Below, one piece after another: positions 1 through 46,823 of a stretch of DNA of 46,823 nt. The stretch lies in assembly GCA_020343595.1 (NCBI GenBank), contig CP070802.1, forward strand, positions 565,112 to 611,934, read 5' to 3'. A program made the position numbers and the translations under genes. How positions within the stretch are numbered: the stretch's first letter is position 1; each line of letters starts with the position of its first letter. A model generated the notes under the pieces. It saw nothing but the letters and a program-made list of their open reading frames with translations, was not told where the DNA came from and did not search any database. This DNA comes from Caldifarciminota bacterium (lineage in GTDB: Bacteria > Hydrothermota > Tepidihabitantia > SM23-42).

Positions 1-7
1 CCTTTTT

Positions 8-65
8 CCTCCCCTATCAAGGGGGAGGGTATGACTAGGGTGATTTCTTCCCGTGTCAAGGGAGA
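8..65. repeat. Two adjacent CCTCCCC-type hairpins
   Basis: The first arm pair is CCTCCCC at 8-14 and GGGGAGG at 22-28. A weaker cousin at about 47-65 has CTTCCC followed by GGGAG after a similar TCAAG spacer. No T-run follows on either strand, so this looks more like a short dispersed palindrome than a terminator. The 125 bases before the first gene hold nothing else recognisable. Confidence 0.4.
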
Positions 66-125
66 GCACAAATGACAGGCAGCAGTTGGTACATTCGTGC
101 AATCCATAGTCATTTGGGCAGTTCC

Positions 126-1160
126 TTAGTAGCTTGCAGCTAAGTTGTCAGTTGATCTTTCATTAGCCGTGTTGCCGCGGGTCACTTCATGGGCATAGAT
201 ACCCAGACCGGATGCAGATTGCGCAACATAAGCGTGTTGTGGTGTTGCGACGACACTCAGTGCTTCTTGAGATGCCATTCTTACGGCAACTTCCTGTGGC
301 TCTGTTGGATTCGAAACATCAACAACCTGAAGCCCCCCATCGCATGCAGCGATATAAAGATTCGAGCCGGCCACCTGAATATCCCAGGCGTACCCAGATG
401 TGCAGACTTGTCCGACTTCCTTCGGGCTGGTCAAGTCGCTAATGTCTATGATCCTAACACCACACCAGTCATCAGCGACATAGGCATAACAACCTTCAAT
501 GTGCAAGTCGCGAGCAACTCCTGGCGTCTCGACATAGGAGATTTCTTTTGGTCTGTTAGGTGCTGAAATGTCAAGGATTCGGAGTCCAAGATCGGCGACA
601 AAAGCATAGGAATCACTAAGAACTATATTGGTAGCGCATGCCATTTCAAAGTTGCCAACTATCCGGGGATTTACAGGGTCTGCGACATTAATCACCTGTA
701 CACCTGCATCACCATCTGCAATGTAAGCATAGTCGCCTCTTGTGGAAAGGCCGCAGGCATACCCTGGAGTGTCATAACCGCCGCACTTCTTTGGTGTCTC
801 CGAGTCACTGATATCCCAAATATCTATGCCCAAATCGCCCTTGGCGACGTAGAGTCGACCTGACGTTTCGTCGAAGTAGAGGTCGCACAATGCAAACGCA
901 GAATGCTCAAAGTGGCTGAGTTTGGTCGGCTGGTCAGGATCTGAGACGTCAATAATGCATACGGAAGTTCTACAGCCTGCAAAGACAAGGTGACGTTGTT
1001 CATCCTGCGCGACAGCACAAACAGCATCTGACCTCCATCTTCCGATGCAGCATATGCTTGTAGCCTTAGGGGAAATCTCCCGGGCACTGAGTGACTCTGT
1101 ATACCATATTCCACCGAATAGTATGATGGTGGAGATGAGTGCAATAGAATACTTTTTCAT
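126..1160 (-). CDS. Secreted LVIVD-repeat beta-propeller protein
   Basis: The 344-residue product has a typical signal peptide (MKK followed by a hydrophobic run, residues 1-25). After it come about seven repeats of roughly 40 residues with the pattern VIDVSDPxxPxxV and YAYVADxxxGVxIID, the LVIVD family of beta-propeller blades found in exported bacterial proteins. No enzyme motif is visible; such propellers usually bind partners at the cell surface. The reading frame is open further upstream, but the ATG at 1160 is chosen because GGAGGG lies just before it and because the sigma-54 promoter at 1209-1224 would be inside the longer version. It lies downstream of the sigma-54 activator gene. Function unknown. 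Confidence 0.85.
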   Translation of the reverse strand: MKKYSIALISTIILFGGIWYTESLSAREISPKATSICCIGRWRSDAVCAVAQDEQRHLVFAGCRTSVCIIDVSDPDQPTKLSHFEHSAFALCDLYFDETSGRLYVAKGDLGIDIWDISDSETPKKCGGYDTPGYACGLSTRGDYAYIADGDAGVQVINVADPVNPRIVGNFEMACATNIVLSDSYAFVADLGLRILDISAPNRPKEISYVETPGVARDLHIEGCYAYVADDWCGVRIIDISDLTSPKEVGQVCTSGYAWDIQVAGSNLYIAACDGGLQVVDVSNPTEPQEVAVRMASQEALSVVATPQHAYVAQSASGLGIYAHEVTRGNTANERSTDNLAASY

Positions 1161-1208
1161 TTTACCCTCCTGGGATGATCTTCTACAAAGTATCATACTT
1201 CTCTGAGG

Positions 1209-1224
1209 AGCAATAATCGTGCCA
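1209..1224 (-). promoter_or_regulatory. Sigma-54 (-24/-12) promoter for the LVIVD gene
   Basis: On the minus strand the bases read TGGCAC-GATTA-TTGCT, an exact match to the sigma-54 consensus TGGCAC-N5-TTGCW. Transcription would start near 1198, giving a leader of about 38 nt that carries the GGAGGG ribosome site of the gene starting at 1160. The next gene upstream encodes a sigma-54 activator, the protein class that such promoters require. Confidence 0.8.
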
Positions 1225-1435
1225 GAACGGAGATTCGAGAACAACTCACTATATTTAGGGAATTAGTGCATTATTTTAATGTAGTACTTCACTATATTGC
1301 ATAAATTATTCGGTCATATTTAGCCGGTCGATATGTTATTCAGTGACTTCAGTGATATGTTGTTTCAGTGTAATCTGTCTTTCCTGCGTCTTCTGTGTTA
1401 AGGTGTTATTTGACCACTAATCTACAAATCGGTCA

Positions 1436-2968
1436 TTATTGACCTATTCTGTATTTCCTGAGTTTGCCCCTTAGTGTTGAACGAGGAATACCCATTATTT
1501 TGGCTGCTTTTGCCTTATTACCATTTGCCTGTAGAAGTATGTATTCAATGTATTTTCTTTCAAAGTCATGATAATTCAACATTTTTCCACCTTCGTCAAT
1601 GAGCACGGCGGCTGTATCCGATGTGTTTCTGATTCTTTCGGACAGATCATTAATCCCGATCGTCTCGGCATCTTTGGCGAAGATTACAGCATGTTCGATC
1701 TCGTTCTCCAATTCACGGACATTATTCTCAGTCCAGTCATAGGCAGACAATGCGCCCAATGCTTTCGTGTCAAATCCGCGCATTGATTTGGCTTTTTGCC
1801 TAGCGTATTTCTCAAGAAAATGCTGGGCAAGTAAAGGAATGTCATCACGTCTATCCCTCAAGGCCGGGACATTTATTGTTACCACATTTATTCGATAATA
1901 GAAGTCCTGGCGGAAGCGCTTTTCCCGCACTGCTTTCTGGAGATCTTCATTCGTTGCACAGATAAGACGAACATTTACCTTGACATTCTTAGTCCCGCCG
2001 ACTCTGCGGATTTCTTTCTCCTGCAATACGCGCAGTAACTTGATCTGCATGGCCTCGCTGGTATGATGGATTTCATCCAGGAAAAGGGTACCACCACTTG
2101 CAGCTTGAAACAGTCCTTGTTTGTCAACTGCTCCGGTAAATGCACCGCGTACACTTCCGAAGAGTTCTGCTTCTAAGAGTGTTTCAGGCAACGCGCCGCA
2201 GTTGATGGCAAGAAATGGCTTGTTTTTTCTGTTTCCATTGTAATGTATTGCCTTGGCAATAACTTCCTTGCCAGAGCCAGATTCTCCGGTCAGAAGAACA
2301 GTACAATCGTCATCCATGATCTGTTTTGCTTCATGAAATACCTTTTGCATGATTTCACTCTTGCCGATGACGCCGGGGAAGTCATATATCTTTCCGACTT
2401 CTTCACGCAGATGAATGTTTTCATCGATTAGTCGTTCCACGAGGTGTGTGTTGTTTATGGCGATCGCCGCCAGATTGGCAAAGGCCTCAAGGAATGCTGC
2501 GTCTTCTTGAGAGAATGTCTTTATATGAACACGTTGATCAACATATAGCGTTCCCAGGGCGCGATCCTTGAAAGGAACGATGATGGGGACACAGATGAAC
2601 GAATAGATTCCCAGTTTTCTTATGCTATCGGCATCCTTGAAGCGTACGTCAGACCGCAGGTCAGCGCTCAATAATGTTTTCCTGTATTCTAATGTAGCCT
2701 TGACGATGCTCTTACTGAAGGTTGTGTCTTTTTCTTTTAGTAGGTCGGACGCTACGGTGCGATAGTACTCGCCGGATTCGTCGACCAAAATGATCATTCC
2801 CCTTTCAGCGTTGATGCTGGTAATTGCGGAGTTCAGTAGCTCACGGAGTAGTTGCTGCAGGTCGTTGATTTGATTTATGCGTTTGCTGAGTTCGAAAAGC
2901 GCCGTTAGTTGCTCCTGGGGCAAAGTGATCTTCTGTACTTCTTTTCCCTGTCCTCTTTCCGTGGTCAT
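1436..2968 (-). CDS. GAF-domain sigma-54-dependent transcriptional activator
   Basis: This 510-residue NtrC-class protein has a GAF sensor (about 20-175), an AAA+ sigma-54 interaction domain (about 195-430) and a C-terminal Fis-type helix-turn-helix (NKAKAAKIMGIPRSTLRGKL, about 480-505). The AAA+ domain shows Walker A GESGSGKE, the sigma-54 contact loop GAFTGA and Walker B LFLDE. The input domain is GAF rather than a receiver, so it should sense a small ligand or a protein partner, not phosphorylation by a histidine kinase. It starts 5 nt after the stop of the glycosyltransferase gene, so the two are co-transcribed. The perfect sigma-54 promoter just downstream, in front of the LVIVD gene, is its likeliest target (inference). 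Confidence 0.93.
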   Translation of the reverse strand: MTTERGQGKEVQKITLPQEQLTALFELSKRINQINDLQQLLRELLNSAITSINAERGMIILVDESGEYYRTVASDLLKEKDTTFSKSIVKATLEYRKTLLSADLRSDVRFKDADSIRKLGIYSFICVPIIVPFKDRALGTLYVDQRVHIKTFSQEDAAFLEAFANLAAIAINNTHLVERLIDENIHLREEVGKIYDFPGVIGKSEIMQKVFHEAKQIMDDDCTVLLTGESGSGKEVIAKAIHYNGNRKNKPFLAINCGALPETLLEAELFGSVRGAFTGAVDKQGLFQAASGGTLFLDEIHHTSEAMQIKLLRVLQEKEIRRVGGTKNVKVNVRLICATNEDLQKAVREKRFRQDFYYRINVVTINVPALRDRRDDIPLLAQHFLEKYARQKAKSMRGFDTKALGALSAYDWTENNVRELENEIEHAVIFAKDAETIGINDLSERIRNTSDTAAVLIDEGGKMLNYHDFERKYIEYILLQANGNKAKAAKIMGIPRSTLRGKLRKYRIGQ

Positions 2969-2973
2969 ATTTA

Positions 2974-4173
2974 TCAGAGTAGTTTACTGATCAATGCTGC
3001 TGCTTTTTGTGCTCCGTCCGTTGGGATATTTGGGTAATCTACTTTTTTGCCGAGATTTTGAACAATTGTATCTGCGAGAGATTGCGGCGTTGTATCTGAA
3101 TAGTCCATGAATACACCTGCATTATGTCGCCTAAGCCTGTGGGAAACATGTACTATTTGTTCGTAATGATCTTTGAGTGGGAAGTAGATGAAAGGTTTCT
3201 TAAGAGCAGTTAATTCTATTGTAGATGTATTACCTGCTTGTACGATCACCAGGTCACTAGCAGCGAAGTGCTCGTAGAGTTTTGGTACATAACCTTTTAC
3301 ATCGATGTCCTGATGGACTTTTATTGCCTCGGGCGCAAGTCTTGGTCCACAGACCAGGACCATGCGAAGGTTGGGGATTTTTTCCTTAAGGATTGGAAAA
3401 GATTGTGCACACAATTGCAGCATTTCTTTGCCCACCGCGGTGCCGCCGATAGAACATACGATCAGAGGTTCCTCACCATACCCTAATTTCGCACGTATCT
3501 GTGTTTTGTCCGAATATGTCTTGGGGTCAAATCTTAATATATATCCGGCGAATGTGCATTTCTCTGAAGCCCACGCGCGGCGCTCTGGTAATAAAAAACC
3601 GAATTTTGCATCAGGAATATCATCCAGTTCGCCCACGAAAAGACGCATGTCCACAAAAGGTGATGGTTTGTGATAATCCTTTGACCAGAAGTAGTTCCAG
3701 TAGTAGTTGCCAAATATATCAACAGGGCTTTTCGTCATTGAATAAGAACCGATGAAGTCATAAATCATCACGAAAGGCATGGTTTTCAGCTCTGGTTTCT
3801 TTTTCAATGCAACTATGATTTCGTATGTTTCGTCGCCAATGACAAGGTCAAATTTTTCCTTTGCTGTGACTTTCATGAACAATTCTACATTGTTCTTCCA
3901 ATCATCACGTATGACGAATAACATCTTCACAATATTGAGTTTTGGCCCCTCGGCTGCATTTTCTGCCGTGGTATTTTCATTTGCCCATTCTTTTGCTTCG
4001 GGAAGCAATCTTTCACCGGCATCTGAAAGAAGACTGCTTGCTGGTTCAGAGGCGATCCAGGATATATCGATCCCCGGATTCTGTTTTCGCAATGCACTAG
4101 CTATTACAAGGTCTCTTGTTACGTGCCCCAAACCGAATGACCCGCTGATGAAAAGAACTTTTTTTCCAGCCAT
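2974..4173 (-). CDS. MurG-like GT-B glycosyltransferase
   Basis: The 399-residue protein has the two-domain GT-B outline of the MurG/UDP-glycosyltransferase group. The N-terminal glycine loop reads SGSFGLGHVTRDLVIA (about 10-25), and the C-terminal nucleotide-sugar region includes VIVQAGNTSTIELTALKKP followed by HYEQ (about 310-345). The acceptor cannot be told from sequence. The ATG follows GGAGG. It lies in one unit with the sigma-54 activator gene, which begins 5 nt after its stop. It is not MurG proper, because no division or cell-wall genes flank it. Confidence 0.8.
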   Translation of the reverse strand: MAGKKVLFISGSFGLGHVTRDLVIASALRKQNPGIDISWIASEPASSLLSDAGERLLPEAKEWANENTTAENAAEGPKLNIVKMLFVIRDDWKNNVELFMKVTAKEKFDLVIGDETYEIIVALKKKPELKTMPFVMIYDFIGSYSMTKSPVDIFGNYYWNYFWSKDYHKPSPFVDMRLFVGELDDIPDAKFGFLLPERRAWASEKCTFAGYILRFDPKTYSDKTQIRAKLGYGEEPLIVCSIGGTAVGKEMLQLCAQSFPILKEKIPNLRMVLVCGPRLAPEAIKVHQDIDVKGYVPKLYEHFAASDLVIVQAGNTSTIELTALKKPFIYFPLKDHYEQIVHVSHRLRRHNAGVFMDYSDTTPQSLADTIVQNLGKKVDYPNIPTDGAQKAAALISKLL

Positions 4174-4216
4174 AATTCCTCCCTCACCTCATCGATGCTT
4201 CAATAGCTAACATTTC

Positions 4217-6469
4217 TTAACCAATATTATGTTTTCCTTTATATTTGTACAGACCGATTTTCTTGAGCATGTCATCGAATCTTGGATCGGAACGTATACA
4301 GTCAACCGATTCGTCGTTAAGTATCCATGAAAGAGAGCTGTCACGTTCTTGATAAGCTTTTTCTAGCCAATCAAAGGCAATATCATTTTCGCCAAGAACC
4401 GCATGTATTTTTGCGAAGAGAAATGGCCTTATGTACGATTTCTTTGATTTTTCTTTGAGGTTTGATAGTATTTTCCGGGCACTCTTTTTGTCGCCGCTCA
4501 TTGCGTAAAACCAACCAAGAGCAGCCACTACAGGAGGATAGTCTTTGGCCACGTTCAAGGCCTGATGTAGCAATTCTATCCCCTTACCATATTGATGATC
4601 ATGAGCATATGTTGACGCAAGCAGCCAGAGCGCCCAGGGGTGTTCTGGTGAAAATTCACGAGTCTTCAGTAGCTGCTGTCGAGCCGCCTCAGGCTGTCTG
4701 TCCCAAAGGTAAAAAAGACCCAGGTATACGTTTTGTATGAAATTAATCGGATCGAGTTCGAGCGCGCGCTTCTGTTCTGCAATTGCTCTATCAGTTCTTC
4801 CTATCGCCGCAAAATACCCACCGTAAGCACTGCGACTTGAAACACAATTTGCCTCGAGTTCGAGAGCCTTTTCAAGGCTCAGGCGTGCACTATCGAAATC
4901 CCAATCGTAAAGGTAATGAATATACCCTATTGCACTGTGAGCGAGCGCGAGCGTCTCATCTATTTCTAAAGCTTTTTCAGCTGCAATTCTTGCTTTGGGT
5001 AAGACATCCTTTGATGGTGAATAGTAATAGTTTGCGTACATGCAGTAGCAATATGACATGGCCGCGTAGGCCAGAGCATAATTTTGATCCAAGTCTATTG
5101 CTTGCTGATAATACTTGATAGCTTTTCCGAGATCTGCTTTTGAGAATTTCTGTACGAAGAACCGGGCTTTAAGAACCGCATTGTATGCATTAATATTGGA
5201 ACTATGTCTTTCTTGCACTGAAATCTTTTCATCACCGAAAATCTCAACTTTAAGTTTGTCGACTATTTTCAACGTAATCTCATCCTGAATTGTGAACACG
5301 TCATCTGCTTGTCGGTCATACCGTTCCGACCAGAGGTGGTAACCATCGGTTACGTTGACTAGCTGAGCAGTGATACGCAGTTGATCGCCTGATTTGCGCA
5401 CGCTGCCTTCCAGTACATGATCGACATTAAGTGTCCTGCCGATATCACGGACATCGACATCTTTCCCCTTGAACGAAAATGCTGAAGTGCGTGCGACAAT
5501 TCTGAGATCTTTGATATGAGTTAAGGAATTAATGAGTTCCTCAGCCATACCGTCACAGAAATATTCTTGATCTTGGGTAGGACTCATGTCGATGAATGGT
5601 AAGACAGCGATGGACGCTGAAGGCTTGACCGACGCGACTCTCAAGGGGTTTTTTGCCTCGGGATCGATTGACTGCAGTTGCGCGATGACTTCTTGCATGT
5701 CGCTATACCGGTCGTGTGGTTTCTTCTGAAGCATCATTCCGATGGTACGTTCTAATGTTGGAGGAACGTCACTGCGTATTTCTGAGGTAGGAATTGGTGC
5801 ATTATTGTTGATGGCAAACATTATGGCTTCCCAGTTATTACCTCTGAATGGCAACTTGCCTGTTAGCATCTCATACAGTACGACACCCAGTGACCAGATG
5901 TCGGTGCGGTGATCCATGTCTTCTGCCCGTACCATTTCGGGTGACATGTAAGCCACTGTGCCGGTAATTGATTCGGTTCTGGTTATACGCGATGTTCCCG
6001 CTAATTTTGCCAGTCCAAAATCAAGTATTTTGACCTGTCCGTCACTGGTAATAAATATGTTTGCCGGCTTTATGTCCCGGTGCACGATTCCTTTAGTATG
6101 TGCCTTTGCCAGGCCTGCTGCTACACCCAGGGTAATTGTGATTGCTTCTTTGAATTCAAGTGGGCCCTTCTGCATCCTACGCTTCAATGTCTCGCCTTCG
6201 TAACATGCCATAGCAATGAAAAGCTGTCCATCTTCAGTCTCGTCAATCTCATGAATTGTACAGATATTTGAGTGATCTAATGAGGATGCAGACTGTGCTT
6301 CCTGCGTAAAGCGTTTCTTTGCTACTGGGTCATCACTGAATTCGTGGGGGAGAAACTTGAGTGCAACCTGGCGTTTGAGTTTAGTATCCTTGGCCTTGTA
6401 CACGACACCCATTCCACCACCGCCGATTTTTTTAAGAATTTTGTAGTGTGATATGATTTTGCCTATCAT
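4217..6469 (-). CDS. Ser/Thr protein kinase with TolB-like and TPR domains (copy 1)
   Basis: Residues 1-270 of this 750-residue protein form a Hanks-type kinase with glycine loop GGGGMGVVYKA, ATP lysine in VALKF, catalytic HRDIKPANI and DFGLAK. Residues about 290-420 match the TolB/FlgO-like module often attached to bacterial kinases and cyclases (SIAVLPFIDMSP, YFCDGMAEELI, VLEGSVRK). The remainder is TPR repeats. I see no membrane segment, so it is probably cytosolic. The frame is open to 6514, but a strong promoter at 6500-6527 overlaps that stretch and the paralogue begins MIGN, so the start is MIGK at 6469. It is a tandem duplicate of the next kinase. Confidence 0.93.
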   Translation of the reverse strand: MIGKIISHYKILKKIGGGGMGVVYKAKDTKLKRQVALKFLPHEFSDDPVAKKRFTQEAQSASSLDHSNICTIHEIDETEDGQLFIAMACYEGETLKRRMQKGPLEFKEAITITLGVAAGLAKAHTKGIVHRDIKPANIFITSDGQVKILDFGLAKLAGTSRITRTESITGTVAYMSPEMVRAEDMDHRTDIWSLGVVLYEMLTGKLPFRGNNWEAIMFAINNNAPIPTSEIRSDVPPTLERTIGMMLQKKPHDRYSDMQEVIAQLQSIDPEAKNPLRVASVKPSASIAVLPFIDMSPTQDQEYFCDGMAEELINSLTHIKDLRIVARTSAFSFKGKDVDVRDIGRTLNVDHVLEGSVRKSGDQLRITAQLVNVTDGYHLWSERYDRQADDVFTIQDEITLKIVDKLKVEIFGDEKISVQERHSSNINAYNAVLKARFFVQKFSKADLGKAIKYYQQAIDLDQNYALAYAAMSYCYCMYANYYYSPSKDVLPKARIAAEKALEIDETLALAHSAIGYIHYLYDWDFDSARLSLEKALELEANCVSSRSAYGGYFAAIGRTDRAIAEQKRALELDPINFIQNVYLGLFYLWDRQPEAARQQLLKTREFSPEHPWALWLLASTYAHDHQYGKGIELLHQALNVAKDYPPVVAALGWFYAMSGDKKSARKILSNLKEKSKKSYIRPFLFAKIHAVLGENDIAFDWLEKAYQERDSSLSWILNDESVDCIRSDPRFDDMLKKIGLYKYKGKHNIG

Positions 6470-6499
6470 CCGATTACCCGGTTTACTACAGCCAACACT

Positions 6500-6527
6500 A
6501 TTATAGTAGGCCATAATAAATTGTCAA
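6500..6527 (-). promoter_or_regulatory. Consensus sigma-70-type promoter of kinase copy 1
   Basis: On the minus strand, TTGACA (6527-6522), 16 bp, TATAAT (6505-6500). The predicted start is near 6493, about 24 nt before the ATG at 6469. The bases from the -10 to the start codon closely resemble those of the second kinase gene, so the promoter was duplicated along with the gene. Confidence 0.85.
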
Positions 6528-6669
6528 TATTGGGTTGATGGCCGAGAAGAAGTTATTAGCTATAACGATGAGGAGTTATAAATATCAATTTTGCCCGACT
6601 GGCGGAGTATGACATTGCGTAGTATTAATGGTCGTTTTGCTTCTACTAAAATTGTCCTTCCATCCCCTT

Positions 6670-8916
6670 TCACGCTGGTTGATTTTGTGTTTTATACCTG
6701 TAGAGGCCTATTTTCTTTAGTAATTCATCGAATCTAGGATCGTCGCGAATACAGTCGACTGATTCATCAGTAAGTAAATGTGCTAATGAACAATCACGCT
6801 CTTGATAAGCACTTTCAAACCATTGAAATGCCAGGTCATTTTCACCGAGTGCCGCGTGCACTTTTGCGAAAAGGTAGGGCCAGACGTATGATCCCTTTGC
6901 TCGTGCATGCAGTACCTGAAGTGTTTTTCGAGCGGCCTTCTTGTTACCGTTCATTGCTTGAAACCAGCCCAGGGCAGCTATCATCTGAGGGTAGTCTTTG
7001 GCTACTTTCAATGCATCGTTGAGTAACTTGATGCCCTTATCATATTGTAGGTCGAGCGCGTATGTCGTTGCAAGGAGCCAAAGCGCCCATGGGTGGTCAG
7101 TTGAGAATTCGAGTGTTTTGATTAATTGTTGCCGGGCTTTTTCCGGTTGTTTTGCTTTAAGGTAGAACAGTCCAAGGTGAACGTTATGGTTGACGCTGAG
7201 TGGGTCAAGGTCGAGGGCGTGCTTCACTTCTTTAATTGCTCTGTCCATGCTACCTGTTATGGCAAAATACCCAGAGTAGTCACTACGGCTTGTAACACAA
7301 TTGGGGTCGAGTTCAATTGCGCGTTCGACCCGTTGCCGGGCACTCTCAAAGTCCCAATCATAGAGGTAATTAATAAGCCCCATTCCAGCATGCGCAATTG
7401 CCAGCGTTTCATCTATTTCCAGTGCTTTTTGCGCTGCTATTCTTGCTTTTGGGAATACCTTTTTTGATGGTAGGTAGTAATAGAGCCCGAATGTGCAATA
7501 ACACTGTGCCATAGCTGCGTAGGCAGTCGCATAGTAAGGGTCTTGCTCTATTGCCTGCTGATAAAATTTGAGCGCTTTCTCAATGTCTCCTTTGTCTAGC
7601 CTTTGGGAGAAGAATCGGCCTTTGAGAAGTGAATTATATGCCTCAATATTCGAAGTGTGCCGTTTATGTAGCGAAACCTTCTCATTACCCATAATTTCGA
7701 CTCTAAGTCTATCGACTATCTTCAGTGAGATCTCATCTTGAATGGTGAATACATCTTCTGCTTGGCTGTCGTACCGTTCCGACCAGAGGTGGTAACCATC
7801 GGTTACATTTACCAACTGAGCGGTAATACGCAGTTGGTCGCCGGCTTTGCGCACGCTGCCTTCCAGCACGTGGTCGACATTGAGGGTCCGGCCGATCTCG
7901 CGTACATCAGTATCTTTGCCTTTGAATGAAAAGGCAGAGGTGCGGGCGACGACCCGGAGATCTTTGATATGCGTAAGTGAATTTATCAGTTCTTCAGCGA
8001 TACCGTCACAGAAATACTCCTGATCTTTTCCTGGACTCATGTCGAGAAATGGTAATACAACGATCGAAGCAGATGGTTTCGTTGTGGCGATTTTCGAAAT
8101 GTCCTTATTATCGATGGCCCGAAGATCGGCCACGACGGTCTGAATATCTTCATACCGGTCCTGGGGTTTCTTTTGCAGCATTCTCGTTGTAATGCGCTCC
8201 AGGGATAGGGGGATATCTTCGCGTAATTGCGTGACAGAGACAGGTGCATTGTTGGAGATCGCAAACATGGTTGCTTCCCAGTTGTCACCCTTGAAAGGCA
8301 ATTGACCGGTCAGCATCTCATACAACACAACACCTAACGACCAGATATCAGTGCGGTGGTCTACGTCCTCCGCCCGTACAATTTCAGGCGACATGTAAGC
8401 CACCGTACCGGTAATTGATTCTGTTTTTGTGATACGCGTTGTCCCGGCTACTTTTGCCAGCCCGAAATCCAGTATCTTTACACCACCATCACTGGTGAGG
8501 AAAATGTTAGCGGGTTTTATATCCCGATGAACGATTCCTTTTGCATGGGCTTCTGCCAGACCTTGTGCAACCTCTACGGCAATCTTTATTGCTTCATTGA
8601 TGTCAAGTGGATCCTTTTCGGCTCGATGCTTTAAGTTATTCCCCTCATAGCAAGCCATTACAATGAAGAGTTGTCCTTCATCGGTTTCACCGATTTCGTG
8701 GATTGTACAGATGTTAGGATGGTCGAGGGACGAAGCTGCTTGCGCTTCCTGAATGAAACGTTGTTTGGCGGTGCGGTCGCGGGTCAAATCATGAGGTAAG
8801 AACTTGAGGGCGACATTGCGCTTGAGTTTGATATCTTCAGCTTTGTATACTACACCCATACCTCCGCCGCCAAGTTCTTCGAGTATTCTGTAGTGTGATA
8901 TAGTGTTACCGATCAT
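6670..8916 (-). CDS. Ser/Thr protein kinase with TolB-like and TPR domains (copy 2)
   Basis: This 748-residue protein is a close paralogue of the neighbouring kinase and collinear over its whole length. The kinase domain has GGGGMGVVYKAED, VALKF, HRDIKPANIF and DFGLAK. The TolB/FlgO-like module carries YFCDGIAEELI and VLEGSVRK. About seven TPR-like helical pairs follow, ending DDPRFDELLKKIGLYRYK. All catalytic residues are present in both copies, so both should be active. The ATG follows GGGGGAATCGG and a consensus promoter. The intact double copy next to a GAF/sigma-54 regulator suggests a local signalling group, but no substrate is evident. Confidence 0.93.
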   Translation of the reverse strand: MIGNTISHYRILEELGGGGMGVVYKAEDIKLKRNVALKFLPHDLTRDRTAKQRFIQEAQAASSLDHPNICTIHEIGETDEGQLFIVMACYEGNNLKHRAEKDPLDINEAIKIAVEVAQGLAEAHAKGIVHRDIKPANIFLTSDGGVKILDFGLAKVAGTTRITKTESITGTVAYMSPEIVRAEDVDHRTDIWSLGVVLYEMLTGQLPFKGDNWEATMFAISNNAPVSVTQLREDIPLSLERITTRMLQKKPQDRYEDIQTVVADLRAIDNKDISKIATTKPSASIVVLPFLDMSPGKDQEYFCDGIAEELINSLTHIKDLRVVARTSAFSFKGKDTDVREIGRTLNVDHVLEGSVRKAGDQLRITAQLVNVTDGYHLWSERYDSQAEDVFTIQDEISLKIVDRLRVEIMGNEKVSLHKRHTSNIEAYNSLLKGRFFSQRLDKGDIEKALKFYQQAIEQDPYYATAYAAMAQCYCTFGLYYYLPSKKVFPKARIAAQKALEIDETLAIAHAGMGLINYLYDWDFESARQRVERAIELDPNCVTSRSDYSGYFAITGSMDRAIKEVKHALDLDPLSVNHNVHLGLFYLKAKQPEKARQQLIKTLEFSTDHPWALWLLATTYALDLQYDKGIKLLNDALKVAKDYPQMIAALGWFQAMNGNKKAARKTLQVLHARAKGSYVWPYLFAKVHAALGENDLAFQWFESAYQERDCSLAHLLTDESVDCIRDDPRFDELLKKIGLYRYKTQNQPA

Positions 8917-8946
8917 CCGATTCCCCCACTTACTACAGCCAAGATT

Positions 8947-8974
8947 ATTATAATGTGCCGTAATCGAATGTCAA
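8947..8974 (-). promoter_or_regulatory. Consensus sigma-70-type promoter of kinase copy 2
   Basis: On the minus strand, TTGACA (8974-8969), 16 bp, TATAAT (8952-8947), about 30 nt before the ATG at 8916. Spacing, downstream bases and position match the promoter of kinase copy 1. Confidence 0.85.
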
Positions 8975-8984
8975 TATTGGAATT

Positions 8985-9021
8985 GAAAAAGCCCCGCGCT
9001 ACATAAGAATAGGCGGGGCTT
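8985..9021 (-). terminator. Rho-independent terminator
   Basis: On the minus strand, AAGCCCCGC (9021-9013), a 15-nt loop, GCGGGGCTT (8997-8989), then a T-run. It lies 25 nt past the stop of the ankyrin/MBL gene and just before the promoter of kinase copy 2, so it separates the two units. Confidence 0.88.
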
Positions 9022-9046
9022 AGAAGTTATTTGATGTGAGAAGAGA

Positions 9047-10567
9047 CTACTCTACTATACGCCCGTCCGTATAGAAATACCTGTCACCACGGTTTTCGGC
9101 TGCGACAATTTGGACTTTCACGCTACGGTCAGCCGCTTGTTCGGCAAAGTTTCGGTATACTGATTCGCGTTCGCGCGCGTGGAACGGGAAGGCAACTTTT
9201 GGCTCAACCGCCTCTATCGCGAGCAATGCCTCTTCGTTTTGCCAGTCATTACCTATCCTGAGGAATAGAATGTCGGCGCCCTTAGCAGTTTCACCCAGGT
9301 ATTGGATATCTTTCTTGAACAGGTCATATTGTGTAGTATCATGACTGTAGCCGCCTTGGTGGAAGATGACCAAACCGTCGACCGAGACCACAAATGTTCC
9401 ACCAGCCTCTTCTGCTTCCGGCGATTGAATCGTCTTTATTTCTATTTCGCCGATCTTCGTCGTTTCTCTTGGACCGATTCGCGTGTAGTCCGTGTTTGTC
9501 GAATCTGACCAGCCGAAGATATAGGTAATATTCGGGATAGATTCCTGCCAGTAGTATATTACTGAATCATGATGGTCGATGTGGTTATGTGTAACAAATA
9601 CTGTGACCTTTTGTCCTTTAATTTCATCGGTGTTTATGTGGCCATTGGCGAGGCAAGGTTCGTCCGGTTGCTGTCCATAGTTCCAGTAATCAAAGATCAG
9701 TAGGTTGTTTTTGGTTTTTATCGCAACACCGCTGTGCCCGAGATACCACAAAAATGCTTCACCCTTCTTAAGTTCTTTCTGCAGTAGGGGAGAGGGACCG
9801 AAATTCATTTCCATTTCTTCTTCTTTTGCACCGTGCACCGAGAGTATTTCTGCAACCTTCTCGTTTCCGTATTTTGCCGCGTAATAGAGTGGAGTCCTGC
9901 CAGTGATGTCCATCGCACTGACCTGCATGCCTCTGTTGATTAGTAAATCAGCAACAGCGGAGTAGCCTTTTATGCTTGCCATGTGCAGGTATGACTTTCC
10001 GTCTTCAGTGGTTATGTTCAGAGCCGCACCGCCGTCGATCAACATCTCAGCGATATCATCGTATCCCCATCGAACGGCAAAATGCAGCGGTGTCTCACCA
10101 ATGCTGTCTCGGATATCCAGTTCTGCTTTATGGTCGATGAGTAACATCATTGCGTCTACGCTGCGCTGTCTTGCCGCATAGTGCAGAGGACTTCTTCCGA
10201 AGACATCCCGGTCATTTAATGTTGCACCATCGGCGATGAGTGCTTCAGTAATCTCTGCATTGCCAAAGTATGCTGCATACAACAGAACGCTTTGATTGGC
10301 GGTGTTCAATGCGTTGACATCAGCTCCGTTGGAGATAAGGAATTTGACAACCTCTGCCTGCCCGCCTGCGACCGCATAGTGTAAGGGAGTATTCCCAGTC
10401 TCGTCCGTAAGATTAACCAATTCAGGTTCTGCTTGCACGAGCGTCTTAACACTGTCGATATCTCCTTGTTGCGAAACATCGTGGATCTCTGCTCCCATCG
10501 CCGGGATGAAAGTGAGCAACACGATTGCACACACGAGCATCTGAATGAATGCCATTCCATTCTTCAT
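9047..10567 (-). CDS. Secreted ankyrin-repeat/metallo-beta-lactamase-fold fusion
   Basis: The 506-residue protein has a signal peptide ending near AMGA (1-26). About seven ankyrin repeats follow (30-245; pattern DxxGxTPLHYAVxxGxxEVVKFLI). The C-terminal metallo-beta-lactamase-fold domain (about 265-505) resembles the UlaG/YycJ-like hydrolases, with GHSGVAI, the metal motif THNHIDHHD, a histidine in IFHQGGYSHD and a late FPFHAR. The fold and metal motif are clear; the substrate is not. Joining an exported ankyrin stack to a hydrolase suggests it docks onto a surface or host protein (inference). The ATG follows AGGAGG and the gene ends before a strong terminator. Confidence 0.87.
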   Translation of the reverse strand: MKNGMAFIQMLVCAIVLLTFIPAMGAEIHDVSQQGDIDSVKTLVQAEPELVNLTDETGNTPLHYAVAGGQAEVVKFLISNGADVNALNTANQSVLLYAAYFGNAEITEALIADGATLNDRDVFGRSPLHYAARQRSVDAMMLLIDHKAELDIRDSIGETPLHFAVRWGYDDIAEMLIDGGAALNITTEDGKSYLHMASIKGYSAVADLLINRGMQVSAMDITGRTPLYYAAKYGNEKVAEILSVHGAKEEEMEMNFGPSPLLQKELKKGEAFLWYLGHSGVAIKTKNNLLIFDYWNYGQQPDEPCLANGHINTDEIKGQKVTVFVTHNHIDHHDSVIYYWQESIPNITYIFGWSDSTNTDYTRIGPRETTKIGEIEIKTIQSPEAEEAGGTFVVSVDGLVIFHQGGYSHDTTQYDLFKKDIQYLGETAKGADILFLRIGNDWQNEEALLAIEAVEPKVAFPFHARERESVYRNFAEQAADRSVKVQIVAAENRGDRYFYTDGRIVE

Positions 10568-10652
10568 GCTAATATCCTCCTTCCTGGTTTCTGTTATATA
10601 GTAATTGAAGAACTTACAGTATTCTCACAAATTGAAGCTGACTGAGGTCTTT

Positions 10653-12314
10653 TTACCTGAGCAACAGCAGTTTCTGTGACTCTATGTGATTGTCGACCGA
10701 TAATGTGACGAAATAGACACCGCTACTTAACTTACGATTAGATTGGTCCGTACCATCCCAACTAATCTGCATAGCGCATAGGGCATGGGGCATGGCGTCA
10801 TACAGATTCCATACCAAACGGCCGGTAGCATCATAGATGCTAAGCTCTATGCGCTCTGCGCTTTGCTCTATGCCGAAGCTGACAGTCGTCAGCTTCGTAA
10901 AGGGATTCGGGTTTATCGATAGACCATGCGCCAACGGTTTTTCCTCGTGTTCAGTGACCGCGAGTGGGTCGATTATGATATCGCATATTACCGTATCGCC
11001 TGAGACTGTTATGTTTTTTACCGACACATGAGTGTTGTGGTTCCAGTAGTCAGTACTTGCAGGATAGCTCAATGAGTCGAAGACAGTATTGTTGCTATCC
11101 CCGGGATAGGGGTCACTGGCGTCACCAAGTTCATGATGGTAGTAGTGTGGATCCGGCCTGTAGCCCCAGCCATTGTCAAGATCATCACAGCCGTCGGCTT
11201 CTTCAAGGTCAATGCGATTGTGATAGGCAGAGTAATGCGGATCGATATGCCAGATGAGTAGTCCACTACCAGGGAGCGGTGAATCAAAGCCCTTGTTCTG
11301 GCGGTTCTCAAGAATGAAGAAAGTATCGTTCGCAATCCCGTTCCGCCAGACCCGGTACGCGATCGGATGGGTTTCTGCATCGAGTATTTCGAGATTGAAT
11401 GTGTTAGTAGTGATGTCGATTGGTGTCAGCCAGTTCGATTGGGTTTTGCACCAGGCATCAGCGTGCGATGGGCTCCACGGTGTGTTACCGCCAGCACCCC
11501 ATGCTCCGTATCCCATAAGACTCCAGTATCCGACCCCCCAGGTGTTGCGTGAACCGTCGTAGAGGTCGGGCAAGCCAACAATATGTCCTAATTCATGACA
11601 CATTACGCCTATACAGCACAGTGTCGTATCGAGGCTAGGTGTTACAAGATTTATCTCTGGTACATTGGTCGCACCATCGATTGTGACCCCGTCGTTTGTC
11701 GGATAGTTGAAATAGGGAATCGCATGGGACCAGCAGTTATTAAGGTCGCCAGTATCTTCGCCCCCTGGACCGGCATGCACTATAAAAATACCGTCAATGT
11801 GGCCATCACTATTCTCGTCATACTGGCTAAAGTCAACCACTGCGTCCACAAGGGTAACAGCATCGGATGCGAGTTGGTGACCGGTAGAGAGCATGTAGTA
11901 CCCATCATAGTAATAGCTGTAAGGGTTGATCGACATGTGCCACTGGTTACCGGCGATGCCACCAATGACATTGGTTACGCCGTATGAATTCTCAAGGAAG
12001 AAATCATTGAGGCTGCCGGCACGGTACTGACCACTGTAAACACCAGTTGAGTAGAACATGCTGTCGTATCTTGCAGGCGTGTGCTCGGCAATATTTGCCG
12101 TGTTGTCGCTGAATTGGATCAGTATCGCGCAGGTTTCAATTGTGTAATCCCGCAGATCCTTCGGCTGCTCGAGTGCACGGCCTACGATACAGGAATGTGG
12201 GGAATTCACTGATCTTTGAGCGGGCATGGCCAGTCCGACGGCGGGAGCTGAAGCAAAAGCAAATAGAAAAAAAATCAATGTAACATTCGGAATCAGTGGT
12301 ATTCTTATCATCAT
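10653..12314 (-). CDS. M6-family secreted metalloprotease with type IX-like sorting tail
   Basis: The product is about 553 residues. A signal peptide is followed by an immune-inhibitor-A/M6-type protease domain with zinc site CHELGHIVGLPDLYD (about residue 235), GYWSLMGYGAWG and a downstream LLIWHID motif typical of M6. The last 85 residues (NPNPFTKLTTVSF, IYDATGRLV, SGVYFVTL) form the FlgD-like/type IX secretion sorting module, so it is probably exported across the outer membrane or anchored at the surface. The upstream open frame adds 7 residues, but AAGGAG sits 4 nt before the ATG at 12314 and 7 nt before the next ATG at 12311; either may be used. The tail contains an odd repeat-encoded stretch (10769-10796). 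Confidence 0.9.
   Translation of the reverse strand: MMIRIPLIPNVTLIFFLFAFASAPAVGLAMPAQRSVNSPHSCIVGRALEQPKDLRDYTIETCAILIQFSDNTANIAEHTPARYDSMFYSTGVYSGQYRAGSLNDFFLENSYGVTNVIGGIAGNQWHMSINPYSYYYDGYYMLSTGHQLASDAVTLVDAVVDFSQYDENSDGHIDGIFIVHAGPGGEDTGDLNNCWSHAIPYFNYPTNDGVTIDGATNVPEINLVTPSLDTTLCCIGVMCHELGHIVGLPDLYDGSRNTWGVGYWSLMGYGAWGAGGNTPWSPSHADAWCKTQSNWLTPIDITTNTFNLEILDAETHPIAYRVWRNGIANDTFFILENRQNKGFDSPLPGSGLLIWHIDPHYSAYHNRIDLEEADGCDDLDNGWGYRPDPHYYHHELGDASDPYPGDSNNTVFDSLSYPASTDYWNHNTHVSVKNITVSGDTVICDIIIDPLAVTEHEEKPLAHGLSINPNPFTKLTTVSFGIEQSAERIELSIYDATGRLVWNLYDAMPHALCAMQISWDGTDQSNRKLSSGVYFVTLSVDNHIESQKLLLLR
10769..10796. repeat. Four 7-bp tandem units inside a sorting-domain coding region
   Basis: Units GCATAGC, GCATAGG, GCATGGG and GCATGGC run head to tail within the protease gene and encode residues AMPHALCAM. 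A near-identical block lies at 28345-28372 in the selenoprotein gene. Confidence 0.7.
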
Positions 12315-12334
12315 TGTGCTCCTTTTTGGAATCA

Positions 12335-12363
12335 ATAATACTCGGTTTACGACAGATTGTCAA
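12335..12363 (-). promoter_or_regulatory. Promoter of the M6 protease gene
   Basis: On the minus strand, TTGACA (12363-12358), 17 bp, TATTAT (12340-12335), ahead of AAGGAG and the ATG at 12314. It is divergent from the plus-strand promoter at 12373-12400. Confidence 0.75.
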
Positions 12364-12372
12364 CTCAAGTCC

Positions 12373-12400
12373 TTGACGTGTTTTGGAAAGTGAATAGAAT
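12373..12400 (+). promoter_or_regulatory. Promoter of the exported unknown protein gene
   Basis: TTGACG (12373-12378), 16 bp, TAGAAT (12395-12400). Transcription would begin at about 12406-12407, at the proposed non-canonical start codon of the gene behind it. Confidence 0.7.
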
Positions 12401-12405
12401 GTGGA

Positions 12406-13539
12406 ATCAGAAAAATAATCACTCTCCCGGGTCTATCGACGTTGTTACTGCTCCAACTTGTTTCTTTCGTTCAGGCTGGTGATGAGCAGAACCATGGCAC
12501 TGCCTCCGCTGGTGACACGAATCAATACTTCTTCTACCGTGCATTACCCTACGGAACCCAAGCGAACTACAATCCGATGAATGTGATCATTAATGGAGGA
12601 TATGGTATTCTCCAGATACGCGATTATACCGATGAGTACGACAGAAAGATCTTCACTTATCCATATGGAGCCTGGGGCAGAAATGTTTGGGAGACACTAC
12701 GTCATCCAATGCACACAATTAGTGAATTTGGCTGGTGGCGTTTTATATCCACCGAGGTCCTTCCTCTCACCATCAGGGAGAGGGGCAATCAATGGGTTCC
12801 GAATTATTTCCTGCATACGATCGGCGGCGGGATGCATTTTCGCGCAACAGAGGAGTGGTTCCGGTATCACGGATTCAAGGCTCCGAGGATATGGTCTATT
12901 GGTACGATGGTCGCTTATCATGCATTATCAGAGATCATTGAGAACAGAGGTAACGAAGAGTTGGTCGTGGATCATCTTGCGGACCTGTTGATATTCGACC
13001 CACTGGGGATGCTTCTATTTTCAAATGACAAAGTATGCCGGTTCTTCTCAGAGAAATTGAATCTTGCTGAGTGGTCGATGCAGCCTGTGATCAATATGAA
13101 AAATGGAAATCTGGAAAATATGGGGCAGTTCTATGTCGCAAAATATCCTCTTACGAAGGAAAGGAACTGGCATCTAATGACGCATTTCGGATTACATGGT
13201 ATGTTCGGTTTAACGCACCGCTGGATCGATGGGCAGGCACTGAGCATCGCTGGTGGTTTTCTGGTCGAGGAACTCATAAGGGTAGCCGAAGAAGATACTG
13301 GCAGGGTCCTTACTGCGGTTCTTACCTGGCGAGCAGGAGTGTTCTATGACCGTAATAATTCACTACTCGCATCCCTTATGGTAGCAACCGCGCCAGAATA
13401 CAGGTTAAGATTGAATGTATATCCTGGTGTTTTTAGGATAGGACCTTTCAGTCCGGGGTTTTTTATTTCAGGCAGCAAAGAGTGGGTATTTGGCATGACC
13501 CTTAGATATACGCCGCTCGGTGCAGGATGGGGAGAATGA
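12406..13539 (+). CDS. Exported protein of unknown function, non-ATG start
   Basis: I do not recognise the family. The first conventional start is a TTG at 12442, but the same frame is open back to a TGA at 12391 and gives a convincing signal peptide from 12406 (IRKIITLPGLSTLLLLQLVS, then a VQA cleavage site). An ATC stands where the start should be, 5 nt after the -10 box, the spacing seen for leaderless genes here. Either ATC is used, or one base was mutated or misread from ATG; from TTG at 12442 the signal peptide would lose its charged end. The mature part is rich in aromatic residues with short hydrophobic segments (ATEEWFRYHGF, HALSEIIENRG) and ends in beta-like strands, perhaps an envelope protein. 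Confidence 0.7.
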   Translation: MRKIITLPGLSTLLLLQLVSFVQAGDEQNHGTASAGDTNQYFFYRALPYGTQANYNPMNVIINGGYGILQIRDYTDEYDRKIFTYPYGAWGRNVWETLRHPMHTISEFGWWRFISTEVLPLTIRERGNQWVPNYFLHTIGGGMHFRATEEWFRYHGFKAPRIWSIGTMVAYHALSEIIENRGNEELVVDHLADLLIFDPLGMLLFSNDKVCRFFSEKLNLAEWSMQPVINMKNGNLENMGQFYVAKYPLTKERNWHLMTHFGLHGMFGLTHRWIDGQALSIAGGFLVEELIRVAEEDTGRVLTAVLTWRAGVFYDRNNSLLASLMVATAPEYRLRLNVYPGVFRIGPFSPGFFISGSKEWVFGMTLRYTPLGAGWGE

Positions 13540-13560
13540 TGGGTCATTTGCCGTAAAACC

Positions 13561-13589
13561 TTGACTTTGGGTTGGATTTTCAGTAGAAT
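13561..13589 (+). promoter_or_regulatory. Likely selC promoter
   Basis: TTGACT (13561-13566), 17 bp, TAGAAT (13584-13589). The predicted +1 is 13596, exactly the first G of an isolated copy of the 5' end of tRNA-Sec (GGAGGCG). The complete tRNA starts 200 bp further on. Confidence 0.65.
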
Positions 13590-13592
13590 TCA

Positions 13593-13802
13593 TGTGGAGG
13601 CGCCTCGATACGCTCGGGGCAAATCAGAGATTTGGGCGGACGAAAGATCTATGAAGACTCATTCCATGAAGGATTGGAATGAGTCCGCGAAAACTTGTAG
13701 TTAAATCAGATCTTTGGAATTTCATAGTCCCGTTTCCTTTGGAACACGGGACACTAAAATCTGCAATCAAATCGATAGATTTGAGCAGATTTTGTGGAGG
13801 CG
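13593..13802 (+). repeat. 200-bp segment bounded by 10-bp direct repeats in front of selC
   Basis: TGTGGAGGCG occurs at 13593-13602 and again at 13793-13802, where it forms the start of tRNA-Sec. The DNA between is full of palindromes: CAAATC-AGA-GATTTG (about 13620-13634), an 11-bp stem GACTCATTCCA/TGGAATGAGTC (13656-13666/13675-13685), a GTCCCGT/ACGGGAC hairpin (about 13728-13752) and AAAATCTGC...GCAGATTTT (13756-13793) enclosing CAAATC-GATA-GATTTG. It looks like a small inserted element with target-site duplication, or a structured leader. No protein is encoded. Confidence 0.6.
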
Positions 13803-13889
13803 GATGGGTGCTGGTGTGCCTGACGGGCTTCAAACCCGGATGTCCTTCGAAAGGGGGACGGTAGGTTCGATTCCTACACGCCTCCGCCA
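13796..13889 (+). tRNA. selC: tRNA-Sec (anticodon UCA), selC
   Basis: This tRNA inserts selenocysteine at UGA codons. The gene has the long selenocysteine form: acceptor GGAGGCG pairing with CGCCTCC (an eighth pair would be a G-A mismatch), a 6-bp D stem with 4-nt loop, anticodon TCA at 13830-13832 inside CGGG/CCCG, a long variable arm, T loop TTCGATT, discriminator G and encoded CCA. The selB and selA genes lie 2-5 kb away and three UGA-containing genes lie 13-16 kb away. Its presumed promoter is displaced 200 bp upstream. Confidence 0.95.
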
Positions 13890-14028
13890 TGATTTCTTGA
13901 ACACATTTGGAAACTCATTTTCTGAAATCGCATAAGCAGACAAATAACCTATCAAATACGTGATTTTGGAATGAAGCCCTGTTGTCATTTTCGGCCTGGA
14001 ACTTGTAATAATCATAGGAGGACACGCT

Positions 14029-14442
14029 ATGGAAAACAATGAGAACAGAGCGATAAAGCATTTTACGGACCTGAGAGTGTGGCAGAAGTCACATGATCTT
14101 TTCGTTTCGATCTACGGTGCTGTCGATAAGCTGCCCCGGACGACAACAGCGGGTATTATCTTTGAGCAATTACTGAGGAGCTCAGGGAGCATAAGCGCCA
14201 GCATTGCTGAGGGATTCTATTCAAGGGGACGCAGAAAATACATCCGATATCTTGAAACTGCCCACTGTGGCGCAGCTGAAACAGAGAATTGGTTGATCAA
14301 ACTCACTGATTGTCACTGCATGGAGAGAGAGATCGTAGAACCGTGGATCGAGACGTGTGTTGGTATCGGTAAGATGCTCAATGCACTAATGCGAAAACTC
14401 GAAGAGAGAGCAAAACCCAAACCCAAGGCCGACGGAACTTAG
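14029..14442 (+). CDS. Four-helix-bundle protein (23S rRNA intervening-sequence family)
   Basis: The 137-residue product has the family hallmarks: FTDLRVWQKSHDL near the start, then QLLRSSGSISASIAEGF and an RKYIRYLETAHCGAAETENW helix. These small all-alpha proteins are sometimes encoded inside 23S rRNA intervening sequences but are also common as free-standing genes, as here; their molecular role is not established. The ATG follows AGGAGG. The lysine/proline-rich C-terminus is probably disordered. It converges with the M48 protease gene. Confidence 0.88.
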   Translation: MENNENRAIKHFTDLRVWQKSHDLFVSIYGAVDKLPRTTTAGIIFEQLLRSSGSISASIAEGFYSRGRRKYIRYLETAHCGAAETENWLIKLTDCHCMEREIVEPWIETCVGIGKMLNALMRKLEERAKPKPKADGT

Positions 14443-14477
14443 GAATCGATAGTGCGGGTAGCGGCTCGTGCCCCAGT

Positions 14478-15263
14478 CTACAGTTTTGCTTTGATGGCAG
14501 CGTATTCAGTTTCGTAATAGGGGAGGTTGGTGCCGCCGATCTTTTGGATTTCTTTGTTGCCATTATTGATACGATCGCTTGCCGGTGGATGGGACATCAA
14601 TAATTTCTCGAATGTGCTTGGGCGTCGTCCTTCCATCTGCTTGAATTTCTCGAACACCTGTACCATACCTTTCGGATTATAACCCGCCTTCTTTGCATAG
14701 AGAATCCCATATTCATCTGATTCGTATTCGTTTTCCCGGCCATAACCCAGAAGGATGACTCCTGCGGCAGCATCGACCATTTGACGTGCCGTCTGTCCCA
14801 TTTTTTCACCGAGAGCGACTTCCATCACGATGCTGTAGCCATAGATCGCCTGGAGTCGTTTTATTGAATGTCTTGCCACCACGTGACCGACTTCGTGAGC
14901 AAGAACAGCAGCGAGTTGTGCTTCGTTGTCCATTTGTTTCATCAGACCTTTGTATATGTAGATGAAGCCACCAGGGCAGGCAAAGGCGTTTATTTCTTCG
15001 TTGTCCAGCACCTTGAAGGAGTACGTAACGTCCTTCCTGTCGCAGACTTTGGCAACCTTGCGACCGACTTTGCTGACGTAATTCTGCACTTCCTGGTTAT
15101 TTAATACTCTTTCCGTTGACTCGACTTCTTTTACGACATCTTTGCCGAGCTCGACCTCTGTTTCGGTCGGTATTAATATTAGGCTTTTCTTACCACCGGG
15201 GCCGGTGGTGGCGCAGCTTACTAATAACACTAATAATATGGGTACTATCAATATTCTTTTCAT
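14478..15263 (-). CDS. M48-family lipoprotein metalloprotease
   Basis: The 261-residue protein begins with a lipoprotein signal (MKRILIVPILLVLLVSC, lipid-bearing Cys about 17), so it should be membrane-anchored in the envelope. The zinc motif HEVGHVVARHS lies near residue 125, and YGRENEYESDEYG supplies the third ligand glutamate of M48 proteases. The size and arrangement match the LoiP/YcaL/BepA-type envelope quality-control peptidases, without a TPR tail. The exact orthologue is uncertain. Confidence 0.92.
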   Translation of the reverse strand: MKRILIVPILLVLLVSCATTGPGGKKSLILIPTETEVELGKDVVKEVESTERVLNNQEVQNYVSKVGRKVAKVCDRKDVTYSFKVLDNEEINAFACPGGFIYIYKGLMKQMDNEAQLAAVLAHEVGHVVARHSIKRLQAIYGYSIVMEVALGEKMGQTARQMVDAAAGVILLGYGRENEYESDEYGILYAKKAGYNPKGMVQVFEKFKQMEGRRPSTFEKLLMSHPPASDRINNGNKEIQKIGGTNLPYYETEYAAIKAKL

Positions 15264-15559
15264 GTCTAATTATACAAGCAATCGCACGATAAATCAAGGC
15301 CAAATCTCAAGTACCAAATCACAAATCCGAAACACGAATATTGGAAAAGATTGAGATTGCTTCGTCCCGCCTTTGGCTGGCTCGCAATGACATTGTGGGG
15401 GGATGACATGTAAGTTATTGCAACCAGAAAGGTGGAGGTGCTGTGATTATACGAGAAGGGGACTTACAACGAATATATATGAACCTGTTTGGTGTTTGTC
15501 AATTGGATGTTGGGAATTATTTGCTATTTGGTGCTTGTTATTTGCGGTTTGGCCGCAGG
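15264..15559. repeat. Intergenic region with degenerate CAAATC/CACCAAA repeats
   Basis: No gene is seen. The stretch at about 15292-15348 is a degenerate run of short words (CCAAATCTCAAG, ACCAAATCACAAATCC, GAAACACGAATATTGG). The stretch at about 15495-15550 is the same family in the other orientation (GTCAATTGGATGTTGGG, TATTTGGTGCTTG). Related runs occur at 26875-26955, 37085-37140 and 44460-44640. Short frames here are low-complexity read-through. Confidence 0.6.
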
Positions 15560-17482
15560 TTATCTGTACTTTTGTCCGAGAACGCGGACGTCTCCTCTTT
15601 TTATGGTGACACCTCGCGTGTCAAAATATATCAGAAGCGGCAAAACGAACTTCCGGCTTGCGCCGAGCAGGTCGCGGAACTGTGAAACCCTTATTTCCTT
15701 GTTTGCCTTGAGGTATTGGAGGAGTTTTTGTTGTGCGGTCTCAACGTGCTTCTGGTGCAAGACAACACCCTCGCCGGCATTCACAAGTAACCCGGTGTCG
15801 AGCATATAACGGTAAGCCTTCTTGACAGTCTTCTCCGGGCCAAATTTGCGGGCTACGATTTCTTCGTACGACGGTGGTTTGTAGCCAGAATCGACGAAGA
15901 CTTGCTCGATCTTCTTGATCGCGGTGTCGAGTTCCTTATCGACTATTACTTTGTGTTCGAAGAGGTTGACCTTTCCGTCCGGTGTAAGACGGACGATCTT
16001 TTCTGCTTCCATTTTTACCAGCGTACGGTCCAAGAGAACTTTGTCGAGGCCTCTACTGACCCTCTTCAGCAGTTCAAGCGCAGATAATCCCACACCCGTT
16101 GGATTGGCCTTGTGGTAACCGTCGAGGGTCTCGGTAATTAGTGCTCTTAATTTTTGATGATTTTTCTGGTGATAGTAGAATCCACGCTTTTCATCCAGGC
16201 ACATGATCTTGCCTTGTTCTGTCAAGGTCGTAATCAGATTCTTTATTTCTGCCAGCGGCAGGTTCACATCATGCGCGATCTCTTCTGGTTTGCGCGGAAG
16301 GTCGAAATTTGCCAGCAAATCCTCCTCTACAACAACAATTGGTTCGCCGACTTCCATGCGTTGCAGATGGCTGATCAGCTCCTCGTCGAATCCCTTTGCT
16401 TTTGTCGCTTTAGGTTCGATTATCTGGCCGCCGCCTATCGTCATTTGGGGTGAGTATGTTCGAACGACGTAATTGTCATTTATATCACATACGGCAGGTG
16501 ATTCCAGCCTGAACTGTACCATGGCTTTCTGCCCTGGTTCGAGTATTTTCATATCGAGCAGAACGACACGGCCGAATATTTCGTTAGTTCCGACATGGAT
16601 CCGCAGCCGCGTGAAATTCTTGAGCGGTTTGCTGGCAGATGACAATAAGTAAAGTGACGCGTTTAGGTATTCTGATGGTTCGAAAAAGCCTGGCTGCGCG
16701 AGCACGTCGCCCCGTTCAATCTCATCTTTGTCGGCTCCTACGAGATTGATAGCGGCACGAAATCCGGTGCTCACCGAATCCCTTTTTTCATTGTGAACTT
16801 CTATACCTCTGATCTTGACGCTTCTCTTCTCGGGTAGTAACTCGACACTATCTCCTATTCTTACACTGCCAGATAACACTGTGCCGGCAACCACAGTACC
16901 GAAACCTTTTATCACAAATCGACGGTCGATAGGCATTCTAAATATACCACGATCAGTTTTGGGCTCAGTCTGTGCGATGATTTCATCGAGTGATGTCCGA
17001 AGTTGGTCAATACCTTCCTTTGTGGTATTGGACACCGGAATGATCTTTGCCTTCTCAAGGAATGAATTAGTCAAAGCACCTTTCACATCGTCTATTACTA
17101 CGTCCAGCATATCCTGTTCAACGAGGTCCTTCTTTGTTATGACCACGATCCCTTTCTTTATGCCAAGCAGTTTGAGGATCTCAAGGTGTTCGTGGGTTTG
17201 GGGCATCACACCGTCGTCAGCGGCGACTACGAAGATCACGAAGTCAATCGTTGATGCGCCGGCGACCATATGCCGAACGAATTTTTCGTGACCCGGGACA
17301 TCAATTATCGTTACGTCGTCACTGTAAAAGACAAATCCCAGGTCGGTCGTCATACCGCGCTCTTTCTCTTCCTTCAGGCGGTCCGGGTCCACACCGGTCA
17401 GTGCTTTTATTAATGCACTCTTTCCGTGATCGATATGACCCGCGGTGCCGATAACTATGTGTTTCTTCTTAACACTGGTCAT
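15560..17482 (-). CDS. selB: Selenocysteine-specific elongation factor SelB
   Basis: SelB delivers Sec-tRNA-Sec to the ribosome at UGA codons followed by a SECIS hairpin. This 640-residue protein has the G domain at 1-180: [16 protein letters not shown], the switch region [29 protein letters not shown] and the TKKD box. EF-Tu-like barrel domains follow, then winged-helix repeats (about 370-640) that bind SECIS RNA. Its length is close to the E. coli protein. It is downstream of selA, separated by 167 bp containing a palindromic repeat, and has no obvious Shine-Dalgarno sequence before its ATG. It is one of four selenocysteine machinery genes in this window. Confidence 0.97.
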
Positions 17483-17496
17483 GGTAATTGGTAAAG

Positions 17497-17640
17497 GGTT
17501 ACGATGCCCGTATCGTCCACCGTTTTTCGGTTACGTCTGTCGTGCCGTAGTACGTTACCCTCAGACGAAACGGGCTTCGTTACCGACAAACGTAATACGT
17601 AACCGATATTGATAAATGTGGCGTATTGCGTACTATCCAT
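17497..17640. repeat. Palindromic intergenic element between selA and selB
   Basis: A 15-bp arm beginning GGTTACGATGCCCGT (17497-17511) is mirrored by ACGGGCTTCGTTACC (17570-17584) with two mismatches, and further GTTACG/CGTAAC words follow to 17640. The 19-bp word at 17497-17515 recurs exactly at 37429-37447, so this is a dispersed repeat. It occupies the whole selA-selB gap. Confidence 0.65.
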
Positions 17641-17649
17641 GAGACGTTG

Positions 17650-19041
17650 TCAGGTGGTTCTCAGGATCGCCTTAAATGCATCGAGTATGATCTTGTCCTC
17701 ACCCTTCATGACGGTGCGGAAGTCGAGGATGACTCTATCGTCGGCAACCCGGCTAAATACTGGTGGACTGTACCGGCGCAAGGCGTGTGCCAAATCGTTT
17801 GCCGATAGACCTTTTGCTTTTACCGCGACCAGGTAAGTCGGTAGTTGTTCGGTACTGAGCGACCCTCCGCCAATCTCGCTCACACCGGAGATTACAGAGA
17901 CATCCAGGGTCGTGCCAAACCATGTTTTTAGCTTTTTGGCACATCGATTCGCACTGCTTTTTATTTCATCCAGTGGTTTAAGTAATATGCCCAAAACGGC
18001 GTGATTTGATATCAAATCCTCTTCTTTTAGTAAGAATATCTGAAGGGTGGCTTCTAATACTGCATTCGTGATTTTGTCACATCTGAGCGCTCGGGTCAGG
18101 GGATTCTTCTTGATTTTCTCTATGTGGTGTTTCTTGCCGATGACAATTCCGCATTGGGGTCCTCCGATGAGTTTGTCCCCGCTGAAGCAGACGACATCAG
18201 CGCCCGTGGAAATGCTCTCCTGTACCATGGGTTCTTTAGGTAATCCATAAGGGGCAAAGTCGATGAGTGCGCCGCTTCCGAGATCATCGATGACCGGGAT
18301 ATCATGTTTCTTCCCAAGTTCCACAAGATCATCCAGAGGAACTTCTTTGGTAAAGCCAATTATCCTGTAGTTTGACTGGTGAACGCGCAGTATTGCGCCC
18401 GTGTTTTCGTTTATGGCGCCTGCATAATCCTTGAGATGAGTTCTGTTAGTCGTGCCAATTTCATGCATTATCGCTCCGCTCTGCGCCATGATGTCAGGAA
18501 TACGATATGCCCCGCCGATCTCGATGAGCTGTCCCCTTGATACGATCACTTCCTTGCCTTTTGCTATAGCATTGAGGATGAGCACCGTTGCTGCAGCATT
18601 GTTATTGACGATTATTCCAGCTTCGCACCCGGTTAGGATCTGAAGCAAGCGGTCGATCTTTCTGTACCGATCAGCCCGTTTGCCTTCGTCGTCGATCTGC
18701 AATCTGGAATAGCCCAGGGACATTTCGCTGACGACTTGGGCAATACGTTTGTTAAAGGGCGCGCGGCCCAACCCGGTGTGCAGGACTATCCCGAGTGCGT
18801 TTACCGCATAACAGAAATACGGAGTGATCAGATCCTGAATCTCAGCCAGGATGGCCTTCTTAAGATTTGCCTGGTTGGTTTTCCCGCCGGATAGCAGGAT
18901 TTTTCGGTAATTCTCGACATTGTCGCGTATGATCCGGGTCACATGTTTCTGGTCAATGATCTTAAGTGCTTCCTTGATTTCATCCCAACTAAGTATCTTG
19001 TCTACCGAGGGGATATTTCTCAGTATTTCTTTAGTTTTCAT
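17650..19041 (-). CDS. selA: L-seryl-tRNA(Sec) selenium transferase SelA
   Basis: SelA is a PLP enzyme that converts seryl-tRNA-Sec to selenocysteyl-tRNA-Sec using selenophosphate. The 463-residue protein shows the family landmarks: NALGIVLHTGLGRAP, the stretch from YSRLQID onward, VNNNAAATVLIL, and the PLP-binding lysine in FSGDKLIGGPQCG (about 295). The frame is open 15 nt further upstream to a TTG, but the ATG at 19041 has GAAGGAA placed correctly before it and a consensus promoter behind that. selB follows downstream. All conserved parts are present, so it should be functional. Confidence 0.97.
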   Translation of the reverse strand: MKTKEILRNIPSVDKILSWDEIKEALKIIDQKHVTRIIRDNVENYRKILLSGGKTNQANLKKAILAEIQDLITPYFCYAVNALGIVLHTGLGRAPFNKRIAQVVSEMSLGYSRLQIDDEGKRADRYRKIDRLLQILTGCEAGIIVNNNAAATVLILNAIAKGKEVIVSRGQLIEIGGAYRIPDIMAQSGAIMHEIGTTNRTHLKDYAGAINENTGAILRVHQSNYRIIGFTKEVPLDDLVELGKKHDIPVIDDLGSGALIDFAPYGLPKEPMVQESISTGADVVCFSGDKLIGGPQCGIVIGKKHHIEKIKKNPLTRALRCDKITNAVLEATLQIFLLKEEDLISNHAVLGILLKPLDEIKSSANRCAKKLKTWFGTTLDVSVISGVSEIGGGSLSTEQLPTYLVAVKAKGLSANDLAHALRRYSPPVFSRVADDRVILDFRTVMKGEDKIILDAFKAILRTT

Positions 19042-19057
19042 GGTTTCCTTCTGCAAA

Positions 19058-19085
19058 ATTATAGTGATATGAATAATGATGTCAA
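19058..19085 (-). promoter_or_regulatory. Consensus promoter of selA
   Basis: On the minus strand, TTGACA (19085-19080), 16 bp, TATAAT (19063-19058), 17 bp before the ATG at 19041. It shows that selA-selB can be transcribed separately from the corrinoid operon upstream. Confidence 0.85.
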
Positions 19086-19147
19086 GGATAGGGTCAGAAA
19101 TGATACTCTTTTGTCAGTCAACATCAGTGCGTATCCGTTTATGTCTC

Positions 19148-19870
19148 TCAGAGCGAGAGTGCAGCGCCAATTGCGCCGATGAACTGCGGATGCTCTGGAA
19201 TTGTTACGGCTCCAAAGATCCTTTTCATCGCTCTGATAAGGCCTGGATTTAGGGCGCCGCCGCCACAGAACAAAATTGGTGACTCGATACCTATTTGACT
19301 GCCAATCCCGTCGATCCTCCTGACGAGTGCTTCGCATACTCCAGCCACAATGTCTTCAAGTCGCTTGCCTTCTGCTACGAGACTCAAAATTTCGGTTTCG
19401 GCCATGACTACACACAGGGAATCGATTATCTCGGCGCGGTCAGCGTTTACTGCTAACTGCCCGAACTCGGCCAGGCTAAGGTCGAGGGCTTGTGCAATCT
19501 TCTCAATGAAATTACCGGTTCCGGCCGCACAGCGGTCGTTCATCACAAACCGGTCAACACGCTCCTCTTTGACCTTGATGATCTTACTGTCCTGGCCTCC
19601 GATGTCTACGATCGTTCGAACTGATGGTTCAATATGAGAAGCTCCTTTGGCAAATGCAGTTATTTCTGTTATCGTCTTATCAGCGTTTGCGACGAGATCC
19701 CTTCCGAAGCCGGTGGCGACGATCCTATCATATCCTCTAAGTTCGTTCACGGCACGTTCGACCGCCAGTTTGGGTTTGAATGACGTTTTGAGAACGATCT
19801 TGTTTCTTACGTGTCCATCAAATAAGATTCCTTTTGTATAGCTCGAACCAACGTCTAATCCCAGTACCAT
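19148..19870 (-). CDS. 2-hydroxyacyl-CoA dehydratase/benzoyl-CoA reductase-type activator ATPase
   Basis: This 240-residue protein belongs to the HgdC/BcrD family (ASKHA fold). Dimers of this family hold one [4Fe-4S] cluster and use ATP to push electrons at very low potential into a partner iron-sulfur enzyme. Visible features are the phosphate-binding GLDVGSSYTKG, DIGGQDSK, and both cluster cysteines in NDRCAAGTGNF and IDSLCVVMAETE. The open frame extends 23 residues upstream, but ATG 19870 has AGGAGA before it and fits the family start. It overlaps the preceding methyltransferase gene by 16 bp and is the last gene of the corrinoid operon; its partners are the two dehydratase-like subunits upstream. 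Confidence 0.93.
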   Translation of the reverse strand: MVLGLDVGSSYTKGILFDGHVRNKIVLKTSFKPKLAVERAVNELRGYDRIVATGFGRDLVANADKTITEITAFAKGASHIEPSVRTIVDIGGQDSKIIKVKEERVDRFVMNDRCAAGTGNFIEKIAQALDLSLAEFGQLAVNADRAEIIDSLCVVMAETEILSLVAEGKRLEDIVAGVCEALVRRIDGIGSQIGIESPILFCGGGALNPGLIRAMKRIFGAVTIPEHPQFIGAIGAALSL

Positions 19871-20886
19871 CCGTTCTCCTTTGCAGCATTTATGAATGCC
19901 ATAACATTGTCGAAGGGAGCATGGATAGGAACTTCGCAACCCGTTGCTGCAATGTAGCCTTTAGGTGCCTGCATTGAGAGCTTAACCATATCTCTTACCC
20001 CACTTGCGATTTCTTCTGGAGATGAAAATGCCAATAGCGACGTGTCATAGTTCCCGATCACGCGCACTGTTGAGGATAATTTCTTAATTGTATCCGTCAG
20101 GTCAACACGGTCAATACTTATGAGGTCGGCGTGCGTCTCCTTAAGGAGATCGAGGATCGGCGTAGTATCTCCGCAGATATGCAGGATGACATCGAGGTCG
20201 TACCGGTGCAGGAAATCAACTAGTTTTCTTTCATAGGGGAGAGCGTATTGTCGATATGCCCTCGGGCTTATGACACTCGACGATGCCAGCGGGTCAACGA
20301 TGATGGGCAATCCCCCGGCATCGATGGCGTGGTAACATAATTCGATTGCGGCTGCCAGAGACTTTTCCATGACTGCCTTTACATGGTCCGGTTCTTTGAT
20401 CGTTTGAATGAGAAATCTATTCGGTTCGGAAAGCATCATGCCTGTAGTAAATGGGGCAGGTATATATGCCAGTATGGGAACTCGGTCGCCGAGGGCATCG
20501 TAGGCATATTCGATCGCTTCAAGGTATACTGGTAGTCGTGCATCAGATGTTGGTACCGGGATTTCAATATCATTGATATCCTTTTTCTCAAGGGCAGGTA
20601 TCCTCTGAATCGGCAGATCATTTTCAGGATAGTCAAATTCCGTTCCCATGGCTTCGGCGATGATGCCCACCTCGGAAAAGATCGAGATGGCATCGTGTCC
20701 GTATTTCTCGATGGCGGCGATCTGCGCGCGCGCCATGTTTTCTCCGTTCGTGTAGTAATCCCTGAGTTTCATGCCTCTGACCGAAGCAGCGTGCGAAGTA
20801 ATTAGCGGTATGGTGTTGCAGCGGTCAGGTTTCTCGTCGATCACCAGTAGTCCGAATCTTTCGCGCGGCGTTAGGATATCGGTCAT
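19855..20886 (-). CDS. Uroporphyrinogen-decarboxylase-family (MtaA/MtbA-like) methyltransferase A
   Basis: The 343-residue protein has the UROD-type TIM barrel fold used by methyltransferases that move methyl groups between corrinoid proteins and thiols or other acceptors. A zinc site is suggested by LHICGDTTPILDLL and the late TGCEVPIHAPFDN, with PLASSSVISPRAYRQY between them. This pattern is typical of MtaA/MtbA/CmuA relatives, not of haem-pathway HemE. Its ATG at 20886 overlaps the stop of the upstream gene (ATGA), so translation is coupled. Substrate unknown. It is a partial paralogue of the gene at 23247-24170. Confidence 0.9.
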   Translation of the reverse strand: MTDILTPRERFGLLVIDEKPDRCNTIPLITSHAASVRGMKLRDYYTNGENMARAQIAAIEKYGHDAISIFSEVGIIAEAMGTEFDYPENDLPIQRIPALEKKDINDIEIPVPTSDARLPVYLEAIEYAYDALGDRVPILAYIPAPFTTGMMLSEPNRFLIQTIKEPDHVKAVMEKSLAAAIELCYHAIDAGGLPIIVDPLASSSVISPRAYRQYALPYERKLVDFLHRYDLDVILHICGDTTPILDLLKETHADLISIDRVDLTDTIKKLSSTVRVIGNYDTSLLAFSSPEEIASGVRDMVKLSMQAPKGYIAATGCEVPIHAPFDNVMAFINAAKENGWYWD

Positions 20887-22274
20887 TTTAGCATTTCGAT
20901 GAAAGCTGCGATCCTGGTCCTGATTTGCTCGGTTATACCCAAGGGCGCCGGGATGTCGATTGCGAGTATGGGTACGTTCTTCAATCTTTTTTCGATCGCT
21001 CTTGTTTCCATTGCACAGTGAGAGCAACCCAACATGTTGGTGATGATCACGCCGGCGATTCTGCCGGAATCAACTCCGGCGGAAATATGACGGATTCTTT
21101 CTTCAGTTGAGCCAATGAGTGAAGCGTTCATGAACGATCTGGCGAGGGCGCGGAAAGGATCGATATCTTCTTCGATCTCACTCAACGCCTGGTTAATGAC
21201 ATATTCAGTCGCAACGACGCGACCGCCCAGATCTTCGACGATATTCAGCAGTAAAGGGTCGGCAGTGGGGGTGATCCATGCGAGCGGTATGGCATCCGAA
21301 TCTAAAACACCGTTTCCACTCTTCACACGGTCAATGATCTTGCTTTTTACCATCTCGAGGATATCGATCCACTCATCGATATCTGCATAGCCATATAGGT
21401 TGCCGAATTCAATTACCATCATTTCGAGAGCAGGAAACGGTGCAATTTTGGCTCCATGTGTTAGGGCTTTAATTTGATCCACCAATCTGCGCAATCTATT
21501 GTTCTTCTTTATGCTTTCTCCGAGTTTCTCAGGATCACCGTCATTGGTCAGGTCCTGCATTCGCTGCCATACATGTTTGTATTCGTTGATGAGGTATGTC
21601 TCAAACCGTTCTGGATAGTCAAGACCTTGGGGCGTTCTTGCGTATTTTTCATCCGTAAAGTGATCCTGTTTTTTCCTCCGAAAAGGTATCTCGAGCCAGT
21701 TCAGTTCAAAGCCCATGTCTTCGACCATTTGCATGATACAGGAGTAGTCATCACAGGAAGCGCCTGTTGATGCGAACAGGATATCTGGTTTTGGGAAATA
21801 TGCCATCTTGTGAAAGGCAGCAAGTGTCGACCGGACGAAACAACTCGCTTCAGGTGTACCGAGTTCACTCGCCTTGTCGAGAAGCACGGTCGATTCGTTG
21901 AAAAAGGGAGTCCACCAGGTGCAGTCCGGGTAGAATGGGATGCAGTCGGGAAAAGCCATTGCGATGACAGGGACAGTTCCGAGGTCGCCCATTGTGGCAA
22001 TGATATGTTTTCCGCTTTGCCGCGCACGGAACAGTCTTTCGGATTCATTGAGTGCAAAGCCCCAGAGTCTGAGGGCAGCCAGCGAATTGTCTAATTTCAG
22101 TTTTCTTAGTTCTCGGGCACCATAGACCATGAACGTTGCCGGCGGCGAGAGATAGATGCCCCATTCGTCGTTATTGTAGTATTTGAATCTCCTTATCTCT
22201 GAATCATCGAGCAAGCGGAACTGTCTGCTCCATTCTTTTAAGCTGATCTTCTGCGGGTCTATGTTCTTGAGCAT
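20883..22274 (-). CDS. 2-hydroxyacyl-CoA dehydratase-family subunit (HgdB/BcrC-like), large
   Basis: This 463-residue protein belongs to the family covering 2-hydroxyglutaryl-CoA dehydratase, benzoyl-CoA reductase and the double-cubane cluster proteins. Probable cluster cysteines lie in TGASCDDYSCIMQM (about 170-183) and NMLGCSHCAMETRAIE (about 420-435); WTPFFNES and IPFRRKK lie between. Nothing nearby encodes CoA ligases or acyl-CoA enzymes, so a role as a low-potential electron donor to the corrinoid protein is as likely as a dehydratase role (inference). The ATG follows GGAGATGTT. It overlaps its neighbours by 16 bp and 4 bp. Confidence 0.9.
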   Translation of the reverse strand: MLKNIDPQKISLKEWSRQFRLLDDSEIRRFKYYNNDEWGIYLSPPATFMVYGARELRKLKLDNSLAALRLWGFALNESERLFRARQSGKHIIATMGDLGTVPVIAMAFPDCIPFYPDCTWWTPFFNESTVLLDKASELGTPEASCFVRSTLAAFHKMAYFPKPDILFASTGASCDDYSCIMQMVEDMGFELNWLEIPFRRKKQDHFTDEKYARTPQGLDYPERFETYLINEYKHVWQRMQDLTNDGDPEKLGESIKKNNRLRRLVDQIKALTHGAKIAPFPALEMMVIEFGNLYGYADIDEWIDILEMVKSKIIDRVKSGNGVLDSDAIPLAWITPTADPLLLNIVEDLGGRVVATEYVINQALSEIEEDIDPFRALARSFMNASLIGSTEERIRHISAGVDSGRIAGVIITNMLGCSHCAMETRAIEKRLKNVPILAIDIPAPLGITEQIRTRIAAFIEMLK

Positions 22275-23245
22275 AACATCTCCGCAAATGCCTCGATCCT
22301 GGTTCTTAACTGGCTGTTGCTTTGATAAGAGAAGTCGCTGCGTATTCTCAGTAGTGGCAGGTTGAGTACTTTCTCGATCCTCTGTAGCTCGAATTCATGA
22401 ACGTCGCAGTAATCCAGTGTCCAGGCAATGACTCCTGTACAGTCCAGCCTGGTAATTTCCGATTGCAGAAATTCGTAGTATTTCTGATGTGGCCTTTTAT
22501 ATAAGCAAGGTGGCTGGTTGTAGTACGCTTTTTTGATTCCTTCAATATTCTCTTCTTCAATCTGTATGTGAAGGGGGCGGGATAGTCCGCAGTTGAAGTC
22601 TCCGACAATGCGGAGGTTTGATTCGATCATCTGAAGGATGTGGTTTGCTTCGTATGTAATGGCACTCCCCAATATGTATACCCGTGCTTTCTCCGATGCA
22701 TTCTCGCTGAACGTAACCTCGTTCTCACAGGATCCCGTGTGATAACAGGCCATTGCATTGTGGAATTCTGTTGTGGATGTTAGCGACGGGCAGGCTGCTC
22801 TTTTTTGGTCCATTGCCCTCAGTGCTGCCCGAATTCTTTCCCATTTGCCGATTTCGTCTCTGATGATTTCATTCGTGAATTTTTTCTGGGAAAAGTATTC
22901 GAGTTGTTTGACCAACCAGTCAATTTCATCAGAATATATTTCGGGTTTATCTGTTCTTGGATTGTTCACAACGTATACCGGAATTTTAATGTGTTCACTC
23001 AGAATGTCGAACATGCGTCGAGACATGTCGCATCCGGTTGAGCCCACCAGTGCAGCAAATCGATCTTGATTTTCAAGAACATAGGCGAGATTTGATTTGA
23101 TCATTGGGCACGCATCGATCCTTACTACTTTCTCGCCCCTCTTTGACAGGCTGATCTCGCCGTGGAGTAGTCGGTACGGACGCAGTCCGGTTGCCGAGAG
23201 TATTTCTACTGGTATATAAGAGCATGCATAACCGATCAGCTGCAT
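22259..23245 (-). CDS. 2-hydroxyacyl-CoA dehydratase-family subunit, small
   Basis: This 328-residue protein is a second, divergent member of the HgdB/BcrC-like family. It begins MQLIGYACSYIPVEILSATG, a characteristic N-terminus of these subunits. Candidate cluster cysteines are in RIDACPMIKSN, GSTGCDMSRRMFDIL and WTLDYCDVHEFE. The open frame extends 27 residues upstream into the previous gene, but the ATG at 23245 lies 1 nt after that gene's stop and begins at the family start. With the 463-residue neighbour it probably forms a heterodimer served by the ATPase encoded at 19148-19870. Confidence 0.88.
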   Translation of the reverse strand: MQLIGYACSYIPVEILSATGLRPYRLLHGEISLSKRGEKVVRIDACPMIKSNLAYVLENQDRFAALVGSTGCDMSRRMFDILSEHIKIPVYVVNNPRTDKPEIYSDEIDWLVKQLEYFSQKKFTNEIIRDEIGKWERIRAALRAMDQKRAACPSLTSTTEFHNAMACYHTGSCENEVTFSENASEKARVYILGSAITYEANHILQMIESNLRIVGDFNCGLSRPLHIQIEEENIEGIKKAYYNQPPCLYKRPHQKYYEFLQSEITRLDCTGVIAWTLDYCDVHEFELQRIEKVLNLPLLRIRSDFSYQSNSQLRTRIEAFAEMLCSRT

Positions 23246-23246
23246 T

Positions 23247-24170
23247 CTATCTCTCAATATTACCATACTCGCTGGCGATTCGTAGCATGGTTTTGATGTT
23301 CTCCGGCGGTGTGTGCGGCGGAACATCGCAGGTTGTCGACAGGATCACATTCTTGTTCTCGAGTGCAGTGTCTACCTCAGACTTGATTCGATTCGGATCT
23401 CCGTTAAGTATCGTACTCGTTCCAACTCCACCCATTTTCAAGGTTTCGGTACGAAGTTCAATATCCTCAATGCTCAGGATATCCGCACCCAGCTTATCAA
23501 GATACTCTGATATGGGTCGGACATCGCCGCAGATATGTATGGCAACAAGGGCACCGTGGGTTTTCGTTTTGTCCACCAGGGTTTGAAGTGCTTTGAACGC
23601 ATACTTCAGGAACATTTGGGGTGATATGACACTCGATGAAGCGAGCGGGTCTCCGATCATAATATTGACACCGAGGGAAAGTAATCTTTCTAAATACTGC
23701 AACTGGTATTGCATTGCAGTTTCCATAAATCGTGAAGCTTCGTTCTCCCTTTTCAATATGATTTTCAAATAGTTCTCGATGCCGGCTAAGAAGGAAGCAA
23801 GGGTAAAAGGCCCTTTGACTGAAACGAAGACAGGAACATCGAGTTTCATCTTCAGGATCTTTGCAGCGTGGATGATCTCCGGGGTACGGTCGTACGAATG
23901 CCGGGCTGCAGGTCCAAGGAGGGTTGGGTAGGGCTCAAGCTCGACCGGACAGCCCATCGCTTGTGCTTCAACATAAGGGTCGGAAAAAACCAACACCATG
24001 TCATACCGATAGAGCTCGTGGCAGTATTGGATAACCTGGGCAAGTTTCTCTCCATCTTGAGCGACTTCCTTCAGTGTCAGATTCAACAGATATGCGCCAT
24101 GGTCAGCACATACCATTGGGAATACCGCATGATGTATTTGCCTGCCAATGACTGAAGAAATTTTATCCAC
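23247..24170 (-). CDS. Uroporphyrinogen-decarboxylase-family (MtaA-like) methyltransferase B
   Basis: The 307-residue protein is a second UROD-fold methyltransferase, shorter than its paralogue at 19855-20886. It shares PLASSSVISPQMFLKYAF, the zinc-site IHICGDVRPISEYL and a late STTCDVPPHTPPEN. The start is a GTG at 24170 that overlaps the corrinoid protein gene by 8 bp, with no clear Shine-Dalgarno sequence, so it is probably translationally coupled. The direct link to the corrinoid gene makes it the likely primary methyl donor or acceptor enzyme. Substrate unknown. Confidence 0.9.
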   Translation of the reverse strand: MDKISSVIGRQIHHAVFPMVCADHGAYLLNLTLKEVAQDGEKLAQVIQYCHELYRYDMVLVFSDPYVEAQAMGCPVELEPYPTLLGPAARHSYDRTPEIIHAAKILKMKLDVPVFVSVKGPFTLASFLAGIENYLKIILKRENEASRFMETAMQYQLQYLERLLSLGVNIMIGDPLASSSVISPQMFLKYAFKALQTLVDKTKTHGALVAIHICGDVRPISEYLDKLGADILSIEDIELRTETLKMGGVGTSTILNGDPNRIKSEVDTALENKNVILSTTCDVPPHTPPENIKTMLRIASEYGNIER

Positions 24171-24792
24171 TGACGATTTTTTCGATGAGTTTTACCGCAG
24201 AGGGTCCGTCCGGACTATACCCATCAGCCTTGACGCTTGCGGCGAATTCTTCATTCACCGGGGCTCCGCCGATGATCACCTTCACTGCATTGCGCATGTT
24301 GCGCTTTTCCAATTCCAGGATAATCTCACCCATATGAGTCATCGTCGTAGTCATGAGGCTCGATATTGCCAGTATGTCCGGTTTTTCTCTTTCGACAGCC
24401 TTGACGAATTCCAAAACTGGCACGTCACGGCCCAGGTCAATGACCTCGTAGCCTGCTGCTTCCAGCATGACCTTGACGATATTCTTGCCGATATCGTGTA
24501 TGTCGCCTTCGACCACGCCAAAAACGATCTTTGCCCCCGGTTTTCGAGATGACCCTTTTATGAGTTGCTTTATCTTATCGAATCCGGCGTAGAAAGCTTC
24601 AGAACACAAGAGCACTTCGGGTACATAGTATTCCTTGCGTGCGAAAAGATCTGCCACTTCCTGCATTCCGGCGATCAATCCTTTCTCAAGGATCTCAACC
24701 GGATCCACCTTCTCCTTGAGCGCAATGGATACGCTCTCTTTTGTTTTTTCATCATCCATTTCTATGACTGCTTGCTTTATTGAATCAAACAA
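24163..24792 (-). CDS. Corrinoid (B12-binding) methyl-carrier protein, MtaC/MtbC-like
   Basis: This 209-residue protein has the two-part layout of corrinoid methyltransferase proteins: a helical cap (1-85) and a Rossmann-like B12 domain (about 90-209). The cobalt-ligand motif is EGDIHDIGKNIV, with ISSLMTTTM and IIGGAPVNEEFA. In such systems the Co(I) form takes a methyl group from one methyltransferase and gives it to another. Translation starts with TTG at 24792, just after GGAGGTGAA. A promoter lies about 22 bp upstream, so it leads a sub-operon. Confidence 0.95.
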   Translation of the reverse strand: MFDSIKQAVIEMDDEKTKESVSIALKEKVDPVEILEKGLIAGMQEVADLFARKEYYVPEVLLCSEAFYAGFDKIKQLIKGSSRKPGAKIVFGVVEGDIHDIGKNIVKVMLEAAGYEVIDLGRDVPVLEFVKAVEREKPDILAISSLMTTTMTHMGEIILELEKRNMRNAVKVIIGGAPVNEEFAASVKADGYSPDGPSAVKLIEKIVSG

Positions 24793-24813
24793 TTCACCTC
24801 CAGGTCGCGAAGA

Positions 24814-24842
24814 ATAATAGCAATATGTTACGTTTCAGTCAA
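24814..24842 (-). promoter_or_regulatory. Promoter of the corrinoid-protein sub-operon
   Basis: On the minus strand, TTGACT (24842-24837), 17 bp, TATTAT (24819-24814), followed by GGAGG and the TTG start at 24792. Confidence 0.7.
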
Positions 24843-24880
24843 GCATTGGGCGCGCTGCAATTTCTTGATGTTTCTCAGTT

Positions 24881-24916
24881 GCAGGATACCTCCGGGTCAT
24901 ATCAGAGGCACCCTGC
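24881..24916 (-). other. 12-bp RNA hairpin after the SAM methyltransferase gene
   Basis: As minus-strand RNA, the arms at 24916-24905 and 24892-24881 form twelve continuous pairs, two of them G-U, around a 12-nt loop. The same DNA on the plus strand would have A-C mismatches, so the structure belongs to the operon transcript. It lies 6 nt past the stop and lacks a T-run, so it may be a processing or stability element, not a terminator. A second small stem (CTGCAA/TTGCAG) follows it. Confidence 0.55.
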
Positions 24917-24922
24917 TTCCTG

Positions 24923-25714
24923 CTATTTTTGAGCGACGAATAATCCCCGGCCGACTTTATGCTCGTGTGCGGCTTTTTGCCAGATCGTTACCAGATTTGA
25001 TGCGAAGTCGAAGAGGTCCTTCCCAAAATTCTCGAGGATTGTAGGTTTCAGTGCGACATGTACCTTCTCATAGTACTCGTCAAAACACTTGGCATATTCT
25101 TCGGTCTGATCCAGAGCCTCAAGTAGTTTGAAACCGTTCTTCTTCAGCAGCTCATGATATCCTTCAAATGATTCCATGTAGGGGAAAGCCATTGTCTCGA
25201 GTAATGGGTCAAGTTCCTTTTCTGATATATCACCAGTGATTATCCAATCGGTGAACGCGATCTTGCCGCCTGGTTTGAGCACGCGATGTGCTTCCTGGAT
25301 CAGCCTGTTCTTGTCAGTGACGTAGCACCATGCCTCCTGTCCCCATACCACGTCGAATGTTTCCTGTTTGAAGGGAAGGTCCATGGCATTCCCTTCGTAG
25401 TATTCTATGAGGTCTTCGAGTTTCGCCTCCTTTGTCCGTTGGGCTGCTTTCTCTAACATTGTCTTGGTAGCATCGACGCCCTTGACCGTCACTCCATACT
25501 TTGATGCGAGATGGCGTGCCGGCGCACCCAGTGCACTGCATATGTCACATACAACCATACCTTTCTTGAGTCCGACCTTCTGTGCAAGTGCATCGGTTGC
25601 TGCGGGCCCGCCTGAATGTATCTGTTCCCCCATTACTGCTTCCCATAATAGTCCTCCCGGACCATCATATACATCCTGTACGTCCTTTATTGTGAAGTCC
25701 TTCTTGTATGTCAT
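24923..25714 (-). CDS. Class I SAM-dependent methyltransferase
   Basis: The 263-residue protein has a Rossmann methyltransferase domain (about 50-170): motif I VVCDICSALGAPARHLA, the acidic VKGVDAT, motif II NAMDLPFKQETFDVVWGQEA and motif III VLKPGGKIAFTDWI. The N-terminal YDGPGGLLWEAVMGEQIHSGG resembles glycine/sarcosine/dimethylglycine N-methyltransferase-type enzymes (family-level inference). The ATG follows AAAGGAG one nt after the stop of the FTR-like gene. Placed ahead of a corrinoid methyl-transfer operon, it may make or consume a methylated substrate of that pathway. Confidence 0.9.
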   Translation of the reverse strand: MTYKKDFTIKDVQDVYDGPGGLLWEAVMGEQIHSGGPAATDALAQKVGLKKGMVVCDICSALGAPARHLASKYGVTVKGVDATKTMLEKAAQRTKEAKLEDLIEYYEGNAMDLPFKQETFDVVWGQEAWCYVTDKNRLIQEAHRVLKPGGKIAFTDWIITGDISEKELDPLLETMAFPYMESFEGYHELLKKNGFKLLEALDQTEEYAKCFDEYYEKVHVALKPTILENFGKDLFDFASNLVTIWQKAAHEHKVGRGLFVAQK

Positions 25715-25715
25715 G

Positions 25716-26018
25716 TTACGCTCCTTTCGATCTATGAAGTAATCTGCAAAAACAATGGTTATCCTTAACGATTTTATCCTTCAACTCACGGCACGGATAA
25801 AGGGTGTCTTTCTTTGGATCCAGCGGGTGGGTCTGCTTGCATGTACAATAATACTTGCCGAATTCGGTTTTGCTCATCGTCATGAGGTCGATGACTTTTC
25901 TTAGTCGTTTCTGATCCGGATTGAGTACGAAACCATGCTCTTGCGTTATTTTGTTTGCTCTCACGAGATTTTCGCTGTATTGTATAGTACCTACTACTGA
26001 ATCCCATTTATTCCCCAT
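25716..26018 (-). CDS. Ferredoxin-thioredoxin-reductase catalytic-chain-like protein
   Basis: The 100-residue product ends in a cysteine pattern close to the catalytic subunit of ferredoxin:thioredoxin reductase. YYCTCKQ, LYPCREL and NHCFCRLLH stand where plants and cyanobacteria have CPC, CPC and CHC. That set would supply a [4Fe-4S] cluster plus a redox disulfide, though the second CxC is reduced to a single Cys. A thiol-redox or electron-transfer part in the adjacent corrinoid/iron-sulfur system is a reasonable inference. It is the first gene of the operon, with ATG after AAGGAAGGA and a leader of about 317 nt. Confidence 0.75.
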   Translation of the reverse strand: MGNKWDSVVGTIQYSENLVRANKITQEHGFVLNPDQKRLRKVIDLMTMSKTEFGKYYCTCKQTHPLDPKKDTLYPCRELKDKIVKDNHCFCRLLHRSKGA

Positions 26019-26335
26019 TGATTGTCCTTCCTTGTTTTTGGAGATTTTGTGCGGTTGCTGCTATGCAGTTTGTGTTCTGGAAAAGATGTGCTAAGTTACA
26101 TCTGCAGTGTTGTTTTGATTGGACTCGACCGAGCCCTCTATTGTGCAGATTCACTTTCTACCACCTGGAGAAAGAAAACCTACGCAATGCCAGATTTGAA
26201 CCGAATTATTTGAATGAATTTTTGAAGACGTTATGCGGGAACAACAGAGGGTGATATGATTTCGCACCCGACCGGGTTGCGGTATGCTATGTCTCATATC
26301 TTGCCTCCGTTGTGATAGAGAATGTGCAACTTCAC
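26019..26335 (-). other. Long untranslated leader of the corrinoid operon
   Basis: This is 317 nt from the predicted start (about 26335) to the FTR-like gene. I see no match to a known riboswitch. A GGAGG-preceded ATG at 26297 opens a 48-codon frame of non-coding-like composition ending in UGA at 26153-26151. Fourteen nt further on is a 6-bp hairpin with loop GGUC, enclosed by a 7-bp stem (ATCTGCA/TGCAGAT). The region may be regulatory. Confidence 0.45.
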
Positions 26336-26341
26336 TCTACT

Positions 26342-26369
26342 AACATATCCAGGTGAGACGAGATGTCAA
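26342..26369 (-). promoter_or_regulatory. Promoter of the corrinoid operon
   Basis: On the minus strand, TTGACA (26369-26364), 16 bp, TATGTT (26347-26342). It is the only good match in the 528 bp between this operon and the DUF4242 gene. Confidence 0.6.
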
Positions 26370-26497
26370 GTGTTAATTTACGTACGGGCTGGCGGGCCGG
26401 AATTCATTTTTACACGATCTGCACTCTGGTACTCCGGTAATTACCAGAATATCAGCATTTGGTGACATGCGGCGAAACAGCATCGCCCGATGCGCAA

Positions 26498-26523
26498 GCA
26501 AAAGGGGCGGCTTGCACCGCCCC
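26498..26523 (-). terminator. Rho-independent terminator of the DUF4242 selenoprotein gene
   Basis: On the minus strand, GGGGCGG, a 6-nt loop, CCGCCCC (26523-26504), then TTTT. It begins 23 nt after the TAG stop at 26547. Confidence 0.88.
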
Positions 26524-26546
26524 TCAATAGTGGTTGAAGGTGCATG

Positions 26547-26786
26547 CTACTTGTATTCGACGACACTCCGTATTGATTCCACATGCACGTTTGCCTGGGT
26601 GAACAGTTCTTCAATGCTTTTTCGGTCGGGAGCGCTCCAGCAGCATATCGCCTGACTATTCTCTTCATCTATGTATGCTTTGTCCATGCAGAGGCTGCTT
26701 CCTCCAGAAGCAGTAACAACCGCTTTTCACGATGCGATTATCTCCTCCTTGGGCATTTTTGGAAGTGTAACCAAGTATTTCGGCAT
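26547..26786 (-). CDS. Small DUF4242-like selenoprotein (Sec at residue 20)
   Basis: A 79-residue protein appears when the in-frame UGA at 26729-26727 is read as selenocysteine: MPKYLVTLPKMPKEEIIAS, Sec20, then KAVVTASGGSSLCMDK... ending TAG. The MPKYLVT start, the ICCWSAPDRKSIEEL middle and the NVHVESIRSVVEYK end match the small ferredoxin-like DUF4242 family (some members described as nickel-binding). The UGA falls in the first helix. A 7-bp SECIS-type hairpin begins 13 nt after it. GGAGGTGATT precedes the ATG, a TTGACT-N16-TATATT promoter lies upstream and a strong terminator downstream, so this is a complete single-gene unit. Cys33, Cys48 and Cys49 could pair with Sec. Function unknown; a frame-breaking mutation is the alternative. 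Confidence 0.82.
26695..26713 (-). promoter_or_regulatory. SECIS-type hairpin in the DUF4242 gene
   Basis: On the minus strand, CTGCTTC-TGGAG-GAAGCAG forms a perfect 7-bp stem with a 5-nt loop whose second base is G. It begins 13 nt after the UGA, so UGA to loop is 20 nt, inside the known bacterial range. Confidence 0.8.
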
Positions 26787-26802
26787 AATCACCTCCTATT
26801 CA

Positions 26803-26830
26803 AATATAATGTGATTTACAGATAAGTCAA
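26803..26830 (-). promoter_or_regulatory. Promoter of the DUF4242 selenoprotein gene
   Basis: On the minus strand, TTGACT (26830-26825), 16 bp, TATATT (26808-26803), followed by GGAGG and the ATG at 26786. Confidence 0.8.
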
Positions 26831-26874
26831 GGTATATCTACGACGGATGTGCCCGAGCTGTCCGAATGTGTTAT

Positions 26875-26955
26875 GCGTCCAAAATCCGAAATTCGAAGCA
26901 CGAAATTCTAGACAATATCAAAACACAAATTTCAAAATTCAGAACCAGAAACGGG
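26875..26955. repeat. Degenerate CCAAAATCC/GAAATTCGAA repeat run
   Basis: Short words such as CCAAAATCCGAAATTCGAAG, CACGAAATTC and ACACAAATTTC recur without a fixed unit, as in the other intergenic runs. The remaining gap to selD (about 26956-27102) holds nothing recognisable. Confidence 0.55.
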
Positions 26956-27102
26956 TATCGTTATCCTCAAACGTAACCGAGACATCCATATGGTTGTCGA
27001 GTCGCAACGCTCGCTCGAAGAGGTGTGATTTTTACTCATAGAGAAAGCGTGCGGAGTATAATCGATACTATTAGCATTGCCCAGGGATTTGGATTTGTGT
27101 CG

Positions 27103-28137
27103 TTAGGGGGCTAGTGTTACGCGGCCACTGTTCGCAGCCGTTGCGCGGCCTATTACTGCAAAATCCTTTGTGTATTCTCTTTTGAATATTTCGACCCGTT
27201 CTTCTGGCAGGGCGATTATCAGACCGCCGGAGGTTTCCGAGCCAAAGATCAGGTTGACGAGGTTTGAGTCACTACTTCCCTTGTCAACGCGGTTACTAAA
27301 AGAATTGAGATTCATTGTTATCCCCGGCTCGAAAATACCCTGGTCCAGGATTTCTACAGCACCTTCGTGGGTTGGGATTTTTTGCAGTGATAGTTCTATG
27401 CCGATGTTGCTTGCTTCGCTCATTTCAACGAGGTGACCGATAAGACCGTACCCGGTAACGTCGGTGGCACCGTTGGCCTCTGCTTTTCGCATTGCAATTG
27501 AAGCGTCTTTGTTCAGTGATGTCATGGCCGCGATGACCGGCGCCATGTCGATGCCATCGTCCTTACCCATAAGCATCGCCTGGATTATCGTTCCAACACC
27601 AAGGGGTTTGGTCAGAATGAGGACATCGCCGGGTTTGACCCCTGCGTTTGTGATGATCTTCTTAGGATGGATATAACCAAGAACTGACAGACCATACATC
27701 ACCTCAGGTGAGGCAAATGTGTGGCCGCCGATCGTTGTAACACTGGCTTCCTTTGCTTTGTCACTGCCACCTTTCAGCATTTCACCGAGGGTCTTGGGTT
27801 CACCCATACCAGGGTAGCCGACAATGTTCAACGCGAGTTTCGGGTCACCCCCCATTGCATATATATCCGATATGCAGTTCGCAGCCGCGATCATCCCGAA
27901 GGTGTAGGCGTCTTCAACGACCGGTGTAAGAATGTCGATGGTCTTCACTAGTGCCAGATCGTCGTGCAAGCGGTATACACCCGCGTCGTCTGCAGTGTTG
28001 GTTCCAACCAGCAGGTTAGGATCCTCGATCGGTGGCAAATAGGCCAGTGCCTGCGCCAACTGCGCAGCCGAAAGTTTCGATGCTCAACCGGCGCATTTGA
28101 CCGTGGCGAGTATGCCTTTTTTCTTGTTTTCGATCAT
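27103..28137 (-). CDS. selD: Selenophosphate synthetase SelD, itself a selenoprotein (Sec18)
   Basis: SelD makes selenophosphate from selenide and ATP. The full gene is 344 residues from the ATG at 28137, with an in-frame UGA (28086-28084) at codon 18 in KCAG-Sec-ASKLS, exactly where SelD carries its catalytic Cys or Sec. Conventional calling would start at 28059 and lose the active site. Downstream are the ATP-grasping GTNTADDAGVY, TVDILTPVVEDAYTFG, AAANCISDIYAMGG and TTIGGHT. A 6-bp SECIS-type hairpin follows the UGA by 16 nt. The ATG lies 5 nt after a perfect -10 box, so the mRNA appears leaderless. Because SelD needs Sec, its synthesis depends on its own product. Confidence 0.96.
28051..28067 (-). 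promoter_or_regulatory. SECIS-type hairpin in selD
   Basis: On the minus strand, CTGCGC-AGTTG-GCGCAG: a perfect 6-bp stem, 5-nt loop, G at loop position 2. UGA to loop is 22 nt. Confidence 0.85.
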
Positions 28138-28142
28138 GGGTT

Positions 28143-28170
28143 ATTATAACCACCGACAACAGAGTGTCAA
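28143..28170 (-). promoter_or_regulatory. Consensus promoter of selD
   Basis: On the minus strand, TTGACA (28170-28165), 16 bp, TATAAT (28148-28143). Only 5 nt separate the -10 box from the ATG at 28137, which implies leaderless initiation. Confidence 0.88.
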
Positions 28171-28175
28171 TGATA

Positions 28176-28212
28176 GCAAAAAAAGGGCAGCACGCTGAAA
28201 CGGGCTGCCCTT
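28176..28212 (-). terminator. Rho-independent terminator of the Sec-thioredoxin gene
   Basis: On the minus strand, AAGGGCAGC (28212-28204), a 12-nt loop, GCTGCCCTT (28191-28183), then a run of T. It lies 17 nt past the stop of the gene at 28229 and just before the selD promoter. Confidence 0.9.
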
Positions 28213-28228
28213 ATCTATCTCAGATGTG

Positions 28229-30043
28229 TTACTTCAGCAGAACTGTTTTCTCGACGATCTTTGTATCACCGGTTTGCATGGATACGAAATAGACGCCGCT
28301 TGGCAATTGCAGATTAGTGTGGTCTGTTCCATCCCAACTAATCTGCATAGCGCATGGGGCATGGGGCATAGCGTCATATAGACTCTTAACCAAACGTCCG
28401 GCTGCGTCGTAGATATTTATCTCTATGCTCTTAGCGCTTTGCCCAATGCTGAAGTTGATGTTCGTTTGATTGGAGAATATCGTAGGTGATACAATTAGGG
28501 AAATAGCGTTCAGTTCTTCAGGAGTGTTCAGTTCGTTTATACCTGTCACGGATACCCAGACATCGTCAACATACCAGCCTTCAGCATAGGTGCTGTAATC
28601 ACTGACGAGTCTGAATCGCGCACGCACGGTCTGGCCCTGTAGGTTGGCTAGAGAAAACGTTTCCTGTGTCCAGGTTGATTGAATCCCGTTGTATTCGTCG
28701 AGGGTCTGCCACCAACCTGAGCCATTGTCGATTTCCGCATAAGTATAGTCCCAGTTTGTTTCCAAGTTGTATTGGTGATAAAAGGAGAATATGCTATCCT
28801 GTGATACAACGAAATACGGGGAAACAAGTGATAGATCATTTTGATTCAGATAATGCCAGATGTTCTCGACCCCGCAGTACCAGGAATGGGTCGGGGAATT
28901 GCTCTTGTACTCGGTCAAATGCCAATTGTCATATGTTCCGTAATGTGTCCACTCTCCTTCGCCAGATTCCATATCGTCGCTGAATCCTGACTGTGTTGTC
29001 ACTAAGAAGGGTACTGCTGACTCATTCCCGTCGCCGAAGACAAGATTGAATTCAGCAAGATGCGGATCTGGACAGGTTGCGCTGATATCAAATGTCCATG
29101 TTATCACGTCGTCCACATCACCCGGATAGATCTCAAAAGTGTCCACATAGAACGACGTGATGCTGATGTTCGGATCAGTGCATTGCACTGTGGCCGGGAG
29201 CGTGTAGACACTGGTTCCCATATTCTTGCCAAATGCAGTGACCTCCATCTCCTCACCCGGTTCTCCATAGCCGTTACCATTGCCAGTGAGTTCAGTCACC
29301 GTCATGCCGTAGTACACCATGTGAGATTCAGGTATGATCGCTACTTCGGCACCTTGGTATATCAGGCGGCTTGCTGCTTGCACAAAAACAACGATGCGAC
29401 ATTTAGTTTCATCCCAACCTGACTCGACGGTGAAATCCCTTGATCGTATAATGGTATCTGAGGCCGGTACGGTGACCGCCTCACCGGTTGCATCCGGTAG
29501 CATATCGCGCATGACCTGATCGAGTTCGGTCATGCCGCCGCCCCAGTTGTAGGGGATATCGTCTTCGATAAGTGCAAAATGTATGTTACCGTCCACTGCG
29601 CTTGAGGTCGTATTGGTTACAGTCGCCTCGACGTTACCCTGGTTCGTTGTCGAATCGTAATCGCAGGTTAATACTATTTCGATCGGGCTATCAACCGCTG
29701 CGCGCGTTGTGACATGATGGCGGAAGAAGGGATACATGGTGCCGCTAGTGAGACCACCGACTTCAGAAATTGTCCCATCGAACCATGTCGTAGGGGTTCC
29801 GGTTACACCGTAGTATGCTTCACGCGCCTCGGCTTCCGGCGTATTGAATGGATCACTCGACCATATATGATACGAAATAACCGTTAACGTATCATATGCC
29901 CGAGGGTATATTTCGGCAAGACCTCTTGCCGTACCTGGACAGTATGGTCAATTCGTGGCCGTGAATTCCTCTACCACGACCGTTCGCTGACTGCTGTACG
30001 CTACTGCAGTCAATAGCAGACACAGAATAAGGATCTTTCTCAT
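28229..30043 (-). CDS. Secreted thioredoxin-fold selenoprotein (Sec-Pro-Tyr-Cys) with sorting tail
   Basis: Reading the UGA at 29950-29948 as Sec32 gives 604 residues from the ATG at 30043 (ribosome site GGAGG). The layout is: signal peptide (1-18); a thioredoxin-like, Omp28-type domain (about 20-130) with VVVEEFTATN-Sec-PYCPG and the cis-proline loop GVTGTPTTWFDG; a beta-rich middle; a MAM/jelly-roll-like domain (about 355-510, FSDDMESGEGEW, GWYVDDVWV); and a FlgD/type IX-like tail (about 515-604). Homologues normally have Cys-x-x-Cys, so Sec replaces the attacking Cys. Conventional calling would start at residue 103 and lose the domain. A 7-bp SECIS-type hairpin starts 16 nt after the UGA. 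Likely an extracytoplasmic thiol oxidoreductase; substrate unknown. Confidence 0.88.
28345..28372. repeat. Four 7-bp tandem units inside the sorting-tail coding region
   Basis: Units GCATAGC, GCATGGG, GCATGGG and GCATAGC encode AMPHAPCAM in the selenoprotein tail. The surrounding 60 bp are nearly identical to 10746-10807 in the M6 protease gene, although the flanking protein sequences have diverged. Confidence 0.7.
29914..29931 (-). promoter_or_regulatory. SECIS-type hairpin in the Sec-thioredoxin gene
   Basis: On the minus strand, CGGCAAG-AGGT-CTTGCCG: a perfect 7-bp stem with a 4-nt loop. It starts 16 nt after the UGA, and UGA to loop is 23 nt. The loop AGGU is close to the GGUC-type loop of the E. 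coli formate dehydrogenase SECIS. Confidence 0.87.
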
Positions 30044-30110
30044 ATGAATCCTCCTTTTCTAACATTTGTTTATTGGATTACACACCAGGCCAGTATTGAC
30101 GGGCATAGTG

Positions 30111-31310
30111 TCATCCGGTTGAAGGTTTATTCGCCTTCACAAGATATTTCCCCGAAACAATGAGCGCTACTCCTGATATCAAAGACAGGGATGCGCCGAG
30201 CAGGAGCGCAGTTTGAAAACCGAATTTCTGCCATAAGAATCCCATCAGGAGATTGGCCGGTAGCAGGGTTATACCGACCACGGTATGGTATACGCCGAAT
30301 GCAGTTGCGCGGATCTCTGAAGTGGTCAGATCGGCAACGTAGGCGCGCAGATTTCCCCCGGTAAATCCATAATATAGCCCGTAGATCATAAATATGAACC
30401 AAATGAGCAATGGGCTGTGATTGAAGGAGAACGCAGCGTAACACAACGAAAAAATGATGAATCCTAAGAAGATCGTCTTGCGCCGGCCGATGCGGTCAGA
30501 CAATACGCCGGCAGGGAAGGCCCAAAGAAAGTACGAAATATTGAAGGCGAGCCAGAGTAGCGGTATCATCGTTGCTGATACACCGATGTTCCTTGCGCGC
30601 AGTAAAAGAAAGGCATCGGAAGAGTTACCGAGCGTAAATATCACCATGATCATCAAGAACACCTTCAATCGTGGGTCCAATTCCCTCAAAGAGAATTTGA
30701 ACACCCGCTTCGCTTCCGGGACGATCTCACGAACGCCGAGAAGGATGACAGCGATGGCCACGATCCCCGGGACGATCGCAAGGCCGAAGAGCAATCTGTA
30801 GTTATCTCCTGACAGAGCGAGGATTATGAAGGCGGTCAACGGTCCGAGCATTGCGCCGAGTGTATCCAGTGCGCGGTGAAACCCGTATGTTCTTCCCAGA
30901 TATGCATCCTTTGCCGAATCTGCGATCAGGGCGTCACGTGGTGCGGTTCTGATGCCTTTACCTACCCGGTCGGAAAATCGAACCATTAGGACATGCCATC
31001 CCTGGGTGGCGAAAGCAAGCAGCGGTTTTGCCAAAGCAGACAGACTGTAGCCGATGAAAATGAAAAGCTTTCTCTTCTTAAGACGGTCAGATATGTAGCC
31101 AGAGAATGTTTTTAGAATACTTGCCGTTGATTCGGCGATCGCCTCGATCAGACCTATGAATAAGGGTTGTACTTTAAGAACTTCCTTGAGGAATACAGGG
31201 ATAATCGGGTATGCCATCTCGGTCGAGAGATCGGTGAATAGACTGACCAGACCGAGCGAAAGTATGTTCTTGGTCAACCAGGTTGTCTTTCTGTTCTTCT
31301 TATCGTTCAA
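30111..31310 (-). CDS. Major facilitator superfamily transporter
   Basis: This 399-residue protein has twelve predicted membrane segments. The loop after helix 4 reads GKGIRTAPRDALIADS, a motif typical of a group of MFS exporters, and the matching second-half loop is GVLSDRIGRRKT. The substrate is not predictable. It starts with TTG at 31310, overlapping the TGA of the lipoprotein gene (TTGA), so the pair is translationally coupled. The last residues are basic and cytoplasmic. Confidence 0.9.
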   Translation of the reverse strand: MNDKKNRKTTWLTKNILSLGLVSLFTDLSTEMAYPIIPVFLKEVLKVQPLFIGLIEAIAESTASILKTFSGYISDRLKKRKLFIFIGYSLSALAKPLLAFATQGWHVLMVRFSDRVGKGIRTAPRDALIADSAKDAYLGRTYGFHRALDTLGAMLGPLTAFIILALSGDNYRLLFGLAIVPGIVAIAVILLGVREIVPEAKRVFKFSLRELDPRLKVFLMIMVIFTLGNSSDAFLLLRARNIGVSATMIPLLWLAFNISYFLWAFPAGVLSDRIGRRKTIFLGFIIFSLCYAAFSFNHSPLLIWFIFMIYGLYYGFTGGNLRAYVADLTTSEIRATAFGVYHTVVGITLLPANLLMGFLWQKFGFQTALLLGASLSLISGVALIVSGKYLVKANKPSTG

Positions 31311-31732
31311 TCGACTATGATGGTGAAATACAGATGGATGGTATCAATGGCTCCTGAAATATATGGCCGCAGATATAGAGTTGAATAACCAGGGTTTTCA
31401 CCTTCATCGTACCCAATCGACACCAAATTGCCCTGATTATTCGTAGTACCGTAGCACACGCTGTCCATCTCGAAGCAGCCAGGTATACTGTCCCAGGTTT
31501 CTGTCGTGTCATAGCGGAGTCGGCCTGCAGGTATATTATATGGATCGATATCATAGATTCTCAGTATCAGGCCATCCACACCGGGCAGAGTATCGTAAAT
31601 CGTGTCCTGACTGATCCGAACGAAATTCGTGTAACCATACACGTGGCTGATAAAGGGTTCTTCTTCCGTCCCCGTGCAGTTGAATACTACGAAAAGGAGG
31701 AAGAAGAGTGCAAGGACTACTATCTTTCTCAT
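31307..31732 (-). CDS. Small lipoprotein of unknown function
   Basis: The 141-residue product has a lipoprotein signal (MRKIVVLALFFLLFVVFNC) with the lipid-bearing Cys about 19. The rest is a soluble, beta-rich domain with no family I recognise (YDTLPGVDGLILRIYD, STLYLRPYISG). The ATG at 31732 is preceded by GAGGTGATT; an alternative GTG two codons earlier lies inside that ribosome site. A divergent promoter pair drives it and the glycosyltransferase gene. Its coupling to the MFS gene suggests they act together. Confidence 0.75.
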   Translation of the reverse strand: MRKIVVLALFFLLFVVFNCTGTEEEPFISHVYGYTNFVRISQDTIYDTLPGVDGLILRIYDIDPYNIPAGRLRYDTTETWDSIPGCFEMDSVCYGTTNNQGNLVSIGYDEGENPGYSTLYLRPYISGAIDTIHLYFTIIVD

Positions 31733-31747
31733 AATCACCTCAATATT

Positions 31748-31775
31748 AGTATAAATATCGCACTTGCAAAGTCAA
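31748..31775 (-). promoter_or_regulatory. Promoter of the lipoprotein-MFS operon
   Basis: On the minus strand, TTGACT (31775-31770), 16 bp, TATACT (31753-31748). It overlaps the plus-strand promoter at 31764-31791. Confidence 0.75.
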
Positions 31776-31791
31776 GTTGTTTGAATATAAT
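31764..31791 (+). promoter_or_regulatory. Promoter of the glycosyltransferase gene
   Basis: TTGCAA (31764-31769), 16 bp, TATAAT (31786-31791). The predicted start near 31798 leaves at most about 3 nt before the ATG at 31801. Confidence 0.75.
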
Positions 31792-31800
31792 GGAATCTGT

Positions 31801-32898
31801 ATGAAGGTTTTGATCCTTGCGGTTCCCATCGGCGCCGGACACATGAAGGCAGCGAAGGCAATAATTCAAGCCCTTCAGGAAATCGCGCCACGTGCAACAG
31901 TACGGTTTGAGAATTGTTTTGATTGGGTGTATCCCCTGTACGGAAGAGCATACAAGAAAATATACGATTTTGCCCAGAAGAATGCGCTTGGTTTGATCAA
32001 GTTTTTCTACGGTGGGGTGGGGGTGGAGTCCGGATCTTCAAACTTCATGTATTATTATCACAAGATTCTAGCTGATAGGTTTTCGCAATTACTCAAAGAA
32101 TACCAGCCAGACTACGTGTTGTGCACTCATTTCTCGCCGGGTTATTTTTCAGCACTCTTCAAAAAGGATTTTGGCTATAGAATGGGCATCGTTGTCACCG
32201 ATTACTACGTGCATCCCCATTGGGCGAATAAGGAAATGGATCATTATTTCATTCCCCACGAGAGTTTGATCGACCAGATCGTTGGATACGGTGCCAAGAG
32301 AGAGCAAGTGTATCCCTTTGGCATTCCGATTGGGCTTGAACTCGAGGCCGGTGTTGATAAGAAAGCAGCCCATAAGAGGTTCGGTTTGTCACACGATAGG
32401 ATCTCGGCTACGATAATGGGCAGCCGGGTCTTTGGCGGTGAGTGGTTCGAGGTCACACGCGAACTGGTCGATTTTGATTACGATCTGCTGGTCCTATGCG
32501 GGGAAAACAAAGAAGCCGCCGATAAGATAAGCAAACTGAAAGGGAAATCAAACATTCAGGTGCTGGGTATGGTTGAGCGTATCTATGAATTGATCGGAAC
32601 GACTGACATCTTGATAACCAAAGCCGGCGGTATAACCAGTACCGAGGCAACCCAGGCAGGTCCAGTATTGCTGTTCGCCAATTCGATCGCCGGGCTCGAA
32701 GACAAGAATGAGGCTTTCTTTGTGAGACACAGCGCTGCCCGGGTTATTAACAAGGATAATGCACGGCAGGTCATGGCCGAATTACTAGCCGACCGTAAGA
32801 GTATGGCTCAAATGCGCAAGAATCTAAGGCGTATAGGGAAAAAGAAAACGGCAATAAACATCGCGAGTACAATATTAGGAAGATTTCCGAAAAAGTAG
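31801..32898 (+). CDS. MGDG-synthase/UgtP-like glycosyltransferase
   Basis: The 365-residue GT-B protein resembles diacylglycerol glycosyltransferases (UgtP, monogalactosyldiacylglycerol synthase). The N-terminal VPIGAGHMKAAKAIIQAL matches the GAGHxxAA lipid-GT signature, and the C-terminal TKAGGITSTEATQAG with LEDKNEAFF binds the sugar nucleotide. It should make membrane glycolipids at the inner face of the cytoplasmic membrane (family inference). The open frame extends 8 codons upstream, but those codons overlap the -10 box. The ATG at 31801 stands about 9 nt after it, so the message is nearly leaderless. Confidence 0.88.
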   Translation: MKVLILAVPIGAGHMKAAKAIIQALQEIAPRATVRFENCFDWVYPLYGRAYKKIYDFAQKNALGLIKFFYGGVGVESGSSNFMYYYHKILADRFSQLLKEYQPDYVLCTHFSPGYFSALFKKDFGYRMGIVVTDYYVHPHWANKEMDHYFIPHESLIDQIVGYGAKREQVYPFGIPIGLELEAGVDKKAAHKRFGLSHDRISATIMGSRVFGGEWFEVTRELVDFDYDLLVLCGENKEAADKISKLKGKSNIQVLGMVERIYELIGTTDILITKAGGITSTEATQAGPVLLFANSIAGLEDKNEAFFVRHSAARVINKDNARQVMAELLADRKSMAQMRKNLRRIGKKKTAINIASTILGRFPKK

Positions 32899-32910
32899 CC
32901 TGTTTCCTTT

Positions 32911-33249
32911 ATGGAGCGAGAGAGATTTGCTGAACTGGTACGTGAGGCACTTGATGGTTTACCCAAGATATTTCGTAAGAAAATAAGTAACATTCAAGTT
33001 GTAGTTGAGGAAGAACCTACTGCACAAGACGGCCTACTTGGTCTATATCAGGGCGTACCTTTCAAGCACCGCGGGATATGGTATGGAAACGTTCTGCCCG
33101 ACCGCATCACTCTTTTCAAGAAGAATATTGAACGTATCAGCAGGACCGATGATGAGATCAAGGAATGGGTGCACAAAGTACTCATCCACGAAATCGGTCA
33201 TTATTTTGGCTTCAGTGAGGCTGATTTACGTAGGCTTGACAGCGAATAA
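32911..33249 (+). CDS. Minimal zincin metallopeptidase-family protein
   Basis: This 112-residue protein matches the short zincin family once called DUF1025: an N-terminal helix (FAELVREALDGLPKIF), VVVEEEP, LLGLYQGVPFKHRG, ITLFKKNIER and the zinc motif HEIGHYFGFSEADLRRLD. Some structures of this family show a metalloprotease-like core, but activity is poorly established. It starts 12 nt after the glycosyltransferase stop, without a clear Shine-Dalgarno sequence, and probably shares that transcript. Confidence 0.9.
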   Translation: MERERFAELVREALDGLPKIFRKKISNIQVVVEEEPTAQDGLLGLYQGVPFKHRGIWYGNVLPDRITLFKKNIERISRTDDEIKEWVHKVLIHEIGHYFGFSEADLRRLDSE

Positions 33250-33301
33250 CTCAGGTTTGAACCTTTTTGCCTCCAAATGAGTTATTCTAATAGGAGGTAG
33301 C

Positions 33302-35440
33302 ATGCAAAGAATTCTCGGATATGTGGTCATTGGGATGATTATTCATATATGGAGTTGTTCACCGGCAGCAATCGAGAAGACTTATATCGAGAAGGTGATT
33401 TCGAGCCAGGGCGCCGTGATCGAGGTTGATGGTGCGAGGTTCGAATTTCCTGCAAATAGTGTCAGCGATTCAACATTGATAAGATTCGGAAAACATGTAT
33501 TTGGGAAACGGTCCGGTGGGCAAGGGTATGTCATTATGGGCGAATCATATGTGATTGAACCGGAAACACTCGTTTTTCAGAAACCCATCACGCTTGCAAT
33601 AAGCGACAGAAACGAAAATATCGGTCTCGGGGCGACTATCAGTAAGGGCTTTGTGCCGCTGGCTAATTGTGAAAATAGAGAGAAAGTGCTGACTGCAAAG
33701 TTATGGCATGGCGGGGAATATGTTCTGGTAAAGACACCAGACAGATACGGTATCGTTGACCATAAGAGAGCAAAAGAGGGTTTGTTGATCGTTGGGGACC
33801 TATACGTTGGCACTTACATTGAAAATTTCAAGAAGGCTCTGAGAAAGAATGGCTATGATATCCCGGTCTGGACATTTCTTTATGACCCCAGGCAAAGCAT
33901 CGAGGACAATGCCAGATTCTTGCGCGAGGAGCTCAAGAGGCTGCACGGTGAATATGGTGAATTTCGTATGGACGTGGTAAGCTTCGGGATCGGTGGTCTG
34001 GTCACACACCGTTATCTTACCGATACATCATATTATCAAAGAGATATTTCGTCAGCGGTCATTGCGATCGGCACCCCCTTCTTCGGGTCGAATTTTGCCG
34101 ACCCGGAAAATATACTGAAAGGAACCAATCCGCTGCGATTTTTCTTCCTTGATGGTATGGGTGGTAATGCAGTTGCCTTGGTGCCCGGTTCGGAGTTCAT
34201 CTCTTCTGTGGTGGAGAAAAAACACCTGCCCGGTTTCCATTATTATGATGACCCGACGGAGAACAAGAACTTTGTTGCATTGCGTGGTCACAAGAGTATG
34301 CGGGGTGAGTTCGTTGAAGAGATGTCGGGCGACGGCTTGGTGTCAATAAAGTCGGCGATGTTGACAGCGATTGAGCCCGATGTCTTCGAACTTGACCATT
34401 TTGAGTTGTTTGAGAATGAGAACGTTCATAAAGTTGCTGCTGATTTTGTTAAGCTGTACCGTGGCTACAGTTGGCCGATGCTGTTCTCGGCAGTATGGAA
34501 CGATCGGGAATCGTATTCGAAGATAAATGATACATGGGAAAGAGAAGTGAAACTCCATCTTCGTGATGATATAGATTTTAGTGTTTTGCTTGAGTTTAAT
34601 GAGAATATGCTGAACTCTGCACCGCGGGACGCGATTCTTGTGACTAATGGTGACTATGATACCTATCCTGCATGGTATCTGCAGCAAAGCGGAATCCGCA
34701 GTGACGTCGCGATCGTGAACCGTAGCCTTCTTAATATCAGGGACTATGCTCGGTTCCTCATGCGAACAGGTCTGCCGTTAGGTTTGTCCGATGAGGAATT
34801 GGACACTATAGATCATATAAGGGAAGATGGCAAGTTGATAACTATTTCCGACCAACTGATGCAAATACTTTTGAGACAGAAGATCAGGCCGGTCGTATTC
34901 TCGACAACTATTTATCATCCGGACAAGTATGGGTATCCACTGAAATTGTCAGGGTTAGTATATGAATTGCTGGAATCTGATATCGACGTCGTTCGCACGA
35001 AACATCTATTGCTTGAGCAATTCACATTCGAGAAGCTATTTTCGAGGTCATTGGATTCATTGGATATTAATTTGCAGAACATGATACGGAACTATGCCGC
35101 CATAGCGTACCAACTAGCAATAGCTCTGGAGGATTCGGGCGAATATGGAGAAGCGATTGAAATGCTTGAGTTTGCGGAGCGTTTTGGCATAGAACCGATG
35201 TTCTATTTCAACGAGGCAAAGCTGTATTTCAAAATAGGTAAAAGGGAAAAAGCGGCTGATGTGCTCGAGAAGTTGTTGGTGCTTGAAATAGGAGATATCA
35301 AGTTAGTGAAAGAAGTGGCAAGGATGTATCATGATAATGATATGAGGCAAAAAGCAGTATCGCTGTTGGCAGCCGCGCTGGAGGATAACCCGGAAGATAG
35401 GGAATTGACTGATCTGATAAGAAAATACCAGGAGGAATAA
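33302..35440 (+). CDS. Large lipoprotein with inactive lipase-like domain, DUF2723-like tail domain and TPRs
   Basis: The 712-residue product has a lipoprotein signal (Cys about 19 in HIWSC). A ZU5-like beta segment follows (GAVIEVDGARFEFPANSV), then an alpha/beta-hydrolase-like region (about 155-385) where the usual nucleophile elbow GHSxGG is replaced by SFGIGG, so the catalytic Ser is missing. Next is a region like the C-terminus of DUF2723 membrane proteins (AILVTNGDYDTYPAWYLQQ, about 440-460). The last 120 residues are TPR-like repeats. The ATG follows AGGAGG. It is probably an envelope binding or scaffold protein. The ECF sigma factor gene follows within 30 nt. Confidence 0.78.
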   Translation: MQRILGYVVIGMIIHIWSCSPAAIEKTYIEKVISSQGAVIEVDGARFEFPANSVSDSTLIRFGKHVFGKRSGGQGYVIMGESYVIEPETLVFQKPITLAISDRNENIGLGATISKGFVPLANCENREKVLTAKLWHGGEYVLVKTPDRYGIVDHKRAKEGLLIVGDLYVGTYIENFKKALRKNGYDIPVWTFLYDPRQSIEDNARFLREELKRLHGEYGEFRMDVVSFGIGGLVTHRYLTDTSYYQRDISSAVIAIGTPFFGSNFADPENILKGTNPLRFFFLDGMGGNAVALVPGSEFISSVVEKKHLPGFHYYDDPTENKNFVALRGHKSMRGEFVEEMSGDGLVSIKSAMLTAIEPDVFELDHFELFENENVHKVAADFVKLYRGYSWPMLFSAVWNDRESYSKINDTWEREVKLHLRDDIDFSVLLEFNENMLNSAPRDAILVTNGDYDTYPAWYLQQSGIRSDVAIVNRSLLNIRDYARFLMRTGLPLGLSDEELDTIDHIREDGKLITISDQLMQILLRQKIRPVVFSTTIYHPDKYGYPLKLSGLVYELLESDIDVVRTKHLLLEQFTFEKLFSRSLDSLDINLQNMIRNYAAIAYQLAIALEDSGEYGEAIEMLEFAERFGIEPMFYFNEAKLYFKIGKREKAADVLEKLLVLEIGDIKLVKEVARMYHDNDMRQKAVSLLAAALEDNPEDRELTDLIRKYQEE

Positions 35441-35469
35441 TAGACCAAACCCAATCGGTTATTTTCAAA

Positions 35470-35961
35470 TTGTACAAAAGGTTCAAGGATGGTGATGGGG
35501 AGGCCTTCGAACAGTTGTACCAGAGATTGAGCGGAGGTCTTTTCAACTATTGTGTTAGGTTACTTGGTGACTGGCATTATGCCGAGGATATACTGGTAGA
35601 GACTTTTACCAAATTTGCTCGTTCTGACCTGGACGAGCGTGGAAACATCAAAGCGTGGTTGTACCGTGTTGCAACGAACAGCTGCTACAGTCATTTCAGA
35701 AAGAAAAGAACAGAATCCAAATGTCTTGAGGAGCAGATGCATAGCATTATATCGAATCCGGGACATGATATCGCAGAAGAATTAAGGATCCAGAAAATTC
35801 TCAGCACGTTACCCGAGTATCAGAGAGTTGTTGTTATTTTGAAATTTTACGAACGCATGACTTACAACGAAATAGCCGAAGTGTTGTGTTGCCCGGTAGG
35901 AACAGTGAAGTCAAGGATGCATAACAGTCTAAAGAAGTTGAGGAATTTGATAAAAAGGTAA
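35470..35961 (+). CDS. ECF (sigma-70 family) RNA polymerase sigma factor
   Basis: The 163-residue protein has region 2 (EAFEQLYQRLSGGLFNYCVR, DILVETFTKFA, AWLYRVATNSC) and region 4 (LPEYQRVVVILKFYERMTYN, GTVKSRMHNSLKKL), as expected of extracytoplasmic-function sigma factors. The start is uncertain. TTG at 35470 has no ribosome site, while AGGAGG at 35430-35435 is followed in the same frame by two ATA codons (35437, 35440) and coding-like sequence (IDQTQSVIFKLYKRF), so a longer protein from ATA is possible. The anti-sigma factor follows. Confidence 0.92.
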   Translation: MYKRFKDGDGEAFEQLYQRLSGGLFNYCVRLLGDWHYAEDILVETFTKFARSDLDERGNIKAWLYRVATNSCYSHFRKKRTESKCLEEQMHSIISNPGHDIAEELRIQKILSTLPEYQRVVVILKFYERMTYNEIAEVLCCPVGTVKSRMHNSLKKLRNLIKR

Positions 35962-36007
35962 AGATGTTAGTGATCAGTTCAGCACAAAATCTGGACAGGA
36001 GAAATCT

Positions 36008-36448
36008 ATGAAATGCCAGGAAACGAAGAAACATTTGTTTGATTATGTTCTTGAGGAAATACCGCCCGAACTTCAGATACAAGTTAATGAACACCTCGCG
36101 ATCTGTGCAGAATGCCGCGCGGAATCCGCCAGGATAGGGGAAACGGTCACTGCCTTCAAGAACTCAGTCGCATTCAAGCCTTCCCCCGAGATCTTCTCCA
36201 GGGTCAGGGGTCAAGTACCTTTGAGGAAGCCTAGAAGCGCACGGTTTTTTGGCGTTCCAAGGAGTTTGGTTTATGCGTTCGGGGCTTTCCTTGTAGGTGT
36301 TGTCATGACAAGGTCCATTGATACTTTTGTGGCGGTAGATGATCAGCCCGTTCAGATCGAGGTGAGAGAGGAAAAACTCAGAGAAGTGCCTTATTCTGAT
36401 ACTGTTGAGTTCTATGCAGTGCCAGCTCGGAATCTGGCGCGGATATAG
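36008..36448 (+). CDS. Membrane anti-sigma factor with zinc-finger (zf-HC2) domain
   Basis: The 146-residue protein has an N-terminal anti-sigma zinc-finger: KCQETKKHLFDYV and HLAICAECRAE give the HxxxCxxC ligands. A single transmembrane segment follows (about 95-113, SLVYAFGAFLVGVVM), then a short outer tail. It should hold the ECF sigma factor encoded 46 bp upstream at the membrane until an envelope signal arrives. AGGAG precedes the ATG. The upstream lipoprotein gene may encode part of the sensing or response function (inference). Confidence 0.9.
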   Translation: MKCQETKKHLFDYVLEEIPPELQIQVNEHLAICAECRAESARIGETVTAFKNSVAFKPSPEIFSRVRGQVPLRKPRSARFFGVPRSLVYAFGAFLVGVVMTRSIDTFVAVDDQPVQIEVREEKLREVPYSDTVEFYAVPARNLARI

Positions 36449-36461
36449 ACGGCGAGAATAT

Positions 36462-37025
36462 CTATATGCCGAGTTCTTTTTGTGCTGCGCTGGAGAGCAC
36501 TCTGGCAACAGAGGGTCTTTTTATGATCTTAATGAATTTCTGCCAGATCTCAGAATCACGGGTCTTCAAACTTTCGGTTTTTTGCTTTATCTTTGAATAG
36601 CGAGGTTCCTTATTTTGTAACTCTTGCTGGATAAACTTCAATTCCTCAAGGATGAGTTCCTTTGATTCTTTACTGATGTGGGGCATGCCGCTCGTTTCAC
36701 TGATCAGGTTCTCAAACTCCACAAAAATCTCATCTGGTATTTTGATTGATTCCTCAGGGAAGAACACATTGAACTCATATTCATCTTCCACGAGATCCAC
36801 GCCGCGAGGCGTGATGCGCGCACCAACGAAGACGCTGCCTTCGAGCGGTTTTGAGAGTTCTAAGTATCCTTTTTCCTCGAGATATATGATATTGAAGTGC
36901 AATTCCTTCAAACCGATATTAAGCATCTCTTTGAATTCCTTGGGTGTTATTCTGTTGTAAGGATGCTCTGTATAGCTTTTGTATAGTAATTCCAGTATGC
37001 GCCGCCGTATCTCCGAATTGGTCAT
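36462..37025 (-). CDS. Winged-helix-like protein of unknown function
   Basis: In this 187-residue protein, residues 1-80 look like a winged helix (IRRRILELLYKSY, ITPKEFKEMLN, HFNIIYLEEKGYLELSKP, ARITPRGVDLVED), as in archaeal-type regulators. The rest is helical and charged, possibly a coiled coil (ILEELKFIQQELQNKEPRYS). The open frame continues 30 codons upstream, but ATG 37025 lies 5 nt after the -10 box of a good promoter, which indicates a leaderless start. Target unknown. It converges with the anti-sigma gene. Confidence 0.78.
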   Translation of the reverse strand: MTNSEIRRRILELLYKSYTEHPYNRITPKEFKEMLNIGLKELHFNIIYLEEKGYLELSKPLEGSVFVGARITPRGVDLVEDEYEFNVFFPEESIKIPDEIFVEFENLISETSGMPHISKESKELILEELKFIQQELQNKEPRYSKIKQKTESLKTRDSEIWQKFIKIIKRPSVARVLSSAAQKELGI

Positions 37026-37030
37026 TGAAG

Positions 37031-37058
37031 ATTGTATGGATAAGAACTGGGTAGTCAA
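37031..37058 (-). promoter_or_regulatory. Promoter of the winged-helix gene
   Basis: On the minus strand, TTGACT (37058-37053), 16 bp, TACAAT (37036-37031), with 5 nt to the ATG at 37025. Confidence 0.75.
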
Positions 37059-37084
37059 GAGCAGAACGAAAAACTGAAGACACA

Positions 37085-37540
37085 CTTCGTTCAAATCCCA
37101 AATCTCAAGCACCAAAATTCAAAAAATACCCAATACTAAAATCGTAATAAACCAAACAGATCATGAACATAGTTCTTGGTTGTTGGGTCTGGCAGCCTAT
37201 TCTGAGACACGGAGATTGGGAGATCCGGTGATAAGAAGCGGAAATACAGAAGCTTGGAGGTTAAGAGGATGGGAAAATAAAACGGTTTGAGACCTTCAGT
37301 CGGTTTGAGCGCTCCGCGCGGTATGACGCTGAGCAATGAGTTCAATGGTTTATGACGAAGTACCAAACCCATTGCCCATACTGGCAGTTATACCATACAA
37401 CTACGACAAGGATCGTCTATCGTTAAATGGTTACGATGCCCGTATCGGCTGAAAAGGTTGCGTCCCACGGCACGAAACCGAAGAACGATGTTTGTCAATT
37501 TCGAAATTCGAATTGCGAAATGCGTAATGTAATTCTGACG
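37085..37540. repeat. Gene-free region with dispersed repeats
   Basis: A degenerate CAAATCCCAAATCTCAAG/CACCAAAATTC run occupies 37091-37140. The 19-bp word at 37429-37447 is identical to that at 17497-17515 in the selA-selB gap. GAAATTCGAATTGCGAAATG lies at about 37502-37521. I see no gene; the longest frames have non-coding composition. Confidence 0.55.
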
Positions 37541-37544
37541 GGAC

Positions 37545-37598
37545 TAACGATATTAGCGATATTAACGAGACTAACGCCATTAACGGTCTAAACGTCCT
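37545..37598. repeat. Six 9-bp tandem units just before the lysS promoter
   Basis: Units are TAACGATAT, TAGCGATAT, TAACGAGAC, TAACGCCAT, TAACGGTCT and AAACGTCCT. The first three to five bases are conserved and the rest vary. The array ends 6 bp before the -35 box of lysS. Confidence 0.7.
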
Positions 37599-37604
37599 CA
37601 GTTA

Positions 37605-37632
37605 TTGACTTTTGGTCGGATTAGTGTATCAT
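37605..37632 (+). promoter_or_regulatory. Promoter of lysS (leaderless)
   Basis: TTGACT (37605-37610), 16 bp, TATCAT (37627-37632). The predicted +1, 37639, is the A of the lysS ATG. Confidence 0.82.
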
Positions 37633-37638
37633 TGTTGA

Positions 37639-39078
37639 ATGGATGAGAGGTTGAAAAAACTCGATAAACTGAAGGAATTGGGGATAAATCCATACCCGTA
37701 CAAATTCGAACGTTCACATAATTTTCAAGAAATTAAGGCACAATTCGAAAAACTGGCTCAAACCGAGGAGAAGGTCAAGACATGCGGCCGCATTATCACA
37801 GTCCGGGGCCATGGTAAGACTCTCTTCACAACAGTGGCTGATGAGTCTGATCGAATTCAGCTGTATTTCAGAAAAGACAAACTTGGTGAAAAGTTTGACC
37901 TCTTTCAGTATTTCGATTCTGGAGATTTCATCGGCGTTTGCGGCAGTGTATTCAAGACGAAGACGGGCGAAATAACAGTACTCGTTGACGAATACTCTCT
38001 CCTTGCTAAGTCGTTACGGCCGCTGCCGGAAAAGTGGCACGGCTTGAAGGACATCGAAATACGCTACCGGCGTCGCTATCTCGACCTGATCGCCAATCCC
38101 GAAGTCAGGGATGCCTTTAGAAAGAGGACACGGTTGATGTCTTTAATGCGTACTTTCTTGGACGGGCGCGGTTTCATGGAAGTCGAGACACCGGTGCTTC
38201 AGACGATATATGGAGGCGCAGCGGCCAACCCTTTTAAGACATACTACAATGCGCTTGAGCAGGATATGTTCCTCCGTATCGCAGATGAATTGTACTTGAA
38301 GAGGCTGATCGTTGGAGGTCTTGAGAAGGTGTATGAGGTGTGTCGTGATTTCCGCAACGAGGGTATTGACCGTATGCATAACCCAGAATTCACGATGCTT
38401 GAGTTGTATCAGGCATATTCAGATTATAATGACATTATGGAATTGGTTGAGCAGCTCATTGAATATCTTGTTGAAAAGCTGAACAACGCGAAGAAAATCA
38501 AGTTCATCGATAGGGAGATCGAATTCCGTTTGCCGTTCAAGAGAGTAAGATATACAGAAGCGCTCAGCGATAAATTGGGTATAGATGTGCTGGCGGCGAA
38601 CGAATCTGAAATAGACAGGCAGTGCGAGCAGCACGGTATCGACTACAAAAAACTATCCCTTGGTTCAAAGATCGATAAACTGTTCGGTGAACTCGTGCAG
38701 AAGGACCTTGTTGATCCTACTTTTGTCATCGATTATCCCAAGATGATTTCGCCGCTCGCCAAGACACACCGTGATGATGAAAGACTGGTCGAACGCTTTG
38801 AACTCATTATCTTCGGCGTGGAGATCGCCAACGCGTTTTCCGAACTAAATGACCCGATGGAGCAGCGGAAGCGGTTTGAAGCGCAGATTGCGCACAAGGA
38901 AGAAGGTATTAGACAGATCGACGAGGATTTTATCACGGCACTTGAACACGGTATGCCGCCGACCGGTGGTATTGGTGTCGGTATCGACCGTTTGTGTATG
39001 GTTCTATTGAATCAACCGTCGATCCGCGACGTCATTCTCTTTCCGCAATTACGCCCCGACCCCACGGATAGCCCTTGA
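37639..39078 (+). CDS. lysS: Lysyl-tRNA synthetase, class II
   Basis: This 479-residue enzyme charges tRNA-Lys with lysine. The N-terminal OB fold (about 45-150) contains CGRIITVRGHGKTLFTTVAD. The class II catalytic core shows motif 1 (GRGFMEVETPVLQ), motif 2 (FRNEGIDRMHNPEFTMLE) and motif 3 (GIGVGIDRLCMVLLN). The length and all motifs fit a normal LysRS. The ATG is placed exactly at the predicted transcription start, so its mRNA seems leaderless and there is no Shine-Dalgarno sequence. Confidence 0.97.
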   Translation: MDERLKKLDKLKELGINPYPYKFERSHNFQEIKAQFEKLAQTEEKVKTCGRIITVRGHGKTLFTTVADESDRIQLYFRKDKLGEKFDLFQYFDSGDFIGVCGSVFKTKTGEITVLVDEYSLLAKSLRPLPEKWHGLKDIEIRYRRRYLDLIANPEVRDAFRKRTRLMSLMRTFLDGRGFMEVETPVLQTIYGGAAANPFKTYYNALEQDMFLRIADELYLKRLIVGGLEKVYEVCRDFRNEGIDRMHNPEFTMLELYQAYSDYNDIMELVEQLIEYLVEKLNNAKKIKFIDREIEFRLPFKRVRYTEALSDKLGIDVLAANESEIDRQCEQHGIDYKKLSLGSKIDKLFGELVQKDLVDPTFVIDYPKMISPLAKTHRDDERLVERFELIIFGVEIANAFSELNDPMEQRKRFEAQIAHKEEGIRQIDEDFITALEHGMPPTGGIGVGIDRLCMVLLNQPSIRDVILFPQLRPDPTDSP

Positions 39079-39192
39079 TCGCCTTAAATTGCCTTCGCGA
39101 ATTTTGCTCATATCTTCGATATGATTGCAAAATTCAGTGTCCCGTACTTTTTGCAGAAATGCGGGGGCTGTGCCCTAAAGTGCCCTGTTCTT

Positions 39193-40389
39193 ATGAACAC
39201 TGAATTTTTCGTTGCACGTCGCTACCTCATGTCCCGTAGAAGGAAATTTCTCTCTTTTTCAACTATAATCGCCATCGGCGGTATCTTCGTCGGCGTTGCC
39301 GCGCTCTTGATCACGCTGTCGATGATGAACGGTTTCCAGAATGAATTGCGCCGCCGCATACTTGGTGGGACACCTCACATTATTGTCCGCAAATACTTCA
39401 ACGAACCCATCCGCGACTACACCAATGTGATGAAAGCGTTGGAGAAATACGACTTCATTCAGGCTTCGGCACCGTTCGTTTATCAGAAGTCGGTCATTAA
39501 ATACAAACAGCATCTTGACGGTGTGGTGATCAAGGGTGTCGATGACAAACTGGAGACCAATATTACCGAGATAGGGCAGAAGATGATCAGTGGAGTCTTT
39601 GAGTTGGACGGCGGGTGTGTCATTGGAGTTGAGCTCGCCCATAGTCTGGGCGTAAGCATTGGCGATTCTTTGGTCATTGCCCTGCCGTTCGGGGATCAAT
39701 TGGGATTGCTGCCCCGGGCGAAGAGAGTGATTCTCAAGGGGATATTCGATTTTGGCTACTATGATTACAATGCTACACTGATCTTTATGGATTTAAAAGA
39801 TGTTCAATCATTATTCGAAATGGGGAAAAGCATCAGTGGTGTTGCTGTGAAGGTCGACGACATTTACAAGGCACCGCATTATGCGCGGCAGATTGAAGAA
39901 GACCTTGGCTATCCGTACCGGGGGCAGGATTGGATCGAGTCCAATAGGTCTGTTTTTGCTGCACTGAAGATAGAGAAGATAATCACCTTTATTGTGTTGG
40001 TTTTAATAATAATAGTGGCCGGGTTCAATATTGTGGGTACGCTCATAAACATGGTGAAAAAGAAGACAAAAGAGATCGGGATCATGCGGTCATTTGGTTT
40101 TACCGCCCGGCAGATAATGCGTGTGTTCATATATCATGGCAGCATCATCGGCCTCATCGGAACTGCTCTGGGACTTGCATTCGCATTTTTCGCCTGCATG
40201 ATTCTGGATAATTATCAGGTTTCGTTACCAGGTGACATCTACTTCATCGAGACCCTTCCGGTTGAGATGGACCTGAATGACTTCATCATAACAGCGGTTG
40301 CGGCCATTTTGATAAGCTTCGTTTCGACAATTTATCCGGCAAAAAGAGCGACCGAACTAACCGCAGTTGAGGCACTGCGCAATGAATGA
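39193..40389 (+). CDS. LolC/LolE-type lipoprotein-releasing ABC transporter permease
   Basis: The 398-residue protein has the FtsX/LolCE layout: one N-terminal membrane helix (about 20-45, FLSFSTIIAIGGIFVGVAAL), a large periplasmic domain (about 50-270) and three C-terminal helices, with GIMRSFGFTARQIMRVFIYHG in between. With the ATPase encoded next it should lift lipoproteins off the inner membrane, consistent with a two-membrane cell. Family members begin near FFVARRYL, so ATG 39193 is preferred. The frame is open to an ATG at 39121 that lies 4 nt after a weak TTGCCT-N16-TATCTT promoter; that start would add 24 residues. Confidence 0.9.
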   Translation: MNTEFFVARRYLMSRRRKFLSFSTIIAIGGIFVGVAALLITLSMMNGFQNELRRRILGGTPHIIVRKYFNEPIRDYTNVMKALEKYDFIQASAPFVYQKSVIKYKQHLDGVVIKGVDDKLETNITEIGQKMISGVFELDGGCVIGVELAHSLGVSIGDSLVIALPFGDQLGLLPRAKRVILKGIFDFGYYDYNATLIFMDLKDVQSLFEMGKSISGVAVKVDDIYKAPHYARQIEEDLGYPYRGQDWIESNRSVFAALKIEKIITFIVLVLIIIVAGFNIVGTLINMVKKKTKEIGIMRSFGFTARQIMRVFIYHGSIIGLIGTALGLAFAFFACMILDNYQVSLPGDIYFIETLPVEMDLNDFIITAVAAILISFVSTIYPAKRATELTAVEALRNE

Positions 40390-41059
40390 TATGATTCTTG
40401 ACGCTTCTGGATTGAGCAAGACCTATTTTCTGAAGAATGAGACGATCGGTGTTCTCCATGGTGTTGACCTGAAGGTCAAGAAAGGACGTTTTGTGGTGAT
40501 TTTGGGTCCTTCCGGTAGCGGCAAATCTACTTTGCTTCATCTCATAAGTGGTCTTGACCGGCCGACCCAGGGTACCGTGGTGTTCGATTCTGTTGATATC
40601 ACTTCTCATGATGACGTACGGTTGTCTCAAATCAGAAATAAGAAGATGGGTTTTGTTTTTCAATTCCACCACCTTCTTTCGGAATTTTCATGTTTAGAGA
40701 ACGTGGCATTGCCGGCATTGGTTAACGGCGTCTCACCTTCGTCTGCCTATGAGAAGGCGCTCGATTTGCTCGACAGGTTTGACATCGGAGATAAGAAGAA
40801 CCGGTTGCCTGATGAGATATCCGGAGGCGAACGCCAGCGGGTTGCTATAGCCAGAGCCATGGTCAATGATCCTCTCATGATCTTCGCGGACGAACCGACA
40901 GGTAATCTGGATGAGGGTAATACGAATAAACTGCTCGAAGTTTTTGGAGGTCTAAAAAAAGAGGGTAGAACAATAGTATTGGTTACCCATTCTCTTGAAA
41001 TCGCTAAGGTTGGTACAGAAGTGTACCGATTGAAGGAAGGAAGGCTCGATGCTGTGTGA
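40382..41059 (+). CDS. lolD: LolD-type lipoprotein-releasing ABC ATPase
   Basis: This 225-residue ABC ATPase has Walker A GPSGSGKST, Q-loop FVFQFHHLLSEFSCLENVALP, signature ISGGERQRVAIARAM, Walker B LMIFADEPTGNLD and switch histidine VTHS. The LSEFSCLENVALPAL stretch is typical of LolD. Its ATG overlaps the last codons of the permease gene by 8 bp. Together they form the minimal Lol complex, which would process the several lipoproteins encoded in this window. Confidence 0.94.
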   Translation: MNDMILDASGLSKTYFLKNETIGVLHGVDLKVKKGRFVVILGPSGSGKSTLLHLISGLDRPTQGTVVFDSVDITSHDDVRLSQIRNKKMGFVFQFHHLLSEFSCLENVALPALVNGVSPSSAYEKALDLLDRFDIGDKKNRLPDEISGGERQRVAIARAMVNDPLMIFADEPTGNLDEGNTNKLLEVFGGLKKEGRTIVLVTHSLEIAKVGTEVYRLKEGRLDAV

Positions 41060-41522
41060 TGATTGCAGGAATAAACCTGCTTCGATATTTTTTAAGGAAG
41101 TGCTGCCCGACAAGACCGTTGAGCTGCATCTCTGTGACGAGTGTGCATCTAAGCGCGGGCTTCTCGTCACCAAGAAACTGTCGCCTCAAGAGATCCTTCA
41201 GAAGTTGCTGAGACAGAAGAGCGCCCAGGATGAAAAGATCATATGCCCTAATTGCTACATGTCTCTGGCTGAATTCAAGCGAGTAGGTAGGTTCGGCTGT
41301 AACCAATGCATTACGACATTTGATGACCACATCAAACATCTGATCAAACAGATACACCAGAGTGACCGCCATATCGGCAGAAAATCATCTTCCGGTACTA
41401 AGAAGGGATTTGAGATCTACAAGTTGCGGGAAGATCTCAAGAACGCCCTGGACAGTGAAGCATACGAAGATGCTGCTAAGATAAGAGACAAACTCAAGGA
41501 TTATGGCATCGAAGATGCATGA
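41049..41522 (+). CDS. mcsA: McsA-like protein-arginine kinase activator
   Basis: The 157-residue protein has zinc-binding CxxC pairs (MLCDDCRN, HLCDECASKRG, IICPNCYMSL, FGCNQC) and a C-terminal UvrB/UvrC motif (LREDLKNALDSEAYEDAAKI, about 122-150). McsA activates the arginine kinase McsB, whose gene follows with a 20-bp overlap. In Firmicutes the pair marks damaged proteins, and the CtsR repressor, for ClpCP. No clpC or ctsR gene lies in this window. It overlaps the lolD gene end by 11 bp. Confidence 0.92.
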   Translation: MLCDDCRNKPASIFFKEVLPDKTVELHLCDECASKRGLLVTKKLSPQEILQKLLRQKSAQDEKIICPNCYMSLAEFKRVGRFGCNQCITTFDDHIKHLIKQIHQSDRHIGRKSSSGTKKGFEIYKLREDLKNALDSEAYEDAAKIRDKLKDYGIEDA

Positions 41523-42561
41523 CAATATCCGTTGGCTAATTCCTTCATCGGATAAAACGCTCCCCTGTGGCGAGGAAAGCGAGATCGTGGTTTCATCGCG
41601 CATAAGGGTTGCCAGGAATCTGGAGAATATTCCTTTCGAATTGAAGATGAAGCAGACAGATGCTGAATATCTGATTGGTCTAGTACGTTCGATAATCGAT
41701 GGCAAGGTCAATGGCGAATTTCTCAATCTGCGTGATTTGAAACCCCTGGAGCGGGAATCGCTGCTCGAATGCCATCTCGTTTCGCCTGGCTTCATTACCA
41801 AGGAAAAGCCCACCAGTGTCTTCATAAGCGAAGGAGGGAATCTCTCGGTAATGATAAACGAGGAAGACCATTTGCGGTTTCAAGGCATTGGTTGCGGATT
41901 GAATTTCTCCGGTCTTTCGAGCGAGGTGTTCAGGCTCGAGGGGTACGTTAGTGATAACGTGAGTTTTGCCTATAATGACAATTATGGCTATCTCACATCA
42001 TGTCTTACCAATATCGGGACCGGAATGAGGGCCTCTGTCTTCATGCATCTGCCCGGCCTGGTCTTCACTAATGAGGTTGAGAAGGTTTTGAAGGGTGCGC
42101 TCCAAATCGGGATGACCGTCAGGGGCATTTATGGAGAGGGAAGTGAGATAAGGGGGAGCCTTTTTCAAATATCGAATCAGCACACGATCGGTTTCAAAGA
42201 GGAGGATTTGCTCGAGAGGATCACGAAACTGGCAAAGATGATCATCGATATCGAAAAGAAGGCTCGCGATGTTATCATGACAAAAGCACGCAGCGAGTTC
42301 GAGGACAAGATCTTCCGCAGTGTTGCGATTTTGAAGGCTGCGCGGACTATCAATAGCATGGAAGTGCTCAATCTGCTGTCTGCTTTGAGGTTTGGTGTTG
42401 GTGTGGGTATCGTTAAAGACATTACCCTTCAGACCCTCAATGAAATAATGGTCCTATCAAGGCCGGCTAATATCCAACTCTATTTCGGCGAGATGTTGGA
42501 GGAACAAGAGAGGGATATCAAGCGCGCCGAATACATCAGAAAACGGCTCGGTGCCAATTAG
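41503..42561 (+). CDS. mcsB: Protein-arginine kinase McsB
   Basis: This 352-residue member of the phosphagen-kinase fold phosphorylates arginines in proteins. Landmarks are IVVSSRIRVARNLENIPF (about 27-44, ATP phosphate binding), SVMINEEDHLRFQGIGCG, SCLTNIGTGMRASVFMHLPG (around the ATP-binding arginine) and RGIYGEGSEIRGSLFQISN. All conserved blocks are present. ATG 41503 is given; an in-frame ATG four codons later (41515) is equally possible. The overlap with mcsA implies coupled synthesis. Confidence 0.94.
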   Translation: MASKMHDNIRWLIPSSDKTLPCGEESEIVVSSRIRVARNLENIPFELKMKQTDAEYLIGLVRSIIDGKVNGEFLNLRDLKPLERESLLECHLVSPGFITKEKPTSVFISEGGNLSVMINEEDHLRFQGIGCGLNFSGLSSEVFRLEGYVSDNVSFAYNDNYGYLTSCLTNIGTGMRASVFMHLPGLVFTNEVEKVLKGALQIGMTVRGIYGEGSEIRGSLFQISNQHTIGFKEEDLLERITKLAKMIIDIEKKARDVIMTKARSEFEDKIFRSVAILKAARTINSMEVLNLLSALRFGVGVGIVKDITLQTLNEIMVLSRPANIQLYFGEMLEEQERDIKRAEYIRKRLGAN

Positions 42562-42615
42562 TAACGACATTAAAGAAGCCGGTCCTTACACAATTACCTT
42601 CACACTAATCAGGTT

Positions 42616-43488
42616 ATGAAAAGGGCATCAGGGGTGAAGAGTAAATCCAGCAAGACTTCAGAACATGACCAAGAAGCTGCCAACCGAGATGAAATAATCT
42701 TTCTTGGTACAGGCGGCGCACGGTATGTTATCGCAAAGCAATTGAGAGCAACCGGCGGCATGCTGTTCAGGATCGGAGGCAAGAATGTACTGGTCGATCC
42801 CGGTCCTGAATCATTATACCGTCTGCTTACCTACTTGCCGAAATTCAATCCGGAAAAAATCGATGCCATACTGCTGACCCACAAACATATTGACCATAGC
42901 GCGGACATCAATGTGTATCTTGACGTGATAACACGCGGTGGTTTCAAGAAGCACGGAATACTACTGGCGCCAGCAGACGCTTTCGGTGAAGAGGGAGTAA
43001 TATTCAAGTACCTGCTCGATTTTGTCGAGAGAAAAGTAGTCATTAAAGCTGATATGGATTTTGAACTGAATGGCGTATCATTTCATTTTCCGATCAGGCA
43101 TCAGCACAGGGTGGAGACCTATGGTTTCAAACTTTTACACAATGATTATACGGTTTCCTATATTAGCGATACCAAGTATTTCGCCGACCTCGGCTCTGCG
43201 TATGCTGCCGATATTATTATCATGAACCTGATTAAATTAGAGCCGTCGGAAATAGATCATCTATCTGTTGATGACTGCGCGCAGATAATCAGTAGCATCA
43301 GGCCGAGGGTTGCGATCATTACTCATTTCGGCATGACAATGATCCGGGCCGGGCCATGGAATGTTGCGCGTCAATTAAAGGATAGAACTGGAATTACGGT
43401 TCTGGCAGCAGAGGACGGCAGGCATTATCCTGTAGACAAGCTGCTGTCCTATGGGGTCAAATCTTCACAATTCACAACGTCAAGTTAA
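42616..43488 (+). CDS. Metallo-beta-lactamase-fold hydrolase (RNase Z/PhnP-like)
   Basis: The 290-residue protein has an MBL fold: FLGTGGARYV, the metal motif THKHIDHSADINVYLD, HQHRVETYGFKL, YISDTKYF and a late THFG. It resembles the RNase Z/PhnP branch, but no substrate can be assigned. The first 20 residues are charged and probably disordered. The last dozen residues (YGVKSSQFTTSS) are encoded by the left arm of a perfect 27-bp inverted repeat, so the C-terminus was likely altered by repeat insertion. Confidence 0.88.
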   Translation: MKRASGVKSKSSKTSEHDQEAANRDEIIFLGTGGARYVIAKQLRATGGMLFRIGGKNVLVDPGPESLYRLLTYLPKFNPEKIDAILLTHKHIDHSADINVYLDVITRGGFKKHGILLAPADAFGEEGVIFKYLLDFVERKVVIKADMDFELNGVSFHFPIRHQHRVETYGFKLLHNDYTVSYISDTKYFADLGSAYAADIIIMNLIKLEPSEIDHLSVDDCAQIISSIRPRVAIITHFGMTMIRAGPWNVARQLKDRTGITVLAAEDGRHYPVDKLLSYGVKSSQFTTSS

Positions 43489-43546
43489 AATATCCTTTGA
43501 GCAAGTTGAGGTGGCCATTTTGTGAATTGTGAAGATTTGACCCCAT
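43451..43546. repeat. Perfect 27-bp inverted repeat between convergent genes
   Basis: The arm at 43451-43477 (starting ATGGGGTCAAATCTTCAC) is the exact reverse complement of 43520-43546, with a 42-bp spacer. It spans the end of the MBL gene and stops 7 bp before the end of the radical SAM gene. It could form a long hairpin serving as a two-way terminator, and it resembles REP/MITE-type mobile palindromes. Confidence 0.85.
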
Positions 43547-43553
43547 TGCCGGG

Positions 43554-44369
43554 TTAGAAGGCAAATCTGTAATCGACGCGGTGTTTTTCTCCGAGATTGC
43601 CTATTCTCTCGCGCAACCGCACTTTGTACATCTTGCGGTTTGTATAGTATGTAATTAAAGGCTCGAGTCTGTCAGGAAAGTGCTTCTTAACCAACCGCTG
43701 GACATTCCGCCACACCTTAGGGTAGGGATTTAGCGTGTCGAACATCACGTACTCGGCGCCGCTGCTCTTGGCTGCCTTGAAGATGTTGGCGATCGTGGTA
43801 GGAGAATCAGAGACATAGGGTATAACGGGTGCGACAAAGACACTCGTACGGATACCATCCTGAGCGAGGGTTCGGATGGCTTTAAACCTCTTTTCGGCCG
43901 GGGGTGTGACTGGCTCAAACACCTTTCTTATGCGTTCATCTGTCGATGTTATCGTAAAACTGACCCTTATCTTGTATAGCCTGCGCAGTATGTCGCGGTC
44001 ACGGATGACGATGGTCGATTTTGTCAAAATGGATAAGCGATGTCGATAAGGTGTCAATATTTCGAGACATTGTCTGGTTATTTTATATTTTAGTTCAAGT
44101 GGCTGGTATGGGTCACAAACCGTGCCGAACGTAATCCGGCTGCGTTTCTTAAGCCTTTGGAGCTGGCGCGCGAGTACCTCTGGCGCATTGATCTTAATGT
44201 CTACAAAATCACCCCAGGGTTCGGTATGACCGGTGAATTTCTTCATGAATACGGCGTAACAGTACTGACACTTGTGCGCGCAGCCATAATAAGGGTTGAT
44301 CGCGTAGTCAATGGCTGATATGCCTGATTTATTGAGTATTGACTTGCACTTGACTTCGTTAATAAACAT
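43554..44369 (-). CDS. Radical SAM protein (SplB-like)
   Basis: This 271-residue protein carries the radical SAM cluster motif CAHKCQYCY at about 30-38, with YAINPYYG before it, as in the SplB-related subgroup that includes spore photoproduct lyase relatives and Rv2578c-type proteins. Other blocks are FGTVCDPYQPLE, ILTKSTIVIRD, VSFTITSTDE and FVAPVIPYVSD. No partner gene indicates its substrate. The ATG follows AGGCGAGG. It converges with the MBL gene across the 27-bp inverted repeat. Confidence 0.9.
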   Translation of the reverse strand: MFINEVKCKSILNKSGISAIDYAINPYYGCAHKCQYCYAVFMKKFTGHTEPWGDFVDIKINAPEVLARQLQRLKKRSRITFGTVCDPYQPLELKYKITRQCLEILTPYRHRLSILTKSTIVIRDRDILRRLYKIRVSFTITSTDERIRKVFEPVTPPAEKRFKAIRTLAQDGIRTSVFVAPVIPYVSDSPTTIANIFKAAKSSGAEYVMFDTLNPYPKVWRNVQRLVKKHFPDRLEPLITYYTNRKMYKVRLRERIGNLGEKHRVDYRFAF

Positions 44370-44651
44370 CGAACCTCGCCTTTCCTACGATTATAGGAAA
44401 GCGTTCAGCCAAGTCAATATCGACTGAATCGATTTCGCACGGTGATTGCACAGGGGGAATAAAATTCCAATATACAAGCACCAAATCTCAAATAATGTCC
44501 AAACTCCAAATCCGAAACACCCTTTTGGTCATTAGTATTTTGGTATTCGAATTTGTCCCGCTTCACGAGGATTCTCGTAAATGAGATCAAATTCCAGATT
44601 TGAGCATTTACGGAACTTAGTATTTCGAATTTAGGGTTTAGGATTTGATAA
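44370..44651. repeat. Gene-free region with degenerate CACCAAATC repeats
   Basis: From about 44460 the DNA is a run of words such as CAAGCACCAAATCTCAAATA and CTCCAAATCCGAAACACCC, then the opposite-strand style (AGTATTTTGGTATTCG, TTTAGGGTTTAGGATTTG). It is the same family as at 15.3, 26.9 and 37.1 kb. No gene is seen. Confidence 0.6.
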
Positions 44652-44679
44652 TTGACAAGTATCCTCTGTTGGGTATAAT
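44652..44679 (+). promoter_or_regulatory. Consensus promoter of the CAU tRNA gene
   Basis: TTGACA (44652-44657), 16 bp, TATAAT (44674-44679). The predicted +1 is near 44686, 15 nt before the tRNA. Confidence 0.88.
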
Positions 44680-44700
44680 CTAGTGGAATTAGTTACAGTG

Positions 44701-44774
44701 GGGCCTGTAGCTCAGTTGGTTAGAGCAGCTGACTCATAATCAGCGGGTCGGGGGTTCGAGTCCCTCCGGGCCCA
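44701..44774 (+). tRNA. tRNA with CAU anticodon (Met or lysidine-type Ile2)
   Basis: A complete cloverleaf: acceptor GGGCCTG/CGGGCCC (one G-T), D arm with AGCTCAGTTGGTTAGAGC, anticodon stem GCTGA/TCAGC with CAT at 44735-44737, T loop TTCGAGT and discriminator A. No CCA is encoded. A CAU anticodon can mean elongator Met or Ile2 modified by TilS; it is not the initiator, because the first acceptor pair is a normal G-C. I cannot decide between the two by eye. Confidence 0.93.
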
Positions 44775-44830
44775 TCACCACCAAAAGCACTAAATTCGAA
44801 ATCCTAAACGGCAGTAGGACCAAGGGTGTC

Positions 44831-44858
44831 TTGACTTTGGTTGATATTCGTGTATCAT
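44831..44858 (+). promoter_or_regulatory. Promoter of the PH-like/RecJ unit
   Basis: TTGACT (44831-44836), 16 bp, TATCAT (44853-44858), with a leader of about 125 nt before the ATG at 44990. Confidence 0.7.
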
Positions 44859-44989
44859 TACCAAGGATTTACAGTGCGGCAAGTTTGTCGATTTGCCGAT
44901 AGTTGTCAGAACAAGCAAAAAAAGGGTGGAGGTATTAGAATTCAGGTGTATTTAGTGAGTCTCGCACAACATCAACTGGAGAAAACCCT

Positions 44990-45430
44990 ATGAACTGGAC
45001 TGTGCATCCTGCAAAGCGTAATCTCAACAAGACGGTTTTGAGCGCAAGTTTCATTATCGCCTTCGTGGTCATTGTAGGCGTATTCTACGGTCTCTTTTGG
45101 AGTCTATTTGGATTCATAATACTTTTCGTGTCAGTTCATTCTTATTTCTTCCCCACAAGCTATGACGTCAATGATGAAGAGATTAAAATAAAGAACATAT
45201 TCATGACTCAGAAGCGAAAGTTGTCTGAATTCAGACGCGTCTACGTGGGGAAGAATGGAGCACTTCTCAGCCCTTTCCGCCGTAAAACTTTTTTGAACCA
45301 ATTCAGGGGTGTTTTCGTGCTCATGCCTGAGAAGCACACTGAAATACTCCAATTTCTCCGTGCACGGATTGAGCCCGATGCCTCACGGGATGAAAAACCA
45401 GAGGAGGTTGGCAAAGATGTCACTCCGTGA
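44990..45430 (+). CDS. Small membrane protein with PH-like domain
   Basis: The 146-residue protein has two hydrophobic segments (about 16-34 and 36-52), followed by a soluble beta-rich part (YDVNDEEIKIKNIFMTQ, SEFRRVYVGKNGALLSPF) that resembles the bacterial PH-like fold found in small membrane proteins. The C-terminus is acidic. TGGAG lies ahead of the ATG. It overlaps the RecJ-like gene by 14 bp, so they are translated together. Function unknown. Confidence 0.75.
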   Translation: MNWTVHPAKRNLNKTVLSASFIIAFVVIVGVFYGLFWSLFGFIILFVSVHSYFFPTSYDVNDEEIKIKNIFMTQKRKLSEFRRVYVGKNGALLSPFRRKTFLNQFRGVFVLMPEKHTEILQFLRARIEPDASRDEKPEEVGKDVTP

Positions 45431-46823
45431 TGCCGATAAGATGCTCATCGAGAAATACGCTACTGATTTCTCGATCCCGCGAGAAGTGGCGGAAATTATC
45501 GCCCGCCGTTTCCCCGAATATGGTGAGGCGAAAAAATATCTATTTCCTGATATCTCGCAGCTTCATGATCCAGGTTTGCTGCCGGATATCGACCGTGCTG
45601 CAGAGGAGATAATCACCGCGGCAAAGAGGGGAGAGGGCATACTCATTTATGCGCACGATGATGTTGACGGATATACGGCAGCCGCAGTCATGTACAAGGC
45701 GTTGGATGATATTACCAAGGGTAGTGGTACCCTCCATGTCTACCCGATAATCCGTGAAAAGGACGGCTACATATTGAATCCTAGCGTCCTTTCATCTTAT
45801 CGAGAGAAGGGAGTGAGGTTGTTGCTTACGGTAGATTTTGGCATAAGTAATGAAGATAACTTCCGCATAGCTGAGCAAGAGGGATTAAAGGCGGTCATTT
45901 GTGACCATCATGAGACAAAACTTACTGATTTCCCGATCGCTGCAGTTAATCCTAAGAGACGGGATTCACGGTATCCTTTTCGGGATTTGGCAGGAGTGGG
46001 GGTTGCATTCAAACTTGCACAATTCGTCTACCAGAAGTTCTTTGACATAAGCGCAAACGAATTCTATAGCCTGAAGAGATCGTTTTATCCGATCGTCTGT
46101 ATTGGAACTTTTGCCGACCGTGTGGCATTGTATAATGAGAACCGGGTTTTCTGCATCAACGGGTTGCGTTTGATGGAGAATATAGATGATGCATGGGCCA
46201 CTTGTCTCAGAGAGTCCGGTGAAATTGAGATGCACAGGGTGATCAAGGAGGTATTACCAACGATTGGTTCAGCAGCATATAACGATCCGAGATTGGGTGT
46301 CGATTTTTTTATTGAGAAGGACCTCAATCGAGTTCGGGGGATATACGCTACTCTGAAGGATACTGACCAGAAACGCCGTCAGGAAATCGACAGCCTGTTC
46401 AGCGAAGTGATATCCAGCGCCGAGGTGACTTCAAGATTGGTCATTTCTCTTGTACCTCTGTCAAAGCAGCACTATCTTGGTTCGGTGGCGGCACGGTTGC
46501 GCGATTATTTCAAGCGCAACTGTTTGATCATCGGTATCAGGGATGACAAGTGCATAGGAGAACTCAGGAGTTGTGATTTTGACCTGTACAAGTTGCTCTA
46601 CAGGATGCGGGATTTCTTTCTGGATTTTGGCGGGCATAAGAAGGCGGCTGGTTTCTCGATGGAGAAAAGACATCTGGAGATATTCCTCAAAGAGTTCAGA
46701 GAGTATGTCGAGCATCAGCTTCCCGACATACTCGATGGCTATGGATCGACAGAACCAGCACCAGAGGCTTTCCTGCGCCGATCAGACGTAGCCATGCTCA
46801 AGACGTTGATGCCTTTTGGTGAA
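45417..46823 (+). CDS. RecJ-like DHH/DHHA1 nuclease or phosphoesterase (3' end beyond window)
   Basis: This open frame of 469 codons has no stop before the window ends, so the protein is partial. It begins at ATG 45417 after GAGGAGG. The DHH domain shows YAHDDVDGYTAAAVMY, LLTVDFGIS, VICDHHETKL and NPKRRDSRYPFRDLAGVGVA. The DHHA1 part has LDFGGHKKAAGFSMEK, near residue 400. These are the marks of RecJ, a 5'-3' single-strand DNA exonuclease in repair, or a related DHH phosphoesterase. The first metal motif reads DDVDG where RecJ usually has DADG. The missing C-terminus would normally hold the OB fold. Confidence 0.9.
   Translation, partial: MSLRDADKMLIEKYATDFSIPREVAEIIARRFPEYGEAKKYLFPDISQLHDPGLLPDIDRAAEEIITAAKRGEGILIYAHDDVDGYTAAAVMYKALDDITKGSGTLHVYPIIREKDGYILNPSVLSSYREKGVRLLLTVDFGISNEDNFRIAEQEGLKAVICDHHETKLTDFPIAAVNPKRRDSRYPFRDLAGVGVAFKLAQFVYQKFFDISANEFYSLKRSFYPIVCIGTFADRVALYNENRVFCINGLRLMENIDDAWATCLRESGEIEMHRVIKEVLPTIGSAAYNDPRLGVDFFIEKDLNRVRGIYATLKDTDQKRRQEIDSLFSEVISSAEVTSRLVISLVPLSKQHYLGSVAARLRDYFKRNCLIIGIRDDKCIGELRSCDFDLYKLLYRMRDFFLDFGGHKKAAGFSMEKRHLEIFLKEFREYVEHQLPDILDGYGSTEPAPEAFLRRSDVAMLKTLMPFGE

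Follow-up and report, generated by a model that had tools for sequence, protein, structure and literature searches.

A predicted selenoprotein with an SCO4226-like (DUF4242) fold, encoded beside selD in a WOR-3 bacterium

Closest described systems and layout of the locus

SCO4226 of Streptomyces coelicolor (PF14026, formerly DUF4242; PDB 4oi3/4oi6) is a nickel-binding protein of 82 residues in which His23 is a ligand of Ni-2, and its metal sites are of low affinity, all but Ni-1 being termed plastic by the authors (PMC4186839). Prokaryotic selenoproteins, among them the SelB/SECIS-decoded ones of bacteria, have been sorted in a 2026 inventory into 119 families or subfamilies, and a redox function is assumed for the majority of selenoproteins (PMC13188914). 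DUF3343, or Se_S_carrier (PF11823), a proposed selenium/sulfur carrier (PMC5322559) of about 80 residues, occurs beside YedF and Sec lyase.

In this study, we found that the window, that is, the whole stretch of 46,823 nucleotides analysed, contains a gene which, judged by sequence comparison, almost certainly encodes a selenoprotein. The host group is candidate division WOR-3, which is uncultured, and the genomes named below are metagenome-assembled. Like known bacterial selenoproteins, the gene combines an in-frame UGA with Sec machinery, a Cys homologue, and a hairpin soon after the UGA with a G among the first two loop positions. Unlike them, it belongs to a family (PF14026) that the inventory does not list, its predicted selenocysteine lies in the middle of a helix with neither a UxxC/CxxU motif nor a thioredoxin-like context, and the usual residue at this position in the wider PF14026 family is His rather than Cys.

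The gene has 79 codons and runs on the minus strand from 26786 to 26547, and its only in-frame UGA is codon 20; the plus-strand reading of coordinates 26547-26786 is not the gene. Its translation is MPKYLVTLPKMPKEEIIASUKAVVTASGGSSLCMDKAYIDEENSQAICCWSAPDRKSIEELFTQANVHVESIRSVVEYK (79 residues, U20). The main features are as follows.

26550..26786, minus strand: candidate SCO4226-like / DUF4242-like selenoprotein gene, ATG at 26786 and TAG at 26547-26549; 21 UGA copies and one Cys homologue
26727..26729, minus strand: UGA codon 20, predicted to be read as selenocysteine; TGA in the same column in 21/21 UGA copies, TGC in the Cys homologue (G059/L018)
26695..26713, minus strand: putative bacterial SECIS hairpin CUGCUUC-UGGAG-GAAGCAG, perfectly paired over 7 bp and beginning 13 nt past the UGA; core GCUUC/GAAGC conserved
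26792..26797, minus strand: Shine-Dalgarno sequence AGGAGG, by direct reading; a GGAGG-type site lies ahead of the start in every homologue
26803..26830, minus strand: sigma-70-like promoter TTGACT-16-TATATT, kept in 6/6 genus members
26499..26525, minus strand: intrinsic terminator GAGGGGCGGU-GCAA-GCCGCCCCUU followed by UU; -20.2 kcal/mol, z -3.2
27103..28137, minus strand: selD (selenide, water dikinase), TIGR00476, E 7e-90; Sec at codon 18
17650..19056, minus strand: selA, TIGR00474, 543.7 bits against a cut-off of 267.9
15560..17482, minus strand: selB, TIGR00475, 335 bits against a cut-off of 242
13796..13889, plus strand: tRNA-Sec (selC), ARAGORN; RF01852, 75 bits
28229-30043, minus strand: Omp28-domain / thioredoxin-like secreted candidate selenoprotein, TGA at 29948-29950

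A preliminary description of this DNA had placed a gene here with promoter, GGAGG, ATG, UGA at codon 20, TAG and terminator, and every one of these parts was found. The gene is real at the coordinates given there, which left the minus strand unstated. The perfect 7-bp hairpin with loop UGGAG, 13 nt past the UGA, was likewise as described, and selA, selB, selC and selD, said to lie within 14 kb, are all present within 13 kb. As also claimed, ordinary ORF calling misses the gene, which without recoding is split into a stub of 19 codons and a remainder lacking its 5' end. Promoter prediction of TTGACT-16-TATATT by itself is no better than chance, and only its conservation counts; four other members of the genus have a comparable GC-rich hairpin 3' of their copy.

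Two other selenoprotein genes, one known in kind and one a candidate, lie close by. The selD gene itself encodes a selenoprotein of a known kind (TGA 28084-28086, ...KCAGUASK...), with a SECIS-like hairpin, CUGCGC-AGUUG-GCGCAG, and a TGA conserved in five genus relatives; ordinary ORF calling shortens its start to 28059. The Omp28-domain candidate, unannotated and located 3 kb upstream of the SCO4226-like gene, has a signal-peptide-like start, an NUPYCPG motif (UxxC), a C-terminal sorting tail, and a hairpin, CGGCAAG-AGGT-CTTGCCG, beginning 16 nt past the UGA; both UGA and hairpin are kept in three genus relatives.

Conservation of the UGA, the frame and the hairpin

Homologues were searched for in 100 related genomes, then in the class (65 genomes) and then in the phylum (147 genomes), and were found in 20 WOR-3 genomes. 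TGA occupies one identical column in 19 WOR-3 copies from 18 genomes and in two further copies from the Fibrobacterota group (a Chitinivibrionales genome and a relative), giving 21 UGA copies from 20 genomes, the least similar of which is about 47% identical to the window protein. One homologue (G059/L018) has TGC, and thus Cys, at this column. The preliminary description had proposed a search for homologues with Cys or UGA at the same column; the column is UGA in 21 copies and Cys in one. Because a single Cys homologue was found and the wider family has His, the Cys/Sec pair test rests on one sequence, and the tree of homologues lacks the resolution needed to place the Sec/Cys change in time. 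One genome (G022) carries two diverged UGA paralogues (L009 and L021), whose identities to the window protein are 62% and about 50%. Another (G018, L020/L043) retains a decayed remnant with only a broken 3' part, while selA and tRNA-Sec are still in the genome.

Purifying selection acts on both sides of the UGA: among six genus members, pN/pS is 0.13 upstream and 0.11 downstream. After the UGA, 34-37 of 40 residues are alike among genus relatives, and no second internal stop occurs inside any homologue copy. Since antisense shadows of neighbouring genes inflate raw six-frame TGA conservation, we compared TGA codons by rank and set the raw counts aside. The 20 kb around the gene contain 71 open-flanked TGA codons, of which the UGA of this gene, the Sec codon of selD and the TGA at 29948 are the three that rank highest by genus conservation.

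Across the window, 9 of 1968 TGA trinucleotides (0.46%) precede a stem of at least 7 bp with SECIS geometry. The presence of a hairpin therefore carries little weight when taken by itself, and as the z-score for the fold of 53 nt around it is not significant, folding energy alone was not counted as evidence. What argues for the hairpin is its conservation. The five core pairs GCUUC/GAAGC are intact in 20/20 aligned UGA sequences, and the core stem is also present, with a G-U pair, in the 21st copy (L091). Compensatory changes on both sides of the stem turn U-A into C-G and U-A into G-C, and shuffled and slid-partner controls score lower for covariation. Third positions of the stem codons 26, 29 and 30 have an entropy of 0.29 bits, whereas codons downstream of the UGA average about 1.4. 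Loop position 2 is G in every UGA copy, as it is in the hairpin past the selD UGA, whereas the stem is gone in the Cys copy (G059/L018). The preliminary description had made hairpin conservation across related genomes a point on which its proposal could fail; the hairpin is kept, with covariation, between genera and families and in one further bacterial group, and is absent in the Cys form.

Fold, position of the selenocysteine and possible role

The window protein scores 27.3 bits against PF14026, slightly below the curated cut-off of 28.5, which ten UGA-containing relatives exceed, and PF14026 matches 20/20 aligned members. The AlphaFold2 model (pLDDT 90.4), whose predicted fold draws on both halves of the protein, before and after the UGA, has 4oi6 (SCO4226) as its best solved structure (TM 0.79, E 1.3e-4), the sole solved match with E < 0.001. 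The earlier assignment as DUF4242-like is thus borne out, and we consider it very likely that the gene encodes a selenoprotein and that this protein has an SCO4226-like fold.

The resemblance to SCO4226 extends to length (79 and 82 residues), a modelled ferredoxin-like beta-alpha-beta-beta-alpha-beta topology and an equivalent of Asp43, although identity to SCO4226-like proteins is about 15% and the form encoded with UGA is confined to genomes that decode Sec. In the alignment, Sec20 corresponds to His23 of SCO4226, and Cys48, which is invariant and belongs to the third modelled strand, to Cys51; with a chain offset of 7 residues taken into account, the numbering fits the published His20, His23, Glu38, Asp43, Ser46, Glu74 and His76. 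Thus, where SCO4226 has His23, the present family has a predicted Sec, or once Cys, and plasmid homologues of Arthrobacter, Haloferax, Agrobacterium and Nocardioides also have His at this column. A distant PF14026 protein without UGA from the same family of genomes (L045 in G011) keeps the Cys (GICDWEAP) and has none of His, Cys or Sec at the helix-1 column. Like SCO4226, the protein is probably dimeric.

In the proposed mechanism, the SECIS hairpin past codon 20 would recruit SelB and Sec-tRNA-Sec, UGA 20 would be translated as selenocysteine, and the product would be a 79-residue protein with the ferredoxin-like fold of SCO4226 (PF14026). The Sec selenolate would take the place of the helix-1 His, a nickel ligand in SCO4226, and, possibly with or near Cys48, would bind, carry, transfer or reduce a soft atom, either a metal(loid) or selenium/sulfur.

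As to role, the gene neighbourhood provides further clues. The gene order in the window, most of which is common to genus relatives, is Omp28-U, selD-U, the UGA gene, FtrB, methyltransferase, corrinoid protein, URO-D, HGD-D, HGD-D, URO-D, BadF, selA and selB, with the intervening genes placed as follows.

25716-26018: FtrB, ahead of the methyltransferase/corrinoid/HGD-D run
19148-25714, minus strand: methyltransferase, corrinoid protein, two URO-D methyltransferases, two HGD-D (double-cubane type) subunits and BadF activase, between selD and selA

In other lineages, selD ends 10 nt upstream of the gene, with HGD-D and BadF downstream (G025); the gene adjoins selD, YedE, a class-V aminotransferase (Aminotran_5) and Se_S_carrier (G022); or it lies between BadF and YedE/YedF (the Chitinivibrionales genome, G147). 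The Cys form has HGD-D and a BadF-cluster gene downstream. Because the gene stands beside selD or YedE/YedF in several lineages, we favour a role in handling a soft metal(loid) or selenium/sulfur, and our estimate that the protein binds or carries a soft atom falls a little short of even. Selenium/sulfur is the first choice for that atom because the neighbours include selD, YedE, YedF, a class-V aminotransferase of the cysteine desulfurase / Sec lyase type, Se_S_carrier and BadF/HGD-D reductases, albeit this narrower proposal is tentative. These neighbours suggest selenium handling, a link put no more strongly because many copies are isolated among unrelated genes (MutL, EPSP synthase, secreted proteins). 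YedE, being present in just 5/65 class genomes, is not a general partner. Se_S_carrier shares a cluster with the UGA gene in G022 but belongs to a different Pfam family, is not a selenoprotein and is missing from most genomes with the UGA gene; as a complementary family, DUF3343 is too rare in the class for an exclusion test.

The main functional rival to soft-atom carrying is that the same selenoprotein performs thiol/selenol redox catalysis, for example as a reductase partner of FtrB, corrinoid or HGD-D enzymes, and we regard this as a real, albeit not the probable, possibility. It would fit the prevailing view of selenoproteins as redox proteins (PMC13188914), the FtrB, corrinoid methyltransferase and HGD-D/BadF genes downstream in the genus, and the flavodoxin or C_GCAxxG_C_C genes close to other copies. 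However, the redox neighbours differ between lineages, the window protein has no UxxC-type motif, and at the Sec column the wider family has not Cys but His, the residue that binds metal in SCO4226. A third proposal, a nickel-binding protein like SCO4226 with one ligand replaced by Sec, agrees with the fold and family and with the alignment of Sec20 with the Ni-2 ligand His23, but appears improbable considering the Ni-1 site (Asp43, Ser46, His76), of which Asp alone is kept, as D40, Ser46 being lost and His76 replaced by Arg/Lys in most copies. The SCO4226 sites are themselves of low affinity and, apart from Ni-1, plastic (PMC4186839), and NF033706, the model for SCO4226 nickel-binding proteins, gives 12.2 bits against a cut-off of 125. 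Returning to the carrier proposal, it is conceivable, albeit doubtful in this full form, that selenocysteine replaced a metal-ligand histidine, and not a cysteine, in a ferredoxin-like carrier fold, and that the resulting protein serves the selenium pathway of uncultured bacteria by carrying selenium or a soft metal(loid).

Sec machinery, reading of the UGA and significance

Sec decoding was assessed by selA together with a tRNA-Sec call requiring an RF01852 score over about 57 bits, since at E <= 0.001 every genome 'matches' RF01852. Among class genomes, selA and/or tRNA-Sec was present in 18/18 with a UGA copy, and none of the 15 without both selA and tRNA-Sec had a UGA copy (Fisher p 0.004, with kinship ignored). 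The genome G010 (L071), assembled as a single contig, carries the UGA gene and selA but showed no tRNA-Sec above the Rfam cut-off, which may reflect an assembly gap or a divergent tRNA.

Hairpins past stop codons can stimulate read-through, and a near-cognate tRNA could in principle insert Trp or Cys at the UGA instead, with the hairpin as stimulator, a reading with which the G010 genome is compatible. We consider it highly unlikely, given that dedicated tRNA-Sec, SelA, SelB and SelD are present, that UGA copies are confined to genomes with Sec machinery, that the stem and the loop, with G at position 2, match the hairpin past the selD Sec codon, and that the sole replacement at the column is Cys, never Trp. 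This genome regularly uses UGA as a stop (TGA ends 10/27 long ORFs), so a changed genetic code is no explanation. That UGA 20 is a true stop, leaving a 19-residue peptide and a fossil or disused frame, is scarcely credible, for despite this regular use and the broken 3' part in G018 it is already contradicted by the conservation downstream of the codon (pN/pS, residue similarity, no further stop in any copy) and by a predicted fold that uses both halves.

The selenoprotein reading also appears to be new. The preliminary description knew of no described selenoprotein in the DUF4242 family, and none was found in the sources consulted: NCBIfam (June 2026) has no matching selenoprotein model, the inventory of 119 families and subfamilies (PMC13188914) contains no PF14026, DUF4242 or SCO4226, and a literature search, with subscription papers outside its scope, returned no selenoprotein report tied to DUF4242, SCO4226 or WOR-3. 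The family is therefore absent from the published inventory, and unpublished NCBI curation is possible.

In summary, the bacterial selenoproteome would gain a protein family, on a fold unusual for selenoproteins and in a phylum for which no selenoprotein paper was found. The gene illustrates how such genes escape ordinary gene calling, and the predicted change from His to Sec at a known metal-ligand position poses a direct, testable structure-function question.

What the first reader, a model, noticed from the sequence alone, without database searches (positions are those of the whole stretch)
28229..30043. Secreted thioredoxin-fold selenoprotein with Sec-Pro-Tyr-Cys and a type IX-like tail
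The UGA at 29950-29948 replaces the first Cys of an Omp28/thioredoxin-type CPYC motif. A perfect 7-bp hairpin (loop AGGU) follows by 16 nt. Upstream sequence supplies a signal peptide and ribosome site. The thioredoxin cis-Pro motif (GTPTTWFDG) is in frame after the UGA. A selenoprotein exported through the envelope with an extracellular sorting tail would be unusual in bacteria.
Basis: partly seen in the sequence, partly recalled or inferred. Interest (0 to 1): 0.9.

Follow-up and report, generated by a model that had tools for sequence, protein, structure and literature searches.

The report
Surface thioredoxin-like selenoprotein with export tail
An uncultured bacterium of the WOR-3 group encodes a secreted thioredoxin-like protein in which the rare amino acid selenocysteine replaces the key cysteine and a C-terminal tag marks it for export to the cell surface; the selenoprotein kind is known, but joining it to this export route appears undescribed.

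Summary
The Sec reading is as strong as sequence alone allows. Fifteen other full-length orthologues keep UGA at this codon and 13 have Cys codons; Sec and Cys interchange at least 4 times on the tree. In the close Sec orthologues the hairpin is the most synonymously conserved stretch of the gene (rank 1 of 541; 354 of 471 in Cys orthologues). The window carries tRNA-Sec, SelA, SelB and a Sec-containing SelD. The predicted fold of residues 17-238 matches HBP35 of Porphyromonas gingivalis (Z 25.4, 2.2 A), a type IX-exported protein with thioredoxin activity. A MAM-like domain and a tail over the TIGR04183 cut-off follow. The genome encodes SprA, PorU and PorV over curated cut-offs; GldK/L/M models found nothing. 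Prior art: UxxC Trx-fold selenoprotein GOS_C (2008; now NF045500, 'Omp28-related selenoprotein'); this protein scores 73 bits against a cut-off of 200. Verdict: real; a new variant of a known kind, most likely a surface thiol-disulfide oxidoreductase.

The parts
28229..30043 (-). Selenoprotein gene, 604 aa with UGA read as Sec, stop TAA
30050..30055 (-). Ribosome binding site AGGAGG
   Evidence: read directly
29987..30043 (-). Signal-peptide-like N-terminus (MRKILILCLLLTAVAYSSQ)
   Evidence: sequence; a hydrophobic start is present in the orthologues whose start is complete
29948..29950 (-). In-frame UGA, Sec32, first position of the U-P-Y-C motif
29914..29931 (-). SECIS-like hairpin, 7 bp, loop AGGU, 16 nt after the UGA
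29330..29995 (-). Thioredoxin-like domain plus beta domain (residues 17-238), HBP35/Omp28-like
   Evidence: Pfam Omp28; VIA-align Z 25.4, rmsd 2.2 over 214 residues to 5y1a
28541..28996 (-). MAM / cleaved-adhesin-like jelly roll (residues 350-501)
28241..28477 (-). T9SS type A-like C-terminal sorting domain (residues 523-601)
   Evidence: TIGR04183 28.6 bits against cut-off 23; FlgD_ig is the rival Pfam match
28183..28212 (-). Terminator-like hairpin followed by a T run, between this gene and selD
   Evidence: fold -19.5 kcal/mol, z -4.6
27103..28137 (-). selD (selenide, water dikinase), itself with an in-frame UGA (U18, VKCAGUASKL)
   Evidence: TIGR00476, 322 bits
17650..19056 (-). selA
   Evidence: PF03841, 471 bits
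15560..17482 (-). selB
   Evidence: SelB winged-helix and barrel domains
13796..13889 (+). tRNA-Sec (UCA anticodon)
   Evidence: ARAGORN; Rfam RF01852, 75 bits

Best explanation
The gene encodes a selenoprotein. SelB and tRNA-Sec read UGA 29950-29948 as selenocysteine, directed by the hairpin just downstream. The product passes the inner membrane by its signal peptide. Its HBP35/Omp28-type thioredoxin-like domain folds with an active site U32-P-Y-C35. The C-terminal type A sorting domain is recognised by a type IX system (SprA, PorV, PorU), which moves the protein to the cell surface or outside. There it acts as a thiol-disulfide oxidoreductase, Sec32 being the attacking nucleophile and Cys35 the resolving residue; the MAM/cleaved-adhesin-like domain holds it to a substrate or surface. 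Shown here by sequence: Sec coding, domain order, predicted fold, tail, presence of Sec machinery and of T9SS core homologues. Inferred: actual export, the redox direction, the substrate and the role of the jelly-roll domain.
For: Sec/Cys pairs at U32. At least 4 Sec-Cys switches on starred branches of the tree. The hairpin is the top synonymous-conservation window in the 10 closest Sec orthologues, 354th of 471 in Cys orthologues. The one variable stem pair changes G-C to A-U on both sides at synonymous positions. RNA after the UGA folds more stably than after Cys codons (22 against 22, P = 7e-6 on z). Sec machinery in the window. Placement beside selD is kept in four same-genus relatives. 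Fold match to HBP35; the profile match to 5y1a runs 17-42 to 33-58, which puts U32 on HBP35 Cys48, one of the two cysteines needed for its thioredoxin activity (PMC2907840). HBP35 reaches the surface by the Por system (PMC3120885). Tail and T9SS core.
Against: No protein evidence for Sec or for surface location. The tail also matches FlgD_ig. GldK, GldL and GldM models find nothing in this genome, although for L and M the control genomes did not ring either. The synonymous and covariation signals come from related sequences, with only one stem pair varying. The more distant Sec clade (L027, L030-L033) shows no fold signal over shuffles (z near 0).
Confidence: 0.78

Rival explanations
1. It is a selenoprotein, but it stays periplasmic or outer-membrane bound: the C-terminal Ig-like domain is a generic adhesion or anchoring module (FlgD_ig-like) rather than a working T9SS signal.
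For: FlgD_ig scores higher than Por_Secre_tail in Pfam; GldK/L/M models not found.
Against: TIGR04183 over cut-off here and in orthologues; SprA, PorU and PorV over cut-offs and dozens of tail-bearing frames in the genome; the best structural relative HBP35 is itself a T9SS cargo (PMC3120885).
Confidence: 0.2
2. The UGA is a nonsense mutation and the gene is a pseudogene or makes a truncated product.
For: A 502-aa ORF restarts after the UGA.
Against: The UGA is kept in 15 further full-length orthologues down to 37-39% identity, the downstream sequence is conserved, and Cys stands there otherwise.
Confidence: 0.01
3. UGA is read as an ordinary amino acid (Trp or Gly recoding) in this organism.
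For: None beyond the open frame.
Against: TGA ends 9 of 28 window genes; tRNA-Sec, SelA, SelB and SelD are all present; orthologues carry Cys here, not Trp or Gly.
Confidence: 0.005
4. The protein is mainly a binding protein (for example of heme, like HBP35) and its redox centre is secondary.
For: HBP35 binds hemin through residues 135-344 whether or not the Cys pair is intact (PMC2907840).
Against: The U/C-x-x-C pair is invariant in all orthologues, and keeping costly Sec points to redox use.
Confidence: 0.12

Closest known systems
HBP35 of Porphyromonas gingivalis (PDB 5y1a)
   Same: Thioredoxin-like domain plus beta domain with Z 25.4, 2.2 A over 214 residues; C-x-Y-C-P-G motif; T9SS C-terminal domain; thioredoxin activity and surface location shown experimentally (PMC2907840, PMC3120885)
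   Different: Cys instead of Sec; 344 aa, so without room for the extra beta and MAM-like domains; different phylum; hemin binding not tested here
Hypothetical protein GOS_C / NF045500 Omp28-related selenoprotein
   Same: Trx-like fold, UxxC, Sec/Cys homologues (PMC2398784); NF045500 matches residues 15-235 at E 2.5e-20
   Different: 73 bits against a cut-off of 200; none of 147 genomes of this phylum reaches the cut-off; the rest of the protein is not covered by the model
Omp28 (PF11551) / Omp28 family outer membrane lipoprotein (NF033782)
   Same: PF11551 over its cut-off (60.4 against 34.9)
   Different: NF033782 61 bits against a cut-off of 150; Sec; extra domains
Gingipain cleaved-adhesin / MAM domains
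   Same: Jelly-roll fold of residues 350-501, Z 13-15 to Kgp adhesin domains
   Different: Attached to a thioredoxin-like domain, not to a protease

Membership tests
Bacterial selenoprotein | In-frame UGA aligning with Cys in homologues | tested here: met
Bacterial selenoprotein | SECIS-like stem-loop shortly after the UGA with G in the loop | tested here: met
   16 nt spacer, 7 bp, loop AGGU; constraint on synonymous sites
Bacterial selenoprotein | Sec machinery in the genome (SelA, SelB, SelD, tRNA-Sec) | tested here: met
Bacterial selenoprotein | Selenium found in the protein | not testable with these tools
   needs mass spectrometry or 75Se labelling
NF045500 Omp28-related selenoprotein (GOS_C) | Score over the curated cut-off of 200 bits | tested here: not met
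   73.2 bits; 0 of 147 phylum genomes over the cut-off
PF11551 Omp28 | Score over the gathering cut-off | tested here: met
   60.4 bits against 34.9
Thioredoxin-like oxidoreductase | CxxC/UxxC at the start of helix 1 and a Pro before the opposite strand (cis-Pro position) | tested here: met
   U32-C35 at the start of helix 35-48; P84 invariant, just before strand 85-88
Thioredoxin-like oxidoreductase | Disulfide reductase or oxidase activity | not testable with these tools
   needs an assay
T9SS type A cargo | Signal peptide | tested here: inconclusive
   judged by eye from the sequence; no predictor available
T9SS type A cargo | C-terminal TIGR04183 domain over cut-off | tested here: met
   28.6 against 23
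T9SS type A cargo | Genome encodes translocon, sortase and shuttle (SprA, PorU, PorV) | tested here: met
   387, 449 and 214 bits against 200, 420 and 90
T9SS type A cargo | Genome encodes motor and ring parts (GldK, GldL, GldM) | tested here: inconclusive
   no match to TIGR03525, TIGR03517, TIGR03513; no control genome rang for the last two

The most novel reading that the evidence does not exclude
[quoted passage not shown] This genome has four such proteins, all with type IX tails, and some relatives have more. Selenium would then work outside the outer membrane as a routine surface chemistry in this phylum.
Probability: 0.5. Interest if true: 0.72.

Novelty: new variant of a known kind. 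Interest (0 to 1): 0.52.

Why it matters
Selenocysteine is costly and easily oxidised, so a selenoenzyme sent through two membranes to the cell surface raises a clear question: what does it reduce or oxidise there, and how is it recharged? The close likeness to HBP35, whose thioredoxin activity and type IX export are established, makes this testable. Annotation pipelines would start such a gene after the UGA and hide the active site: here the standard-code ORF starts about 70 residues past the Sec. The finding also extends T9SS core genes to a phylum where the searched papers do not mention them.

Tried and rejected
A search of the genome for the same hairpin (up to 2 mismatches) gave only this exact site; the other hits that were examined have no convincing in-frame UGA context, and the control pattern gave more hits than the pattern itself, so the hairpin alone does not find further selenoproteins. 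Plasmid records hold no relative of the redox domain. Co-transcription with selD: a terminator-like hairpin and a perfect sigma-70-type promoter match lie between them, so a shared transcript was not assumed. In-frame UGAs in other extended frames (12226-13704; the start of 45255-46823) lack a redox motif or homologue support and were dropped. Papers with 'selenoprotein' and 'Omp28': none. Papers with 'type IX secretion' plus 'selenoprotein' or 'selenocysteine': one each; the second mentions them in unrelated places, the first, a rabbit diet study with one mention of each term, was not opened. Two WOR-3 genome papers do not mention secretion systems or selenium proteins.

Full report
What is there. 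The minus-strand frame 28229-30043 is open over 604 codons except for one UGA at 29950-29948, residue 32. It begins with a strong ribosome site (AGGAGG) and a signal-peptide-like start. The motif is T-N-U-P-Y-C-P-G. A 7-bp hairpin with loop AGGU starts 16 nt after the UGA.

Is the UGA selenocysteine? Five lines agree. (1) In 29 full-length sequences from the same phylum the position is UGA in 16 (this gene included) and TGC or TGT in 13, never anything else. Cys35 of the motif is invariant. (2) On a tree built without that column, Sec and Cys interchange at least four times on well-supported branches. (3) In the ten closest Sec orthologues the hairpin codons are the most synonymously conserved 7-codon stretch of the whole gene (79% identical codons against 44.5% on average; rank 1 of 541), while in the Cys orthologues the same stretch is unremarkable (rank 354 of 471). 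The one stem pair that varies does so as G-C to A-U on both sides, at third codon positions. Because only one pair varies and the sequences are related, the covariation count alone is weak; the contrast with the Cys orthologues is the stronger evidence. (4) Across 22 Sec and 22 Cys sequences, the RNA after the codon folds more stably in the Sec set (P = 7e-6 on z-scores); related sequences are not independent, so this P is indicative. A distant Sec clade (L027, L030-L033) has GC-rich hairpins in the same place but no excess over shuffles. (5) The window itself holds tRNA-Sec, SelB, SelA and a SelD that has its own Sec. UGA is still a common stop, so this is not a new code.

What is the protein? 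AlphaFold2 with the 29-sequence alignment gives mean pLDDT 87. Residues 17-238 match HBP35 of Porphyromonas gingivalis at Z 25.4 and 2.2 A over 214 residues, well above the next chain, 2axo, at 19.1; Foldseek also ranks HBP35 first. The profile match runs residues 17-42 to 33-58 of the chain, which puts U32 on HBP35 Cys48 and C35 on Cys51. HBP35 has thioredoxin activity that is lost when Cys48 and Cys51 are replaced (PMC2907840), and it reaches the cell surface by the Por/type IX system (PMC3120885). Residues 350-501 form a MAM-like jelly roll also seen in gingipain adhesin domains. Residues 523-601 are a sorting-domain match over the TIGR04183 cut-off.

Is the tail meaningful? The genome has SprA (387 bits, cut-off 200), PorU (449, cut-off 420) and four PorV-family proteins over cut-off; the PorU search also lights up about 45 C-terminal tails across the genome, this gene's among them. 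GldK, GldL and GldM models find nothing; for L and M no control genome rang, so this says little. [quoted passage not shown] I therefore hold export by a T9SS as likely but inferred.

Surroundings and relatives. The organism belongs to Caldifarciminota (WOR-3): record titles of the nearest relatives and taxonomy. In this genome and in four same-genus relatives the gene lies between an MFS gene and selD; a fifth relative (L006/L035) shows the MFS side but no selD match. The gene and selD are separated by a terminator-like hairpin and a 12/12 promoter-like site. The own genome encodes three more Omp28-type proteins with an in-frame UGA in a UxxC context, each with a TIGR04183 tail over cut-off. 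Many relatives in the phylum have further short Omp28-type frames with one TGA; only those in fetched loci were checked at the codon.

What is known and what is new. UxxC Trx-fold selenoproteins of this broad type were first reported as GOS_C in marine metagenomes (PMC2398784), and a 2026 review links GOS_C to NF045500 (PMC13188914), which NCBI names Omp28-related selenoprotein. This protein is a relative but fails the NF045500 cut-off (73 of 200 bits), as does every match in the 147 genomes of the phylum that were searched, so it is not filed in that family. The thioredoxin-plus-type-IX-tail design is known with Cys from HBP35. The new part is the union: a Sec version, with added domains, repeated within genomes of a phylum not described as having a T9SS. 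No paper in the searched library joins selenoproteins with Omp28; the two that hold selenoprotein or selenocysteine together with type IX secretion appear unrelated. The library is partial. Whether NF045500 members also carry T9SS tails was not tested.

Mechanism, with marks. Shown by sequence: Sec coding, UxxC in a thioredoxin-like fold, tail, core T9SS homologues. Inferred: export, reduction or oxidation of thiols or disulfides with Sec32 as nucleophile and Cys35 resolving, adhesion by the jelly roll. Confidence in the whole: 0.78; in the Sec reading alone it is above 0.95.

Noticed in passing
19148-24792 (-): A BcrAD-type ATPase, two HGD-D proteins, two URO-D-family proteins and a B12-binding corrinoid protein sit between selA and selD, and the order is kept in L036 (and in part in L037). 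The function is unknown; such a reductase/methyltransferase set beside sel genes is worth a look.
   Followed up: partly
28143-28170 (-): A 12-of-12 match to the sigma-70 consensus (TTGACA-16-TATAAT) ends only a few bases before the likely selD ATG, so selD may be read from a leaderless mRNA or start elsewhere.
   Followed up: no
G000:C1 821272-824457, 1300825-1305024, 1345928-1346965 (L055, L050-L052, L063): PorU, SprA and PorV homologues over curated cut-offs in a Caldifarciminota genome, with no GldK/L/M match: a possible reduced or divergent type IX system outside the groups where it has been described.
   Followed up: partly
L011 (1501-3306 and from 3455), L024 (1498-3321 and 1-1254): Tandem pairs of the Sec gene, both copies with UGA and the same hairpin.
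   Followed up: partly
L012, L015, L016, L017, L019, L021, L026, L028, L034: A shorter thioredoxin-like protein with a CxYC or CxFC motif (several with a lipoprotein-like start) lies near the Cys form of the gene, perhaps a redox partner.
   Followed up: no
alignment A1, residue 31 of the window protein: Most Cys orthologues have Trp just before the active Cys (W-C-x-Y-C), most Sec orthologues do not: the residue before the nucleophile seems to change with the Sec/Cys switch.
   Followed up: no
10653-12335 (-): M6-type peptidase with a Por_Secre_tail, another likely type IX cargo in the window.
   Followed up: no
L002, L003, L004: Three further Omp28-type selenoprotein candidates in the same genome (ETUGSCT, EGUPTCP, SGUPTCP), each with a short hairpin with G in or next to the loop after the UGA.
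   Followed up: partly
35470-36448 (+): Sigma-70-family (ECF-like) factor next to a zinc-finger anti-sigma-like protein.
   Followed up: no
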